NCBI GenBank assembly: GCA_021730205.1
Contig: CP072533.1
Coordinates: 1-64,000 of the forward strand
Length of the DNA stretch: 64,000 nt
Direction of reading: 5' to 3'
Source of the DNA: Candidatus Ruthia sp. Cpac_8_S14
GTDB lineage: Bacteria; Pseudomonadota; Gammaproteobacteria; PS1; Pseudothioglobaceae
The notes beneath the pieces were generated by a model that was not told where the DNA came from, did no database searches, and worked only from the letters and a program-made list of their open reading frames with translations. Within the stretch, counting starts at the first letter, position 1. Each line of letters begins with the position of its first letter. Both the position numbers and the translations under genes were made by a program. Of the stretch, positions 1 through 64,000 are shown in pieces.

Positions 1-20
1 TTAATTTTAATTTAACTTCC

Positions 21-1322
21 ATGTCGAAAATTTGGTCACAATGTTTAAACACGCTTAGAAACAGTATCCCTCTTTCTCAATATAGTGTATGGATACAGCC
101 CTTAAAAGCACTTGAAAATAACAATACTTTATCTTTATTAGCACCCAATTTACAAGTGCTTAATTATATCAATAAGAACCTGAAAGCACAAATCAAAAAT
201 GCGGTTGCACAACACAACAAAAATCTAAAAATTTTTATTAGTATCGCAGCCAATCAAAATTCACAAAACACCCAACAACACACCACGCCTTTATTTGAAG
301 ACTACACATTTGATAATTTAGTACTAGGCAATGCCAACCAAATGGCTTATGGCGCAACCAAACAAATTGCTGAAAACATAAAAACCTCTCCCTACAATCC
401 TTTTATTATTTATGGTGGTTCAGGCCTTGGAAAGACGCACTTAATGCAAGCTTCTGGACACTTATCAAAAGAAAAAAATCCAAATATTAAAATAATCTAT
501 GTACCTTTGATGGACTTTGTTAGGAACATTACCTCCAGCCTGAGGCACAACACTATTGAAAATATTAAAACTTTTTATCAGTCTGCTGATTTATTATTGG
601 TCGATGATGTCCATTTAATTGCAGGTAAAGAAAAATCTCAAGAAGAATTTTTTCATATTTTTAATTTTCTATTTAGTGGTAAAAAGCAAATTATTTTTAC
701 CTGTGACCAACCACCTAAAAACATCAAATCGCTAGAAGATCGCTTAAAAACCCGATTTTCACAAGGTCTAAACCTACATCTAACCCCACCAGAATTAGAA
801 ATGCGCGCTGCTATTTTGCTTAAAAAAGCACAAAATGAAAAAATTAACATCAACTTAACAGAAGACACTGCTTTGTTTATTGCTAGCCATATTGCCTCTA
901 ATGTTAGAGACCTTGAAGGCGCACTTCTCAAACTCAAAGCCTTTGTTGATTTTTCAAAAATAAATCATGATTTTATCTCTAAAAAAGTTATTGAAACAGC
1001 TTTAGGTGATTTAATCAAACCCCAAATTAAAAACATCGATATTAACGATATACAAAAAGAAGTGGCTAAACACTACGCTTTAACTATCTCTGATTTAAGC
1101 TCAAAATCCCGTAAACAACACACAGTACTTGCCAGACAAATGGCAATATTCATTTGCCATGAATTAAGCTCTTTATCACTGAGCAAAATTGGAAAACATT
1201 TTGGAAATCGAGATCACTCCACTGTTTTACATGCGATTAAAAAAATCAAAGAAAGACACCTAGAGAGTATTGAAATAAAGAATGATTACGAATTAATAAA
1301 ATTAAAATTAGCTAACTTATAA
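21..1322 (+). CDS. dnaA: Chromosomal replication initiator protein DnaA
   Basis: DnaA binds DnaA boxes at the origin, melts DNA and recruits the replicative helicase. The 433-residue protein is slightly shorter than E. coli DnaA (467), mainly in the linker after domain I. Visible parts: N-terminal domain I (about 1-75), AAA+ domain with Walker A GGSGLGKTH near 132-140 and Walker B LLLVDD near 191-196, an arginine-finger region RLKTRF near 241, and the C-terminal DNA-binding domain with the DHSTVLHA signature near residue 400. It is followed by a possible origin spacer and dnaN, the usual dnaA-dnaN order. The annotated start is the first ATG, 20 bases into the window, so the upstream promoter is not visible. 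Confidence 0.97.
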   Translation: MSKIWSQCLNTLRNSIPLSQYSVWIQPLKALENNNTLSLLAPNLQVLNYINKNLKAQIKNAVAQHNKNLKIFISIAANQNSQNTQQHTTPLFEDYTFDNLVLGNANQMAYGATKQIAENIKTSPYNPFIIYGGSGLGKTHLMQASGHLSKEKNPNIKIIYVPLMDFVRNITSSLRHNTIENIKTFYQSADLLLVDDVHLIAGKEKSQEEFFHIFNFLFSGKKQIIFTCDQPPKNIKSLEDRLKTRFSQGLNLHLTPPELEMRAAILLKKAQNEKININLTEDTALFIASHIASNVRDLEGALLKLKAFVDFSKINHDFISKKVIETALGDLIKPQIKNIDINDIQKEVAKHYALTISDLSSKSRKQHTVLARQMAIFICHELSSLSLSKIGKHFGNRDHSTVLHAIKKIKERHLESIEIKNDYELIKLKLANL

Positions 1323-1535
1323 ACATACTCACACCCAACTTATCCAACCAGGTGTTAACAACATTAACAACCCAGACACTTTATAAAATTTATACACATA
1401 TCCACATTTTTTTACATAAAATACTTAAATGTTATCAACAGACTAAAACTTTATCTTTTAAAGAAAAATAACCATTATTAACATAAGATAACCGTACTAA
1501 CAACAACAACAATTTCTTAATAAAAGGATTTTCTA
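1323..1535. other. dnaA-dnaN spacer with DnaA-box-like sites, candidate oriC region
   Basis: This 213-base AT-rich spacer has no gene. It holds one exact match to the DnaA-box consensus TTATNCACA at 1390-1398 (TTATACACA), a one-mismatch site directly after it at 1398-1406 (ATATCCACA), and another at 1432-1440 (TTATCAACA). Three sites in about 50 bases suggest either the origin or DnaA autoregulation of dnaN. In many gammaproteobacteria the origin lies upstream of dnaA instead, which is outside this window, so the origin call is tentative. Confidence 0.4.
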
Positions 1536-2639
1536 ATGGACATACAACTCACCGTTAAAGAACTACTTAAACCTCTACAAACAGTTATTGGTGTAGTTGA
1601 GAAAAAACAAACATTACCCATCCTTTCTCATGTCCTTATCCAACTTAAAGATAATTTATTAACTTTAACCACAACAGACATGGAAATCGAGATAAGAGCT
1701 TCTCAAGTTATAAAAACCCAAGAAGAAGCTTCTTTTACAATTTATGCAAAAATTTTAATTGATATCATAAAAAAATTATCAGAAGACACTATAATTGAAT
1801 TTATTATTGAAAGTTCTAAAATTTACATTAAAACTAATAAAAATTCATTTGAGCTTAATACCTTTAATCATCAAGATTTTCTATCATTACCAAAAATAGA
1901 AGACAGTGATATAATTAAAATTAAACGGCATGTTTTAAAAAATTTAATTGAAAACACTAGTTTTTCAATGGGTAACCAAGACATTAGAGCTTACTTAAAC
2001 GGTTTATACTTTGAGGTTGATAAAAATAGTATCACCGTTGTTGCAACTGATGGTCATCGACTTTCCATTGGCGAAGTGAAACAAGTCAACAACTTATCCA
2101 ATAAAAAAACAATTATTTTGCCAAGAAAAGCGGTACTTGAATTAACCAAGCTACTTAATAAAAATAAATATGAAGAAATTACCATCCATTTATCAGATAA
2201 TTATTTTTATCTTATTAGTGATAATACGACTATTATTAGTCGATTGATTGATGGTAATTTCCCTAACTATTTACAAGTATTACCCACAAATTTTAACAAC
2301 ACCATTATTATCGATCGCTTAGCTTTTTTAAATTCACTACAGCAAGCCTCAATTTTTGTTGAAGAACGAACTAAAGGTGTTAAATTAGTATTTAAGAATT
2401 CACAACTACACATTTTTTCACATTCTAAAAGAGGGCAGGCCAAAACACAAATCAGCACTAAAAATTTTGATAAAGAAATTGAAATTGCATTTAACATTCA
2501 CTACTTGATTTCAATTTTAGAAAAATTACACACCAACGAAATTAATATGATAGTATCTGGTGAAGAAAACCAATCTTGTTTACTAAGTGGTATGAATGAT
2601 GACATTTATCAATATGTTGTTATGCCTATGCGTATTTAA
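1536..2639 (+). CDS. dnaN: DNA polymerase III beta subunit (sliding clamp)
   Basis: DnaN forms the ring clamp that holds DNA polymerase III on DNA and is the docking site for many repair enzymes. The 367-residue length matches the family (366 in E. coli). The protein has the three-domain clamp pattern, with the LPILSHVLI motif near residue 28, the ATDGHRLS motif near residue 171 and the typical clamp C-terminus VMPMRI. An AAAAGGA ribosome binding site precedes the ATG. It probably shares a transcript with dnaA; the usual third gene of this operon, recF, is decayed just downstream. Confidence 0.97.
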   Translation: MDIQLTVKELLKPLQTVIGVVEKKQTLPILSHVLIQLKDNLLTLTTTDMEIEIRASQVIKTQEEASFTIYAKILIDIIKKLSEDTIIEFIIESSKIYIKTNKNSFELNTFNHQDFLSLPKIEDSDIIKIKRHVLKNLIENTSFSMGNQDIRAYLNGLYFEVDKNSITVVATDGHRLSIGEVKQVNNLSNKKTIILPRKAVLELTKLLNKNKYEEITIHLSDNYFYLISDNTTIISRLIDGNFPNYLQVLPTNFNNTIIIDRLAFLNSLQQASIFVEERTKGVKLVFKNSQLHIFSHSKRGQAKTQISTKNFDKEIEIAFNIHYLISILEKLHTNEINMIVSGEENQSCLLSGMNDDIYQYVVMPMRI

Positions 2640-2640
2640 T

Positions 2641-2960
2641 ATTATTAATTCCCATGACTGTTATTAATTAATTGATTAATAATCAATTAATTAAACCTGT
2701 AAAAAAAATTAATTTATATATTGCTCATGGTGAAATCAATTTAATTAAAACTATTTATTATTTAGGCTAACCCAATTGCACTTATTGACGATATTTTATC
2801 TGAATCAAACAAGGAAAAAAATTAAAATAATATTGCACTATTTAAACATCTTGGATGTGCAAAATTTTATGACGAATATTAATCATAATTTACCTTTGAT
2901 TAAAGATGAAGTACAAATATTTTTTTCATATTAACAAAGGTGTTACCATGCTTTTATTAC
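2641..2960 (+). pseudogene. recF: recF remnant (DNA replication and repair protein)
   Basis: RecF, an ABC-type ATPase that loads RecA at gaps, normally lies between dnaN and gyrB. Here the interval is only about 420 bases and holds fragments of its C-terminal part. Frame 2772 onward reads PIALIDDILSESNKEKN and then a stop, matching the RecF Walker B/D-loop region (LLLDDxxSELD). A later segment (about 2825-2880) reads like the sequence after that motif, and INKGVT near 2935 resembles the RecF C-terminal end. Most of the gene (over 350 codons normally) is deleted and the rest has stops in every frame. An AT-only palindrome lies at 2664-2694. Identification rests on position plus the motif. Confidence 0.75.
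2664..2694. repeat. 15-bp inverted repeat with one-base centre in the recF remnant
   Basis: Arms 2664-2678 and 2680-2694 are exact reverse complements (TTAATTAATTGATTA and its complement). It lies 25 bases after the dnaN stop. The stem is nearly all A and T, with no T-tract after it, so a strong terminator is unlikely. Confidence 0.8.
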
Positions 2961-3047
2961 TTTATAATAATTATTGCTACATCCCTTTAAATATAACAGA
3001 ATAAACAACAATCAAAACCATAAATAAACAGGATTTATCTGTTTTCG

Positions 3048-3056
3048 TGGTATAAT
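3048..3056 (+). promoter_or_regulatory. Extended -10 promoter for gyrB
   Basis: The sequence TGGTATAAT gives a perfect -10 hexamer (3051-3056) with the TGn extension. It lies about 24 bases before the chosen gyrB ATG at 3080, so the 5' leader would be very short. No strong -35 box is evident, which an extended -10 can tolerate. Confidence 0.5.
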
Positions 3057-3058
3057 AA

Positions 3059-5488
<2,430 letters not shown>

Positions 5489-5517
5489 TAAAAACTAATA
5501 CAAATAAGGAGACAAGT

Positions 5518-6405
5518 ATGTCAAATAAACATCCAGTTATTGTAGTGACAGGCTCATCAGGCGCTGGAACAACCTTTGTTAAACGTGCTTTTGAGCATAT
5601 TTTTAGAAAAGAAAGTATTAATCCTTTGATTGTTGAGGGGGATAGTTTTCACAAATATGATCGTGCCTCAATGAAAGCAAATGTTAAAAAACAAGGAGAT
5701 TTGGGCAATAATTTCTTTTCTCATTTTGGCCCTGATGCTAATTTATTTGAAAAAATCGAACAAACTTTCAAAGATTATAGCGAAACAGGCAAATGTGATC
5801 GTCGTTATTATTTGCACTCTGAGGAAGAGGCTGTTGAACATAACCAACGTCTAAACACCGATTTAAACCCAGGCGAGTTTACCCTTTGGGAAGAAGTAGG
5901 TGGTGGTACAGATTTATTATTTTATGAAGGTTTGCATGGCACAGTAGTTACAGGCGATGTAAATATGGCACAATATGGTGACTTAAAAATTGGTGTTGTA
6001 CCTAGTGTTAATCTTGAATGGATTCAAAAAATTCATCGTGATAATACAGAAAGAGGCTATTCAGCAGAAGAAATAGTCGATACCATTTTGCGTAGAATGC
6101 CAGATTATATTAACTATATAACACCACAATTCTCACAAACAGATATTAATTTCCAACGTGTGGCAACGGTAGATACTTCCAACCCTTTTATCGCTCGAGA
6201 TATTCCAACACCAGATGAAAGTTTTGTAGTGATTCGCTTTAATGATTTAAACAAAACACCTGTTGATCTTGTGTACTTATGCAATATGATTAATGGCTCG
6301 TTTATGTCTAGATGCAACACTATCGTTGTTCCAGGTGGAAAAATGAGCTTAACAATGGAAATTATTCTTTATCCAATTATTAAAAAAATGATTGAAAATA
6401 AGTAA
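5518..6405 (+). CDS. prkB: Phosphoribulokinase
   Basis: This enzyme phosphorylates ribulose 5-phosphate to ribulose 1,5-bisphosphate, the CO2 acceptor of the Calvin cycle. The 295-residue length fits the proteobacterial (octameric) class I form. The P-loop is at about 12-19 (GSSGAGTT), with the conserved acidic and basic segments VEGDSFHKYDR near 39 and RRYYLHS near 95, and FYEGLHG near 138. An AAGGAG ribosome binding site precedes the ATG. The gene follows gyrB by 29 bases and may be co-transcribed. It is the clearest sign that the organism is an autotroph; RuBisCO is not in this window. Confidence 0.95.
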   Translation: MSNKHPVIVVTGSSGAGTTFVKRAFEHIFRKESINPLIVEGDSFHKYDRASMKANVKKQGDLGNNFFSHFGPDANLFEKIEQTFKDYSETGKCDRRYYLHSEEEAVEHNQRLNTDLNPGEFTLWEEVGGGTDLLFYEGLHGTVVTGDVNMAQYGDLKIGVVPSVNLEWIQKIHRDNTERGYSAEEIVDTILRRMPDYINYITPQFSQTDINFQRVATVDTSNPFIARDIPTPDESFVVIRFNDLNKTPVDLVYLCNMINGSFMSRCNTIVVPGGKMSLTMEIILYPIIKKMIENK

Positions 6406-6867
6406 GTTTTATTTTTAAGTAGATGTAAGCAACAAGCACCCCCTCCCTTTAAAGCCCAGTTTTTTATTTATTGGTATTATGAGTGTGATTTTACTGCCAT
6501 TAGTGGTATTATTGGTTTCAATATTTTAAAGTTTACTAGTAGTGATGTCTAAGTTGTGCAATGAGTACATTATTATCTTATACTTTGTATAATTCTATGT
6601 TCGCTATTAATGCGACGAGAGTAGTAGCCAGTAAAATCATGCTTTAATGGTTAGGTTTTACCTTATGCCCATTATAAGGCGTATTTAATATCTTTAATTA
6701 GGATGTTGATGCGTTTTAATATTTTCTTTATCTTTATTTTAAAATAACGCTAAAATTCACTTTTTTTAAGTCGCACCAGGTATGTGCAAATTCTGTTATA
6801 TCCTTTACCAAAACTATAAAAAAGCATATTTTTTTATACTAAATCCTTGTTTTTGTCTATTCAAGGC
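6406..6867. other. Gene-free interval between prk and leuS
   Basis: About 460 bases lie between two convergent genes. No open frame here looks real and I recognise no protein family. There are short open stretches on both strands, for example a plus-strand hydrophobic run near 6478-6526 and a minus-strand run near 6590-6645, so a decayed gene is possible. In many relatives leuS is followed by lptE and holA, but I could not confirm traces of either. Confidence 0.4.
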
Positions 6868-9318
6868 TTATTTGACAACAATGTTAACCAATTTATTCGG
6901 TATAACAATCACTTTGACGATAGTTTTTCCTTTGGTGAATTTGGTAATATTTTCATTCGCTAATGCTTGCACTTCAACTTGCGTTTTATCAGTATCAGCG
7001 CTGAGCATTAACTTGGCACGTAGTTTACCATTTACTTGAACGATAATTTTCACTTCGTCTTGAGCCAGTGCTGATTCATCAATACTTGGCCATGGCTCGT
7101 TGATAATCGCCTTTGTATTGCCTAGTTCTTGCCACAAGTGATGGCATAGGTGCGGTGAAATTGGGCTTAGGGTTTTAAGTAAGATATGGATAGATTCTTG
7201 GCGAACTGCCATAGAAGTTTCGCTGATATCATTAAATTTTGACAAGGCATTGCACAGTTCCATAAGTGCGGCAATAACGGTATTAAACAAATGCCTGCGA
7301 CTCATATCATCGGTAATTTTGCTAAGTGTTTGATAAGTCTTAAAGCGGATATCTTTTTGGGCTTTACTAAAATTGTCTAAAGTGCCAATAGCGTGATTTT
7401 CATGGTCTTGGATAAAACCTTTAACTAGGCGATAAACTTTGTTAATAAAGCGGTATGCGCCTTCTAGACCTGAATCACTCCATTCTAGGTCTTGGGTTGG
7501 TGGTGCGGCAAATAAGATGAATAGACGCACTGTATCAGCGCCATATTTTTCAATCATTTGTGCAGGGTCAACGGTATTTCCTTTGGATTTACTCATCTTG
7601 GCACCATTTTTAAGCACCATGCCTTGGGTGAGTAAGTTTTTAAACGGCTCGTCGTTTTTAATAAGACCCTCATCACGTAATAATTTATTAAAAAATCTAG
7701 CATAAAGCAAGTGCAAAATCGCATGTTCAATACCGCCAATATATTGGTCTACACCGCCATTGGCTAGCCAATAGTTGACTCGTTTGTCTAGCATTTTGTT
7801 GTTATTATCTTTGCAAGTATAGCGGGCAAAATACCAAGATGATTCAAAGAAAGTGTCAAAAGTATCAGTTTCTCGCTTTGCTGCCTCGCCACATTTCGGG
7901 CAAATTGTTTGATAAAATTCGGGTATTTTTTTAATCGGCAAGCCAATACCATCAAAACCCACTTCCTCAGGCAAAACAACGGGTAAGTCGGCTTCAGATA
8001 CTGCCACTGCTCCGCAACTTGGACAGTTGATGATGGGGATTGGACAGCCCCAGTAGCGTTGGCGTGATACACCCCAATCACGCAGACGGTAGTTGGTTTT
8101 TTTGCTGCCTAGGTTTTTGTCTGTTAAGGTTTTGGTAATACCGTTAAAGGCTTGCTCGAAGTTCATGCTGTTAAATTCACCTGAGTTAAACAACACGCCT
8201 TTGTCAGTCATGGCATTTTCATCAATATTTTCGTTTTCATTAATGACTTGTTTGATGGCAATGTCGTATTTTTTGGCAAATTCATAATCTCGTTCATCAT
8301 GTGCAGGTACACTCATAACTACGCCTGTGCCGTAGCTCATTAAGACAAAATTAGCAACCCAAATAGGCACGTCCTCATTTGTGATTGGGTGTGTGCATTT
8401 GAGCCCAGAATCAATGCCCTTTTTTTCCATGGTTTCCATTGCCGCTTCGGTGGTTTTCAGGATTCTAAACTCGTCAATAACGGCTTGCACTTGTGGGTTA
8501 TTTCTGCCCGCCTCAAGCGCAAGAGGATGTTCACTGGCGATGGCTAGGTAGGTAACACCCATGAGTGTGTCTGGACGAGTGGTGTAAACTCTAAGCGAAT
8601 CGGCATTACACCTAGGAAAATCAATCTCTAGACCAACAGATCTACCAATCCAATTTTTTTGCATGGTTTTGACGGCATCTGGCCAGCCATTAAGTTTATC
8701 TAAATCACTGAGTAATTCATCGGCATAATCAGTGATACGCATAAACCATTGTGAGATTTCTTTTTTCTCAATCAGGGTATTAGAGCGCCATCCACACCCA
8801 TCAATCACTTGTTCATTTGCCAACACGGTTTGATCAACAGGATCCCAATTAACAATGGCATTTTTCTTATATACCAAGCCTTTTTCAAACAACCTAATGA
8901 ATAACCACTGTTCCCAACGATAATATTTTGGGTGGCAAGTGGCAATTTCGCGCGACCAATCATAACCAAAACCTAGTTGGCTTAATTGGGTTCTCATATA
9001 ATCGATATTTTTATAGGTCCACTTGGCTGGTAGGACTTTGTTCTTTAATGCGGCGTTTTCAGCTGGCAAGCCAAACCCATCCCAACCAATCGGCTGCATG
9101 ACATTTTTGCCCTGCATTTTTTGATAGCGTGAAATCACATCACCAATACTATAATTACGCACATGCCCCATGTGTAAACGTCCAGACGGATAAGGGAACA
9201 TACTCAAGCAGTAATATTTTTCTTTTGAAGTGTCTTCGCTGACTTCAAAAGATTTATTTTCTTGCCAATATTTTTGCGCTTGCGCCTCAATTTGTTGAGC
9301 GTTATATTCTGAGTTCAT
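6868..9318 (-). CDS. leuS: Leucyl-tRNA synthetase
   Basis: LeuS is a class I aminoacyl-tRNA synthetase that charges tRNA-Leu. The 816-residue protein has the HIGH-type motif in [15 protein letters not shown] (about 43-57), an editing (CP1) domain with the T-rich segment [13 protein letters not shown] near 245, two zinc-type CxxC clusters (CPSCG and CPKCG, 435-480), KMSKS near 575, and the C-terminal anticodon-binding and tail domains. Its ATG overlaps the stop of pyrD by 4 bases (ATGA), so the two are translationally coupled. Confidence 0.97.
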
Positions 9319-10292
9319 AAGGTGTTTTTGTTGGTATTAGTGTCACAAAAGGCTGATGTAGTAGAATTTAGCTCTAATGTGCCCACTAAATCACCAACAC
9401 TATCCAAATTGTTTTCATTTAAATATTCACTAATACCATCGTTGATTTTATGACACACTAATGGGTTATAAAACAGCGCCGTACCTATACCAATAGTGGC
9501 TGCACCTGCGATGATGAATTCTATTGCATCATTAGTAGTGGTAATACCACCTTGACCAATAATGGGCACATTGTGACGTTTGCTGATTTGATAAACTTGA
9601 TGTACTTTTAACAGAGCGATTGGTTTAATAGCAGAACCAGATAGACCACCTTGATTGTTACCAATGATTGGTTTTTTAGTTTTAGTGTCAATGGACATGC
9701 CCATAAGCGTGTTAATCACTGCCAAACCGTCAGTACCTGCATCAATACAGCGTTGGGCGCTAAAAGCAATGTCAGTTTGGTTGGGCGATAGTTTAGTGAT
9801 AATAGGTTTAGTGGTATTTTTTCGGCAAATTTCTACGACTCGATAAGACATATCTGGGTCATTACCAAAAGCCACGCCACCTTCTTTAACATTTGGACAA
9901 GAGATGTTAATTTCAATTGCGTCAATATCTGTATTGTCAAAACGTTTGGCAATTTCGCCATATTCTTCAACGGATGAGCCAGAAATGTTAATGATAAAAT
10001 GAGTTTCGGCTTTATCCAATTTTGGTAGGATATTATTAATTACCACATCAGTGCCAGGATTTTGCAATCCAACGGCATTAATCATACCACTAGGTGTTTC
10101 ACATACTCGATGAGGTATATTGCCTAAACATGGCTCTAGGGTTGTGCCTTTAAGACAAACTGCGCCCACATCAGTGTTAGAAAATCCATCAATACGTGTA
10201 TATTCCTCACCAAAGCCAACACAGCCCGATAAAAGAACAATGGGGGAGTTTAGCGAAAGCCCGCAGAATTTGGTCTTTAAGTTATTAAACAT
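9315..10292 (-). CDS. pyrD: Dihydroorotate dehydrogenase, class 1B type
   Basis: This flavoenzyme oxidises dihydroorotate to orotate in pyrimidine synthesis. The 325-residue sequence is of the class 1 type: cytosolic, no N-terminal membrane helix, and a cysteine as active base in the [11 protein letters not shown] segment near residue 130. Class 2 enzymes, usual in gammaproteobacteria such as E. coli, have a serine and a membrane anchor. The overall pattern ([28 protein letters not shown]) is closest to class 1B, which normally pairs with PyrK, an iron-sulfur/FAD subunit using NAD+. No pyrK is adjacent. The gene is the first of a pyrD-leuS pair, divergent from bioD. Confidence 0.85.
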
Positions 10293-10331
10293 GGGTGGTA
10301 TTATACATTTTTGCTGTTAAAATTATTATTC

Positions 10332-10988
10332 ATGAAAGGATTATTCATTAGTGGCAGTGACACCAATGTTGGTAAAACATTTATTGCTCAGTATTTAATT
10401 AGTTTATTAGCAAGCTTTCGCAAGGTAAGTGTTAGAAAACCAGTTGAAAGTGACTGTGAAAATCAGAATGGGCAGCTGATACCAAAAGATGCCTTATTAT
10501 TATCCAAAGCTTGCAATATTAATGAGCCAATTGACAAAGTATGCCGATATAAGTTTGAGGCGTGTAGTAGTGCGCAAATAGCAAGCCAAGCCTTGGGGTT
10601 AAAACTTACCCTAGATGATTTGGTTGATGCTTGCATGGTAGATGAGTTTGTTGTTGTTGAGGGGTCGGGTGGATTGTTTTCTCCAATAGCAATACAAGCA
10701 TTAAACAGTGATTTAATTCAAGCGCTTTATATGCCTGTAGTGCTGGTGGTTAAAGATGAGTTAGGTGCGGTCAATCAGGCGTTGCTTAGTATTAACGCGG
10801 CTCAGCGTTGTGGGCTTAATATAAGCATGCTAGTGTTGAATCAAATTCAACCTAATTTGTTAAAAAATGCACAAGCAATCGCTCAGTATACGGACATTGA
10901 TATCAATGTGTTTAATCAAGATGATTTAACAGCGTTTGAAAGCCAAGTTGAGAAAATTCTATATAGTGATTTAATCAAGCAGCGTTAA
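10332..10988 (+). CDS. bioD: Dethiobiotin synthetase
   Basis: BioD closes the ureido ring of biotin precursor DAPA using CO2 and ATP to form dethiobiotin. The 218-residue protein has the P-loop GSDTNVGKT at about 7-15, the KPVES segment near 37 and VEGSGGLFSPI near 113, which are typical of the family. ATG 10332 gives the standard MKGLFISG start; seven extra upstream codons in the frame are unlikely. It is divergent from pyrD with only 39 bases between the starts, and its 3' end touches the sspB remnant on the other strand. No other biotin gene is next to it. Confidence 0.93.
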   Translation: MKGLFISGSDTNVGKTFIAQYLISLLASFRKVSVRKPVESDCENQNGQLIPKDALLLSKACNINEPIDKVCRYKFEACSSAQIASQALGLKLTLDDLVDACMVDEFVVVEGSGGLFSPIAIQALNSDLIQALYMPVVLVVKDELGAVNQALLSINAAQRCGLNISMLVLNQIQPNLLKNAQAIAQYTDIDINVFNQDDLTAFESQVEKILYSDLIKQR

Positions 10989-11307
10989 ATTTTGTTTTTT
11001 TCTTCGGTTTTAAAGAACATGCCTTCGTTGTTTTCACCTGTATGAATGCTAGCAACTACATTGATAGGCACAAAGATATTAACTAATTTATTAGAAAATC
11101 TTGCTTTAAAACTAAGACTGTTATTATTACATGTGTTGCGTTTCTGGCAATATTTAGAACAATTTTATCCTGTTGAATGAATTGCTTTGGTACAACTGCG
11201 CCTGAATAGGCGCAGTTGTACCAATATGTGAGGGGTTAGCTCAGCGTCTCTTTCATCCATGCGTGATAGGCTCTGATTAAATAAGGTGTTACAGAGGCAC
11301 AGCCCAT
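10985..11307 (-). pseudogene. sspB: sspB pseudogene (ClpXP adaptor, stringent starvation protein B)
   Basis: SspB delivers ssrA-tagged proteins to ClpXP and normally follows sspA, as here. Reading from ATG 11307, frame 1 gives TPYLIRAYHAWMKET and then a stop; the next frame gives LTPHILVQL; frame 1 resumes with VVPKQFIQQDKIVLNIARNA; another frame ends NNSLSFKARFSNKLVNIFVP through GENNEGMFFK to a stop at 10985. Every block lines up in order with SspB (RPYLLRA, LTPHLVVD, IVLNIAPRA, FNARFGG, VPLAAVLAIYARENG). At least three frame changes make it non-functional. A 16-bp inverted repeat sits in the middle (11187-11224). Confidence 0.88.
11187..11224. repeat. 16-bp perfect inverted repeat inside the sspB remnant
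   Basis: Arm 11187-11202 (TTGGTACAACTGCGCC) is the exact reverse complement of 11209-11224, with a 6-base loop TGAATA. The stem is more GC-rich than its surroundings and lacks a T-tract, so it is not a classical terminator. It covers the decayed LVQL segment of sspB. Confidence 0.85.
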
Positions 11308-11315
11308 TGTTTTTT

Positions 11316-11945
11316 TTAGTTATATCCTTTTTCGCAGTCAGTTAGGCTTGCTTTAAAACTGTCTCTAGTAAAAAGTCTATTTGCATAATCTGTAACGGCT
11401 TTTCCTGGTGCGTCTAACTCAATATCAAGCTTTTTTAAACGCCATAATAAAGCGCCTAGGCAGGCATCAACAATGGTCATGTCGTCGCTTTTAAAGAAAG
11501 GTTTATAAGCAAACAAAGGAACCAATTCAATCAGATTGCTTTTTAGGATTTTTCGCGCCGCGTTAGCGGCTTTCTTGTTGCCTGATTCAATGGTATTTAC
11601 CAATTCAAACCAACAACCAGGTGCTCTGGTAAATCTAAAAATAAGTAATCTTTTCTCCGATTTTTCAATCGGGTCCACAGGTAGTAATGGCGGGAACGGA
11701 AAACGTTCATCAAGGTATTCCATCACCACCGAAAGGTCGTATAAAACAATCCCTCTATCAAATAAAGTAGGTAATGACTGACACGGGTTAAGCTCTAGAA
11801 TTTCTTCAGGAATTTCCTCAAGTTTCAAATTTAACACCTCTCTTTCAATATTTTTCTCAGCCATGATGAAGCGTACTGCATGGGATCCCATGTCTTGCGG
11901 TGAAGAATAAAGCGTTGTTGAAGCAGGATTAGGTTTTGTTAACAT
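11316..11945 (-). CDS. sspA: Stringent starvation protein A (GST-fold RNA polymerase-associated protein)
   Basis: SspA is a glutathione-transferase-like protein that binds RNA polymerase and affects stress and stationary-phase transcription. The 209-residue protein matches the family length. It has the thioredoxin-like N-terminal domain (SSPQDMGSHAVRF near 14, where active GSTs have their catalytic residue, and the LNPCQSLPTL segment near 52) and a helical C-terminal domain. It follows petC, the common petABC-sspAB arrangement in gammaproteobacteria. A perfect palindrome between petC and sspA may end or attenuate transcription. Its usual partner sspB is broken just downstream. Confidence 0.92.
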   Translation of the reverse strand: MLTKPNPASTTLYSSPQDMGSHAVRFIMAEKNIEREVLNLKLEEIPEEILELNPCQSLPTLFDRGIVLYDLSVVMEYLDERFPFPPLLPVDPIEKSEKRLLIFRFTRAPGCWFELVNTIESGNKKAANAARKILKSNLIELVPLFAYKPFFKSDDMTIVDACLGALLWRLKKLDIELDAPGKAVTDYANRLFTRDSFKASLTDCEKGYN

Positions 11946-11963
11946 AATGATTGCCTTTAAAAG

Positions 11964-11995
11964 AAATAACAGCGTTTTTAAAAACGCTGTTATTT
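11964..11995 (-). terminator. Perfect palindrome between petC and sspA, likely terminator
   Basis: A 32-base exact palindrome with arms 11964-11979 and 11980-11995. It can fold as an 11-bp stem (AAATAACAGCG / CGCTGTTATTT) around a TTTTTAAAAA loop. It lies 27 bases after the petC stop and 18 before the sspA start, so it probably terminates or attenuates pet transcription. The T-run after the stem is short. Confidence 0.55.
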
Positions 11996-12021
11996 AGAGT
12001 GAACTTTACTTATATTAGAAA

Positions 12022-12891
12022 TTAATCCTTAGAACGCCATTTTCCGTATTTAACATCTTTCCAGTATTCTTTTTTCAGTAAATAGGCAAAAATGAATAAG
12101 ACAAACAAAAAGCCCAATACTTTAATACCAAGGTCAAATCGTAGCAGCTTAACTGGCTCACCAACATAGTCTAGGAAGTTGGTAATATCTCTGACATCTT
12201 GATCAAATTCTTTACTAGGTTTGTCTTGTTTTAACTGCCATAGAACATCTGGCATAGAGGCGTTTTCTAGTACATGATTGTTCACACCAAATACACGTGA
12301 ATCGTCTTTATAAAACCCGCGTAAGTAAGTGTATATCCAATCTATGCCTTTTGAGCGCGACACCAAAGATAGGTCTGGATTGTTGCCAAACCATTTCTCA
12401 GCATCAGAAACAGACATGGCTGAAGTGATTAACGAACCTACTTTTTCATCGGTAAATATTAGATTTTTTTCCACCTTTCTATTAGTGGCTTTTATTAAAT
12501 TCTCTTCAATTTCTTCTTTAGAAATTTTTTCAAAAAAACTTTTAGCCTGGTCAAGACTAGTGATTTCATTATCAAATGCTTTTGAAAGAGCCGTAAGATC
12601 GTTATGTTCTAGCGATTGATTATTTAGCACAGATATTTTTGCTTTCTCATAAGTAGCAATGACATCATCTAAGAATAAGTCCTTTCCAATGCGATTGTAG
12701 CGCATAAATTGGATTGAATGACAGCCAGAGCAGTAATTCATAAATAATTTTGCACCTCTTTGCAACGATTTTTTATCATTAATGTCAGTGTTAGCATGGT
12801 CTAGATGAATCTCAGTTGATGCAAAGACATTAAGAGAGAAAGTTAAAATCGCGACTGTTATTAGTATTTCGTGTAATTGTTTTTTCATCAT
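12022..12891 (-). CDS. petC: Ubiquinol-cytochrome c reductase, cytochrome c1 subunit
   Basis: Cytochrome c1 accepts electrons from the Rieske protein and passes them to soluble cytochrome c. The 289-residue protein has a signal peptide (1-24), the haem-binding CSGCH at 54-58, the RYNRIGKD segment just after, a conserved Met-containing loop (NASMPDVLW near 211) for the sixth haem ligand, and a C-terminal membrane helix (about 255-273). The start lies directly at the end of petB; GGAG overlaps that stop, and either of two adjacent ATGs (12891 or 12888) could be used. Confidence 0.95.
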   Translation of the reverse strand: MMKKQLHEILITVAILTFSLNVFASTEIHLDHANTDINDKKSLQRGAKLFMNYCSGCHSIQFMRYNRIGKDLFLDDVIATYEKAKISVLNNQSLEHNDLTALSKAFDNEITSLDQAKSFFEKISKEEIEENLIKATNRKVEKNLIFTDEKVGSLITSAMSVSDAEKWFGNNPDLSLVSRSKGIDWIYTYLRGFYKDDSRVFGVNNHVLENASMPDVLWQLKQDKPSKEFDQDVRDITNFLDYVGEPVKLLRFDLGIKVLGFLFVLFIFAYLLKKEYWKDVKYGKWRSKD

Positions 12892-14115
12892 TTACTCCGT
12901 TACTCTTGTTGGCACTGGTTTGGTTTTTCCAATGGAAGTAAACCAAGGCATTAAGATAAAGAACCCAAAATAAGTAACTGTAAACACTTTTGCTAATAAT
13001 GCATTAATTGGTGTTACTGGCTGCATACCTAAGTAGCCAAGCACAATAAAACTGATAACAAAAATCCCTAGGGCAACTTTATAAGGCCATGAACGGTAGC
13101 GGATTGATTTCACGCTAGATCTGTCCAACCACGGCAATGCAATTAAAATTAATAGTGCTGCAAACATACCAACAACGCCTGGGAATTGTGAACCAAACAT
13201 AGGTGGAATGGCTCTTAATACCGAATAAAAAGGCGTTAAGTACCAAAGCGGTGCAATATGACTAGGTGTTTTAAGTGGATTTGCTTCAACAAAGTTAGCA
13301 TTTTCCAAGAAATAGCCATTCATTGCTGGGGCGAAGAATACAACAACTAAGAAAATCATTAAAAATACCACAACGCCCACAATATCCTTAACACTGTAAT
13401 ATGGATGAAATGGAATGCCATCTTTAGGAATGCCATTTTTATTTTTATTGTGCTTAATTTCTACCCCGTCTGGATTGTTTGAGCCTACTGTGTGTAATGC
13501 CACAATGTGTAAAAACACCAAAATAACTAAAATCAACGGTAAAGCAATCACGTGCAATGAAAAGAAACGATTTAGAGCAGGGTCGCCAACTGCATAATCA
13601 CCTAAAATAAAGGTTAGAATATCTGGACCAAATACAGGCACTGAACCAAATAATGAGATAATAACCTGTGCGCCCCAATATGACATTTGCCCCCACGGTA
13701 ATACGTAGCCCATAAAAGCTTCCGCCATTAATGCAATATATAGCACCATGCCTAAAATCCAAATCAGCTCACGCGGTGTTTTGTATGAGCCATAAAGCAA
13801 ACCACGATACATGTGCAAATAAATAACAATAAAAAAAGCAGAGGCACCTGTTGAGTGTAGATAACGAATGAGCCAACCCCAGTCAACATCACGCATAATG
13901 TATTCAACTGAGGCAAAGGCGTGCGCTGCATCAGGTTTAAAGTGCATGGTTAAGAAAATGCCGGTTACAATTTGCATGACCAATACCAACATGGCTAATG
14001 AGCCAAAAAAATACCAGAAATTAAAATTTCTAGGGGTGTAATATTCTGCTAAATGTTCGTTCCAAACTTTGGTTAGTGGAAATCTTTGATCAATCCAATT
14101 TTTGTTATTATCCAT
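12892..14115 (-). CDS. petB: Ubiquinol-cytochrome c reductase, cytochrome b subunit
   Basis: Cytochrome b is the membrane core of the bc1 complex, with two haems b and the Qo and Qi quinone sites. The 407-residue protein has eight predicted helices, paired haem ligand histidines in the helix B and D segments (YLHSTGASAFF and SLHVIALPLIL), the Qo-site PEWY-equivalent (APLWYLTPFY near residue 288, where proline-glutamate is changed to proline-leucine) and GYLGMQP near the C-terminus. The frame continues 36 codons upstream into petA, but ATG 14115 has an AGGAG site and gives the usual MDNNKNWIDQRFP start. It is the middle gene of petA-petB-petC. Confidence 0.95.
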   Translation of the reverse strand: MDNNKNWIDQRFPLTKVWNEHLAEYYTPRNFNFWYFFGSLAMLVLVMQIVTGIFLTMHFKPDAAHAFASVEYIMRDVDWGWLIRYLHSTGASAFFIVIYLHMYRGLLYGSYKTPRELIWILGMVLYIALMAEAFMGYVLPWGQMSYWGAQVIISLFGSVPVFGPDILTFILGDYAVGDPALNRFFSLHVIALPLILVILVFLHIVALHTVGSNNPDGVEIKHNKNKNGIPKDGIPFHPYYSVKDIVGVVVFLMIFLVVVFFAPAMNGYFLENANFVEANPLKTPSHIAPLWYLTPFYSVLRAIPPMFGSQFPGVVGMFAALLILIALPWLDRSSVKSIRYRSWPYKVALGIFVISFIVLGYLGMQPVTPINALLAKVFTVTYFGFFILMPWFTSIGKTKPVPTRVTE

Positions 14116-14128
14116 CCTATTCTCCTGA

Positions 14129-14725
14129 TTATGCTTTTGGATCAATACCAATTCGAATGAGAGAATCGGCGACAAAATGATAAGGCGGAATGACCAAGTT
14201 TGTTGGTGCTGGAACACCCGCATAAACTCTACCTGCTAAGTCAAACTTAGAACCATGGCAAGGACAATAAAAACCACCTTTCCATGAAGCTCCACCAAGA
14301 TCGGCAGCACCCAATTCAGGTCGATAAGTTGGCGAGCAACCTAGGTGAGTGCAAACACCAACAATAACGGCAACATTAGGATTGATTGAGCGATAAAGAT
14401 TTTTAGCGTATCCTGGTTGTTGAGAAAGTTCATTACTATCAGGGTCGGTTAAGATACTGTCCAACGTGCTTAAATTTTCAATGGTTGTTTTGTCACGCTT
14501 AAAAATCCAAACGGGCTTTTTCCGCCACAAAACCCTAACCAACTGCCCATTATCTAACTTGCTAATATCAATGTCAACTGGTGCGCCAGCTGCTTTTACT
14601 CTTGCTGAAGGCATCCATGATGATAAAAATGGCACCAAGGCAAAACCAACACCTACTGCGCCAATTACGCTTGTAGCGCCCGTTAAAAAGTGTCTTTTCT
14701 TTAAGTCTATCTCTTGTTCTGACAT
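14129..14725 (-). CDS. petA: Ubiquinol-cytochrome c reductase Rieske iron-sulfur subunit
   Basis: The Rieske protein carries electrons from ubiquinol to cytochrome c1 through a [2Fe-2S] cluster. The 198-residue protein has an N-terminal KKRHFLTG stretch followed by a single membrane helix (about 14-33), an uncleaved Tat-type anchor in this family. The cluster motifs CTHLGC (near 127) and CPCHGS (near 154) supply the two Cys and two His ligands plus the disulfide. It begins the pet operon; petB starts 13 bases after its stop. Confidence 0.96.
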   Translation of the reverse strand: MSEQEIDLKKRHFLTGATSVIGAVGVGFALVPFLSSWMPSARVKAAGAPVDIDISKLDNGQLVRVLWRKKPVWIFKRDKTTIENLSTLDSILTDPDSNELSQQPGYAKNLYRSINPNVAVIVGVCTHLGCSPTYRPELGAADLGGASWKGGFYCPCHGSKFDLAGRVYAGVPAPTNLVIPPYHFVADSLIRIGIDPKA

Positions 14726-14804
14726 AAGGGTTACAATCCTTTATTTTGAATGTTCGCAAATAAAATCTAATTTTAAACCCTAATCATTATAATGTATATC
14801 AGCT

Positions 14805-15110
14805 TTATTTGTTGATATTAATTTTGATTTCTACGTGTGTTACAGACTCAAGCGCTGGTATTTGTGTCAAAAGTTCTAGCAATGTTACTAATTGTTTTTG
14901 AGCTCTAAAAGCAATAGCTTGGTTATGGGTTATTAATGTTGCTGTATTGCCTTTAACTAAGCACAACTCAAGTGATTTTAGTGTGCTTGGTAAAAGCTTA
15001 GCAAGCTCAATGTTAATTTTGTTATAGGCCTTTGCTTGGGTAAATAGTTGCCCAAGTTGACCACTGGGTACAAAACTTGCAAGATTTGTTAGGGTTTTAT
15101 ACTGACACAT
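14805..15110 (-). CDS. dciA: DciA-like replicative helicase loader candidate (DUF721)
   Basis: The 101-residue protein resembles the DUF721/DciA family, which loads the DnaB helicase in bacteria that lack DnaC. Supporting points are the size, the N-terminal LTNLASFVPSGQLGQLFTQA helix pattern, the central hydrophobic strand ending in a KGN turn, and the position next to and divergent from secA, where this gene sits in many gammaproteobacteria. It is shorter than most members (about 140-170 residues), keeping mainly the KH-like core. No catalytic motif is expected. Sequence similarity is weak, so the name depends partly on context. Confidence 0.65.
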   Translation of the reverse strand: MCQYKTLTNLASFVPSGQLGQLFTQAKAYNKINIELAKLLPSTLKSLELCLVKGNTATLITHNQAIAFRAQKQLVTLLELLTQIPALESVTHVEIKININK

Positions 15111-15163
15111 TTATATATCTATGAGAAAATAGGTTTTTTTAAATTAATTTAAATATATTCTAT

Positions 15164-17842
15164 ATGAGTATTATAAATAAAGTTTTATCAAAAATTGTTG
15201 GCTCTAGAAACGATCGACTCATCAAAGCATTATACAAAACTGTTAGTCAAATTACTGAATTAGAACAAAACATGCAAGTACTTAGTGATGAGCAACTTAA
15301 GTCCAAAACTCAAGAATTTAAAGACAGAATCAATAATCAAGAAACTCTAGATTCAATCCTTGTCGAGGCATTTGCTGTGATTCGTGAAGCATCAATACGA
15401 GTGCTAGGCCTTAGGCATCATGATGTGCAACTAATTGGTGGCATGGTGCTTAATAATGACAACATTGCAGAGATGGGCACAGGCGAAGGCAAGACTTTGG
15501 TGGCAACTTTGCCTGCCTATCTTAATGCACTTAGTGGCAAAGGCGTACATATAGTCACTGTGAATGATTACTTGGCGACTCGTGATGCACAATGGATGGG
15601 TAAAGTGTTTGATTTTTTAGGCATGAGTGTGGGTATTATTATCTCAAACATGGCACATGAAGACAAACAAGCCGCCTATTTATGTGATATTGCTTATGCA
15701 ACTAATAATGAGTTGGGCTTTGATTATCTTCGTGACAATATGGCATTTACTTCTGAGCAAAAAGTGCAACGCGTGCTTAATTTTGCCATTGTGGACGAGG
15801 TGGATTCGATTTTAATTGACGAGGCTAGAACGCCTTTGATTATTTCTGGCCCAGCGGGTGATTATACACAGATTTATCAGGCTATTAATCATATGATTCC
15901 TAATTTTACCAAGCAAACAGAAAGTGGCGAAGGTAAGGAAGTGGTTATTGAAGTGGCGGGTGATTATACTGTTGATGAAAAGCATAAACAGGTGTTTTTG
16001 ACTGATGATGGCCATGGCAAAGCTGAGGATCTGTTGATCGATGCTGACGCCTTGCCAGAGGGCGCTAGTCTTTATGATGCGAGTAATATTTTGTTAATGC
16101 AACATATTAACTCAGCATTACGTGCACATATTTTATTCCAAAAAGATGTGGATTATATTGTGCAAGATGATGAGGTTGTGATTGTTGATGAGTTTACTGG
16201 TAGGACTATGCCAGGTCGTCGTTGGTCAGAAGGGCTGCATCAGGCTATTGAAGCCAAAGAAGGGGTGAGTATTAAAAAGGAAAACCAAACACTCGCCTCA
16301 ATTACTTTCCAAAACTATTTTAGACTTTATACAACACTTTCAGGCATGACAGGTAGTGCTGATACTGAAGCGGTAGAATTTCAAGATATTTACGGGTTGG
16401 AAACTGTGGTTGTTCCACCTAACAAGCCGTCTGCACGTGCAGATAAATCAGACCAAATTTATCTAACAACGCAAGAAAAATTTGAAGCTATTGCGCTTGA
16501 TGTTGCTGATTGTCAGAAAACCGGACAGCCAGTTTTAGTAGGTACTAGTAGTATTGAAAATTCAGAACTAATTTCTGCTCTATTAGAAAAAAACAATATC
16601 AAGCACGAAGTTCTAAATGCCAAACAGCACGAACGAGAGGCTATTATTATTGCCAATGCTGGCAGTATTGGTGCAGTGACCATTGCGACTAATATGGCAG
16701 GTCGAGGTACGGATATTGTACTCGGTGGAAAATTGTCCGAAGAGGCAACAGATAAGCAAAAAGTTGATTGGCAAACTCAACACGACAACGTTATTAAAGC
16801 AGGCGGTTTGCATATTGTGGGCACAGAGCGCAATGAGTCACGTCGGGTAGATAATCAATTACGTGGTCGTGCTGCGCGTCAAGGCGATGTGGGTTCAACG
16901 CGTTTTTATTTGTCGTTAGAAGATAATTTAATGCGTATTTTTGCCAGCAAAAAAATGGCATCTATGATGCAAAGATTGGGCATGGAGAAAGGCGAGGCAA
17001 TTGAGCACAAAATGGTCAATCGAGCCATTGAAAACGCCCAAAAAAAGGTAGAAGGAATGAACTATGACGCACGCAAACACCTTTTAGAATATGATGATGT
17101 TGCTAATGGCCAAAGAAAAGTCATCTATCAGTTGCGTGATGATTTGATGAGTGTCAATAATGTTCAAGACCGCTTTATCAGCATTAGAGAAAAAGTCATT
17201 GAGCAGCTTTTTGCAGACTATATTTCAGCCGAATTGATAGAAGAAGATTGGGATGTTGAAGGCTTTCATAATTCGCTAAAAGCCGATTATTCAGCCGATT
17301 TCCCATTACAACAATGGCTTGATGAAGGTGTTGATATTGATGAGTTGCAATCAAGAATTATTCAAGGGCTCAGCACTATTTGTGATCATAAAGAAGAAAT
17401 GGTTGGCACTGAGCCTATGCGTGAATTTGAAAAAGCAGTCATGTTGCAAACCCTTGACCATTATTGGAAAGAGCATTTGGCAGCCATGGATTATTTACGT
17501 CAGGGTGTTAATCTACGTGGCTATGCGCAAAAAAATCCAACACAAGAATATAAGCGCGAATCGTTTACTATGTTTACCTTGCTGTTAGACACTATTAATA
17601 TTGAAATTGTTAAATCTCTATCAAGTGTCATTATTAATGAAAATACCGATGCCTCAGATGTTGAGCAGCAAAACAACGAGGGTGCACAGGCTCAGCATGA
17701 AAAAGTTGGAACATTGGGTGTTGATGATGCCGAAATAGAAGCCATCCAACAAAACACATATCAAAGAGAAGAGAAAAAAATAGGACGAAACGACCCTTGT
17801 CCTTGTGGCTCAGGCAAAAAATATAAAAAATGTCATGGCTAA
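15164..17842 (+). CDS. secA: Preprotein translocase subunit SecA
   Basis: SecA is the ATPase motor that pushes unfolded proteins through SecYEG. The 892-residue protein has Walker A GTGEGKT near 104, the [15 protein letters not shown] Walker B region near 208, the preprotein cross-linking domain, a second nucleotide-binding domain ([10 protein letters not shown] near 508, [11 protein letters not shown] near 567), and the helical scaffold. The C-terminal zinc motif [14 protein letters not shown] that binds SecB and phospholipid is intact. It overlaps the anmK start by 8 bases. Confidence 0.98.
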
Positions 17843-18893
17843 CTATATTGGCTTAATGTCAGGCACCAGTCTTGATGGAGTTGATGGCGTTATTATCAGT
17901 GAAACGGGCAGAAAAATACTAACTCAAGCTTACCTGCCCTACCCTGAAAAGCTAAAACAAAGCCTATTAGAACTTACCCAAAGTTCAAAGATCTCATTAG
18001 AAAATCTGGCTAATATTGACATTCAAATAGCGAGTTGCTTTTCTGATACAGTGTATTTATTATTGCAACAAGGAAAGTTTGAGGCAAAGGATGTCAAAGC
18101 AATCGGCTCGCACGGACAAAGCGTTTTTCACCAAAGTGGCAAATACTCAATGCAAATTGGACACGGTGCATTGATTGCTGAACAAACGAGCATTACCACA
18201 GTGGCTGATTTTCGTATGCAAGACGTGGCTGCTGGTGGGCAAGGTGCACCACTCACACCACTTTATCATCAGCATATGCTTAACGGCAAAGATGGTGTGA
18301 TTATCAATTTAGGTGGCATTGCTAATATTACCCACAGTTTTAATGGTGAGGTAATTGGGTTTGATACAGGCCCTGCTAATACGCTATTAGATAATTGGAT
18401 AAAAAAGAACAAAAACTTAGATTATGATCGAGATGGCATTTGGTCGCGTTCTGGATTGGTGAGCCAATCCTTATTAAACTCAATGCTTTCAGATGATTAT
18501 TTCCATAAAAACCACCCCAAAAGCACAGGTCCAGAATATTTTAATTTAAACTGGCTGTCGCAATATTTAAACGGCACTGAGCCACCTGAAGATGTGCAAA
18601 GAACGCTAATAGAACTCACAGTGATAAGCATTTCTGCAAACATTCCCTCAGGGGCGGATGTGTATTTTTGTGGTGGTGGTGTACACAATTTATTTTTGTT
18701 TGAGCGTTTGTCTTATCAAAACCCTGATAGCAAAGTTACATTAACCAATGATTTGGGCGTATTTGTGGATTATGTAGAAGCTGCTGCATTTGGTTTTTTT
18801 GCTCAACGAACTTTAGAAGGTTTGCCGTCAAATTTACCGTCGGTGACAGGCGCTAAGAGCGAAAGGGTATTAGGAGCAATTTATGCAATTTAA
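17835..18893 (+). CDS. anmK: Anhydro-N-acetylmuramic acid kinase
   Basis: AnmK cleaves and phosphorylates 1,6-anhydro-MurNAc to MurNAc 6-phosphate in cell-wall recycling. The 352-residue protein shows the family start [12 protein letters not shown], the GSHGQSVFH segment near 100, [11 protein letters not shown] near 135, [10 protein letters not shown] near 156 and [12 protein letters not shown] near 176. ATG 17835 gives the normal N-terminus and overlaps the end of secA by 8 bases; a start 10 codons earlier is less likely. It overlaps pyrC by 11 bases, so secA-anmK-pyrC reads as one operon. Confidence 0.93.
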
Positions 18894-19911
18894 AATGATT
18901 CAGCCAGACGACTGGCATTTACACGTGCGCTCAGGCGCAGCATTAAAATCAATTATTGGCATGACGGTGGCGCAAATGGGCAGAGCGATTATTATGCCTA
19001 ATTTAAACCCGCCTGTAACTAATGCTACTCAGGCGCGTATTTATAAAGAAGAAATCTTATCTGTTTTACCAAAAGACAGCAAATTTAACCCGTTGATGGT
19101 CTTATATTTAACGGATAACACCACGCCTAAAGACATTCAAAAATCGGTTGATAGTGGCGTTGTAGCAGCTAAGTTGTATCCTGCAGGGGCAACGACCAAT
19201 TCAGATGGTGGCGTGACCAATATTACTAAACTTTACCCAACACTAGAGAGTATGCAAAAACTAGGCATGCTACTTTTGATGCACGGCGAAGTAGCGCGTA
19301 ATGAGGTGGATATTTTCGACCGTGAGGCAGTATTTATTGATGAGGTGCTGAACCAAGTGGTAAGTAATTTTCCTGAGTTGAAAATCGTGTTTGAACACAT
19401 TACCACTAAAGATGCCGTTGATTTTGTTTTAACAAGTCATCATAAAATAGCAGCAACCATTACACCACACCATCTCTTAGCCAATAGGAACGATATGTTG
19501 GTGGGCGGTATTAAGCCACATTATTTTTGCTTACCAGTTTTAAAGCGCAAAAATCCGCACCAATTAGCATTATTAGACGCTGCAACCAGTGGTAATACTA
19601 AATTTTTCTTAGGTACAGATTCTGCGCCACATACTAAGACGGATAAAGAGTCTGCCTGCGGTTGTGCTGGTATTTTTACCGCACATTGCGCCATTGAGCT
19701 TTATGCGACGGCTTTTGAACGTCAAAATGCACTAGATAAGTTAGAAGGGTTTGCCTCAAAATTCGGTGCAGATTTTTATAACTTGCCTCATAATACACAG
19801 ACCATTACACTCAAAAAGCAAGATTGGACTGTACCAGCAAGCTATCCTTTTTTGCATAGCGATATTGTACCATTTATGGCAACCAAAACACTTGGCTGGA
19901 AACTTATTTAA
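18883..19911 (+). CDS. pyrC: Dihydroorotase, class II
   Basis: PyrC cyclises carbamoyl aspartate to dihydroorotate, the third step of pyrimidine synthesis. The 342-residue length fits the E. coli type (348). The zinc ligands are visible as HLHVR near 14-18, the lysine in AAKLYPAG near 98 that is carbamylated, HGE near 135, FEHITTKDA near 170 and the catalytic aspartate in GTDSAPH near 246. The start overlaps anmK by 11 bases. Together with pyrB and pyrD in this window it supplies most of the de novo pathway. Confidence 0.95.
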
Positions 19912-20095
19912 AGTAAAACTAAGAGCAACCTATTTTTTTAACATTCTTTTCTTTTCTGGCTTTTTCGGGTCGTAAATAATGCCAGTGCCAGACAGATCAA
20001 GCTTATTGGTGGATTGTGCTTATGTGTTTTCATTTTGTGTTGTTTTATCTACTCTTAAAATGAACGCATTATATATTGTTTCTAAAATAGGAACA
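19912..20095. other. Gene-poor interval after pyrC
   Basis: No complete gene is visible. On the minus strand an open stretch ends at a stop at 19930-19932 and encodes a short lysine-rich tail (DPKKPEKKRMLKK preceded by LDLSGTGIIY). It could be the 3' end of a deleted gene, but I cannot assign a family. Confidence 0.35.
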
Positions 20096-20300
20096 ATGAA
20101 ACATATTAAACTTAGGCAGTTAGTTCATTTCAAGATGCATACTGCTTTACGTCAATTCTGGCTCAAGAAAAGAGGTTTGTCTCAGAGCCTTAGCGGCAAG
20201 GATACAAGCGCCTCACTCTCTTATTAGTAAAGTTGAAACAGGCTGATAGATGCTAGATATTGTAGAAGTAATTGAAGTATTGCAAAGCTTTAGAAATTAA
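20096..20300 (+). pseudogene. XRE-family helix-turn-helix regulator remnant
   Basis: The stretch from ATG 20096 reads MKHIKLRQLVHFKMHTALRQ, then KKRGLSQ. After a frame change it reads ALAARIQAPHSLISKVETG, two stops, and MLDIVEVIEVLQSF before a final stop at 20298. The order RGLSQ-LAxRI-SxISKVETG-LDIVEVIEVL is the helix-turn-helix core of XRE/Cro-type regulators. The frame change and two consecutive in-frame stops make it inactive. Such small regulators often govern toxin-antitoxin or phage genes, but no partner survives here. Confidence 0.75.
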
Positions 20301-20320
20301 CCTCCCATCAAGTCATTGAT

Positions 20321-20569
20321 TTACTTATTCAGTTTAATACAAGTTATTTCCTTCTTTTTTTTTGCAATTTTGTAAACTTCATTTTTGATTAATACTTTGA
20401 TACTCTCTCTTTCTGTTCTAGCAAGCTCGTCAATCTTTGTGACAATCGTATCTTTGATGGTATTTTTTACACTTCTCCAAGTTAAAAAACCAGCAACAGT
20501 AACTATAGATACTGTTAAATCAATGAGACTCAAATGAATCAACCACTGCTTGTAAATCTGACGATTCAC
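20321..20569 (-). CDS. Small membrane protein, unknown
   Basis: An 82-residue frame with one predicted membrane helix (about 11-30) followed by a charged, probably coiled helical tail rich in Lys and Glu. The only available start is a GTG at 20569, with no clear ribosome binding site. It lies 7 bases after the ribF start side, between ribF's stop and the XRE remnant. I recognise no family. It may be the remains of a longer protein. Confidence 0.35.
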   Translation of the reverse strand: MNRQIYKQWLIHLSLIDLTVSIVTVAGFLTWRSVKNTIKDTIVTKIDELARTERESIKVLIKNEVYKIAKKKKEITCIKLNK

Positions 20570-20576
20570 TGTGCAA

Positions 20577-21497
20577 TTATACTGTTATCTGAAGATAATA
20601 TTTAAAGAGTAGTTTGGCATCTTTAACATCTAATTTTATTTGTTGTTTTAATGCTGGAAAAGAATCGAATTTTTGTTCATCACGAATTTTGTATTTGAAT
20701 ATAATCTTGGCATTTTCGCCATAAACTTGGCTGTTAAAATCAAATAAAAAGACTTCTAATAAGATTGTTTCGCCCCTAATTGTGGGACGTTTTCCGAGAT
20801 TGCACACACCGTTGTAAATCTTGTTATTTAATTCTACATTAACTGAAAACACGCCTAATAGTGGGCTGATTTTTCTTTTAATGGGAATATTGATTGTGGG
20901 AAAGCCGATGGTTCTGCCTTGTTTTTGACCGTGAATGATTTTGCCTGAGATTGAAAACTCTCGTCCTAATAGCTGGCTTGCCAAGTTAAAATTACCTTCT
21001 TTAAGTGATTGTCTGATTTTTGAGCTGCTGACCCTGTCAAAGTTGTGAAACACAGTAGGTGTTTTCTTTACCTCAAAATCAAAGGTTTGTAGTAAAGAAA
21101 AATCACCTGTTCGATTGGCACCAAAACGAAAATCATCGCCAACTAGACAGTGTTTAACATTGAGTTTATCTAGCAATATCTGCTGAATGAAGGCATCAGC
21201 GGAGAGTTGTGAGAATGAAGTATTAAAGTTAATTAGTAAGTGTTCGTCTAGTCCAAGGCTTGTAAGCAAGGTGTGTTTTTGCTTAAAACTAGTCAGTGTG
21301 GCTTGCGTGTGTCCAAAAAAGTGTTGTGGTGTTGGTGAAAATGAAATAAGCACTGATGGCAAATTCATAGTTTGTGCTTTATTAACCAAAGTTTTGATAA
21401 TTTTTTGATGTCCTATATGCACACCATCAAAGTTGCCAATGGTAACAACACTGCCTGAATGGGTTTTTAAGTTTTGTAAATTACGAATGAGTCTCAT
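20577..21497 (-). CDS. ribF: Riboflavin kinase / FMN adenylyltransferase
   Basis: RibF converts riboflavin to FMN and then FAD. The 306-residue protein has the N-terminal nucleotidyltransferase domain (TIGNFDGVHIGHQ near 21, LVGDDFRFG near 117, SSSKIRQ-like segment near 157) and the C-terminal kinase domain (GRTIGFPTINI near 194, GVCNLGKRPT near 226). The length is standard. It is the last well-defined gene of a long minus-strand run starting at purC; mutY lies 11 bases upstream. Confidence 0.96.
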   Translation of the reverse strand: MRLIRNLQNLKTHSGSVVTIGNFDGVHIGHQKIIKTLVNKAQTMNLPSVLISFSPTPQHFFGHTQATLTSFKQKHTLLTSLGLDEHLLINFNTSFSQLSADAFIQQILLDKLNVKHCLVGDDFRFGANRTGDFSLLQTFDFEVKKTPTVFHNFDRVSSSKIRQSLKEGNFNLASQLLGREFSISGKIIHGQKQGRTIGFPTINIPIKRKISPLLGVFSVNVELNNKIYNGVCNLGKRPTIRGETILLEVFLFDFNSQVYGENAKIIFKYKIRDEQKFDSFPALKQQIKLDVKDAKLLFKYYLQITV

Positions 21498-21508
21498 AAA
21501 GGCTTATT

Positions 21509-22534
21509 TTAATCTAATTGACAGATGATGTTATCAACTGGCTTTGGCAAGCCAATATTTAACTGAGATAAGGGTTTGAACCCACCCTTGACATCTGGGC
21601 AGTGAATGAGTATTGGGTGAATCAGCAAGTGGTAGTGAGTGAAACTATGTTTAAAAATAGTTAGGCCTTTTTCTATTAAAGCCGATGGGTGAAAATCAGT
21701 TATGGTTTGCTGAATATCTTTCTCATTGTCTGCACATTCTACAAGGCTCCACAATCCACCCCAAATACCCTTGTTTGGGCGTTTCTGTAAGTAGATATTG
21801 TGTTTGTCGTCTCTAAAAATTAGCATGGCAATTGAGCGGGTGGGTTTGTTCTTTTTTGGTTTTGAGTTGGGATATTGATTTTGGGTGTTGGTTTGTTGTG
21901 ACAAACAATCGGATTGGATTGGACACTGCTCACAATCTGGCTTACGTTGAGTACATAAGGTTGCACCTAGATCCATGATGGCTTGTGTATAGTCAGCGTT
22001 ACGTTCATTAGGCGTGTGATATCTAGCCAAGTGCCATAGCTCTTTAAGTGTTTTGCTTTGCCCATAATGGCCCTTAACTTGATGGTATCTTGAGAGTACG
22101 CGTTTAACATTGCCATCGAGTATGGCGTGGTTTTGATTAAAGCTAATGGCTAAAATAGCACCTGCTGTGGATTCGCCCACACCAGGCAAGTCAATCACCT
22201 GTTTAAACTCAGTTGGAAAATTGCCTTGGTATTGGTTCATGATGATATTGGCAGTTGTGTGTAGGTTTCTTGCTCTGGCGTAATACCCCAAACCTGCCCA
22301 TTGAGCGAATATTTCATCTTCAGAGGCGTTGGATAAGGAAGCCAATGTGGGGAAATACTGAATAAAATTATTAAAATAATCAATAACCGTTGTTACTTGA
22401 GTTTGTTGCAGCATGACTTCACTCAGCCAGACATGATAAGGGTTGTTTGGTATGTCTTGTGCTGCTTGCCAAGGCAGGCAGTGACGACCAAACTGGTCAA
22501 ACCACTTCAGTAGTGGCTTTGAGATTGAGCGCAC
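21509..22534 (-). CDS. mutY: A/G-specific adenine DNA glycosylase
   Basis: MutY removes adenine mispaired with 8-oxoguanine, preventing G-to-T mutations. The 341-residue protein looks complete: catalytic Glu region in VMLQQTQV near 41, helix-hairpin-helix LPGVGESTAG near 117, the catalytic Asp in AILDGNVKRVLSRY near 138, four cysteines of the [4Fe-4S] cluster (C-X6-C-X2-C-X5-C near 193-209), and a C-terminal NUDIX-like domain (IYLQKRPNKGIWGGLW near 249) that reads 8-oxoG. It overlaps the metA stop by one base. Confidence 0.95.
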   Translation of the reverse strand: MRSISKPLLKWFDQFGRHCLPWQAAQDIPNNPYHVWLSEVMLQQTQVTTVIDYFNNFIQYFPTLASLSNASEDEIFAQWAGLGYYARARNLHTTANIIMNQYQGNFPTEFKQVIDLPGVGESTAGAILAISFNQNHAILDGNVKRVLSRYHQVKGHYGQSKTLKELWHLARYHTPNERNADYTQAIMDLGATLCTQRKPDCEQCPIQSDCLSQQTNTQNQYPNSKPKKNKPTRSIAMLIFRDDKHNIYLQKRPNKGIWGGLWSLVECADNEKDIQQTITDFHPSALIEKGLTIFKHSFTHYHLLIHPILIHCPDVKGGFKPLSQLNIGLPKPVDNIICQLD

Positions 22535-23589
22535 TATTTTAAATTAAGCGGGTCATGTGGATTAATACCATCCATAAATGGCTTGTTAATGTCTTCATGA
22601 GTCGTTTGGTAAACACAGCCAATCCAGTTGTTGATGATGACATTAGTGACGTTGCCCCAAGTGTTATTTAAGGTTCTGCTAATTAGTTGTTCAGGGAAGT
22701 TTGTAATGCTAAGTTCTTTGGACAAAAGCTTGGTTTTATACTCATTGAGAATGGCTTTGCTTTGTTCGGTTAAATAATGTTTAGGAAAGGGCGGATAGTC
22801 ACCTCGTGTTTTTTCTAAATAGGCAATAATATCGCGCTTGTATTCTTTTAATAGGCTAATAGTGTCGTATTCTGGATGACCTTGGAAAAACACAATCCTT
22901 AATAAATCTTCACTAACGCCTAAGTGTATACCGATTTTGCTTTCAACCAAAATTTTAACCCCAGCAGCATCAAATTGCGCTTTTGAAATTTCATTAAAGC
23001 GGGAATGTGGCACATCAAAGCGTGTATTCACGCCATTCATTAAAGGATGTTGTCGGTCTAGCATTTGGTGTGGAAATACACCCCAACATTTTTCACCAAT
23101 AGCTTGGCGTTTTTGTCCATATCTAAATTCTAAGACGGCGTGCGTTGCCAAACATGAGCATAGTGTTGAAGTAACGTGATCATATGACCAATCAACCACT
23201 TCTTTTAACTCTTTATAGAAAGGTGCTTTTTGCAAATCTGCTTGTTCAACGTGCGCGCCTGTAATAATCAATGCATCAAGCCCTTGAGCTTTAATGTTTG
23301 CGAAAGTTTGATAATGTTGTTTGACATGCTTGCTTGTTTTTTCACCTCGCTTAATTGAGGATAATGTAAATGGATGCAGATAAAATTGTGCAATTTGATT
23401 AGAATGTCCAACAAGGCGAAAAAACTGGCGCTCGGTTGCTTCAAGTGCGGCATCTGGCATCATGTTTAATAAGCCAATGTGCAATTCACGAATGGCTTGG
23501 TTGTTTGCTCTGTCTTTTGATAGGATGGTTTCGCCCTCATCTTTAAGGCGTACAAAAGAAGGCAAGTTTGAATGTGCAATTAGTGGCAT
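22534..23589 (-). CDS. metA: Homoserine O-acyltransferase, MetA family
   Basis: MetA acylates homoserine, the first committed step to methionine. The 351-residue protein has the catalytic cysteine in STLCSCLATHAV near 145, the GEKCWGVF segment, the catalytic His in FFQGHPEYD near 236 and the following Glu. E. coli MetA has GAPLG at the acyl-CoA pocket; here the segment is GAHVE, with Glu in the position that in characterised MetA proteins favours acetyl-CoA over succinyl-CoA. Substrate choice is therefore inferred. It overlaps mutY and the upstream ATPase gene by one base each. Confidence 0.88.
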   Translation of the reverse strand: MPLIAHSNLPSFVRLKDEGETILSKDRANNQAIRELHIGLLNMMPDAALEATERQFFRLVGHSNQIAQFYLHPFTLSSIKRGEKTSKHVKQHYQTFANIKAQGLDALIITGAHVEQADLQKAPFYKELKEVVDWSYDHVTSTLCSCLATHAVLEFRYGQKRQAIGEKCWGVFPHQMLDRQHPLMNGVNTRFDVPHSRFNEISKAQFDAAGVKILVESKIGIHLGVSEDLLRIVFFQGHPEYDTISLLKEYKRDIIAYLEKTRGDYPPFPKHYLTEQSKAILNEYKTKLLSKELSITNFPEQLISRTLNNTWGNVTNVIINNWIGCVYQTTHEDINKPFMDGINPHDPLNLK

Positions 23590-24425
23590 TAGTTCATGGC
23601 TCCATAAATAAGCTCAAAAACCTCATCGGCATTTTTGCACTGATACAAATCTTCACTGTCGATGGTATAACCATATTTTTTAGCAATGACTTCATATTTT
23701 GGCTTGCGGTGTTCAAGTAGGCGTGGAAAGACCCAGCGTACAAATTCGTTTGGGTTGATTTGTGCGACATAAATTAGCTGATTTTTTTGCAAGTAGATGT
23801 CTAATTGCTGTTTCAGAAGATCAGCCTGATAATACAAAGGCTTTGGATGTGTTTGTGCGCGTTCAATCAAAGCGGTTTCGTTAGTTTTACTGGCTCTAAT
23901 GTAGAGAATCACAGTGTTGTCAGCCAGAGTTTGATATACTTGATCATTGTCTAATTCACATAGGCTACCACCTGCATCATTAATAAAATGATTAAACCCT
24001 TGTGTCTTGGCTTTTTGTATAAATTGTGGCACGTCAAGCATGGCTTTGGTTTCTGCGTTTAAGTGCATCGTTTGACGGGCAACAAAAGTATCAATGGGCG
24101 TGCCACCTAGCTCAGGATTGCCAGCCTTGCCTAAAAAAGCAGACACTGATGATAAATTATCAAAGGTAATATGATTTTGGATGCTTATAGAGTCGTTATC
24201 CACCAGATCTTTAAGCCACTTGTCTTGTCTGACGTGGTTTTTGATGTTGTCTAAAATTTTATCATTCAAATATTCAGCGCCAATGCGATAGTCACCAGAA
24301 TAATGAAAGTATTTATCCTGACGGCTAAGGAGTTTTGCTAGGTGTGTTTTTCCCACACCTGACATGCCTAATAGGGTTAGACACTTGTGATTAGAGTTTT
24401 TGAATTCTCTGGCTGATAATTTCAT
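23589..24425 (-). CDS. Uncharacterised P-loop ATPase or kinase coupled to metA
   Basis: The 278-residue protein has a Walker A motif GMSGVGKTHLAK near 19-30 in a short N-terminal strand-loop-helix, followed by HYSGDYRIGAEYL near 41 and a central segment FINDAGGSLCELD near 165 that could carry the Walker B aspartate. The C-terminal half is helical with no known motif. The P-loop style resembles small-molecule kinases such as shikimate kinase, but there is no other match to them. The stop overlaps the metA start by one base, and alaC lies 27 bases upstream, so it is translated with amino-acid genes. Function unknown. Confidence 0.75.
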   Translation of the reverse strand: MKLSAREFKNSNHKCLTLLGMSGVGKTHLAKLLSRQDKYFHYSGDYRIGAEYLNDKILDNIKNHVRQDKWLKDLVDNDSISIQNHITFDNLSSVSAFLGKAGNPELGGTPIDTFVARQTMHLNAETKAMLDVPQFIQKAKTQGFNHFINDAGGSLCELDNDQVYQTLADNTVILYIRASKTNETALIERAQTHPKPLYYQADLLKQQLDIYLQKNQLIYVAQINPNEFVRWVFPRLLEHRKPKYEVIAKKYGYTIDSEDLYQCKNADEVFELIYGAMN

Positions 24426-24452
24426 GATTTTGAGTTTGCATCAAATTCGTTT

Positions 24453-25640
24453 TTATAGCAAACCATCTTGTTTAAACATCTCTCGAATGCCTCGAATTGC
24501 TTGACGGGTTCGGTGTTCGTTTTCGATCAGACCAAAACGCACGTATTGATCGCCATAACTACCAAATCCAATACCGGGCGACACGCCAACTTTTGCAATT
24601 TTTAGTAGTTTTTTGGTAAATTCTAGCGAGCCCATGTGTTGATAAAATTCAGGAATTTTTGCCCAAACAAACATTGTGGCTTTGGGCGGTGTAACCACCC
24701 AACCAATTGAGTCCAAACCGCCACACAACACATCACGCCTGTCTTGGTACATATTAGATATTTCTTTCACACAGCTTTGGTCGCCTTTTAGCGCCTCAAT
24801 AGCGGCGACTTGAATGGGGGTGAACATACCATAATCTAGGTAAGATTTAATTTTGGTAAGTGCACTTACCAAGGTTGGGTTGCCCACCATAAACCCCACG
24901 CGCCAACCAGGCATGTTATAGCTTTTTGACAACGAGAAAAATTCAACAGCAATTTCTTTAGCGTCTTCTACTTGTAGAATACTGGGCGCTACGTAGCCAT
25001 CAAATACAATATCTGCATAGGCCAAATCCTGCACCACCCAAATTTCATATTCTTTGGCAATTTTGATGATCTTTTCAAAAAAATCCAATTCAGCGCATTG
25101 CGTGGTTGGATTAGACGGATAATTTAAAACCAGCATCTTTGGTTTTGGCCAAGTGTTTTTAATAGAGCGTTCTAATTCTTCTAAGAAGTCATTATCTGGA
25201 CCACAAGGCACATGCTGAATATCTGCGCCTGCAATCACAAACCCATATGGATGAATAGGATAAGCAGGATTAGGCACTAATACCGTATCGCCACCGCCCA
25301 CAACAGCTTGTGCTAAATTAGACAGCCCTTCTTTAGAACCAATGGTAACAATGGCCTCAGTTTCTGGGTCAATATCAACATCAAAGCGTCTTTTATACCA
25401 ATTGGCAATTGCTTTACGTAACTGTGGAATACCACGAGAAGTAGAATAGCGGTGTGTGTCTTTACGTCGCGCTGTCTCTACCAGTTTTTCAACAATATGA
25501 TCAGGTGTTGGCTGGTCAGGATTACCCATACCAAAGTCAATAATATCTTCACCACGAGCACGTGCCTTAGCCTTTAGCTCGTTAGTAACTGAAAAAACAT
25601 AAGCGGGTAATCTTTTTATTCGTGGGAAGTCATCATTCAT
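24453..25640 (-). CDS. alaC: Class I/II aminotransferase, AlaC-like
   Basis: A PLP-dependent fold-type I aminotransferase, most like AlaC, which makes alanine from pyruvate and glutamate. The 395-residue protein has the start pattern [20 protein letters not shown] near 38, NYPSNPTTQ near 175, the PLP lysine in [15 protein letters not shown] near 239 and the substrate carboxylate-binding arginine in YVRFGL near 368. In many relatives this gene precedes homoserine dehydrogenase; here the downstream genes are the P-loop ATPase and metA. The exact amino-acid specificity cannot be read from sequence. Confidence 0.88.
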
Positions 25641-25670
25641 TGTTGTTTGGTTTGTATTGGTTAGGGCGGA

Positions 25671-25997
25671 TTATTGAATGGCTAATAACTCAACTTCAAA
25701 AACCAGTGTGGCGCTTGGTGGAATAAGACCACCTGCACCCATCTCGCCATAAGCCAGTTTTGAAGGGATGGTGAGTTTGCGCTTACCACCAACGCACATG
25801 CCATCAATACCTTGGTCCCAGCCAGCAATGACTTGCCCAACACCAAGTTTAAAATCAAAAGGCTCGTTTTTATCGACGCTAGAATCAAACTTTTTACCAT
25901 TGGTAAGCCAGCCAGTATAGTGCATTGAGATAAAATCGCCCACTTTGCAAGTGACGTCTGTGCCTGTTTCTAAATCTTGTATTTCTAAATCTGCCAT
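25671..25997 (-). CDS. FKBP-type peptidyl-prolyl isomerase
   Basis: A single-domain FKBP of 108 residues that speeds cis-trans isomerisation of prolyl bonds. The family core is intact: [22 protein letters not shown] near 20-41, [22 protein letters not shown] near 64-85 and PSKLAYGE...[14 protein letters not shown] at the end. It has no signal peptide, so it should act in the cytoplasm. The size matches the short FKBP12-like bacterial forms. Confidence 0.93.
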
Positions 25998-26007
25998 GTT
26001 TATCTTC

Positions 26008-26808
26008 CTAATAAGTTAACGTAATACGATACGAGCTAAACTTTCTAATGTTTAACACGCCTGTATCAAGCAACAAGTACTGCCCTTTAATGCCTTGCAA
26101 AACGCCTTCAATTTTAGGGATTTTGTCAAAGTTTAATGAGTTAATTTCGCTAGGGTATTCTACCACAGAGTAGTTAATTGCTAAGACCTTATTGTCTAGT
26201 ACGATTGCATCTAAGTCATCAATTAGGTGAGGTATCTTTTTGAACAAATCATCACGCTTTATGCTTAGGTTGGCGTGCTCCACCTCGTTTTTGAGCATTT
26301 TTCGCCAGTTGGTTTTATCATTGACATAATCTTTAAGTGCTACTTCAATTTGCCCTGATTTGAGCCGATTGCTCACCTCAAGTATCGGCAGTGCGGCAAT
26401 TGCGCCTTGATCAATCCAACGGCTAGGAATATTACTTCTACGAGTAACGCCAACCTTTATCCCAGATGAATTGGCCAAATAAACAACATGCGGATTAAAA
26501 CAATTATCCTGCCCCCACTGTGGCTCGCGACAAGTGCCAAGGTGATGATGGCAGGTTTCAGGCTTCATAATGCACAGATCACACCGCGCTAAGCTCTGAC
26601 AACAAGGATAACAAAACCCTTGAGAATAGCTTTTATTGGTACGTTTATTGCAATTTGAGCAAATAATTTCACCATTAAACTCAAGGCTGATTTGTTCGCC
26701 CATTAAATCATTCATAGTTAGCAATTTATCACCAATTGGCAATTGATACTGTGCCACGCCACTATTTAAGTGGGCGTGCATTTTTGCAATAAGTCCATTA
26801 ATTTGCAT
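26008..26808 (-). CDS. DUF2797 family protein with cysteine-rich zinc-type cluster
   Basis: The 266-residue protein fits the DUF2797 family. It has an N-terminal cysteine-rich part (CSNCNKRT near 50, [14 protein letters not shown] near 67, then HHH and [11 protein letters not shown] near 87-107) likely to bind zinc. After that comes a segment [28 protein letters not shown], which resembles the GIY-YIG nuclease-type core (strand, KVGVT, R, W..QGA). The role is unknown. It starts 5 bases after the purC stop, so it probably shares its transcript. Confidence 0.75.
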
Positions 26809-26813
26809 GGTTT

Positions 26814-27692
26814 TTAATCTTGCATTAATCGTTGCTGAACTTCTTTGTATTTATCAGCGGTTTGTTGAATAATGGATTGGGGCAGTGTTGGGGTAGGTGG
26901 GGTCTTGTCCCAGTCTAGCGTTTCTAAATAGTCACGTACAATTTGCTTGTCAAAACTTTTTGGGCTGGTGCCTACTTGATAATCAGCGCTTGACCAAAAG
27001 CGTGATGAATCGGGTGTTAACACTTCGTCCATTAAGATTAACTGGTTGTTTTCATCCAGTCCAAATTCAAATTTGGTATCAGCGATAATAATGCCACGCT
27101 CTAAGGCGTAATCAGCAGCAAATTGATAAATTTTAAGGCTTGCTTGCCTGACTTGTTCAGCCAGGTTTTGACCCAAGATTTCAACAGTTTTATCAAAATC
27201 AATATTGGTATCATGTTCGCCTAAATCTGCCTTTATGGAAGGGGTGTAGAGTGTTTTTGGTAGTTCTTCGGCTAGTTGTAGGTTGGTGGGTAGTTTGATG
27301 CCACAAACCTTACCTGTTTGTTGGTAGTCTTTCCAGCCAGAGCCGATAATATAGCCACGAACAATAGCCTCAACAGCAAGGGATTTAAGTTTTTTGACAA
27401 TAACGCCACGACCTTTGATTAGAGCTGCCTCTTTAGTATCTAGAACATTATCAAGTGGCTCAAGGGTTAAGTGATTGGGAATGATGTGCTTGGTTTTTTT
27501 AAACCAAAAATTTGCCACCTCGGTTAAGATTACGCCTTTGTTGGCAACAGGTTCATCAAAAACAACATCAAGGGCGCTGAGTCGGTCTGTGGTGACAACC
27601 AACATGCGTTTATCATCAATGTCATAAATGTCTCTAACCTTGCCTTTTTGAATCAGTGGCAGGTTTAGGTTTGTGCTAAATAATATTCCCAT
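26814..27692 (-). CDS. purC: Phosphoribosylaminoimidazole-succinocarboxamide synthase
   Basis: PurC joins CAIR with aspartate in purine synthesis. The 292-residue protein is of the longer type found in yeast and many bacteria, not the short E. coli form. Motifs: KGKVRDIYD near 17, [12 protein letters not shown] near 33, [17 protein letters not shown] near 107, [10 protein letters not shown] near 206 and the active-site [12 protein letters not shown] near 224. It heads the long minus-strand run that continues through ribF. The opposite strand upstream carries a small secreted ORF. Confidence 0.95.
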
Positions 27693-27798
27693 GAGTTTAC
27701 GTGTATAAATTGTTTAATTTAGGTGTTATTTTAACCAATTGTGTGACTAGGCTTGCAAGTTATGATAACTTAAACCATGGTAAAATAATTGTCAAATT

Positions 27799-28104
27799 AT
27801 GATGCTAAGAAAAATCCTCATTATTTGCGTACTTGTGCAGCATTCGGCAATTGCCTCAACGTTGTCAGAAGGCGCATTTCGGCTTATTAAAATTGATCAT
27901 GAAATTGGTTCGCGTGATGTGGCGTTAAGGGGGCAATCTTTATTGTTAAAAGGTGCTTTTTATGCCATGTATAAGGTTTCAAAACAAGTTAGAAAAGGCA
28001 GTAAATTTGTGAGGAAGAGTTATGATCCTGCTTTGTATGAGTATGCCTTAAATTTGCTTGATGGCAATGAAAAATCTGCACTAATGGCAGCCATTATTCG
28101 CTAG
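27799..28104 (+). CDS. Small secreted or membrane-anchored protein, unknown, possibly truncated
   Basis: A 101-residue frame starting with a plausible signal peptide (MMLRKILIICVLVQHSAIAS, cleavage near 19-20). The mature part has two basic, possibly helical stretches (GAFYAMYKVSKQVRKGSKF near 52 and KSYDPALYEYALNLLDG near 74). No ribosome binding site is obvious. Coding-like sequence continues after its stop in other frames (28105-28275), so this may be the 5' part of a broken gene. I recognise no family. Confidence 0.45.
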   Translation: MMLRKILIICVLVQHSAIASTLSEGAFRLIKIDHEIGSRDVALRGQSLLLKGAFYAMYKVSKQVRKGSKFVRKSYDPALYEYALNLLDGNEKSALMAAIIR

Positions 28105-28275
28105 TGCTAGGCACTAAAAGAGCACGCTACATTGATGAGTTAATTACATTTGCAATATTAAACCATGTTGGCAGACGCACAGGCGTATTAAAAGCAATAT
28201 ATAAAGTTAGATTATTTATCTGATCTTAATCCACCCAATTGGCGTGTTTGGATTGATAATCAAGCTATAGACTAG
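28105..28275 (+). pseudogene. Decayed continuation of the preceding ORF
   Basis: Past the stop of the 101-residue frame, one other frame reads GTKRARYIDELITFAILNHV and continues to a stop near 28220. A third frame then reads DYLSDLNPPNWRVWIDNQAI to a stop at 28273-28275. The two pieces look protein-coding in composition and in sequence, as if a gene had suffered two frame changes. It overlaps the 3' end of the peptidase gene on the other strand. No family recognised. Confidence 0.45.
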
Positions 28276-29389
28276 ATAAAACCTTGTTAACCTTGATTTT
28301 AAAATTCTGCAAATCGGCACAGCTAATATTCTTTTGTGCGGGCAGTTTATGAGTGAGCGGGTTTCTTCTTTTGCCTTTGTAATGCAGTTCATAATGTAGG
28401 TGCGGACCTGTTGAGCGACCCGTTGAACCTACATAGCCAATTATTTGGCCTTTTTTAACCTTTCTAGCTTTGTATAAGTTGTTAGCATATCTTGATAAGT
28501 GTGCATAAACAGTGGTGTAATCAAAACCATGTTGGATGATAACGACTTTGCCAAGTGCGCCTTTTTTGCCTTTAGTGGTGATTACGCCATTGGCAGTAGA
28601 ATAAACAGGCGTGCCGTAGTTGGCTGCATAATCAACAGCCCGATGGGGACGCCAAGTTTTTAAAATTGGGTGGTAGCGTTTGAGTTGAAATTTGGAGCTA
28701 ATGCGCTTGTATTTCAAAGGTGCTCTTAAAAAAGAGGAACTCAGAGAGTGTCCAAAGCGATTAAAATAATCAATATGCCCATGTTTGTTTTTGTAAGCAA
28801 ATGCTTCAATGGATTTATTTTTGATAATGCTTTGGTAAATAATGGCTACTGGCTTTTCACCAAAGCCATTAACAATGATAAATCGGTCGCCCTTTTTAAG
28901 GTCGGTATTAAAGTTTAGTTGCCATGAAAGCGCTCTAACAATGAGGCTAATAGTGCTAAAACCAATTCCTGCTTTTTGCGCATCAGCACCAAAGGAGTGG
29001 TTAATGCTAACCACTGTTATGGACAAATCACTGGGTGTTTGTTTGGGCTGTCTGTTGAGAATAGTGGAAAAGTAATTGCCGTTAAGCACAATGTTTAGGT
29101 TGGTTTTACGATCTAACTGATAAGTTAGAGATTTGAACCGTTGATTATTATGCAATCTAATGGTTAGCTTGTGGCCAATATTAAGCTGGTTGAGCTTTTT
29201 GTTGTTTTTGTTGGCAAAAAGTAGATTAGCAAGTAATCGATTGGACAGTCCAAGCTTGGAAAAATATTGACTTAGTGAATCGCCACGTTTAACAGTAAAG
29301 TGATATGTATTGTTATCAGCATAAGTGGGAGCAGATGCCATGCTAAAAGACATTAATATTAGCAATATGCTTATATAGAATTTACCCAT
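28265..29389 (-). CDS. mepM: M23 family murein DD-endopeptidase, MepM-like
   Basis: A periplasmic zinc peptidase that cuts peptidoglycan cross-links during wall growth. From ATG 29389 it is 374 residues: signal peptide (about 1-24), a LysM/OapA-like domain near 30-78 (TVKRGDSLSQYFSKLGLS), a middle domain, and the M23 domain with zinc ligands HRAVD near 247-251 and HLHYEL near 330-335. ATG 29389 overlaps the end of dxr by 8 bases; an in-frame GTG at 29407 is a possible alternative. It closes the uppS-cdsA-dxr operon, where rseP would be usual in E. coli. Confidence 0.88.
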   Translation of the reverse strand: MGKFYISILLILMSFSMASAPTYADNNTYHFTVKRGDSLSQYFSKLGLSNRLLANLLFANKNNKKLNQLNIGHKLTIRLHNNQRFKSLTYQLDRKTNLNIVLNGNYFSTILNRQPKQTPSDLSITVVSINHSFGADAQKAGIGFSTISLIVRALSWQLNFNTDLKKGDRFIIVNGFGEKPVAIIYQSIIKNKSIEAFAYKNKHGHIDYFNRFGHSLSSSFLRAPLKYKRISSKFQLKRYHPILKTWRPHRAVDYAANYGTPVYSTANGVITTKGKKGALGKVVIIQHGFDYTTVYAHLSRYANNLYKARKVKKGQIIGYVGSTGRSTGPHLHYELHYKGKRRNPLTHKLPAQKNISCADLQNFKIKVNKVLSSL

Positions 29390-30533
29390 ATCGCTTGATG
29401 ATTTCACGGGTCATTTCACGAACAACAAGGTCGTTATTAATCACCTCTTCTAAAGAGTTGAGCGTTGTGTGTTTCATGGTGCTTAGCGTTTGGTCAATAA
29501 TTTTTGGTATGTCTAAGAAGTCGATTTGATGGTTAAGAAAATGTTCAACTGCAATTTCATTGGCTGCATTTACGGTAATCATAGCATTATCACCCTTTTT
29601 TAGCGCCTCAAAGGCTAGTTTAAGGCAAGTAAATTTTTCAAAATCTGGTTGATAAAACTCTAAGGCAGGGGTGTTGGTCAAGTCAAGCGTAGCAACACCA
29701 GAGTTAATGCGTTGTGGATAACTCATGGCATATGAGATGACTGTGCGCATATCTGGATTGCCTAATTGAGACAGCGTTGAGCCGTCTTCATAATAAACGG
29801 ATGAATGTACAATGCTTTGCGGATGTACCACCACATCAATTTGTTTTGGCGTGAGTGAAAATAAGTAATGCGCCTCAATCACCTCTAGCCCTTTGTTCAT
29901 CATGGTGGCAGAATCAACAGAAATTTTTCGCCCCATTGACCAATTTGGATGTGAACAGGCTTGATCTGGAGTGATGGATTTAAATTGGTTAATTGGCGTG
30001 TGTAAAAACGGCCCACCACTGGCAGTTAACTGGATTTTGCTTAAGCCTGATTTGCCACTTTGTAGGCACTGGAAAATTGCACTGTGTTCTGAGTCAACAG
30101 GGATTAGTTCAGCATTAAACGTTTCCACCGCCTTCATAAAAATATCACCCGCTAATACCAAGGATTCTTTATTTGCCAGCATAATTCGTTTGCCTGCTTT
30201 TGCAGCGCAAAGTGCTGAGGACATACCCGCAGCGCCAACAATAGCAGCCATGACAAAGTCAGTATTTTGATGAGCGGCAATCTCATCTAGTGCTTGAGCG
30301 CCACTAAGTACTTGGGTATCAGTCATAATGGCGTTTGATAATTTTCCAGCAGACTGCTCGTCTACCATGACTGCATAGTTAGGTTGGTACTTGTTGCACA
30401 ACTCAAGCATTTTTTGCCAATTAGTATTAGCACTTAGCGCAAAAATATTAAATCTATCAGGATGTAAATCCACCACCAACAAAGTACTTTTTCCGATAGA
30501 GCCAGTTGCACCTAACAAGGTTATATTTTTCAT
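29382..30533 (-). CDS. dxr: 1-deoxy-D-xylulose 5-phosphate reductoisomerase
   Basis: Dxr converts DXP to methylerythritol 4-phosphate, the committed step of the non-mevalonate isoprenoid pathway. The 383-residue protein has the NADPH-binding GATGSIGKSTL at 8-18, ANKESLVLAG near 121, the metal-binding VDSEHSAIFQ near 147, LTASGGPF near 183 and NKGLEVIEAHYLF near 222. It overlaps cdsA by 4 bases (ATGA), indicating translational coupling in the uppS-cdsA-dxr order common to proteobacteria. Confidence 0.96.
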   Translation of the reverse strand: MKNITLLGATGSIGKSTLLVVDLHPDRFNIFALSANTNWQKMLELCNKYQPNYAVMVDEQSAGKLSNAIMTDTQVLSGAQALDEIAAHQNTDFVMAAIVGAAGMSSALCAAKAGKRIMLANKESLVLAGDIFMKAVETFNAELIPVDSEHSAIFQCLQSGKSGLSKIQLTASGGPFLHTPINQFKSITPDQACSHPNWSMGRKISVDSATMMNKGLEVIEAHYLFSLTPKQIDVVVHPQSIVHSSVYYEDGSTLSQLGNPDMRTVISYAMSYPQRINSGVATLDLTNTPALEFYQPDFEKFTCLKLAFEALKKGDNAMITVNAANEIAVEHFLNHQIDFLDIPKIIDQTLSTMKHTTLNSLEEVINNDLVVREMTREIIKRYG

Positions 30534-31330
30534 ATCAAGTTAAGCCCTAGCAGAAAGAATGGTGCTGCCGCTGTTAGAGAGTCAATTTGGTCTAAGACGC
30601 CACCGTGACCAGGCAAGATTTGCCCACTGTCTTTAATATTTGAGACACGCTTGAACAAGCTTTCAAATAAATCGCCCAATACTGATACGCTAGCAACAAC
30701 AATGGTTAATAGTAAATAACTCAAATATTGATTGGTCGCTATATTTTGATATTGTAAGAACATAACCGTTACCATCAAAGCAACGCCAATGCCACCAATC
30801 ACACCTTCAACTGATTTTCCTGGACTTACTTTTGGCGCTAATTTTCGTTTGCCAATTGCCTTACCAGTAAAATAAGCACCAGAATCAGCACCCCAAATAA
30901 TCAGCATGAGTAGTAAGAAATACTCAGCACCGTATTGCTGTTGTAAAGTAATTAATGCAACCCACATAGGCACTAATAATAATACGCCATTTATGATACG
31001 AACAATAAGCGGATTAAACCACAGATTGGTTTTATTGGGATAGCTTAACACCCAATATAAATTAACCACCCACCATAAAATGGACAAGTAAAACATAAAC
31101 GAAATAACTTGAGTATTGTTTTGGATGGTGAGCGCACACGCAACAATACCAGCTACTAATAATAGTCTAACAAGCAAGCGCTTAAATTTAATTAAACGTG
31201 AGAATTCCCATGCGCCAAGCACAACAAAAACCAAAAGTAATTGCGCGAAGTAATGATTAGGCATGGTGAATATTGCCCAAACAAATAGTGGCGCTAGAAT
31301 GAGCGCGGTGATGATTCTTTTTATGAGCAT
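30530..31330 (-). CDS. cdsA: Phosphatidate cytidylyltransferase
   Basis: CdsA makes CDP-diacylglycerol from phosphatidic acid and CTP, the precursor of all membrane phospholipids. The 266-residue integral membrane protein has about eight hydrophobic segments and the family signature in its C-terminal third: SPGKSVEGVIGG near 176, SVLGDLFESLFKR near 217 and KDSGQILPGHGGVLDQIDS near 234, ending with a short hydrophobic tail. It lies 9 bases after uppS and overlaps dxr. Confidence 0.95.
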   Translation of the reverse strand: MLIKRIITALILAPLFVWAIFTMPNHYFAQLLLVFVVLGAWEFSRLIKFKRLLVRLLLVAGIVACALTIQNNTQVISFMFYLSILWWVVNLYWVLSYPNKTNLWFNPLIVRIINGVLLLVPMWVALITLQQQYGAEYFLLLMLIIWGADSGAYFTGKAIGKRKLAPKVSPGKSVEGVIGGIGVALMVTVMFLQYQNIATNQYLSYLLLTIVVASVSVLGDLFESLFKRVSNIKDSGQILPGHGGVLDQIDSLTAAAPFFLLGLNLI

Positions 31331-31339
31331 GATTCTTCC

Positions 31340-32041
31340 TTAAAGCCTTGTGCCAAAGCGCCGATTACGATTATTAAAGTTGTTGATAGCTTTAATTAAT
31401 TCAGACTCGTCAAAATCTGGCCATAACGTTTTTGTGAAATAAAACTCACTATAAGCAATATCCCACAGTAAAAAATTACTAATCCTAAGCTCGCCACTGG
31501 TTCGGATTAACAAATCAACATTTGGTTCATTGGCTAATGATAGGTATTGTGAAAAACTTTCCACATTAATGTTATTGGCTTCTATGTCGCCAGCGATGGC
31601 TGCTTTGGCTATTTTAGCTGCTGATTGAGCAATGTCCCATTGACCGCTATAATTAGCTGCAATCACTAGAGTTAAACCAGTATTACCAGCAAGTAATTTC
31701 TGTGCATCAAGTGCTGTTTGTTGGATTTTGGCAGGAAATAAGGACATATCACCAATTATTCTTAGTCTGATATTGTGCTTATTGAGCTTTTTAACTTCTT
31801 GTTTAAGCACGCTAAGAAATAGTTTAAACAACAAAGAGACTTCTTCAGTTGAACGGTTTTTATTTTCGCTACTAAAAGCAAACAAGGTAAGTGTTTTAAT
31901 ATCGCGTATTGCACAAGCTTTAACAACACTATGCACCGCTTTAATTCCTTGTTGGTGCCCTAAGATACGGGGCAAAGAGCGTTTTGATGCCCAACGACCA
32001 TTGCCGTCCATGATAATTGCGATGTGTTTAAGCGTGCCCAT
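31340..32041 (-). CDS. uppS: Undecaprenyl diphosphate synthase
   Basis: UppS builds the C55 lipid carrier for peptidoglycan and other envelope polymers by adding isopentenyl units to farnesyl diphosphate. The 233-residue cis-prenyltransferase has HIAIIMDGNGRWA near 6-18 with the catalytic Asp, HQQGIKAVHSVVKAC near 29, FAFSSENKNRS near 54 and RTSGELRISNFLLWDIAYSEFYF near 180. It heads the uppS-cdsA-dxr operon and is divergent from hisF. Confidence 0.96.
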   Translation of the reverse strand: MGTLKHIAIIMDGNGRWASKRSLPRILGHQQGIKAVHSVVKACAIRDIKTLTLFAFSSENKNRSTEEVSLLFKLFLSVLKQEVKKLNKHNIRLRIIGDMSLFPAKIQQTALDAQKLLAGNTGLTLVIAANYSGQWDIAQSAAKIAKAAIAGDIEANNINVESFSQYLSLANEPNVDLLIRTSGELRISNFLLWDIAYSEFYFTKTLWPDFDESELIKAINNFNNRNRRFGTRL

Positions 32042-32128
32042 AACAAAGTTGGATTATACCCATAGCATTACGAGCAATCAGCAAACAAGGCTAATACAGA
32101 ACTGGTGTGTGCGGTAAAATTCATCATT

Positions 32129-32896
32129 ATGAGTTTAGCAAAAAGAATTATTCCTTGTCTTGATGTGCGTGATGGTCGTGTGGTTAAAGGCACTAAGTTT
32201 ATTGATATCAAGGATGCAGGCGACCCGGTTGAGGTGGCTAAGCGTTATGATCTTGATGGTGCTGATGAGATTACTTTTTTAGACATTACTGCATCAATTG
32301 AAGGTAGAGACACCATGATACACATGGTTGAGGCGATTGCCGATCAAGTGTTTATTCCACTGACTGTAGGTGGCGGCATTCGTAAGGCGGCTGATGTGCG
32401 CGCGATGTTAAATGCAGGTGCGGATAAAGTTGCTGTTAATTCTGCTGCTATTTTTAACCCCAATCTAATCAATCAGTTGAGTGAAGAGTTTGGTTCACAA
32501 TGTGTTGTAATTGCTATTGATGCAAAGAAAGTTGCTGACAATAAATGGGAAATATTCACTCACGGCGGGCGAAAGCCTACAGGTGTTGATGTTATTGAGT
32601 GGGCAGTTAAAATGACCCAAGGTGATAATGGTGCTGGCGAAGTGCTGCTTACCTCAATGGATTGTGATGGCGTTAAGACAGGCTTTGATTTGCTACTCAC
32701 CAAGGTAGTTTCTGATGCAGTGGATGTACCTGTTATTGCTTCTGGTGGTGTGGGTAATTTAAAGCACTTATCTGAAGGTGTGTTACAAGGTGGTGCTGAT
32801 GCGGTGTTAGCAGCCAGTATTTTCCATTTTGGTGAATACACGATACAACAAGCTAAACAAGCCATGCAAGAAAACGGTATAGAAGTCAGACTATAA
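32129..32896 (+). CDS. hisF: Imidazole glycerol phosphate synthase subunit HisF
   Basis: HisF is the cyclase half of the HisH-HisF enzyme that makes imidazole glycerol phosphate and AICAR in histidine synthesis. The 255-residue TIM barrel has the catalytic Asp in [15 protein letters not shown] near 7-21 and the second in [14 protein letters not shown] near 172-, plus [10 protein letters not shown] near 80 and [10 protein letters not shown] near 205. ATG 32129 gives the standard [12 protein letters not shown] start; eight upstream codons in frame are rejected. It stands alone here, apart from other his genes. Confidence 0.96.
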
Positions 32897-32966
32897 TACT
32901 TGGTTTTTTAATTTCTTGGTTTTTTTTAAGTGTATTATTAAGCGCTTTAATAAGCATTAAATTTTT

Positions 32967-33497
32967 ATGAGCTCTAAGAAAGAATTATGGATATTATTGG
33001 CATCCTTTGTACTACCGATTGCTTTTGGAGCGGCTTTCTTTTACTTAAGCCCTACTTCTTTTACTCAGCATACGGTTAATTATGGACAGTTTGTTAATCC
33101 TATTATTACCACTACAAAACAAGACGTTAGTTTTATTGACACTCAAAGCGGTTTGCAAGGTTTATGGACATTGGCCTATGCAACCAAGCAATGTGACAGT
33201 GTTTGTATAAAAGCATTACAAGATATGAAGATTGTTCGCATTTTGATGAATGAAGACATGCGTCGTATTCAAAGTTTATTGCTAATGACAAGTAAAGCCA
33301 AAGCGCAACAAGCAGACGCATTAGTTGGATATGCCAGTGAGGTACTTAATCGACAACTTAATCAATTTCCAAAAAGCAGTTTATTTTTGATTGACCCACT
33401 TGGCAATGTGATGCTGCGTTACGATTCAAAAAATTTAAAGATTAAGCGTGTTATTAAAGACTTAAAACGCTTATTTAAGTATTCACGCATTGGCTAA
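32967..33497 (+). CDS. Cytochrome oxidase-associated Sco-like membrane protein
   Basis: The 176-residue protein has one N-terminal membrane helix (about 8-27) and a periplasmic domain with a CDSVC motif near 76-80, the CxxxC spacing used by Sco proteins to bind copper. The rest is like the thioredoxin-fold domain that Sco relatives share (FLIDPLGNVMLRYD near 143). In gammaproteobacterial oxidase clusters a short Sco-like membrane protein is found between surf1 and ctaA; here it lies directly before ctaB. It could help copper delivery to the CuA site, more so because the separate sco gene nearby is broken. Confidence 0.7.
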   Translation: MSSKKELWILLASFVLPIAFGAAFFYLSPTSFTQHTVNYGQFVNPIITTTKQDVSFIDTQSGLQGLWTLAYATKQCDSVCIKALQDMKIVRILMNEDMRRIQSLLLMTSKAKAQQADALVGYASEVLNRQLNQFPKSSLFLIDPLGNVMLRYDSKNLKIKRVIKDLKRLFKYSRIG

Positions 33498-33509
33498 TAG
33501 GAGATGATA

Positions 33510-34391
33510 ATGCCTTCAATCAGTGACTTGCTAGCTTTGTGCAAACTTAAAGTGGTGGCACTGATATTGCTTACGGCAGTGGTTGGCATGTTTTTAGCCG
33601 TGCCTGCGCCTTATTTACCTAATGGGTTCTTGGTACTGAACGCCTCAATTGGTATTAGTATGGCCGCCGCTTCAGCTTCAGTGTTTAATCATGTGGTTGA
33701 TGAACAGATTGACGCCCAAATGTCTCGCACTAACAAACGTCCTTTACCACAAGGGAAAGTAAGCCGAAACCAAGCATTGCTATGGGGCGTATTTTTAGGG
33801 CTTGTTGGTCTTGGCACTTTGCAGTTATTTGTTAATACCATTACCATGGTGCTTACGTTTGTTTCACTGGTTGGCTATGCCATCATCTATACCTTGTATC
33901 TTAAACGTGCAACACCGCAAAATATTGTTATCGGTGGCGTAGCAGGCGCAGCACCTCCGGTGCTAGGTTGGACGGCAGTGTCAGGCACTCAAGGTATTGA
34001 GTATGCTTGTTTGTTGTTTTTAATTGTTTTTATCTGGACGCCACCACACTTTTGGGCACTGGCCATTCATCGGGTTAAGGAATATAAAAAGGTTGATGTG
34101 CCAATGTTGCCAGTAACACATGGACTGGCCTATACCAGAACACAGATTTTGTTATACACAGTATTGTTGTTGCTGGTTAGTTTGTTGCCTTATTTAGCGG
34201 GTATGTCAGGGCTTATTTATTTAGCAGTAACAACAGTGTTGGGCATTAGATTTTTGATGTGTGCGATTAAAATCTATAATAATCCAGATGATAAAAGGAT
34301 TGCTTGGCGTACCTTTATGTATTCGATTAATTATTTAATGTTGTTATTTGTTGCACTATTATTTGATCATTATTGGCTAATACTGCCCTAG
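33510..34391 (+). CDS. ctaB: Protoheme IX farnesyltransferase
   Basis: CtaB (CyoE) adds a farnesyl chain to haem B to make haem O, the first step to haem A for the aa3-type oxidase. The 293-residue UbiA-family membrane protein has about eight or nine helices, the aspartate-rich NHVVDEQIDAQMSRTNKRPLP-type loop (near 65-84; diphosphate binding) and the second loop around DVPMLPVTHG near 196. ATG 33510 sits 6 bases after AGGAG and is preferred over ATG 33504, which overlaps that site. Confidence 0.94.
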   Translation: MPSISDLLALCKLKVVALILLTAVVGMFLAVPAPYLPNGFLVLNASIGISMAAASASVFNHVVDEQIDAQMSRTNKRPLPQGKVSRNQALLWGVFLGLVGLGTLQLFVNTITMVLTFVSLVGYAIIYTLYLKRATPQNIVIGGVAGAAPPVLGWTAVSGTQGIEYACLLFLIVFIWTPPHFWALAIHRVKEYKKVDVPMLPVTHGLAYTRTQILLYTVLLLLVSLLPYLAGMSGLIYLAVTTVLGIRFLMCAIKIYNNPDDKRIAWRTFMYSINYLMLLFVALLFDHYWLILP

Positions 34392-34405
34392 GAGGTTTTT
34401 TTTAA

Positions 34406-34597
34406 ATGAAAGGATTGGGGCAAGTATTTAAAGCGATAACGTCTGCCATGATTGGTGTAGGCAAAAAAGAAGATTTGGCTAAGGACTTTGCGCGCACTGA
34501 GAAACAAGGTCCGTGGCCCTACATTATTGTTGGACTGATTATGACCTTTGCTTTTATTGGTTTAATAATAGTGGTTGTTAAGTTGGTATTGCCCTAG
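34406..34597 (+). CDS. DUF2970 family small membrane protein
   Basis: A 63-residue protein with an amphipathic N-terminal part (FKAITSAMIGVGKKEDLAKDF) and one C-terminal membrane helix (about 38-60), matching the DUF2970 family found in proteobacterial cytochrome oxidase clusters. A strong AGGAGG ribosome binding site lies 10 bases upstream. It follows ctaB. Its role in oxidase assembly is assumed from context only. Confidence 0.75.
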   Translation: MKGLGQVFKAITSAMIGVGKKEDLAKDFARTEKQGPWPYIIVGLIMTFAFIGLIIVVVKLVLP

Positions 34598-34695
34598 TCA
34601 AGCATTTCAATAATGACATCAAGTGCAACTGAGTGCAACTGCCATTCTTTTAGCGTGGTGCGGGAACAAACTTGCAACTTGTCTGACAAGTTTCA

Positions 34696-35049
34696 TTAAT
34701 TTAAGCGTTTGGTTAAGTATGGAAAGTCTATTGGACGCACATCTGGGCAAGAGGTATAACCAAAATATAGCGTTGCCCACTTATTTTTACTTACCTCAGA
34801 GAGTATTATTTTGTTGTTATTGTCATCAATTAATGGAAATTTATCCTTTAGAGGTTTTGGACTTGAATACAAAGAAACACTAGGAGAAACTTGTTCTTGC
34901 AACTTCGTCAGTTTGTTGGTATTATTAGGAGAAGTAAGTAAAAAGTAAGCTAAAATAAGCATAACAATACTTAGCCCAAGGAGAAAATTGCGTGTTTTTT
35001 TAATTTTCGCGCAGTCCTTGTTGTTGTTGCGTTTTATTAAGTTTTTCAT
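34696..35049 (-). pseudogene. Truncated sco (SCO1/SenC copper chaperone) with altered copper motif
   Basis: The frame encodes 117 residues: a membrane helix (about 23-41) and the start of a thioredoxin-like Sco domain reading LYFGYTSCPDVRP near 95-107. Sco proteins have CPDVCP, where the two cysteines bind copper; the second is replaced here by Arg. The frame then ends after YLTKRLN, so the second half of the domain (about 80 residues, including the copper-binding His) is missing, and the next 98 bases show no continuation. An 8-bp inverted repeat (34674-34690) lies just beyond. It sits after ctaA on the same strand. Confidence 0.75.
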
Positions 35050-35071
35050 AACTATACCTTTTGACAGTTAT

Positions 35072-36043
35072 TTATGTTGGCACTTTAAAGGCTCTATGCA
35101 CGAGTTTAACAACGCTAAGTAACAATAATAACGCCATTATATTATGCAAAACCGCTATTATTATTGGCAATGAAAGGACGAGATTAAGAATACCAAGCGT
35201 GACTTGTGTTGTTAATAAAGTAGCAATCAATATTAAATTTGACCTGAAGTGGGTGTAATTTCTAAATAAATAAGTAAGTAACAGTATGAGCAGGGTTGTT
35301 ATTAAGGCGCCAATACGGTGAGCCATTTGAATGGCAGAACGTGCCGGGTTTTCTAATACGCCGTATTCATAATCAGCACCCAATGACCCCCAATATAGTG
35401 CGCCAGAAAAATCCATATCGGGCCACCAATCATTCAAGCATTTTGGAAAGTATTCGCCACAAGACAGTGCTGCATAGTTGGTGCTAGTCCAACCGCCCAG
35501 AACAATTTGCAAACTCAGAGCGCCCAGAACAATTAATAATATAAATTTATGTTTTTTTAGAGTGTGCTGGTAGATTGCTGGTGGCTTGCTTTGGTTAAGT
35601 AGTATCCAAATTAGCAATGCAGTCGTCACAAAGCCACCTATTAAATGTAAAGTGACAATACCAGGATGTACCAATAAAGTAACTGTCCACATGCCAAATG
35701 CGCCTTGTAGCATGACAAAAAAGACGCTAAATCCAGGTAGTTTTAATGACTGATAGCGTTGTGGCTTGCCTTTTAGTGTTAAAAAAAATAAAACAAGTAT
35801 TGTCAACCCAAGTGTGGAAGCGGCATAACGATGTAGCATTTCTTTCCAGCCCTTTTCAGCCTCTAATGGACGTGAAAACCCCTGAATGGTAGTACCATCT
35901 TTAACATTAGGAACGCTTAATTGACCATAACACCCTGGCCAGTCTGGGCAACCTAATCCGGCATCGCTTAGACGTGTATAGGCGCCTAGAATAACAACAA
36001 TAAATGCTAAGATAATTGAAATTTGTAGTGTTTTTCTAAACAT
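35072..36043 (-). CDS. ctaA: Haem A synthase
   Basis: CtaA (COX15) oxidises haem O to haem A. The 323-residue protein has eight predicted membrane helices in two four-helix halves, with the N-terminal GAYTRLSDAGLGCPDWPGCYG near 21-41 (the paired cysteines seen in many CtaA proteins), HRYAAS near 72, a conserved His in HLIGGF and AHRIGA (near 237) as haem ligands. Its product serves the aa3-type oxidase encoded 1-5 kb away on the plus strand. Confidence 0.93.
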   Translation of the reverse strand: MFRKTLQISIILAFIVVILGAYTRLSDAGLGCPDWPGCYGQLSVPNVKDGTTIQGFSRPLEAEKGWKEMLHRYAASTLGLTILVLFFLTLKGKPQRYQSLKLPGFSVFFVMLQGAFGMWTVTLLVHPGIVTLHLIGGFVTTALLIWILLNQSKPPAIYQHTLKKHKFILLIVLGALSLQIVLGGWTSTNYAALSCGEYFPKCLNDWWPDMDFSGALYWGSLGADYEYGVLENPARSAIQMAHRIGALITTLLILLLTYLFRNYTHFRSNLILIATLLTTQVTLGILNLVLSLPIIIAVLHNIMALLLLLSVVKLVHRAFKVPT

Positions 36044-36137
36044 TTATTACCATCAACCCTCTTGTGCAAAACACAAAAAAAAGGGGAGGTTGAAAAAGCG
36101 TTACTAAAAAAGAAAATCAAATGTTTTTAATTGGTTG

Positions 36138-36962
36138 TTATTTCATCTCACCAATCATAGATTTATAAGCATGCCAAGTAGCGTGAGCCAATATTGGGAC
36201 AGCAAGCACCATGCCTATAAAGTATGGCGTTAATAAACTAGCTAAAACAATAACACCAACAATTGGCACCCATGTTAGCATTACAATTTTATTGGCTAAT
36301 GCAGTCCTAATACTGGTATAAGCAGCCGTAAATGGGTCAACATCTTGGTCCAATACCATAGGAAAAGAAAACCAACTAATCATAAAAGATATCCAAGCAA
36401 CAGCAGCAGTGAAAACGCCATAAACAATTAGAAATAACGGGTTATTAAAGCTGGTAATATCAGCCAAGATAGCCTCTATAATTGTTTGATTTTGGTTAAC
36501 AAAAGTGTCGGTGTTAAGCACCGCATAAATAAGTGGTGTAAATACCATCCACATAATTACCAACACAATCAAAATAACAGATAAAAATAATGAAGGACAA
36601 GAGCCATTGGCTTTGAAAGCGGATCTAATCACTATTAGTATAGATCCAAGAGAAAGATTTTCTCCAGCAGATAAACGCTTTGAAGCGTCATACATGGCCA
36701 TGGCGGAAATAGGGCCAAATATAATAACTACAATGGCTAATAAAGGCGCTGAAAGGTCACTAAGTGCCGGTGAGTTTGATAAAAAATCCCAGTAAAAATA
36801 GGAAAATGAAGTAAATAGTGCGCCATAAAATAATGCCAATGCTGGGCACTTTATAAAATCTTCCACACCTTGTTTTAGCCACATAAAGGGCGCATCATAA
36901 CTAACTTTTTTAATACAGGCTTTTTTATTTAGGCCTTTGGTCATCCGCTGTGTTTTTAGCAT
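36138..36962 (-). CDS. DUF2189 family integral membrane protein
   Basis: A 274-residue protein with about six hydrophobic helices, including a DVDPFTAAYTSIRTAL segment near 212 that recurs in DUF2189 proteins. These are uncharacterised inner membrane proteins often found near cytochrome oxidase genes in proteobacteria. It is divergent from the ctaC operon with about 220 bases between. No catalytic motif is visible. It may begin at a second ATG (MTKGLN, 6 codons in). Confidence 0.65.
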   Translation of the reverse strand: MLKTQRMTKGLNKKACIKKVSYDAPFMWLKQGVEDFIKCPALALFYGALFTSFSYFYWDFLSNSPALSDLSAPLLAIVVIIFGPISAMAMYDASKRLSAGENLSLGSILIVIRSAFKANGSCPSLFLSVILIVLVIMWMVFTPLIYAVLNTDTFVNQNQTIIEAILADITSFNNPLFLIVYGVFTAAVAWISFMISWFSFPMVLDQDVDPFTAAYTSIRTALANKIVMLTWVPIVGVIVLASLLTPYFIGMVLAVPILAHATWHAYKSMIGEMK

Positions 36963-37180
36963 TCTTTAATTCCCATTTAAATAGATTTTAATGTCATTTA
37001 CATTAAAACAGACCTTTTTATACCTGTCAAGAAAATAGTTGAATAATTGACTCAAAATCAAAAAAGTGTTATATGTTTATGAATGAGAAAAATAATTGTG
37101 TATCATGGTAGCAGTTTTTCAGTATAACAATGTTTATTGAAAATCTATAATATTTGTTATATTTTTTAGGGGAAGGGTTT

Positions 37181-38293
37181 ATGAGTAGGTTGACGTCTCT
37201 CTTGGGTGGTTTGGTTGTAATAGTGTCAGCAAATGTATTCGCCGAGTATGGTTTTAACATGACACAAGGGGTTACTTCAATCAGTCGTGATATTTATGGT
37301 TTACACATGACGGTGTTTTGGATTTGTGTTGCCATTTCCATTATTGTGTTTGGCGTTATGATTTATTCGCTGGTTGTGCATCGTAAATCTCAAGGTGTAG
37401 TGGCTGCAAATTTTCACGAAAGTACAAAGGCCGAATTACTTTGGACAGTTGTTCCTATTATCATCCTAGTATCAATGGCAATTCCTGCTTCAACTGTACT
37501 GATTGATTTAGAGGATACTTCTAAAGCAGAAATGACCATTAAGATTACAGGGCATCAGTGGAAATGGCAATACGACTATCCTAAAGAAGGCATTAGTTTT
37601 ATTTCTAACCTTAAACAAGACTCTAAAGATTTGATTTATTCTGGAAATAATAGGCATAAGAATTATTTGTTAGAGGTAGACAACAACCTGGTGTTACCAG
37701 TAGACACTTCTATTCGTCTTTTAATTACTTCAAATGATGTTATTCACAATTGGTGGGTGCCTGATTTTGGTGTGAAACAGGATGCTAACCCAGGTTTTAT
37801 TAATGATGCATGGGTGCAAATTGATGAGATTGGCACCTATCGTGGTCAGTGTGCTGAGCTTTGTGGTAAAGACCATGGCTTTATGCCAATTGTGGTTGAT
37901 GTGGTCTCCAAGGCAGACTACGCTAAGTGGGTATTAAAGCAACAGACAGCTAAAGCGGCAACACTTGCTAAGTCAAGTAAAACTTGGCGCGAAGAAGAAT
38001 TAATAAGCCTAGGTCAAAAAGTTTATAATACGAATTGTTCTAGTTGTCATGGTATTACCGGCAAAGGTATTTCTGGTGTTTTTCCAGCACTTAAAGGCAG
38101 TCCTATCGCAACTGGCGATATCAAAAAACATATTAGTATTGTTTTGCATGGAAAAGCTGGAACAGCAATGGCTAGCTATAAAAACATACTAGGAGATGCT
38201 GATATTGCAGCGGTAATTACTTTTGAAAGGACTGCTTTTGGCAACCAAATGGGCGATTTAATCCAGCCAGTACAAATTAAAGCGGCACGATAA
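37181..38293 (+). CDS. ctaC: Cytochrome c oxidase subunit II with fused cytochrome c
   Basis: Subunit II receives electrons from cytochrome c at its CuA centre. The 370-residue protein has a signal peptide, two membrane helices (about 35-60 and 80-100), the CuA site with CAELCGKDHGFMP near 221-233 and upstream His/Asp in VIHNWWVPDFG, and a C-terminal cytochrome c domain (CSSCHG near 285) with a distal Met region. The fused haem domain makes it a caa3-like subunit. ATG 37181 gives a proper signal peptide; nine upstream codons are rejected. It begins ctaC-ctaD-small ORF-ctaG-ctaE. Confidence 0.95.
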   Translation: MSRLTSLLGGLVVIVSANVFAEYGFNMTQGVTSISRDIYGLHMTVFWICVAISIIVFGVMIYSLVVHRKSQGVVAANFHESTKAELLWTVVPIIILVSMAIPASTVLIDLEDTSKAEMTIKITGHQWKWQYDYPKEGISFISNLKQDSKDLIYSGNNRHKNYLLEVDNNLVLPVDTSIRLLITSNDVIHNWWVPDFGVKQDANPGFINDAWVQIDEIGTYRGQCAELCGKDHGFMPIVVDVVSKADYAKWVLKQQTAKAATLAKSSKTWREEELISLGQKVYNTNCSSCHGITGKGISGVFPALKGSPIATGDIKKHISIVLHGKAGTAMASYKNILGDADIAAVITFERTAFGNQMGDLIQPVQIKAAR

Positions 38294-38315
38294 TTAAAGG
38301 AGATAGGAGAATATC

Positions 38316-39926
38316 ATGACAACAGCAACAGCAACAGCTCACACCGACGACCATCATGGCCCTGAAAAAGGCTTAATGAGGTGGATTAAAACGACCAACC
38401 ATAAGGATATTGGTTCACTATATTTATGGTTTGCATTTACTATGGTGCTCATTGGTGGTGCAATGGCAATGGTTATTCGTATGGAGTTATTCCAACCAGG
38501 TATGCAACTGATTGATCCACAATTTTTTAACCAGATGACAACTATGCACGGTTTGATTATGGTATTTGGTGCAATTATGCCAGCGTTTGTTGGTTTGGGT
38601 AATTGGCTTATTCCAATGATGATAGGTGCGCCTGATATGGCATTGCCACGGATGAATAACTGGTCTTTTTGGATTCTACCATTTGCTGGTGGTATTTTAT
38701 TAAGCACGTTTTTTATGGAAGGCGGTGCGCCTGCATTTGGCTGGACGTTTTATGCGCCATTATCAACAACGTTCGCACCAGACAGTACTGATTTCTTTAT
38801 TTTTGCAGTGCATTTATTAGGTTTTTCATCCATCATGGGTGCGATTAATATTATTGCAACTGTGCTTAATATGCGTGCACCAGAGATGAAACTTATGGAC
38901 ATGCCATTATTTGTGTGGACATGGTTAATTACCTCATTTTTACTGATTGGTGCGATGCCAGTACTTGCGGGTGCAGTCACTATGATGTTGACAGATCGTA
39001 ACTTTGGCACAACATTTTTTGATGCAACAGGTGGCGGTGATCCAGTACTGTTTCAACATATCTTTTGGTTTTTTGGCCATCCTGAAGTTTATATTATGAT
39101 TTTGCCAGCGTTTGGCGTGATTTCACACATCGTTCCAACTTTTGCGCGCAAGCCTTTATTTGGTTATTCGTCGATGGTTTATGCCGCCGCGTCGATTGCA
39201 TTTTTATCCTACATTGTGTGGGCGCACCACATGTTTTCAACTGGCATGCCAGTTGCAGGCGAGTTGTATTTTATGTACGCCACCATGCTCATTGCCGTGC
39301 CAACGGGCGTTAAGGTGTTTAACTGGGTGTCAACCATGTGGAGAGGTTCTATGACCTTTGAAGCGCCAATGTTATGGGCGATTTCATTTGTGTTCTTATT
39401 TATGATTGGCGGTTTTTCTGGCTTAATGGTGGGCATTGCACCAGCAGATATTCAGTACCATGACACTTATTTCGTGGTTGCACATTTTCACTATGTATTG
39501 GTAACGGGCGCATTGTGGTCTATCATTGCGGCAACGTTTTACTGGCTGCCTAAATGGACAGGAAAAATGTACAACGAAACTTTAGCAAAGGTACATTTTT
39601 GGTGGGCGGTTATTTCAGTGAATGTATTGTTCTTCCCTCAGCACTTTTTAGGGTTGGCAGGCATGCCTAGACGTATTCCTGATTATTCGTTGCAGTTTGC
39701 TGATTTTAACATGATTTCCTCTATTGGTGGTTTTGCGTTTGGTGCATCATTTATTTTATTCACTTATATTGTGATTGATTGTATTCGTAATGGCAAGCCA
39801 GCAGATGCTCGTCCTTGGGAGGGTGCTAAAGGTTTGGAATGGACTTTAGAGCCTAAGGCGCAGTACCATAGTTTTAATACGCCACCAACAAGAGCATTAA
39901 TTGAGAAGGAATCTCAGAACTCTTAA
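38316..39926 (+). CDS. ctaD: Cytochrome c oxidase subunit I
   Basis: Catalytic subunit of the aa3-type oxidase, holding haem a and the haem a3-CuB site and pumping protons. The 536-residue protein has twelve helices; the haem a ligand His in [11 protein letters not shown] near 88, the CuB-binding HPEVYI segment near 255 with the cross-linked Tyr, the HH pair in WAHHMFSTG near 305 and the VVAHFHYVL haem ligands near 390 are all present. It follows ctaC by 22 bases with a GGAGA site. Confidence 0.97.
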
Positions 39927-40024
39927 TGGCAGATAAAAATAATCAAGACGTGGTAATTACCGTTATAATTACTGGCGCTATTGCAATAGGTGTGTTTATA
40001 GCAACTGTTGTATTGCATGGCTAA
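39926..40024 (+). CDS. Short single-helix protein between ctaD and ctaG, likely oxidase assembly factor
   Basis: This 32-residue frame starts at an ATG overlapping the ctaD stop (TAATG) and ends inside the start of ctaG (TAA 40022-40024). It encodes a polar N-terminus (MADKNNQD) and one membrane helix (about 10-30, ending VVLHG). Short single-helix proteins in this position are known as cytochrome oxidase small assembly proteins in proteobacteria. The tight overlaps on both sides argue that it is translated. Confidence 0.6.
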   Translation: MADKNNQDVVITVIITGAIAIGVFIATVVLHG

Positions 40025-40550
40025 AATGGAGAGCAGGCAAAAAATAACAAAGAAATTTTGGACAAAGCTATTTCTAGTACCGATATTGATGTTTTTCTTT
40101 GCTTATGCAATGGTGCCTATTTATGATGTTTTTTGTGAAATTACTGGATTTAATGGCACAACAGGCAGGGTGGATAGTGAACAGGCGTATGTTGTAGATG
40201 AGACACGCAAGGTTGAGGTCAGTTTTTTTGCCATGACAATGGGTGGATTCCCAGTCCAGTTTGGACCTAAAGTGAGTTCAATGATGGTCATACCTGGTAA
40301 ATTCTATACCACCAGCTATATTGCTAAAAACAATACTGATGAAATTGTTGTTGGACAAGCAGTTCCTAGTGTTGCACCGACAGATGCTGCTGCATATTTC
40401 AAAAAATTAGAGTGTTTTTGTTTTAATAAACAAGTGTTTAAGCCACATGAGCAAGTTGAGATGACCTTAAGATTTGTGATTGAGCCAGAATTGGACGAAC
40501 GTATTAAGGATGTGAGTCTGTCTTATAATTTTTTTAAACTTAAGAGCTAA
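40017..40550 (+). CDS. ctaG: Cytochrome c oxidase assembly protein CtaG (Cox11)
   Basis: CtaG delivers copper to the CuB site of subunit I. The 177-residue protein has one N-terminal membrane helix (about 17-36, ending YAMVPIYDVFCEITGFNG, a Cox11 hallmark), a periplasmic immunoglobulin-like domain, and the copper-binding CFCF motif near 135. ATG 40017 overlaps the preceding small gene by 8 bases; ATG 40026 is an alternative. The TTG at 40008 is rejected. Confidence 0.94.
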   Translation: MAKMESRQKITKKFWTKLFLVPILMFFFAYAMVPIYDVFCEITGFNGTTGRVDSEQAYVVDETRKVEVSFFAMTMGGFPVQFGPKVSSMMVIPGKFYTTSYIAKNNTDEIVVGQAVPSVAPTDAAAYFKKLECFCFNKQVFKPHEQVEMTLRFVIEPELDERIKDVSLSYNFFKLKS

Positions 40551-40565
40551 AAAAAGGGGAGAAAT

Positions 40566-41450
40566 ATGAACGAACAAGAATATTATGTGCCAAGTGGCAC
40601 CTACTGGCCTATTATCGGCTCAATTGGTGTTGCTACTCTATTTGTAGGTTTTGCTAATCAAATGCATGGCGCTAGTTGGGGTGGGTCAATCATGGCTTTG
40701 GGGTTTGCTATTTTAGTGTTTATGATGTTTGGCTGGTTTAGTCAAGTGGTTAAGGAAAGCACTAGCGGTATGTACAACAGCCAAGTTGATCGTTCATTTC
40801 GCTGGGGCATGAGTTGGTTTATTTTTTCTGAGGTGATGTTTTTTGCCGCTTTTTTTGCCGCGTTGTTTTATGCAAGGCAATTATCAGTCCCGTGGCTGGG
40901 TGGTGCAGATAATAATATGTTCACGCCAGAGTTATGGGACGGTTTTAGAGCAACATGGCAGCAAATTGCCTTTAATACACCGGGCGCAACGCTACAATCG
41001 GGCACAGCGGTTTCTGTACCAACACAATTGGTTGATGCCTGGGGCTTGCCAGCACTTAACACCGCATTATTATTATTATCAGGCGTTACTTTAACATTTG
41101 CACACCACGCATTGCGTGCAGGCCATCGTAATAAAATCATTAGCTGGTTGGTTGCCACTATTGTTTTAGGCGTTTTATTTTTAGGTTTTCAAATTACCGA
41201 GTATGGACATGCATATCATGATGGTCTAAAACTAACCTCTGGTATTTATGGATCAACGTTTTATATGTTAACTGGCTTCCATGGTTTTCATGTAACAGTG
41301 GGCGTGCTTATGTTAACGGTTATTCTTTATCGTGTACAAAAAGGGCACTTTAGTGCGGACAATCATTTTGGCTTTGAAGGTGTTGCTTGGTATTGGCATT
41401 TTGTGGATGTAGTTTGGCTGGGTTTATTTATCTTTGTATATTGGTTGTAA
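40566..41450 (+). CDS. ctaE: Cytochrome c oxidase subunit III
   Basis: Subunit III stabilises subunit I of the aa3-type oxidase. The 294-residue protein has seven predicted helices with typical segments: RWGMSWFIFSEVMFFAAFF near 80, TFAHHALRAGHR near 178, EYGHAYHDGLKLTSGIYGSTFYMLTGFHGFHV-type region near 213-244 and WYWHFVDVVWLGLFIFVYWL at the C-terminus. A GGGGAG site precedes the ATG. A hairpin terminator follows 20 bases after the stop. Confidence 0.96.
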   Translation: MNEQEYYVPSGTYWPIIGSIGVATLFVGFANQMHGASWGGSIMALGFAILVFMMFGWFSQVVKESTSGMYNSQVDRSFRWGMSWFIFSEVMFFAAFFAALFYARQLSVPWLGGADNNMFTPELWDGFRATWQQIAFNTPGATLQSGTAVSVPTQLVDAWGLPALNTALLLLSGVTLTFAHHALRAGHRNKIISWLVATIVLGVLFLGFQITEYGHAYHDGLKLTSGIYGSTFYMLTGFHGFHVTVGVLMLTVILYRVQKGHFSADNHFGFEGVAWYWHFVDVVWLGLFIFVYWL

Positions 41451-41469
41451 TTAGTTATAAAATCGAAAA

Positions 41470-41494
41470 CAAGACTCCGTTTGGGGTCTTTTGT
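41470..41494 (+). terminator. Hairpin terminator after ctaE
   Basis: AAGACTCC pairs with GGGGTCTT around GTTT, followed by TTGTTT. It is 20 bases after the ctaE stop and probably ends most ctaCDGE transcripts, with partial read-through to the DUF2909 and surf1 genes. Confidence 0.75.
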
Positions 41495-41514
41495 TTATCG
41501 AGTAGGAAGTATTA

Positions 41515-41742
41515 ATGACACAAGTTGTTATCATCGTTGTTATCATCGCTATTTTAATAGCACTAGGTTTAGGTTTATTGGGCATGCTTAAAGGCGGGTC
41601 AGCTGGCTCAGATAAAATGTTTAAATCATTAGTGATACGCGTGGTCTTGTCCTTATTCTTGTTTATCTTAGTTATGTTTGCTGCGTTTATGGGTTGGATA
41701 GAACCAAATGTGGTTATGATGGATGCGTCTACACTTAAGTGA
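41515..41742 (+). CDS. DUF2909 family twin-helix membrane protein
   Basis: A 75-residue protein with two membrane helices (about 4-24 and 41-62) separated by a short glycine-rich loop (GGSAGSDKMFKSLVIRVVLS), matching the DUF2909 family of twin transmembrane proteins found beside surf1 and subunit III in proteobacterial oxidase operons. Its stop overlaps the GTG start of surf1 by 4 bases (GTGA). The specific role is unknown. Confidence 0.75.
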   Translation: MTQVVIIVVIIAILIALGLGLLGMLKGGSAGSDKMFKSLVIRVVLSLFLFILVMFAAFMGWIEPNVVMMDASTLK

Positions 41743-42428
41743 TTAAACGCACTATTTTTATACCTGCAGTTTTAATACTCTTAAGTATTTATGGACTAGT
41801 ATCGTTAGGATTTTGGCAACTTGAGCGTGCTGATGAAAAACGAGTAATTGAGCATGGGATCATCTTGGCGCAACAAAGCCCAGCCCAATTGGTAATAAAC
41901 GTAGATGAGTTATTAAATAAAGAGCATTATCAAGTTTTACTAAAAGGTCATTATGACACCAATAAACAATTTATTTATGACAATCAAATTGTTAAAGGTA
42001 ATGCTGGCTATTATGTGCTCACGCCATTCGTTTTAAGTGATAAAACTGCTATTTTAGTAAATCGAGGTTTTGTACCTTGGTATGGAAAGCGCGAGCAATT
42101 GACCGATATAAAACTAGATAGTTTGTCAAGAATTATTAAAGTAGAGTTGGTTAAGCCTGTTGAACGCATTAGACTCAAGCAACAACCAATCAAGCTAAAT
42201 TTTCCGATATTAATTCAATCTTTGAATTTGGACGAATTATCCACGGTATCTGATTATCAAATTATTGCCATGTTGGCACGTCTTGATGTTAAAGCCAGTG
42301 ATGGTTTTTTCAGGCAGTGGCAGCCTTTTTACGGCAGTATTGATAAGCATTTAGGCTATGCATTGCAATGGTTTTTAATGGCCTTGGTGTTAGGTATTAT
42401 TGCCTTAAAATTGTTGATAAAAAATTGA
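41739..42428 (+). CDS. surf1: SURF1 family cytochrome oxidase biogenesis protein
   Basis: SURF1 helps insert haem A into subunit I. The 229-residue protein has the two-helix layout of the family: an N-terminal helix (about 7-24) ending LGFWQLERADEKR, a periplasmic domain with GYYVLTPF near 90 and ILVNRGFVPW near 105, and a C-terminal helix near 205-223 after HLGYALQWFLMA. It uses a GTG start overlapping the preceding gene by 4 bases. Confidence 0.92.
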   Translation: MIKRTIFIPAVLILLSIYGLVSLGFWQLERADEKRVIEHGIILAQQSPAQLVINVDELLNKEHYQVLLKGHYDTNKQFIYDNQIVKGNAGYYVLTPFVLSDKTAILVNRGFVPWYGKREQLTDIKLDSLSRIIKVELVKPVERIRLKQQPIKLNFPILIQSLNLDELSTVSDYQIIAMLARLDVKASDGFFRQWQPFYGSIDKHLGYALQWFLMALVLGIIALKLLIKN

Positions 42429-42455
42429 TTTATACCAAGCAATCATGGTACGGTT

Positions 42456-42485
42456 TTGACTATATCATAAGCGTTAGTGTAGAAT
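42456..42485 (+). promoter_or_regulatory. Sigma-70-type promoter for ccoNOQP
   Basis: TTGACT (42456-42461) and TAGAAT (42480-42485) are separated by 18 bases, about 65 bases upstream of the ccoN ATG. No clear FNR box (TTGAT-N4-ATCAA) was seen, although oxygen control of cbb3 genes is common and the only Crp/Fnr-type gene in the window is decayed. Confidence 0.5.
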
Positions 42486-42549
42486 TAAAGCCTATTTCTT
42501 GTATTAAAGAACTTGAACATTAACTAAAAATAGAGAGAGAGGACTATTG

Positions 42550-43968
42550 ATGAATTTAACAGAAAAGTATGATTTGGATGTTGTTAAATGGTTTGCTATT
42601 ATGGCATCTGTTTATTTAGTATTAGGCACATTGCTTGGGGTATATATTGCTTCTGAACTAGCCTTCCCGTTTCTTAATGATTTAGGTACAGATTTACCTT
42701 ATTTCCAATTTGGTCGATTGAGACCTTTGCACACCAACACTGTTATTTTTGCTTTTGGGGGTTCGGTGCTGATGGCATCCGCTTTTTATATTGTACAGCG
42801 TACTAATCAAACCCGACTTTGGTCCAATAAAATGGCTTGGTTTACGTTGTGGTCATGGAATACTGTGATTGTTTTAGCGGTCATTACGTTGCCTTTAGGT
42901 TTGACCCAATCCAAGGAGTATGCAGAATTAGAATGGCCGATTGATATTTTAATCACCTTGTCATGGGCTACTTATTTATATAACTTTATTATGACTATTC
43001 ACATTCGTGATCGCAATAAAGTGCCACACGTTTATGTGGCTAACTGGTTCTTTATGGGTATGATGATTATGGTTACTTATCTTCATGTGGTTAATAATTT
43101 ATCCATTCCAGTGAGCGCGTTCAAATCCTATTCAATTTTTTCTGGTGTACAAGATGCAATGATTCAGTGGTGGTGGGGTCATAACGCTGTTGGTTTTTTC
43201 TTGACAGCAGGTTTCTTAGGTATTATGTACTATTTTGTGCCAAAACAAGCTCAACGCCCCGTATATTCTTATCGTTTGTCAGTGATTCATTTTTGGGCAC
43301 TAATGTTTGGTTATGTTTGGTTAGGTGCGCATCATCTTCAATATACAGCATTGCCAGATTGGGCAGGCTCATTGGGCGCAACAATTTCACTAGCCATGAT
43401 TATTCCATCATGGGGTGGTGCACTTAATGGCATCCTGACGTTATCAGGTTCTTGGGATCGTTTACGTGAAGATTACATCTTGCGTTTCTTGATTATGTCT
43501 TTAGCGTTCTATGCCATGAGTACATTTGAAGGACCAGTGATGGCGGCGAAGACAGTTAATGCCTTGTCGCATTACACGGATTGGACGATTGGTCATGTGC
43601 ATTCTGGTGCATTGGGTTGGAATATTATGGTGGCAGCAGGTGCGATGTATCATATGATTGAGAAAATCTATAACGTGAAAATGTCACAACAACTTTTAGG
43701 CATCCACTTTTGGGTGCATACGATTGGCACGGTGATTTATATTGTAGCGATGTGGGTATCGGGCATTATGCAAGGCTTGATGTGGAGAGCATATGATGAG
43801 TATGGCACATTGGCTTATACGTTTGCCGAATCAGTATCAGCTATGCATCCCTATTATGCCATGAGGGCTGTAGGTGGTGCATTGGTATTAGTAGGCGCAA
43901 TTATCATGTTAATTAATATTGTGAGAACCATTCGTAGATCAGGCGTTGGTCAAACGGCTAACGTATAA
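42550..43968 (+). CDS. ccoN: cbb3-type cytochrome c oxidase subunit I
   Basis: CcoN is the catalytic subunit of the high-affinity cbb3 oxidase used at low oxygen. The 472-residue protein has twelve helices, with haem and CuB ligands in [15 protein letters not shown] near 57, [17 protein letters not shown] near 204, [13 protein letters not shown] near 258 and the paired His in [17 protein letters not shown] near 340. ATG 42550 follows an AGAGAGAGG stretch; a TTG one codon earlier is unlikely. It leads ccoN-ccoO-ccoQ-ccoP. Confidence 0.96.
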
Positions 43969-43983
43969 ATAGGGAGCCAGGCT

Positions 43984-44715
43984 ATGGCAAATAAAAACGT
44001 AAAAGAAAGTTTACAAGTTAAGCTGGAAAAGAATATTTTTGGCATGTATTTGTTTATGGCACTATCGGTGTCATTAGCAGGTATTGTAGAAATTGTTCCT
44101 TTATTTACCAATCCTGAAGCAATCAAAGACGAAGTGATTACAACTGATGGTAGTACAAAAAGTTTATTATGGATTCGTTCTGAAGGTCAAGCGTTGTCTG
44201 ATTGGAAATCTGATGATGGTGTAAGGCCTTTAACTGCTTTAGAATTAGCAGGTCGTGATATTTATCAGCGTGAAGGTTGTTATTTATGCCATTCACAAAT
44301 GATACGTCCATTTAGAGATGAGAAAGAGCGCTATGGCCATTTCTCTCTAGCGGTGGAGTCAAAGTATGACCATCCGTTTCAGTGGGGTTCTAAAAGAACA
44401 GGCCCTGATTTAGCACGCGTTGGCGGTAAATATTCTGATGAATGGCATATTTTGCATTTACGCCATCCACAAGCGGTTGTGCCAGAGTCAGTCATGCCAA
44501 AATATCGCTTCTTAGAAAGTGCTTTGGTTGATGGCGAAACAATCGCTACACACATGAGCGGCTTGTCTAAAGTCGGTGTGCCTTATACGCAGGTAGATAT
44601 TGCACAAGCGCCAGCTACCGTTGAAGGCAAGAATGAAATGGATGCAATGGTGGCTTATTTGCAATCATTAGGCAATATGATTAAATTTGAAGATGGCGTT
44701 ACTTACAGAGAGTAA
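43984..44715 (+). CDS. ccoO: cbb3-type cytochrome c oxidase subunit II (monohaem cytochrome c)
   Basis: CcoO passes electrons from CcoP to CcoN. The 243-residue protein has one N-terminal membrane helix (about 18-40) and a periplasmic cytochrome c domain with [21 protein letters not shown], haem site CYLCH near 98-102, the [19 protein letters not shown] segment near 138 and a distal Met in [11 protein letters not shown] near 168. It begins 15 bases after ccoN, with a GGAGCC site, and its stop overlaps the ATG of ccoQ. Confidence 0.95.
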
Positions 44716-44855
44716 TGACTTTAGTTGATAAAATTGGTGTTATTGTGACGATTGTTATATTTCTGTTATTAGCGATTGCTTATTTTTATGCTTTTAGACC
44801 AAAAAATAAACAAAAATTTGAAGATTTACGCAACTTTGTGAACGACAAAGATTAA
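44715..44855 (+). CDS. ccoQ: cbb3-type cytochrome c oxidase subunit CcoQ
   Basis: A 46-residue protein whose ATG overlaps the ccoO stop (TAATG). It has one membrane helix (about 8-26, ending AYFYAFRPKNK) and a short charged tail ending FVNDKD, the usual CcoQ layout. CcoQ stabilises the cbb3 complex. The position between ccoO and ccoP confirms the call. Confidence 0.85.
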   Translation: MTLVDKIGVIVTIVIFLLLAIAYFYAFRPKNKQKFEDLRNFVNDKD

Positions 44856-44878
44856 GGTTAAGTTAGGAGGAAGAAACA

Positions 44879-45781
44879 ATGGGCGAACATAAAAACCCAT
44901 TCCCAGGTGAGAACAATACAGGGCATTTTTGGGATGAAGAAAACGACATTAGAGAGCTAAATAATCGCCCACCAAGATGGTACATGCTGTCCTTATATAT
45001 TGGCACACTTGCTATTGTGGTTTACACACTCTACTATCCAACCATTCCTTGGTCTGGTGAACACAACAAAGGCTTTGCCGATTGGACGCAAATTAGCGAA
45101 ATGAACGAAAGTGTTGCTCAATTAGAGGCTTATCGTGAAAAAAGATTTGCCGATATTGAAAAAGCCATTGCTGAAAAATCATTAGAAGAAATTGTGCTTG
45201 ATGGCGAATTAAGAACTTACGCCATCAAAACAGCCAAGGTTCTATTTGGTGATAATTGTGCAGCTTGTCATGGTGCTGCTGGTCAGGGTAATGTAGGCTT
45301 CCCTGTTCTGGCTGATGATGATTGGCTATATGGTGGTAAGTTAGCACAAATTAGCACAACCATTGCTAACGGTCGTAAAGGCAATATGCCAGCGCGTATG
45401 CTGGGTATTTCAGATGTTGATGCAAGTACATTGGCCACTTTTTTAGTTGAAACAGGCAAGGGTAAAGATGGTAATCCCAACCCAGCTTCTAAGGCCTTAT
45501 ATATGAGCAAAGGTTGTATTGCTTGTCACGGCCCTAATATGAAAGGCAATCAACTGCTAGGTAGTGCTAATTTAAGTGACGGTATTTATCGTTTTAAAGC
45601 AGACGACCAACACGCATCAGTCGTGCGTACAATCTTACATGGCGTGGGTCAAGTAAATGATCCATTAACGCAAGATGCTGTTATGCCAACATTTGGACAT
45701 TCAAGTGTTATTGACGCTGTACAGATTAAAAAACTTACTGTTTATGTGCATCAGCTAGGTGGTGGTGTTGCTGTTAAATAA
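44879..45781 (+). CDS. ccoP: cbb3-type cytochrome c oxidase subunit III (dihaem cytochrome c)
   Basis: CcoP takes electrons from soluble cytochromes into the cbb3 oxidase. The 300-residue protein has the N-terminal sequence GHFWDEENDIRELNNRPPRWY typical of CcoP, split by the start of a helix (about 40-58), then two cytochrome c domains with CAACH near 127 and CIACH near 212 and distal Met residues in GNMPARM and AVMPTFG. An AGGAGG site precedes the ATG. A terminator hairpin lies 8 bases after the stop. Confidence 0.95.
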   Translation: MGEHKNPFPGENNTGHFWDEENDIRELNNRPPRWYMLSLYIGTLAIVVYTLYYPTIPWSGEHNKGFADWTQISEMNESVAQLEAYREKRFADIEKAIAEKSLEEIVLDGELRTYAIKTAKVLFGDNCAACHGAAGQGNVGFPVLADDDWLYGGKLAQISTTIANGRKGNMPARMLGISDVDASTLATFLVETGKGKDGNPNPASKALYMSKGCIACHGPNMKGNQLLGSANLSDGIYRFKADDQHASVVRTILHGVGQVNDPLTQDAVMPTFGHSSVIDAVQIKKLTVYVHQLGGGVAVK

Positions 45782-45788
45782 AGTATTT

Positions 45789-45815
45789 AACACCTCTACT
45801 ATGAGGTGTCTTTTC
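45789..45815 (+). terminator. Terminator after ccoP
   Basis: ACACCTC (45790-45796) pairs with GAGGTGT (45803-45809) around TACTAT, followed by CTTTT. It ends the ccoNOQP transcript. Confidence 0.8.
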
Positions 45816-45905
45816 CAATTCAAAAAAAGACTAGGAAAGAACTATTTAAAAGCTAACTTATTTTCAAAATATTTATTGATTTTGTAGGTATAATTCCCAC
45901 CTTAT

Positions 45906-45981
45906 GCCGAAGTAGCACAGTTGGTAGTGCAACTGATTTGTAATCAGTAGGTCGCCAGTTCGAGTCCGGCCTTCGGCACCA
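45906..45981 (+). tRNA. tRNA-Thr (anticodon TGT)
   Basis: A full 76-base cloverleaf with encoded CCA. The acceptor arms GCCGAAG and CTTCGGC pair, the anticodon stem ACTGA/TCAGT encloses the loop TTTGTAA with anticodon TGT, and the T arm has GTTCGAGTC. A TATAAT box at 45889-45894 is close upstream. In many gammaproteobacteria a tRNA-Thr precedes tufB, but here decayed pilus genes follow. Confidence 0.95.
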
Positions 45982-46119
45982 TACTAAGTCTAAATTAATA
46001 ATAATCTTAGTTTTTATACCGTGTAGATTGATGGTAACCTTACAAAAAGCAAGAATGACTACTTATGAAGACGAGATGGCGGTATTGCATTTTGGTTATT
46101 CTAGGGTGAAATAAAGATA

Positions 46120-46690
46120 ATGTTAACACTATTCTATTGGTGTCAAGATAGAAAAGCTGCGCGTACAATACAAAAAAAATTAAAACAAAAAACATCGTTA
46201 AATACATTAATGAAAGCAGGACTTGATTTAGACACCAATATTCTAACGGATATTTTGATGTTTATTTTTCGTTACAATGCAGAAATATGGTGGAGTTTAT
46301 TAGGTGTTGTGGTGTTTAAAAAGCTGGTGTGGCGGTACGGGTAAAACTTGCCTATTTTTAGAACGGTGAAAGATTTTTTTTACTATTAAACGCTCGGTTT
46401 TATTAATGGTGTTTAAAACTTTATTTTTTCAGATGTTTCTCTTAATAAGTCCTTAGAAATTGTTAAAAGCTCGATGAGTGGTGTGAGTGATATTAGAGCC
46501 ATTGAAAATGTGATGCTAACGGTGAATCAGGCTCAAGCCTTTCTGTTGCCATTCATAATGATAATGATTAGGCGTCGATATTTTATAACAGTTTTGCCAG
46601 TTTCGAACAAGCCACTTCTGAGGTACAAATGCAACTCATTGAAAGCGTCACTGTATGCTCTATTGGGCTAAAAATATCTCTGCTAGAATT
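46120..46690 (+). pseudogene. pilC: pilC remnant (type IV pilus inner membrane platform)
   Basis: PilC is the inner membrane platform of type IV pili. Scattered pieces in different frames follow PilC order: FYWCQDRKAARTIQKKL (N-terminal part), TSLNTLMKAGLDLD (the L-T-L-hxAGLxL segment), AEIWWSLLGVVVFKKL (membrane segment), LPIFRTV and VSLNKSLEIVKSSMSGVSDI, then RAIENVMLTVNQ (second F-domain), then SFASFEQATSEVQMQLIES. About half of the roughly 1.2 kb gene is missing and stops interrupt every frame. The following pilD remnant supports the call. Confidence 0.75.
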
Positions 46691-46739
46691 GCACTTACTG
46701 CAGGCATACTTGGAAAATTATTAGGGTTTTTTTGCACTG

Positions 46740-47500
46740 ATTATTATTATTACTTTCCATCCCTCACTGCTTCTACCTAGTGAACACCTTAGGCAAGTCT
46801 ACGTCAACTTTTGCTGATTTTGGCAGTATTGCTACGTTTAATGCTGCTTATACAAGTAGTAACTTGCCTGCTATCAACCATTTTTTGGCGATGAGGCTGA
46901 AAACGTATCTAACAGTATCAATATTTACTCGTGTCCCCATTGCTGAGGCTGAATCTGTTGGATTTATTGCTAGTAGTTTAGAGAATAGTAGTGCCACCTC
47001 TACTGTTTTGACGGTTTATCAATTCGGAATTAGCGCCCAAAGTGCAAAGTGGGTTTTATTTATTGTTTGCTTAGGCATTGATTGCACTTTTTTTGATTGA
47101 TTTATAAAGCATCAATTATTGTCCGATATTATTACTTTACCATTGTTGTGGTTGGGGCTTATCTTAATATTGATGGACATATTCATTTACCTGATGCAGT
47201 GATTGGTGCAGTGGCAGAGTATCTGGTTTTATGGAGTATTTGTTGGTTGTTTAAAATTTGGAAAGGCAAGAAAGGGTATGGGCTATGGTGATTTTAGATT
47301 AACGAACGCTATAGGTGCATGGTTTGGCTAGAAGAGTTTGCCTGATGTGTTATTAATCGCTTCAGCACTTGGTATTCTATTCTTTTTTTTGGTCATTGAC
47401 TTATAGGAGTTGTACTTTATAATCAAGCGTTTTCTTTTGGACCTTTTAGTATTATCTACGTTTGTGTTATTATTTTTCAGCCCGTCTTATATGGCAATAT
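46740..47500 (+). pseudogene. pilD: pilD remnant (prepilin peptidase)
   Basis: PilD cleaves and methylates type IV prepilins. In order, across several frames: IYSCPHC near 46918 (the zinc-type cysteine pair), VYQFGISAQSAKWVLFIVCLGID near 47020, DIITLPLLWLGL near 47126, HLPDAVIGAVAEYLVLWSI near 47185 and GMGYGDFRLTNAIGAWFG near 47275 (the GxGDxK-type catalytic aspartate region), then a stop, SLPDVLLIASALGI and NQAFSFGPFSII near 47425. The match to PilD is close along the second half. Frame changes and stops show it is dead. Confidence 0.88.
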
Positions 47501-47508
47501 AATATTGA

Positions 47509-47950
47509 CTAATTGAGCACAGGATTGATTTCTTGATTATCTAGAATAATGCCATCCTTTTTAAACCCTGCTAGCGCTCTTGAAAAGGACCCTGGCTTCA
47601 TGCCTAAATAAGCAACAGTTAAGGGTTTTGAATAAGGCAATTCAAATGTGTTGTTAATTTTGCTGTCTACACCAAGTACCAGCTTACTTTTTTGGTAGTT
47701 TTTTTAACGAAATCTGAAGCCACATCATAGTTAGGGGGTACATTGGTAAAACGACATCTGTTTTGTTAATAAAAAATGCGCAGTACAATTCCATCGCCCC
47801 TTTCGTCAATTTTGGTTAGTTTAAACACCCCTTCATAATTAATATAAAGTTTAGTTGCATTAAGAGCCACCATTTCGCCTTTGTGAAATTGTTTAATCCT
47901 GTATGGTAGGCAGAACCTTTTTCTGTTAAGTGTTTGAAAATTGGCAGTCT
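47509..47950 (-). pseudogene. Crp/Fnr-family transcription regulator remnant
   Basis: On the minus strand, one frame reads FHKGEMVALNATKLYINYEG and continues VFKLTKIDERGDGIVLRIF, the pattern of a cyclic-nucleotide-binding-like domain. After frame changes it reads FELPYSKPLTVAYLGMKPGSF then SRALAGFKKDGIILDNQEI to a stop at 47509. The ending matches the winged helix of Crp/Fnr regulators (LAxYLGMxPETFSRxLxxLKxxGII). No N-terminal cysteine cluster is visible, so an oxygen-sensing FNR cannot be claimed. At least two frame changes inactivate it. Confidence 0.75.
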
Positions 47951-48235
47951 TAATAAAAAATTATGGTATCGATTTAGGCGTTCTATTTTAGCGAAGATTA
48001 TGGTGTGTATTTTATCATATAAAGCAATTCTACTGGTTATTTAATATTCTTTTGAATGTATTATTATTTTTCTTGATATAGGTCCAGGGGGTAGTTGTTT
48101 AAATTTGTTATAATTTGAGCCTCTTCATCAGGGTTGGTCTGTCACTGATCCCCACCTAATTTTGGAAAGCCTTTATTTTTTAAATAAGGATTTTGATGCA
48201 TACCTTGCTTTGAGCAAAGGCCCAGTTTTTAAAAA
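47951..48235. other. Non-coding interval before lolA
   Basis: About 285 bases with no recognisable gene. The stretch may include the lost 5' part of the Crp/Fnr-type gene (minus strand). A TATAAT-like string is present near 48110, but no gene on the plus strand follows it. Confidence 0.35.
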
Positions 48236-48817
48236 CTATCTAAGCACATCAAACTCTGGTGCAAGATTTAGCTCAAAAGCATTTGCTTCGATGTTTGGAT
48301 TGATGCTGACTGAATCAAAGGTAACTAAAATTGTTTGATCCAGTTCATTGTTAAGCGTAATGGCTTGTAGCGTGTTATTTTTAAAGCCAAAACTTAATTG
48401 ATTGGCTTGCTGGGTGCTGTACCAATCAATCTTATCTTTTGTATGTGTATATTGTGGCGTATGGCTGATATCGCTAAGTCGATTAATAAGCCAATATAGT
48501 GGCGTTTGTGTTAAATCAGTTGTTTGCATTAAACTGGCCTGTTCTAATTCAATATCGACCAACCACAATTCAGTATTATTTAACAGTAATATTTGCTTGT
48601 TTGGTACTAGCGTGTGCCAAATGAGTTGTCGAGGGCGTTTAAATAACAAAGTGCCAGAAGAGCTGACTAGCAGCACGCCTGTATTGCTATAGGTGCTTTG
48701 TGTAAAGTTGGCGCTTAAACGTTCAAATGAGTTAAAAAAATTAGAAAACTCGTGATTACTGTTGGCAAAGCTAAAATTAGAAAATATAAATATTAAAGTG
48801 CTTAAAAATTTAATCAT
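48236..48817 (-). CDS. lolA: Outer membrane lipoprotein carrier protein LolA
   Basis: LolA is the periplasmic shuttle that carries lipoproteins from LolCDE to LolB. The 193-residue protein has a signal peptide (1-19), the N-terminal LSANFTQSTYSNTG segment near 34, SGTLLFKRPRQLIWHT near 54 and the NTELWLVDIELEQAS strand pair. It overlaps ftsK by 8 bases, the standard ftsK-lolA order; the next usual gene, rarA, is found decayed 11 kb away. Confidence 0.92.
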   Translation of the reverse strand: MIKFLSTLIFIFSNFSFANSNHEFSNFFNSFERLSANFTQSTYSNTGVLLVSSSGTLLFKRPRQLIWHTLVPNKQILLLNNTELWLVDIELEQASLMQTTDLTQTPLYWLINRLSDISHTPQYTHTKDKIDWYSTQQANQLSFGFKNNTLQAITLNNELDQTILVTFDSVSINPNIEANAFELNLAPEFDVLR

Positions 48818-51095
48818 TAGTATTAATAGGTTCAGGTACTAACACTTGGCGATTTCCAGCACTATTCATACTGCTTACCACACCACTGGCTTCCATGTCT
48901 TCAATAATACGTGCTGCGCGATTATAGCCAATGCGCATGCGACGTTGTAGGCTAGAGATTGAAGCACGGCGTGATGAGGTTACAATTTGCACTGATTCAT
49001 CATACAAAGCATCAAGTTCACCTGAGGTGCTTGAAGTGCTGTTCGAGTCTTGTGAATTATCTGGCTCACTATGGGTATTAAGAATGCCATCTAGATAATT
49101 AGTTTCAGAATTTTCTTTTAAAAAACTAACCACGCGTTCAATCTCACCATCATCAACAAAGGCACCGTGTACACGAGTAAGGTGTGACATGCCTGGTGTC
49201 ATATATAGCATATCGCCCATACCGAGTAATTGTTCAGCACCACTTTGGTCAAGAATGGTACGCGAATCAACTTTTGAAGAAACTTTAAAAGCAATGCGTG
49301 TGGGTATGTTGGATTTAATCAGACCAGTAATAACATCCACACTTGGGCGCTGTGTGGCAATGATAATGTGAACGCCTGCAGCTCGAGCTTTTTGTGCTAA
49401 GCGCACAATAAGTGCCTCAACACGTTTGGCCTTAGCACGATCTTCTTGGGCGAGTGCGCCAAGCATATCGGCGTATTCATCAATCACCAGCATAATCAGT
49501 GGTAGTGCTTCTAACTCAGGCGCTATCTCATCTTTATCGGCAGTGTTTGGATTAAATGATGGGTCAAGCAAAGGCTCGCCTTTATCCTTAGATTGTTTGA
49601 GTTTCTCATTAAAGCCTTCAATATTACGTACGCTAAACTTAGCCAATAACGAATAACGACGTTCCATTTCATTAACACACCACCACAAGGCAGAAGCAGC
49701 TTGGTTCATATCTGTTACAACAGGCGTAAGTAAGTGTGGAATATCAGCATAACAAGCCAGTTCAACAATCTTAGGGTCAATCATAATAATGCGCACCTCT
49801 TCTGGCTTGGCTTTGAGAAGCACACTTAGAATCATTGCATTTAGCCCGACTGATTTACCCATACCAGTTGCACCAGCAACAAGTAAATGTGGCATTCTTG
49901 CTAGATTGGCAATAATAGGAATACCATTAATATCCTTGCCCAGACCCATGGTTAAAGTAGAGCTAGATTTAATAAAATTTTCAGAAGCAAGGATTTCTTT
50001 AAGACTAATCATTTCACGCTGTGCATTCGGAATTTCCAAACCAATAACGGGCTTGCCAGGGATAACATCAACAATACGCACACTTTCAACCAACAAAGCA
50101 CGAGCTAAATCTTTGTTAAGGTTCATAATTTGACTGACCTTAACACCAGGTGCAAGTGATACCTCAAATTGAGTAACCACAGGACCAGGCGTAACTGTAG
50201 TGACTGACACATCAAAGCTAAAATCTTTAAGTTTAATTTCAACTTGGTGTGACATGTCTTCTAATGCTTGCCTAGAATAACCTGTGGTATGTTTAGTTGG
50301 TTCGTCAAGTAAGTCTAGGCTTGGTAAACCAGTAACGGTTGTTGTATTAAATAAGTTGAGAGAGGCGGCTTTTTTAACGCTTTTATTTGACCTTTCCTTT
50401 CCTTTCTTTGCTTTGGTAAGCAAACTTGGTTTGGCGTTTGATTGTTTGGGAGTGGTAGAAATTTTTATAGATTTTTTGGTTTTAGCTTGTATTTTAATGT
50501 CACGTATTTTTGTAAAAAGACGATTCAACACGCTACCAGTAGAGGAGAAAATAGCAATCCATGAAGTGTTATTAACAATACTAAAACTAATCATCATGAT
50601 ACTAAGATAAATAATGAGTGCTGCTGAGCCAAATAAAATACCAAAATAACGATGCATGGTAATGCCAATATAGCCACCAGAAGCACCTGTGTTTGCTAAG
50701 TTTTGAGTTAAAAATGCTGTGCTAAAAGCAATCAATGTAATAAGTGCGATAAAACGAAGGATGGTTGCTGAGTATCTTGGCTTTTTTTGATTGGTGTGTT
50801 TGTGAATATTCCAACCTAGCCATATGAATGAGATTGGTATTAAATAGGCGCTATAACCTAAGATGGATAAAGAAATATCACTTAAATAAGCGCCAAATAT
50901 ACCTGCAAGATTGGCAACCGGTGCAACTAGAGCAACATCGCCCGACCAAGGATTTTCGTTAGCAGAGTAGGTAAATAAGGCGGATAAAAAAATAAGACCT
51001 ATGGTACTCAAAAAGATAAACAGCATTTCACTGGCTATTTTGGTGCGAGGTTTTTGTGGGTATCTTTTTGTGCTTATTTTGTTATTCTTTTTCAA
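48810..51095 (-). CDS. ftsK: DNA translocase FtsK
   Basis: FtsK anchors at the division septum and pumps DNA to finish chromosome segregation, activating XerCD at dif. The 761-residue protein has four N-terminal membrane helices (about 20-185), a short linker with basic residues (190-240), the motor domain (Walker A GATGMGKSVGLNAM near 412, Walker B LPLIMLVIDEYADML near 530, IATQRPSVDVITGLIK near 585) and the C-terminal winged-helix gamma domain (SSRRASISSLQRRMRIGYNRAARII near 705) that reads KOPS sites. The linker is far shorter than the 600 residues of E. coli FtsK, as in SpoIIIE-like forms. Confidence 0.96.
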   Translation of the reverse strand: MKKNNKISTKRYPQKPRTKIASEMLFIFLSTIGLIFLSALFTYSANENPWSGDVALVAPVANLAGIFGAYLSDISLSILGYSAYLIPISFIWLGWNIHKHTNQKKPRYSATILRFIALITLIAFSTAFLTQNLANTGASGGYIGITMHRYFGILFGSAALIIYLSIMMISFSIVNNTSWIAIFSSTGSVLNRLFTKIRDIKIQAKTKKSIKISTTPKQSNAKPSLLTKAKKGKERSNKSVKKAASLNLFNTTTVTGLPSLDLLDEPTKHTTGYSRQALEDMSHQVEIKLKDFSFDVSVTTVTPGPVVTQFEVSLAPGVKVSQIMNLNKDLARALLVESVRIVDVIPGKPVIGLEIPNAQREMISLKEILASENFIKSSSTLTMGLGKDINGIPIIANLARMPHLLVAGATGMGKSVGLNAMILSVLLKAKPEEVRIIMIDPKIVELACYADIPHLLTPVVTDMNQAASALWWCVNEMERRYSLLAKFSVRNIEGFNEKLKQSKDKGEPLLDPSFNPNTADKDEIAPELEALPLIMLVIDEYADMLGALAQEDRAKAKRVEALIVRLAQKARAAGVHIIIATQRPSVDVITGLIKSNIPTRIAFKVSSKVDSRTILDQSGAEQLLGMGDMLYMTPGMSHLTRVHGAFVDDGEIERVVSFLKENSETNYLDGILNTHSEPDNSQDSNSTSSTSGELDALYDESVQIVTSSRRASISSLQRRMRIGYNRAARIIEDMEASGVVSSMNSAGNRQVLVPEPINTND

Positions 51096-51108
51096 GGTGG
51101 TCTATAAT
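51079..51108 (+). promoter_or_regulatory. Promoter for trxB
   Basis: TTGTTA (51079-51084) and a perfect TATAAT (51103-51108) are separated by 18 bases and lie about 35 bases before the trxB ATG. They overlap the first codons of ftsK on the other strand. Confidence 0.55.
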
Positions 51109-51133
51109 GTTCCGAAGTGTCCATAAAGTATAA

Positions 51134-52087
<954 letters not shown>

Positions 52088-52139
52088 ACCTTTTTAAGGG
52101 TATAATTCTCATTTTTTGCCTAAAAAAAAGGGCGTAAAC

Positions 52140-52215
52140 GGCCACATAGCTCAGTTGGTAGAGCAAGGGACTGAAAATCCCTGTGTCCCTAGTTCAATTC
52201 TAGGTGTGGCCACCA
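52140..52215 (+). tRNA. tRNA-Phe (anticodon GAA)
   Basis: A complete 76-base tRNA with encoded CCA. The acceptor GGCCACA pairs with TGTGGCC, the anticodon stem AGGGA/TCCCT encloses CTGAAAA with anticodon GAA, and the T arm contains GTTCAATTC. A TATAAT box lies near 52100. A terminator follows at once. The 3.4 kb downstream is a degraded accessory stretch with an integrase remnant, and tRNA genes are common integration sites. Confidence 0.95.
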
Positions 52216-52221
52216 TATTTT

Positions 52222-52246
52222 AAACACCTTAATTGGTGTTTTTTTT
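52222..52246 (+). terminator. Terminator after tRNA-Phe
   Basis: AAACACC (52222-52228) pairs with GGTGTTT (52235-52241) around TTAATT, followed by a run of T. It ends the trxB/tRNA-Phe transcripts. Confidence 0.8.
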
Positions 52247-52468
52247 ATTGTCTGAGCGTACAACTTTACAAGCTATTACCTTAGAAACACACAATCGTAT
52301 TTCCCATACTGTGAATTGTAACACAACATTCCAAAATAGAGAAATTCCCAATATAAATTGCGCATTAATTTATGACAATAAAAACCTAAGATTTAAGGTC
52401 CCGCTCCATCCCTCTTTTAGAAGTGAGGTTAGCAGCAAAGAAAACTTGAGCTAGATGTGAAACCTATA
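52247..52468. other. Unassigned sequence between tRNA-Phe and the lipoprotein remnants
   Basis: A plus-strand open stretch of about 70 codons covers this interval (ending near 52454) but starts inside the terminator, has no ribosome binding site and matches nothing I know. I treat it as remnant sequence. No att-like copy of the tRNA-Phe 3' end was seen here. Confidence 0.35.
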
Positions 52469-52961
52469 CTATTTAGTACTATTTCTAACAAATATTACTT
52501 TCTTAATCTTTTCAAAAACACTTTGGTAGAATGCCGGGTCTTCAATAGGAACAGAGTTTCCACCTTGCATACCCGTAGCCACTTGATGTTTCTTGATTGT
52601 TAACAAAATTAAGTCTAATTGATACCGTTTTTGAAGGCATTTTCTCGATGAATGCTGTGGCCTTTAAGTAGTTAACCGTCGTTCCAACAAAAAAACAAAG
52701 CTTTCTGTTTATATGACTAGCTGCTGTAATAAATCCAGTTTCTTTATCTTCTGTTTGAATTACATACCCTCTATCCTGAAATACAGACATAGTTGAAGCA
52801 AACGCTGTATTGTAAGATGTTCCAAACTCTTATTTCTGTATAGACTGCAATTCTAGCCCTGATTTGCTTGCCTTGTAATTCTGCTGCTTTCCACACCCTG
52901 TCAAACTAATTACACCTAAAATGATAAAAGCCACTATTGTGATTCTTTTTATATTAAACAT
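52469..52961 (-). pseudogene. Lipoprotein pseudogene (one in-frame stop, one frameshift)
   Basis: Reading from ATG 52961, which follows an AAGGAGA site, the frame encodes a lipoprotein signal with lipobox LTGC (Cys 23), then KASKSGLELQSIQK and a TAA stop. The same frame continues EFGTSYNTAFASTMSVFQDR and GYVIQTEDKETGFITAAS until SSGYGY. A one-base shift then restores GMQGGNSVPIEDPAFYQSVF and EKIKKVIFVRN to a stop at 52469. Apart from these two lesions the gene reads whole (about 160 residues). Related lipoproteins often have this QDxGxxI...GFITA pattern; I do not know a function. Confidence 0.75.
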
Positions 52962-52975
52962 ATTTTCTCCTTATT

Positions 52976-53370
52976 TTAAAAGCTTGATTGTCTGTAAGAA
53001 AAGTCTCTAACTTTCTTAGTTTTATCAAATTTGATAACTACTGTTAGTGTTTTGATTAGTAGGTATTGCTTCAGCTGGAGATGTGTACCAAAAAGAGCTG
53101 TTACTTGCAGAATGTGTACGCGTTGCTCTTATTTTGTCATACATCCAAACTTCTCTTCTTTCTGAGTCAGTTGACACAATGTTTGGAGAGCCTAATATTG
53201 TAACAACTTGAGCACCAGACATACCTGCCTTAACTTTAACGTTGCACATTACCAACAGTCATCTTTTCAGTTGAACTATCTTCAACTTCAGTTCTATGTT
53301 TCATAGCTGTCTTACAGCCTGTTAATCCAAACGTTGATGATATCAAAAGTAATAATATTAATGCTCGCTC
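52976..53370 (-). pseudogene. Second lipoprotein pseudogene, SmpA/OmlA-like
   Basis: Minus-strand frames give a lipoprotein signal (LILLLLISSTFGLTGCKTAM), then MKHRTEVEDSSTEKMTVGNV. After a frame change, VKAGMSGAQVVTILGSPNIV and STDSERREVWMYDKIRATRT follow. A further shift gives TVVIKFDKTKKVRDFSYRQS to a stop at 52976. The KxGMSxxxVxxxLGxPxxVxxD...EVWxYD pattern recalls the SmpA/OmlA (BamE-like) fold. The start codon is unclear (ATA where ATG is expected). It sits 15 bases upstream of the other lipoprotein remnant, so the two were probably one operon. Confidence 0.75.
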
Positions 53371-53449
53371 TATATTAACTATCCTTCTTTAGGGTTTAGA
53401 GCTTCTTAACTAAGTAACTCTCTTTATAGTTCATTATAAATCAAATAAT

Positions 53450-53835
53450 CTATCAATTTAAAACCAATGTATATATTATTCTGGCAATCACACTTGTATA
53501 TGCAAGTGCATTCAACCAATCATATCACTCCCAAGCAGCATATCCAAAGTTAGTCCCATCAGCAATAGCTACTAGTAGTATCGCAAAAGATAACAAACCA
53601 TATATAATGCATATTAAGTATCGTTGTTATCTAGATAATCTCTAAAGCCATAAACAACCCTTAGGCAAGCCATATGAAAGGTGGCGGACATAATATATGG
53701 ACCCCTCATCCAACACAGAGCTTTAATCACTATGACAGTAAAGTGTACATTTTCATCACCTTTCTCCCATACTGAGTTAATTTCTTGATCACAAAGCTCT
53801 TTGAAACTTTTGTCCCGTTTCAAGTGTTGACTCAA
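53450..53835 (-). pseudogene. Unidentified membrane protein remnant
   Basis: One minus-strand frame from 53835 encodes 73 residues ending FRDYLDNNDT. Just after, a different frame reads ICIIYGLLSFAILLVAIADG, then TNFGYAAWE, a stop, and YDWLNALAYTSVIARIIYTL. The second part has two hydrophobic helices, as in a small integral membrane protein. A frame change and an in-frame stop indicate decay. I cannot name the family. Sequence between 53836 and 53916 contains a short open tail (NQETADGNAGTISVFN) that I cannot place. Confidence 0.4.
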
Positions 53836-53916
53836 TTTTAATTAAAGACAGATATAGTACCCGCATTGCCGTCTGCTGTTTCTTGATTACTTCTAGTAAA
53901 TAAAAATAGTCTCATT

Positions 53917-54240
53917 TCAATAAAGTTTATTTTGGACAACCTGAATTAGAGGAGAAGACAAAGTTCCTGGACCGCCATCTGTAAATGTCCAGTTTGTCTG
54001 TAGCGATGATATTAGCTCTTGCGATTGTTGCTGCACCATCACTGTATTGACTGTTACCACCACTAAAGACTACATTATTCTTGTAGTTCTAGAGCATCCC
54101 AGTCAATAAGAAGGGTATCGTAATTTGCTATAGAAAGCGTAACTCCACTAAACATACCGCCCATACCTTCAACACTGTTTACATCCTACGAGCTTTGTTT
54201 GAAGGATGTTGCTCCTTCAAACATACGTGACATAGTACTA
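53917..54240 (-). pseudogene. BspA-like (DUF285) surface protein remnant
   Basis: On the minus strand the frame reads MSRMFEGATSFKQSS, a stop, DVNSVEGMGGMFSGVTLSIA and NYDTLLIDWDALELQ. After a shift it reads NVVFSGGNSQYSDGAATIAR, ANIIATD and WTFTDGGPGTLSS, ending at 53917. The MFxGATSFxQ...DVxxVxGMxxMF repeat and the LSxANYDxLLxxWxxLxLQ...FSGGNSQYSxGAAxxARxxLI...WxxTDGG tail are typical of BspA-like leucine-rich surface proteins, which in other bacteria bind host or matrix proteins. Only the last repeat and tail survive. Such proteins are known from marine and host-associated bacteria. Confidence 0.78.
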
Positions 54241-54477
54241 TTTCTATATAAGAAGTCAATATTGACATTCTTGCTTCTCTTACTATTTTGTGTTTTTTCT
54301 TTGATAGGAGAAAGTAGTATAAGCAAGCACCCTTATTAAATAAAGATCTTCTATAGGGAAACTGGTGCGGTCTATACATATCTGTGTGAGTTTATATAAA
54401 AATAGTACAAAAATATATTGGGGCAGGAATAGTAGTAATGATTGCGGTTTCCCCGTAGGAAGGGTTTAGTATTACTA
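54241..54477. other. Unassigned sequence between surface-protein and integrase remnants
   Basis: No recognisable gene. An inverted repeat with 10-bp arms (TAGTAGTAAT at 54430-54439 and ATTACTACTA at 54471-54480, 31 bases between) overlaps the end of the integrase remnant and may be its terminator or a recombination-site relic; neither is proven. Confidence 0.4.
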
Positions 54478-55171
54478 CTACAAATTAGACATTACCTTGT
54501 TGATTAGTCTCTCCTTGTGGTCAATATATAAGTGAGCGTAACGCTTTGTCATCTGTATTTGTTTGTGACTAAGCACATCTTTGCTATCTCAAGCAAAGAA
54601 GCACCACTTTGGGCTAAATACGAACCTGTAGTGTGCCTTAATTCGTGGAATCTAAAGTCTTTTATGTCTGCTTGTTCTAGTGCTTTCTTCCAGCTTTTGT
54701 TAAAACAAAATGACTTGTTTCTATCAACGTTAGAACAGAATACTAATGAATTATTGTCCTGCGTATATTTGCTTAATTCATTCAAGTTTTTTTTGGTAAG
54801 TGGTAAGCTCTTGGCTGATCATTCTTGAAGTTTCCTGTGTTAAATCAGACCGTCTTCAATTTTAACAGTTCGCCGCGTCTAGCGCCAGTTGTAACAGCTA
54901 TTAAAGTAAGTAGGTATAGTCTATCCCAAGCAGAACGTTTGCAAGTATCAAACAACCTAACCCTTTCATTGTTAGATAAGTATCTAATCTTTGTATTCTC
55001 AGTTTTAGAAGGAATGTTTAGTATAGGGTTATCGGGTAGCTCGTATTCAATTAAGCGCACTGAGGTGCGTTTTTTATTAAGGTCAGTCAGAAAAATTCTA
55101 TTTTACGAAATCATCATTTTATCGATTTATGCAGCCCATAGAGATAAGGTAGTGATATACTCATTTATTTA
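54478..55171 (-). pseudogene. Tyrosine recombinase (phage-type integrase) pseudogene
   Basis: Read on the minus strand through frame changes, the pieces follow the integrase order: a core-binding part (LIEYELPDNPILNIPSKTEN), RYLSNNERVRLFD, TLIAVTTGARRGELLKLK with the first catalytic Arg, LPLTKKNLNEL, DFRFHELRHTTGSYLAQSGA with the H-x-x-R pair, then after a shift LSHKQIQMTKRYAHLYIDHK with the nucleophilic Tyr, ending at 54478. At least two frameshifts plus stops near the 5' end inactivate it. The N-terminal domain is mostly lost. Confidence 0.88.
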
Positions 55172-55187
55172 GAATACGTTTCTTGAA

Positions 55188-55627
55188 TTAACAACGCACC
55201 CCATGCACAAACTCAATAATTTCATTCAAGTCTTGGGCATTTCCCTCATTGTCAAGTAAGTTAGTACCAAGTTTTGATATTTCGTACAAATTTTTAATCA
55301 TCTCTAGTGTCTAGGGACGTCTTCATCTGTGGTTGAGATTCTTTGTAGGCCTACTAAATAACCCTGACACCATTGCATTAACCTGCTGGCTTGTGCACCC
55401 AATTTTTCCTCGTCATCAGTAATCAGTAATTGAAAATCTAAGATTTCATTACTCAGTTGTGACAAGGTTCTATTAAAAATTTATGCCAATGCCTCATGGA
55501 CAGATCTTTCATTAAGATTATTTAGATCAATACTTACAAGCACCTCATTTAGCCAACCATCAAGACTAAGCTTAGGTCTTTTAGCAAGCAAAGCCGTATA
55601 AAATACCATATGCACTAGAAACGACAT
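55188..55627 (-). pseudogene. UPF0149 (YgfB-like) pseudogene
   Basis: From ATG 55627 the minus-strand frame reads SFLVHMVFYTALLAKRPKLS, LDGWLNEVLVSIDLNNLNER and SVHEALA, then a stop. It continues with LSNEILDFQLLITDDEEKLG, AQASRLMQWCQGYLVGLQRI, a stop after DEDVPRH, and LYEISKLGTNLLDNEGNAQD, LNEIIEFVHGVR. The DDEEKLGxxxxxLxxWCQGYLxGL motif and the IIEFVHxVR end match UPF0149/YgfB proteins, in which these segments occur in the same order. Stops and one likely frame change make it inactive. The function of the family is not settled. Confidence 0.75.
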
Positions 55628-55688
55628 GTATCCTCTGTATTTAGATGATGTAGTGTGGTTTCTAATTAATCAAAGTTAAGTTTATTAC

Positions 55689-56651
55689 TTATAATTTGTT
55701 AGCAAGAATTTGCATGACTGCCATACGTACTGCAATGCCATTAGTGACTTGTTGTAAGATGATTGATTGATTGCCATCAGCCACGCTTGAGTCAATCTCA
55801 ACGCCACGATTAATTGGGCCTGGGTGCATTACAATGGCACCTGGTTTTGCCAATGCTAGACGTTTTGGTGTAAGTCCAAAATTATCAAAGTATTCTTGTT
55901 CGTTAGGAATATCGGCTTCAATCATACGCTCTTTTTGTAACCTTAATACGATCACCACGTCGCAATTTTTAAGCCCTAGCTCAATGTTATCAAAACGTTT
56001 AATTGCTGAATAAGATTTTAAATCATATTGTAAGATTTTTGGAGCAATGAGGCGAATATCAGTCGTACCTAGCGTTTTAAGTGCTTGAATATCAGAGTGA
56101 GCAACCCGTGAATGCGTGATATCACCTACAATAGCGACTGACAAATCCTCAAATGTTTTTTTGTATTGGCGAATACTGAGCATATCAAGCAGTGCTTGGG
56201 TTGGGTGGGCATTAATGCCATCCCCTGCGTTCAGAATGGAGACATCTTTTAAATGTTGTGCCACGTGATGTGGCAGGCCGTTTTGTTTGTGGCGAACCAC
56301 AAACATATCAATCTGCATGGCTTTAAGTGTGCGTATGGTGTCAAGTAAATCTTCATTTTTTTTAAGTGCTGAGTTGGCAAGATCAACGTTGATGATATTA
56401 GCACTACTGCGCATTGCAGCAATTTCAAACGTGTTACGTGTACGCGTTGATGGCTCAAAAAATAAATTAGCAATAGACATATCATCTAGTGCTTTGGATT
56501 TTCTTAAATTGCCAGAAGTATCAATTAGGCTATCGGCCTTATCGAGAATGTGCGTTAAGTGCTGTTTAGAAAGACCTTTAAGACCTAATAGATGAATTAA
56601 TTGATCAGAGTCATCTAGTTGGATGTGATTACTAATCAAATCCTTTTTCAT
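55689..56651 (-). CDS. pyrB: Aspartate carbamoyltransferase catalytic subunit
   Basis: PyrB joins carbamoyl phosphate and aspartate, the first committed pyrimidine step. The 320-residue protein has the carbamoyl phosphate site FFEPSTRTRNTFEIA near 63, HPTQALLDMLSI near 151, HSRVAHSDI near 179 and the HPGPINRGVEID segment near 276, all standard. It is the length of the class that works without PyrI; no pyrI is seen. It overlaps ruvX by 20 bases. Confidence 0.96.
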   Translation of the reverse strand: MKKDLISNHIQLDDSDQLIHLLGLKGLSKQHLTHILDKADSLIDTSGNLRKSKALDDMSIANLFFEPSTRTRNTFEIAAMRSSANIINVDLANSALKKNEDLLDTIRTLKAMQIDMFVVRHKQNGLPHHVAQHLKDVSILNAGDGINAHPTQALLDMLSIRQYKKTFEDLSVAIVGDITHSRVAHSDIQALKTLGTTDIRLIAPKILQYDLKSYSAIKRFDNIELGLKNCDVVIVLRLQKERMIEADIPNEQEYFDNFGLTPKRLALAKPGAIVMHPGPINRGVEIDSSVADGNQSIILQQVTNGIAVRMAVMQILANKL

Positions 56652-57060
56652 TGAGCCATGTTTGTAATATTAACTGTGATGATTGTTTGTCGACATCGCC
56701 ACGTTGTGCATTATGATGATAATGATTGTATTTTAAAAGTTTTTTAGCCTCATTTGAGGATAAATATTCATCGATAAATTCGACCTCAATTTGGTAGCGA
56801 TTTTTTAACTTCTTGCCAAATGATTTAGCAATAAAAGTCATTGTTTGTTCTTTGCCTTGCTGGTCAAATGGTAAGCCAACAATGAACTTGTTAATACTAT
56901 GGGCACTAACAACGTTATCAAATACAACCCAATTGGTTGAACCATTTTTATGGTGTTTAATCACCTTAATGCCTGTTGCTTGTACGGTTAAACTATTAGC
57001 GATTGCAACACCAGTACGCTTAGTGCCAACATCAAATCCTAAGTAAGTGCTAATACTCAC
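56632..57060 (-). CDS. ruvX: YqgF/RuvX family nuclease (putative pre-16S rRNA or Holliday junction resolvase)
   Basis: The 142-residue protein is a small RNase H-fold nuclease, implicated in pre-16S rRNA 5' processing and also called RuvX. The motifs are LGFDVGTKRTGVAIAN near 7-22 with the first catalytic Asp, FIVGLPFDQQGKE near 58, and FIDEYLSSNEAK near 99 with the further acidic residues. It sits between mltB (4-base overlap upstream) and pyrB (20-base overlap downstream); ruvX-pyrB adjacency is common in gammaproteobacteria. Confidence 0.93.
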   Translation of the reverse strand: MSISTYLGFDVGTKRTGVAIANSLTVQATGIKVIKHHKNGSTNWVVFDNVVSAHSINKFIVGLPFDQQGKEQTMTFIAKSFGKKLKNRYQIEVEFIDEYLSSNEAKKLLKYNHYHHNAQRGDVDKQSSQLILQTWLNEKGFD

Positions 57061-58241
57061 TGAAGTTGTTGTAATAATTGATAGCCAACGTAGCCATCAA
57101 TTGGTAAGTTGTTTACTTTTTGGTAGGCTCGTGTTGCATGGCGGGTTTTTGGCCCTAATATACCATCAGGTTCACCTGTATCAAAGCCAAGTTGATTTAG
57201 CGCGGTTTGAATCTGTTTAATATCAACCCGACTCAGTGAAGGCTCAGTAATAGATTTTGCAAATAATTGATTTGCCCCAATTAAACGATCAGACAAATGT
57301 CCCACAGATAGTGCATACAAAATTGAACGATTCCACCTAAGAATGGCGTGAAAATTTCGATAAACCAAGAATGTTGGACCGTTATGGCCCATTGGCAATA
57401 TGAGAGAGGCTTGCATGTTTGAATTGGGTAAATTAGTGTTATCAGTTGTACGCACACCTAATGTCTGCCATTCATTGACTGTCTTCTTAGTGCTTAAATT
57501 TGCCAGGTGATAATTAAAAGTTTTAGGAATGTTAACCTCACGACCCCAGCGTTCGCCTTGGTGCCAACCAATTTTTTTTAGAAGATGTGCTGCACTTGCA
57601 AAAATATCCGCTTGTGTGTGCCACAAATCAATCTTTCCGTCAGTGTTGGCGTCTATGGCGTAAGCGGCAACATTAGTGGGCATAAATTGCATGTTTCCCA
57701 TTGCACCTGCCCAAGAGCCTTGGGCGTTCAAAGGTAGTTTTTTCTCATCAATCAATTTGAGTAAAGTTAATAATTCATGGGTAAAAAACTCACGTCGGCG
57801 CTTGTCAAAACTTAGTGTGGCAAGTGAGCGGATTAGATGCATTTTGCCAACATTTTTGCCATAATTGGTTTCTAAGCCCCAAAAAGCTACAATAATTTGT
57901 GATGGCACGCCGTATTTTTTATAATTTTCTTGTAGAAATTGTTGATGTTGTTGAAGCTTTATCATACCTTTATCAAGCCTATCTTGACTCACTCTTGAGT
58001 TTAGGTAACGCCAAAAATTAAGGTTAAACTCTGCTTGATTTCGGTCATATTTTAATACTTCTGGATTTGGTGTTAAACCATTAAAAGCACCATCAAGTGT
58101 GGCTTTCGAAATGCCTAATTTTGTAGCTTGCAATCGAATGTTGCTTAAGAACTGTGCAAAACTATGCGTGTTGGATGAGCCTTGGGTATCATCTGCATAT
58201 ATAAAGGATGTCAGTAGTAAACAAAAAATAAATCTTAACAT
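57057..58241 (-). CDS. mltB: Lytic murein transglycosylase, MltB family
   Basis: The enzyme cleaves peptidoglycan glycan strands, leaving 1,6-anhydro-MurNAc, which links to AnmK in this window. The 394-residue protein has a signal peptide (1-16), the catalytic Glu in AFWGLETNYGKNVG near 122, GSWAGAMGNMQFMPTN near 180, DGKIDLWHTQADIFASAAHLLKKIGW region near 205, and a C-terminal peptidoglycan-binding domain (IKQIQTALNQLGFDTGEPDG near 335). No lipobox, so it is probably soluble in the periplasm. Confidence 0.92.
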   Translation of the reverse strand: MLRFIFCLLLTSFIYADDTQGSSNTHSFAQFLSNIRLQATKLGISKATLDGAFNGLTPNPEVLKYDRNQAEFNLNFWRYLNSRVSQDRLDKGMIKLQQHQQFLQENYKKYGVPSQIIVAFWGLETNYGKNVGKMHLIRSLATLSFDKRRREFFTHELLTLLKLIDEKKLPLNAQGSWAGAMGNMQFMPTNVAAYAIDANTDGKIDLWHTQADIFASAAHLLKKIGWHQGERWGREVNIPKTFNYHLANLSTKKTVNEWQTLGVRTTDNTNLPNSNMQASLILPMGHNGPTFLVYRNFHAILRWNRSILYALSVGHLSDRLIGANQLFAKSITEPSLSRVDIKQIQTALNQLGFDTGEPDGILGPKTRHATRAYQKVNNLPIDGYVGYQLLQQLQ

Positions 58242-58253
58242 GCCGAAATTATA

Positions 58254-59180
58254 ATGCCTAAATTGTTGACAATCTTTATCTTTATCTTTTTAAGTGCTTG
58301 CGGTGTTGATGAAACAACACAAATCATCACTGGTACTACAATGGGCACTAGTTATAGTATCAAAATCAACAATAATCATGTTTCAAAACCAGTCATTAAT
58401 AAACGTCTTGATGAAATTGAGCAAGTATTTTCTACTTGGAATGAAGCTTCTGAGCTTTCGCAATTGAACAAAGCACCGATTAATCAGTGGATAAAAGTAT
58501 CAGATGAGTTGTTTTTTGTTTTAAGTCAGGCAAAAAAAATACACAGGCAGACGCAAGGTTTTTTTGACCCCGGTATGGGTCGTTTAATTGATGTTTGGGG
58601 TTTTGGTGCTGTTAGGGTTGGTGCAAAACCCAGTCGGGAGACCATAGTTCAAGCAATGGCAATCTCATCTATTGAATATTTACGTTTGAGTAATTCACGA
58701 GTTAAAAAACTTAAAGATATCCATATTAACTTGTCTGCCATTGCTAAGGGCTATGGCGTGGATGCACTGGTAGATATGCTCATTAAGCAAGGATTTAAAA
58801 ATTTTATGGTGGAAATTGGTGGCGAGGTGATGGCTCAAAGTCAGTGGACGATTGGTATTGAAAAGCCAAATCATGGCATACCAATTGCCATTGAATTGCA
58901 AAATCAAGCCATTGCCACCTCAGGGAATTATCGCAATTATCTCAAATGGCAAGGCAAAAAATATCAACATATTCTGAATCCTAACACAGGCTTACCTGTT
59001 AATACCGACCTAAGCTCTGTTAGTGTGATTCACAACAGCGCCATGATGGCAGATGCTTATGCAACTGCAATGATGGCAATGGGTAGTCAAAAGGCTAAAA
59101 TATTAGCACAACAACTTAATCTATCAGTGGTGCTTATTTTGAACCAGCAATATGATTTTAAAGTGCTGAAAATCAATTAA
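58254..59180 (+). CDS. apbE: FAD:protein FMN transferase
   Basis: ApbE attaches FMN to Ser/Thr residues of flavoproteins such as the Na+-NQR and Rnf subunits. The 308-residue protein begins with a lipoprotein signal and lipobox LSAC (Cys 16), followed by GTTMGTSYSIKI near 27, FFDPGMGRLIDVWGFG near 103, the LSAIAKGYGVD segment near 160, ENxGE-equivalent VEIGGEVMAQ near 183 and ADAYATAMMAMG near 263 with the metal-binding Asp. It is divergent from mltB with 12 bases between. Confidence 0.93.
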   Translation: MPKLLTIFIFIFLSACGVDETTQIITGTTMGTSYSIKINNNHVSKPVINKRLDEIEQVFSTWNEASELSQLNKAPINQWIKVSDELFFVLSQAKKIHRQTQGFFDPGMGRLIDVWGFGAVRVGAKPSRETIVQAMAISSIEYLRLSNSRVKKLKDIHINLSAIAKGYGVDALVDMLIKQGFKNFMVEIGGEVMAQSQWTIGIEKPNHGIPIAIELQNQAIATSGNYRNYLKWQGKKYQHILNPNTGLPVNTDLSSVSVIHNSAMMADAYATAMMAMGSQKAKILAQQLNLSVVLILNQQYDFKVLKIN

Positions 59181-59234
59181 GATAAAATCTTGGTTATAAT
59201 TAAGTGTTTGTTTTGTAATTGATTAAAATAAGAA

Positions 59235-59938
59235 CATGCCTAACCATAAGACCACTTGTTGAAACGTTAAGACCAAAAGCTTAGATGATTTTTTTGCTCA
59301 ATCACATCTGTTAAACACTCAACATCCATTTCGCCAAGCGATTGATAACCACCGATTTCATTCTATGATTTTATGTGGGGCTATCAGGCACAGGCAAAAC
59401 GACTTTAGCAAGGGTTGTTGTCAGTCAAGTTAAAGGACATTTTGAACAATTAAGCGCCGTGTTAGATGGGATGAAAGAATTGCGAGTAGTAGTTGAGAAT
59501 GCTAAGAAATTTCAGAAAATTGACAAACAAACGCTACTGTTTTTGGATGAGATTCATCGTTTTAATAAAGCCCAACAGGGTGGGTTTCTGACACACATTG
59601 AATCGGATTTATTGGTGTTGATTGGGGCAACAACTGAAAACTTTTCTTTTGAAATTAATAAGGTGTTACTTTCGCGTTCAAGCATGAGTCATTAACTTTG
59701 CTAAATAAAGTGCTTAGAATGCAGATTGTTAGTGCAAGTAGTGATGATGCACGTCGATTGATTAGTTTTACCAACAGTTGTCTGCTTTTCATAAATTAGT
59801 ACGTTGCTCGTTTCCTGATGAGTCTGATGCATTTGCACCTGGGTAGACCCCTATTTCCCCAGTGAATTGAGCGAATAAACTTATTATCAGCCTAGTAATC
59901 GAGGTTTAGAGGTTAAAATTGGTGAAAAATTGAAATAA
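59235..59938 (+). pseudogene. rarA: rarA (mgsA) pseudogene, replication-associated recombination protein A
   Basis: RarA is an AAA+ ATPase acting at stalled forks. From ATG 59235 the pieces read in different frames: RPLVETLRPKSLDDFFAQSH, LLNTQHPFRQAIDNHRFHSM, GLSGTGKTTLARVV (Walker A), QTLLFLDEIHRFNKAQQGGF (Walker B), ESDLLVLIGATTENFSFEIN, LLSRS, SSDDARRLIS, SAFHKLVRCSFPDESDAF, then a jump to FPSELSE and TYYQPSNRGLEVKIGEKLK at the C-terminal end. The order and ends match RarA, but the interval is about 700 bases instead of about 1300, with internal deletions, at least four frame changes and several stops. crcB follows, the usual rarA-crcB order. Confidence 0.88.
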
Positions 59939-59954
59939 TTAAGGGGTTTTTTTA

Positions 59955-60350
59955 ATGAGTGTTTTGCCCACAGTTCTAGCAATTGGTATCGGTGCAACTA
60001 TTGGTGCTAGTATACGTTATTACTTAATCCAATTAATGAATGCCACACTTGACTCAGGTTTTCCTTACGGCACTTTAGGCGTAAATGTCTTAGGCTCATT
60101 TTTGGCAGGTATATTGGTGGTGGTTATGCTTGAAAAAGCTGTTTTACATGAAGCATATCAGTTGATATTGCTGGTTGGTTTAACGAGCTCATTAACCACC
60201 ATGTCAACCTTATCTTGGGAGTCTATTGAAATGATTAGTCTTGGGCATTATGAACAAGCGGGGCAGAATATTCTGCTTAACGTTGTCTTATCTCTGTCTG
60301 CTGCTGGTATAGGCGTGGCATTGACCCGGTATTTATTGATTCCTCAATAG
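59955..60350 (+). CDS. crcB: Fluoride ion channel CrcB
   Basis: CrcB (Fluc) exports fluoride as a dual-topology dimer. The 131-residue protein has four membrane helices with GATIGASIRYYL near 14-25, GTLGVNVLGSFLAG near 40 with the conserved Asn, and the TTMSTLSWE segment near 78 (equivalent to the polar track). It follows the decayed rarA gene by 17 bases and converges with gshB, overlapping by 7 bases. No fluoride riboswitch was visible upstream. Confidence 0.93.
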   Translation: MSVLPTVLAIGIGATIGASIRYYLIQLMNATLDSGFPYGTLGVNVLGSFLAGILVVVMLEKAVLHEAYQLILLVGLTSSLTTMSTLSWESIEMISLGHYEQAGQNILLNVVLSLSAAGIGVALTRYLLIPQ

Positions 60351-61306
60351 CAATTAGTATTAATCTCTTTCTCAATAACATCAAACAATTTACCTGCAAT
60401 ATTAAGACCAAACTGTGCGTCTAGTTCGCGAATGCAAGTCGGACTGGTAACGTTAATCTCAGTAATATAATCACCAATGACATCTAACCCAACAAACATT
60501 AAACCTTTGGCTTTAAGTGTGGGCGCGATTTGTTCGCATAGGTATTTATCTCTATTACTTAATAACTGTCCAATACCTTTAGCACCGGCAGCAAGGTTGC
60601 CTTTAAAACTACCTTTGGCAGGAATGCGAGCAAGTGTATAACCAACCGGTTTGCCGTTAATTAACAAAATACGTTTGTCGCCCTTATCAATGTCAGGCAA
60701 AAACTCTTGAGCCATGATTGGGCGCTTGCCATTGTTTGTTAGGCGTTCTAATATGGTATCTATAGTTGTATCATTCGTTTCAAATTTAAAGATATCACGC
60801 CCACCCATATCATCAAGCGGTTTAATGACCGCAGTATTCTGCGTTTTAATAAAGGTCTTAATCTTACTTTGATTAGCACTAACTAGTGTTTTGGGCATGC
60901 AATGTGGAAAATTAAGGGCAAATAATTTCTCATTAGCATCGCGCAAGGATTGGGGCTTATTAACGACTAACACGCCTTTATTTTCAGCTTGCTCTAATAA
61001 ATAAGTGCTGTAAATATAGGTCATATCAAAGGGTGGATCTTTGCGCATTAGAATGACGTCAAATTCATCAAGCACCATGACTGTATTGGCTTCTTTTTTA
61101 AACCAGTGATTAAAATTATCGCTAACTGTGGTTTTTGCACAATCGGCAAATACTGAGCCATCTTGAGCGAACAAATCAGCAGTATCAAAGCTGTAAACTT
61201 CCCAGCCTCGTTTTGATGCTTCTAACATCATAGCCAAGGAAGAGTCTTTTTTTGGATTAATAGTGCTGATATCATCCATTAATACAGCAATTTTTATTCT
61301 TTTCAT
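60344..61306 (-). CDS. gshB: Glutathione synthetase
   Basis: GshB adds glycine to gamma-glutamylcysteine to make glutathione. The 320-residue ATP-grasp enzyme has the family segments AVLMDDISTINPKKDSSLAM near 7, MRKDPPFDMTYIYSTYLLE near 87, VIKPLDDMGGRDIF near 156, QEFLPDIDKGDKRILLINGKPVG region near 197-219, and VTSPTCIRELDAQFGLNIAG near 290. It is convergent with crcB. The partner gshA is not in the window. Confidence 0.95.
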   Translation of the reverse strand: MKRIKIAVLMDDISTINPKKDSSLAMMLEASKRGWEVYSFDTADLFAQDGSVFADCAKTTVSDNFNHWFKKEANTVMVLDEFDVILMRKDPPFDMTYIYSTYLLEQAENKGVLVVNKPQSLRDANEKLFALNFPHCMPKTLVSANQSKIKTFIKTQNTAVIKPLDDMGGRDIFKFETNDTTIDTILERLTNNGKRPIMAQEFLPDIDKGDKRILLINGKPVGYTLARIPAKGSFKGNLAAGAKGIGQLLSNRDKYLCEQIAPTLKAKGLMFVGLDVIGDYITEINVTSPTCIRELDAQFGLNIAGKLFDVIEKEINTNCY

Positions 61307-61342
61307 ATTGAAATATTATAGTGTATAATTTGCACCCTTTAG

Positions 61343-61419
<77 letters not shown>

Positions 61420-61470
61420 GCCAGTTAGGTGCTTTTTTTATTATTTTGTTAATAAAAAGAGTTGGTTAAG

Positions 61471-61497
61471 ACTCCCCCTTTCTAGGGGGTTTTTTTG
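61471..61497 (+). terminator. Terminator between tRNA-fMet and rimP
   Basis: CCCCC (61474-61478) pairs with GGGGG (61485-61489) around TTTCTA, followed by eight T. It lies 32 bases before the rimP start, so it may attenuate rather than fully end transcription from the tRNA promoter into the rimP operon. Confidence 0.8.
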
Positions 61498-61528
61498 TTA
61501 TGCGTAGAAAGGAAACGAGTAGAAATAT

Positions 61529-61990
61529 ATGGCAAGAGTGACTGACAAAATTACCCATTTAATTGAGCCTGTTATTAAAGACATGGGCTATGAATTGGTG
61601 GGCATTGAATACGTTGCTAGCGGAAAGCACAGCATCTTAAGGGTTTTTATTGATACAGACAAAGGCGTTAGCGTTAACGATTGTGAAAAAGTCTCTCGTC
61701 AATTGAGTAGTATTCTTGATGTGGAAGAGCCGATTAGTGGTCAATACACCTTAGAGGTTTCATCGTCTGGTATTGAGCGCCCATTGTTTCATAAGGGACA
61801 TTATCAGCGTTTTTTAGGCGCTGATATTAAGTTGCGCATGGTTAGGCCGATTGATGGACAGCGTAATTTTTTTGGTGCAATTAGCTGTGTTAATGAGGCT
61901 GATAATACGATTGAGTTGGTCGGTGAATTGGGCCCAGTTATTTTGGATATTGACCTGATTGAAAAAGCAAATTTAGTGGTTGATTTTTAA
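61529..61990 (+). CDS. rimP: Ribosome maturation factor RimP
   Basis: RimP helps mature the 30S subunit. The 153-residue protein matches family length and shows the two domains: an N-terminal alpha-beta domain with MGYELVGIEYV near 21-31, LRVFIDTDKGVSVNDCEKVSRQLS near 37-60, and ILDVEEPISGQYTLEVSSSGIERPL near 63-87, followed by a small Sm-like C-terminal barrel. It is the first gene of rimP-nusA-infB. Confidence 0.94.
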   Translation: MARVTDKITHLIEPVIKDMGYELVGIEYVASGKHSILRVFIDTDKGVSVNDCEKVSRQLSSILDVEEPISGQYTLEVSSSGIERPLFHKGHYQRFLGADIKLRMVRPIDGQRNFFGAISCVNEADNTIELVGELGPVILDIDLIEKANLVVDF

Positions 61991-62020
61991 GCCCAATTGG
62001 GTAATTTAGGGGAATAAGAC

Positions 62021-63496
62021 ATGGACGGCAAAGAATTATTTTTAATGGTTGAGGCAATTTCAAACGAGAAAAATATCTCTAAAGAGGAGGTGCTTGAATC
62101 ATTAGAAGAGGCATTGGCTATTGCGACAAAAAAACGTAATAATATTGATGCGCATGTTGAAATCGACAGACAAACGGGCAAGTTTTTAACCTTTAGACAG
62201 TGGATGGTTGTAGCAGACGGCGAATCATTTGTTGATGATGATGGCACTGAATTTGATTCAGAACTGCATATTTATGCAAAAGAAGTGAGTGGTATAGCAG
62301 TTGATGATTACGTGCGTAAGCCAATCGAAACACAAGGGTTTGGTCGTATTGCAGCACAAATTGTTAAGCAAGTGGTTATTCAAAAAGTTCGTGAAGCAGA
62401 AAGGGAAGTGATTGTTAATGATTATTCCTCTCGCATTGGCGAAGTAATTATGGTTACGGTTAAGCGGGTTGATAGAGGGAATGCTTATGTGGATATGGGT
62501 GGTGTTGATGGCATGATTCCTAAATTTGACCTTATTCCTAATGAATCAGTGCGTAAAAATGACCGTTTAAGGGCCTATATTAAAGAGGTGAAATCTTCTG
62601 TTCGTGGTGCGCAAATTTTCCTATCGCGTAGTGTGCCTGAAATGATGATTGAACTGTTTAAAATGGAAGTGCCTGAAATTTCTGAAGGCGTGATTGAAAT
62701 CATGGGCGGTAGTAGAGACCCAGGTTTGCGCTCGAAACTAGCAGTCAGAGCCAAAGATAAGCGTATAGATCCTATTGGTTCTTGTATTGGTATGCGTGGT
62801 GCGCGCGTTCAGGCGGTATCAAATGAGCTAAATGCTGAGCGTGTTGATATCATTCTTTGGGATGAGAGTCCTGCACAATTTGTGATTAATGCAATGGCAC
62901 CTGCACAGGTGAGTTCAATTATTGTTGATGAAGATAAACATTCAATGGACATTGCGGTTGAGGATGACCAGTTAGCATTGACCATTGGTCGTGGTGGCCA
63001 AAACATTAAGCTTGCTTCTCGTTTGACTGGCTGGAAATTAAATGCAATGTCAACAATCCAAGCTGATGAGAAACAAGCACAGGAGACGCTAAAAATTAGC
63101 GATAAACTTGCCGATCAATTAGGTGTTGATTCTGAAGTGGCAGGCGTGTTGATTGAAGAGGGATTTGATAGTGTAGATGAGCTGGTTGATGCAGATGCAC
63201 AGATCTTAGAAAGCATAGAAGAATTTGATGCATCAATGGTTGAAGAGCTTCAAGAGCGCGCATCAGATGCACAATTAGTACAGGCTTTGGGAGATGCTGA
63301 AGCTTCTGAGGTGCTCATGAGCGTTGAAGGTGTTAGTGAGGATTTGGCGAGTGCATTAATTGAAGCAGACATTGTTACTGTTGATGATTTAGCTGAGCTA
63401 TCTATCGATGAATTGCTCGATATTCAAGATATGGATACCAAAATAGTATCCAGTGTTATCATGACCGCAAGAGAAAATGAAGGATGGTTTGATTAA
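62021..63496 (+). CDS. nusA: Transcription termination/antitermination protein NusA
   Basis: NusA binds RNA polymerase and modulates pausing, termination and antitermination. The 491-residue protein has the N-terminal polymerase-binding domain (1-125), an S1 domain (IGEVIMVTVKRVDRGNAYVDMGG near 137-160), two KH domains (GSCIGMRGARVQAVSNEL near 253 and IGRGGQNIKLASRLTGW near 323) and two C-terminal acidic helix-hairpin-helix repeats (about 365-490) as in E. coli NusA. It starts 30 bases after rimP with a GGGG ribosome binding site. Confidence 0.97.
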   Translation: MDGKELFLMVEAISNEKNISKEEVLESLEEALAIATKKRNNIDAHVEIDRQTGKFLTFRQWMVVADGESFVDDDGTEFDSELHIYAKEVSGIAVDDYVRKPIETQGFGRIAAQIVKQVVIQKVREAEREVIVNDYSSRIGEVIMVTVKRVDRGNAYVDMGGVDGMIPKFDLIPNESVRKNDRLRAYIKEVKSSVRGAQIFLSRSVPEMMIELFKMEVPEISEGVIEIMGGSRDPGLRSKLAVRAKDKRIDPIGSCIGMRGARVQAVSNELNAERVDIILWDESPAQFVINAMAPAQVSSIIVDEDKHSMDIAVEDDQLALTIGRGGQNIKLASRLTGWKLNAMSTIQADEKQAQETLKISDKLADQLGVDSEVAGVLIEEGFDSVDELVDADAQILESIEEFDASMVEELQERASDAQLVQALGDAEASEVLMSVEGVSEDLASALIEADIVTVDDLAELSIDELLDIQDMDTKIVSSVIMTARENEGWFD

Positions 63497-63550
63497 TTTA
63501 GTGTTAGAATTTATTTTAAGTTAATAATTATAAAAAAATATAGACAAGCT

Positions 63551-64000
63551 ATGGCACACACAGTTCAAACACTTTCTAAATTATTGAAAAAGACGCCTGA
63601 TGAGGTAATCACAATTCTGGTTAATGCTGGCGTTGATGGTAAAAATTCAGACTCTGCTATTTCAGCAGAAGAAAGAAAAATTTTGATGAGCAGTCTTTCA
63701 AAACGTTCAAGTAGTAAATCTGGTATGTCTGTCTCTCGTAAGGCAGGCACTAAGTCCAGTATCAGTTCAGCAAGTGGTGTTAAAGTGCAAGTTAAGAAAA
63801 AACGTCTTACAAAGTCAGCCACAACGACTGATGAACAGCCTGAAATCGCTGCTCAAGCTGCTCAAGCTGCTCAAGCTGCTCAAGCTGCCTTGGATGCTGG
63901 TCGTGATGCAGATGAAAAATTATTAGTCCAAGATGCTAAGCGTTTGGAGATGGTGCGTTTGCAAAAAATCCAAGCAGAGGCACTAAAAGCCCAGAAAGAA
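63551..64000 (+). CDS. infB: Translation initiation factor IF-2, N-terminal part (runs off the window)
   Basis: IF-2 is the GTPase that positions initiator tRNA on the ribosome. Only the first 150 residues are present; the frame is open to the end of the window. They show the IF2_N fold (MAHTVQTLSKLLKKTPDEVI and ILVNAGVDG, then ISAEERKILMSSL), a basic serine-rich linker, and an alanine-glutamine tract from a 9-base tandem repeat (63848-63883), then a charged coiled region. The GTPase domain lies outside. The nusA-infB order confirms the call. Confidence 0.95.
   Translation, partial: MAHTVQTLSKLLKKTPDEVITILVNAGVDGKNSDSAISAEERKILMSSLSKRSSSKSGMSVSRKAGTKSSISSASGVKVQVKKKRLTKSATTTDEQPEIAAQAAQAAQAAQAALDAGRDADEKLLVQDAKRLEMVRLQKIQAEALKAQKE
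63848..63883 (+). repeat. 9-base tandem repeat inside infB
   Basis: Four exact copies of GCTGCTCAA, followed by a partial copy, encode repeated Ala-Ala-Gln in the flexible IF-2 linker. The repeat keeps the frame whatever its copy number. Confidence 0.9.

Follow-up and report, generated by a model that had tools for sequence, protein, structure and literature searches.

Among the gaps in bacterial amino acid pathways that lack an explanation, that of the homoserine kinase ThrB is one of the most frequent; the enzyme was a low-confidence assignment in 20% of 148 test organisms (PMC7311316). In Desulfovibrio, this gap is filled by DvMF_0971 (model NF040667), a P-loop kinase related to shikimate kinase (PMC5764234), and a putative alternative homoserine kinase, BT2402 (TIGR02535), has been reported to be absent from Phaeobacter and Dinoroseobacter (PMC7311316). 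The homoserine kinase step is a published gap in the symbionts of clams (PMC7826175). It was also described as a novel gap in Phaeobacter inhibens and Dinoroseobacter shibae (PMC5764234; PMC7311316), which a 2024 paper still treated as open (PMC10809761), and an E. coli thrB mutant is not complemented by the AroK of Phaeobacter (Price et al., PMC5764234). Genomes with a ThrB gap tend to be labelled threonine auxotrophs, and this skews models of symbiosis and cross-feeding.

Here, we analysed a window of 64,000 nucleotides from Candidatus Ruthia sp. Cpac_8_S14, in which a P-loop protein is encoded directly upstream of metA (Table 1). Very probably, this protein has the activity of a homoserine kinase (EC 2.7.1.39), with homoserine as the substrate that we infer, and belongs to a new family that resembles shikimate kinase and takes the place of ThrB. 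It also seems likely that the family was recruited from the shikimate kinase fold separately from the Desulfovibrio enzyme, and that it displaced ThrB in sulfur-oxidising Gammaproteobacteria and in Rhodobacterales, being co-translated with MetA. In the open reading frame list of the window, the gene starts with ATG and runs without interruption over 278 codons, and a search of its 1.18 Mb genome found a single copy. Read on the minus strand, its stop codon TAA (23591-23589) and the ATG of metA overlap by one base, 23589, and alaC precedes the kinase gene on that strand at a distance of 27 bp. The initial annotation, which had described an intact gene for a 278-residue protein with a kinase-like Walker A, following alaC and overlapping metA by one base, was correct on each of these points.

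Table 1. Features of the kinase and metA locus, in coordinates of the window.
Feature	Position	Strand	Basis or remark
Candidate homoserine kinase, shikimate-kinase-like P-loop protein, 278 aa	23589..24425	-	Open reading frame; family, predicted fold, replacement of thrB
metA, homoserine O-acyltransferase, the other consumer of homoserine	22534..23589	-	NF003776 524 bits, PF04204 3e-86
Base common to kinase stop and metA start (TAATG)	23589..23589	-	Read from the sequence
alaC, alanine transaminase	24453..25640	-	NF006033 730 bits; linkage only in the window's own family
mutY-like gene, next after metA in the same-strand run	21509..22534	-	Named by eye from the sequence
Walker A / P-loop GMSGVGKT, residues 20-27	24345..24368	-	Invariant or near-invariant over 85 members; aligns with the shikimate kinase P-loop
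Asp45 of HYSGDYRIG, invariant	24291..24293	-	Equivalent in the alignment to the second Asp of D-S-D in shikimate kinase
Motif FINDAGGSLCE, residues 147-157	23955..23987	-	Opposite the GGG motif in alignments with shikimate kinase
LID-like segment LIERAQTHPKPLYY, residues 186-199	23829..23870	-	Opposite the RPLL/RPLFY segment in alignments with shikimate kinase

In a profile search, the kinase protein reached the cut-off of no Pfam or NCBIfam model and only P-loop fragments were matched, which bears out the earlier statement that the rest of the protein fits no recognised family. The shikimate kinase models stayed below their cut-offs, with 12.7 bits for PF01202 (cut-off 22.1) and 11.2 bits for NF010552 (cut-off 186), and the GHMP-type ThrB model TIGR00191 (cut-off 168 bits) was absent among the NCBIfam matches. 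The top NCBIfam match, at about 25-26 bits, was to the Desulfovibrio homoserine kinase model NF040667; at 26.2 bits against a cut-off of 197 bits, and confined to residues 14-72 at the P-loop end, it is a lead and no evidence. Judged by this curated model, the metA-linked kinase is outside the Desulfovibrio homoserine kinase family. Readings of the protein as a member of the ABC, AAA, STAND or Rab groups were rejected, as they had only P-loop matches below cut-off. A defence ATPase was also discarded (best PADLOC match of 20 bits; no match for the Paracoccus protein), and so was a mobile or phage origin, since neither the 50,697 phage records searched nor viral contigs contained a match. We found no paper naming the family in the open-access literature searched; it may have been recognised elsewhere, for example in bioRxiv or the Fitness Browser.

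A structure model built from a 54-sequence alignment (mean pLDDT 94.2, pTM 0.90) predicts a shikimate-kinase-like fold, that of a small-molecule kinase, in answer to the structure prediction that the initial annotation had called for. Foldseek ranks E. coli shikimate kinase first. In a second comparison of the predicted model, shikimate kinases or their domains fill the top thirty rows (one row being a designed protein) at Z 13.1 to 10.9, and other kinases start only at Z about 10. Residues G23, G25, K26, D45, D150, G153, S154, E157, R189, P194-K195-P196 and R240 are invariant over 85 members of the family, those from R189 to P196 belonging to the LID-like segment, and R117 is conserved in 83 of the 85. 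Weak sequence profile alignments match the P-loop and the Asp of strand 2 with the Campylobacter-type shikimate kinase 1via, and the GG and PKPLYY segments with AroK of the same genome. By eye, R240-x3-Y244 can be likened to the R-x3-Y of the arginine that shikimate kinase has close to its C-terminus.

These residues suggest how the enzyme might work. The P-loop (K26, T27) would bind Mg-ATP, and the invariant Asp45 together with R117, R189, K195 and R240 would hold homoserine, over which the LID, carrying R189 and K195, would close. The second Asp of the D-S-D motif is substrate-binding or catalytic in shikimate kinase, and Asp45 may have the same role, placed near the acceptor hydroxyl. The gamma-phosphate would then be passed to the side-chain hydroxyl of homoserine, and ThrC would convert the resulting O-phosphohomoserine into threonine. 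Coupling to metA could serve to have one message specify both enzymes between which the homoserine pool is divided.

In the Ruthia genome, hom (G000:C1 846681-847958), thrC and cysM are consecutive genes, and thrB is not among them. The model for the APH-type ThrB (TIGR00938, cut-off 256 bits) has no match in this genome, and that for the GHMP type (TIGR00191) matches only ispE. Since hom and thrC are present and ThrB of either proteobacterial type is not, the step from homoserine to the substrate of threonine synthase is without a recognised enzyme. AroK is encoded by a separate gene, which adjoins those for aspartokinase and IlvE. The initial annotation had proposed that a loss of thrB or hom in the same genomes would support a role in this pathway; thrB is indeed absent from nearly all carriers of the kinase, with thrC kept, and hom is retained in the Ruthia genome.

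The relation between the kinase and ThrB was followed in an even sample of 299 Pseudomonadota genomes, ThrB being defined as a match to TIGR00938 or TIGR00191 at E 1e-25 or better. The kinase family was found in 18 genomes, TIGR00938 in 201 and TIGR00191 in 35, and the three sets do not overlap; one further kinase match, of 23.6 bits, was left out. ThrB is thus present in none of the 18 carriers versus 236 of the 281 non-carriers (Fisher p = 8e-14, with the relatedness of the genomes ignored). This value overstates independence, because the genomes are related and the 18 carriers fall in five families. Among 79 chosen genomes, 45 carry the kinase; 42 of these are without ThrB, and all 45 have thrC over the cut-off. 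Every carrier checked for thrC keeps threonine synthase.

The three chosen carriers with a ThrB match are G050, G055 and G357. In G050, the match (L147, G050:C26, 2456-3022, plus strand) covers only residues 146-306, and the N-terminal half was not found upstream. An APH-type ThrB-like protein in G055 (L146, G055:C1, 2396-3304, minus strand) has lost the catalytic H-x-D-x4-N motif, since it reads LGGVPRAR where intact proteins read H(A/G)DLFRDN, and it is likely a remnant or a repurposed ThrB. G357 (Methylomicrobium sp. wino1; L159 and L161) combines a metA-linked kinase with an apparently intact ThrB and is the sole such genome examined. As to the non-carriers, five genomes (G037, G040, G052, G056 and G083) have neither the kinase nor ThrB nor thrC over the cut-off, as expected for threonine auxotrophs. 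Another four (G019, G039, G125 and G133) have thrC with both ThrB and the kinase absent at threshold, which may be due to gaps in the assemblies or to yet another, unrecognised homoserine kinase. Two further non-carriers lacking ThrB, G018 and G027, are represented by incomplete assemblies.

The kinase gene is present in 41 of the 58 genomes of relatives searched, and 38 of its positions are at least 97% identical across the 85 diverse members aligned, so that it is no chance open reading frame; this conservation also rules out a decaying gene. The gene defines a conserved family, with members in Gammaproteobacteria and in Alphaproteobacteria of the Paracoccus type. When named genomes were scanned, at least 554 places matched, and the 80 best of these include Thioglobus/SUP05, Bathymodiolus symbionts, Thiotrichales, Methylococcales, Chromatiales (Allochromatium, Thiocystis, Lamprocystis), Ectothiorhodospira and Thiodiazotropha. 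A Candidatus Ruthturnera record is 90% identical to the window protein, and homologues in Paracoccus and Pseudorhodobacter are 35-37% identical; searches of plasmids added only Paracoccus-type relatives. Most carriers among the sampled Alphaproteobacteria belong to a single family (f67), which is probably Rhodobacteraceae, since its kinases share 55-71% identity with that of Paracoccus. In one close relative (L045, G010:C1, 2508-3324, minus strand), the kinase is broken by eight small gaps; as these are crowded within about 140 bases, they look more like an assembly error than decay, and this copy was left out of the argument.

Persistent linkage to metA, which the initial annotation had proposed to survey, was found at nearly every locus examined, in two classes. 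All gammaproteobacterial loci retrieved by a similarity search, and the Paracoccus-type loci too, have metA as the next gene after the kinase, in the same orientation. In the Paracoccus record, genes labelled 'ATPase' and 'homoserine O-succinyltransferase' share one base, so that the same arrangement occurs in a second class, though the MetA proteins of the window and of Paracoccus are only about 30% identical. By contrast, the linkage to alaC, along with the run to mutY and ribF, is confined to the window's own family. The earlier claim that synthesis of the protein is tied to amino-acid genes therefore holds broadly for metA, but for alaC in that family only. The exceptions to metA linkage were two among 17 further genomes of the even sample (G324 and G158). 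G324 has the kinase and thrC, without a PF04204 protein (MetA) and without ThrB; in a tree of the family, the kinase of G324 is placed together with that of G050, which is linked to metA, so that G324 has probably lost the linkage but not the kinase. In G158, the kinase is apart from metA, which is on another contig. A helicase-like gene (L140, G158:C15, 3556-4935, minus strand) lies directly downstream of this kinase, in the expected place of metA.

A position directly upstream of metA, often coupled to it, at almost all loci of two classes could also befit an accessory of MetA, that is, an ATPase or kinase serving only the methionine branch and acting, for instance, on a post-homoserine intermediate or on MetA itself. 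We consider this improbable, as G324 keeps the gene in the absence of MetA and G158 has it away from metA, while four genomes (G063, G071, G093 and G121) have metA and ThrB and are devoid of the kinase. Because of G324 and these four genomes, we conclude that the kinase gene tracks the missing thrB and not metA. An accessory of MetA would, moreover, leave unexplained why ThrB is absent in carriers that keep ThrC. The initial annotation had guessed at a small-molecule kinase for homoserine or a methionine precursor; the metA linkage, the loss of thrB and the predicted fold favour homoserine, and the methionine branch as such is not indicated.

It is equally improbable, in our opinion, that some other protein provides the homoserine kinase activity and that the metA-linked gene marks the same lineages merely by descent. 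Related genomes do have many genes in common, and G019, G125 and G133, with thrC and neither a known ThrB nor the metA-linked kinase, indicate that further unknown homoserine kinases may exist. Nevertheless, the pattern recurs in two classes and several families, thrB remnants have decayed in two carriers, and the gene is physically joined to that of the other homoserine-using enzyme and encodes a predicted small-molecule-kinase fold. The fitness data for Phaeobacter, from which no homoserine kinase candidate emerged, count against the new assignment (Price et al., PMC5764234), as do the apparently intact ThrB of G357 and the four genomes that have thrC with neither gene at threshold. If Phaeobacter carries the gene, a polar insertion in it would create a need for methionine as well as threonine, and the gene may have escaped notice for that reason. 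A kinase that phosphorylates another hydroxyl compound, shikimate or a nucleotide for example, might be imagined from the nearest folds, which are those of shikimate kinase and then of nucleotide kinases. It appears very improbable, since the genome has its own AroK and both the linkage and the phylogenetic pattern point to homoserine.

If the metA-linked protein is indeed a homoserine kinase, one gene would close both published gaps, in clam symbionts and in Phaeobacter and Dinoroseobacter. It would complete threonine synthesis in the symbionts of vesicomyid clams and Bathymodiolus, in SUP05-type marine bacteria and in Paracoccus-type Alphaproteobacteria, and probably in Roseobacter-type Alphaproteobacteria as well. 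Both exits of the homoserine branch point would then come from one operon, and annotation pipelines would gain a name for a protein that is so far only an 'ATPase'.

The reaction proposed here is the one catalysed by the GHMP-type (TIGR00191) and APH-type (TIGR00938) ThrB enzymes. Neither model matches the kinase protein, their folds are unrelated to it, and both types are almost always missing from genomes with the metA-linked family. TIGR02535 resembles it in the proposed role of standing in for ThrB, but is phosphoglycerate-mutase-like and no P-loop kinase. AroK is similar in its predicted fold (Z 13.1, 163 residues aligned, rmsd 3.3), its P-loop, the Asp after strand 2, the GG motif and a LID with (R/K)PL. 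However, the metA-linked kinase is about 100 residues longer, the identity in the structural alignment is 12-21%, and AroK proper is encoded elsewhere in the same genome. The Desulfovibrio homoserine kinase shares the proposed reaction, and is likewise a P-loop kinase related to shikimate kinase that stands in for ThrB. Only the P-loop region matches, though, with a model of 163 positions against 278 aa here, and the metA-linked kinase differs from the Desulfovibrio enzyme by a large insert, a C-terminal extension and its linkage to metA.
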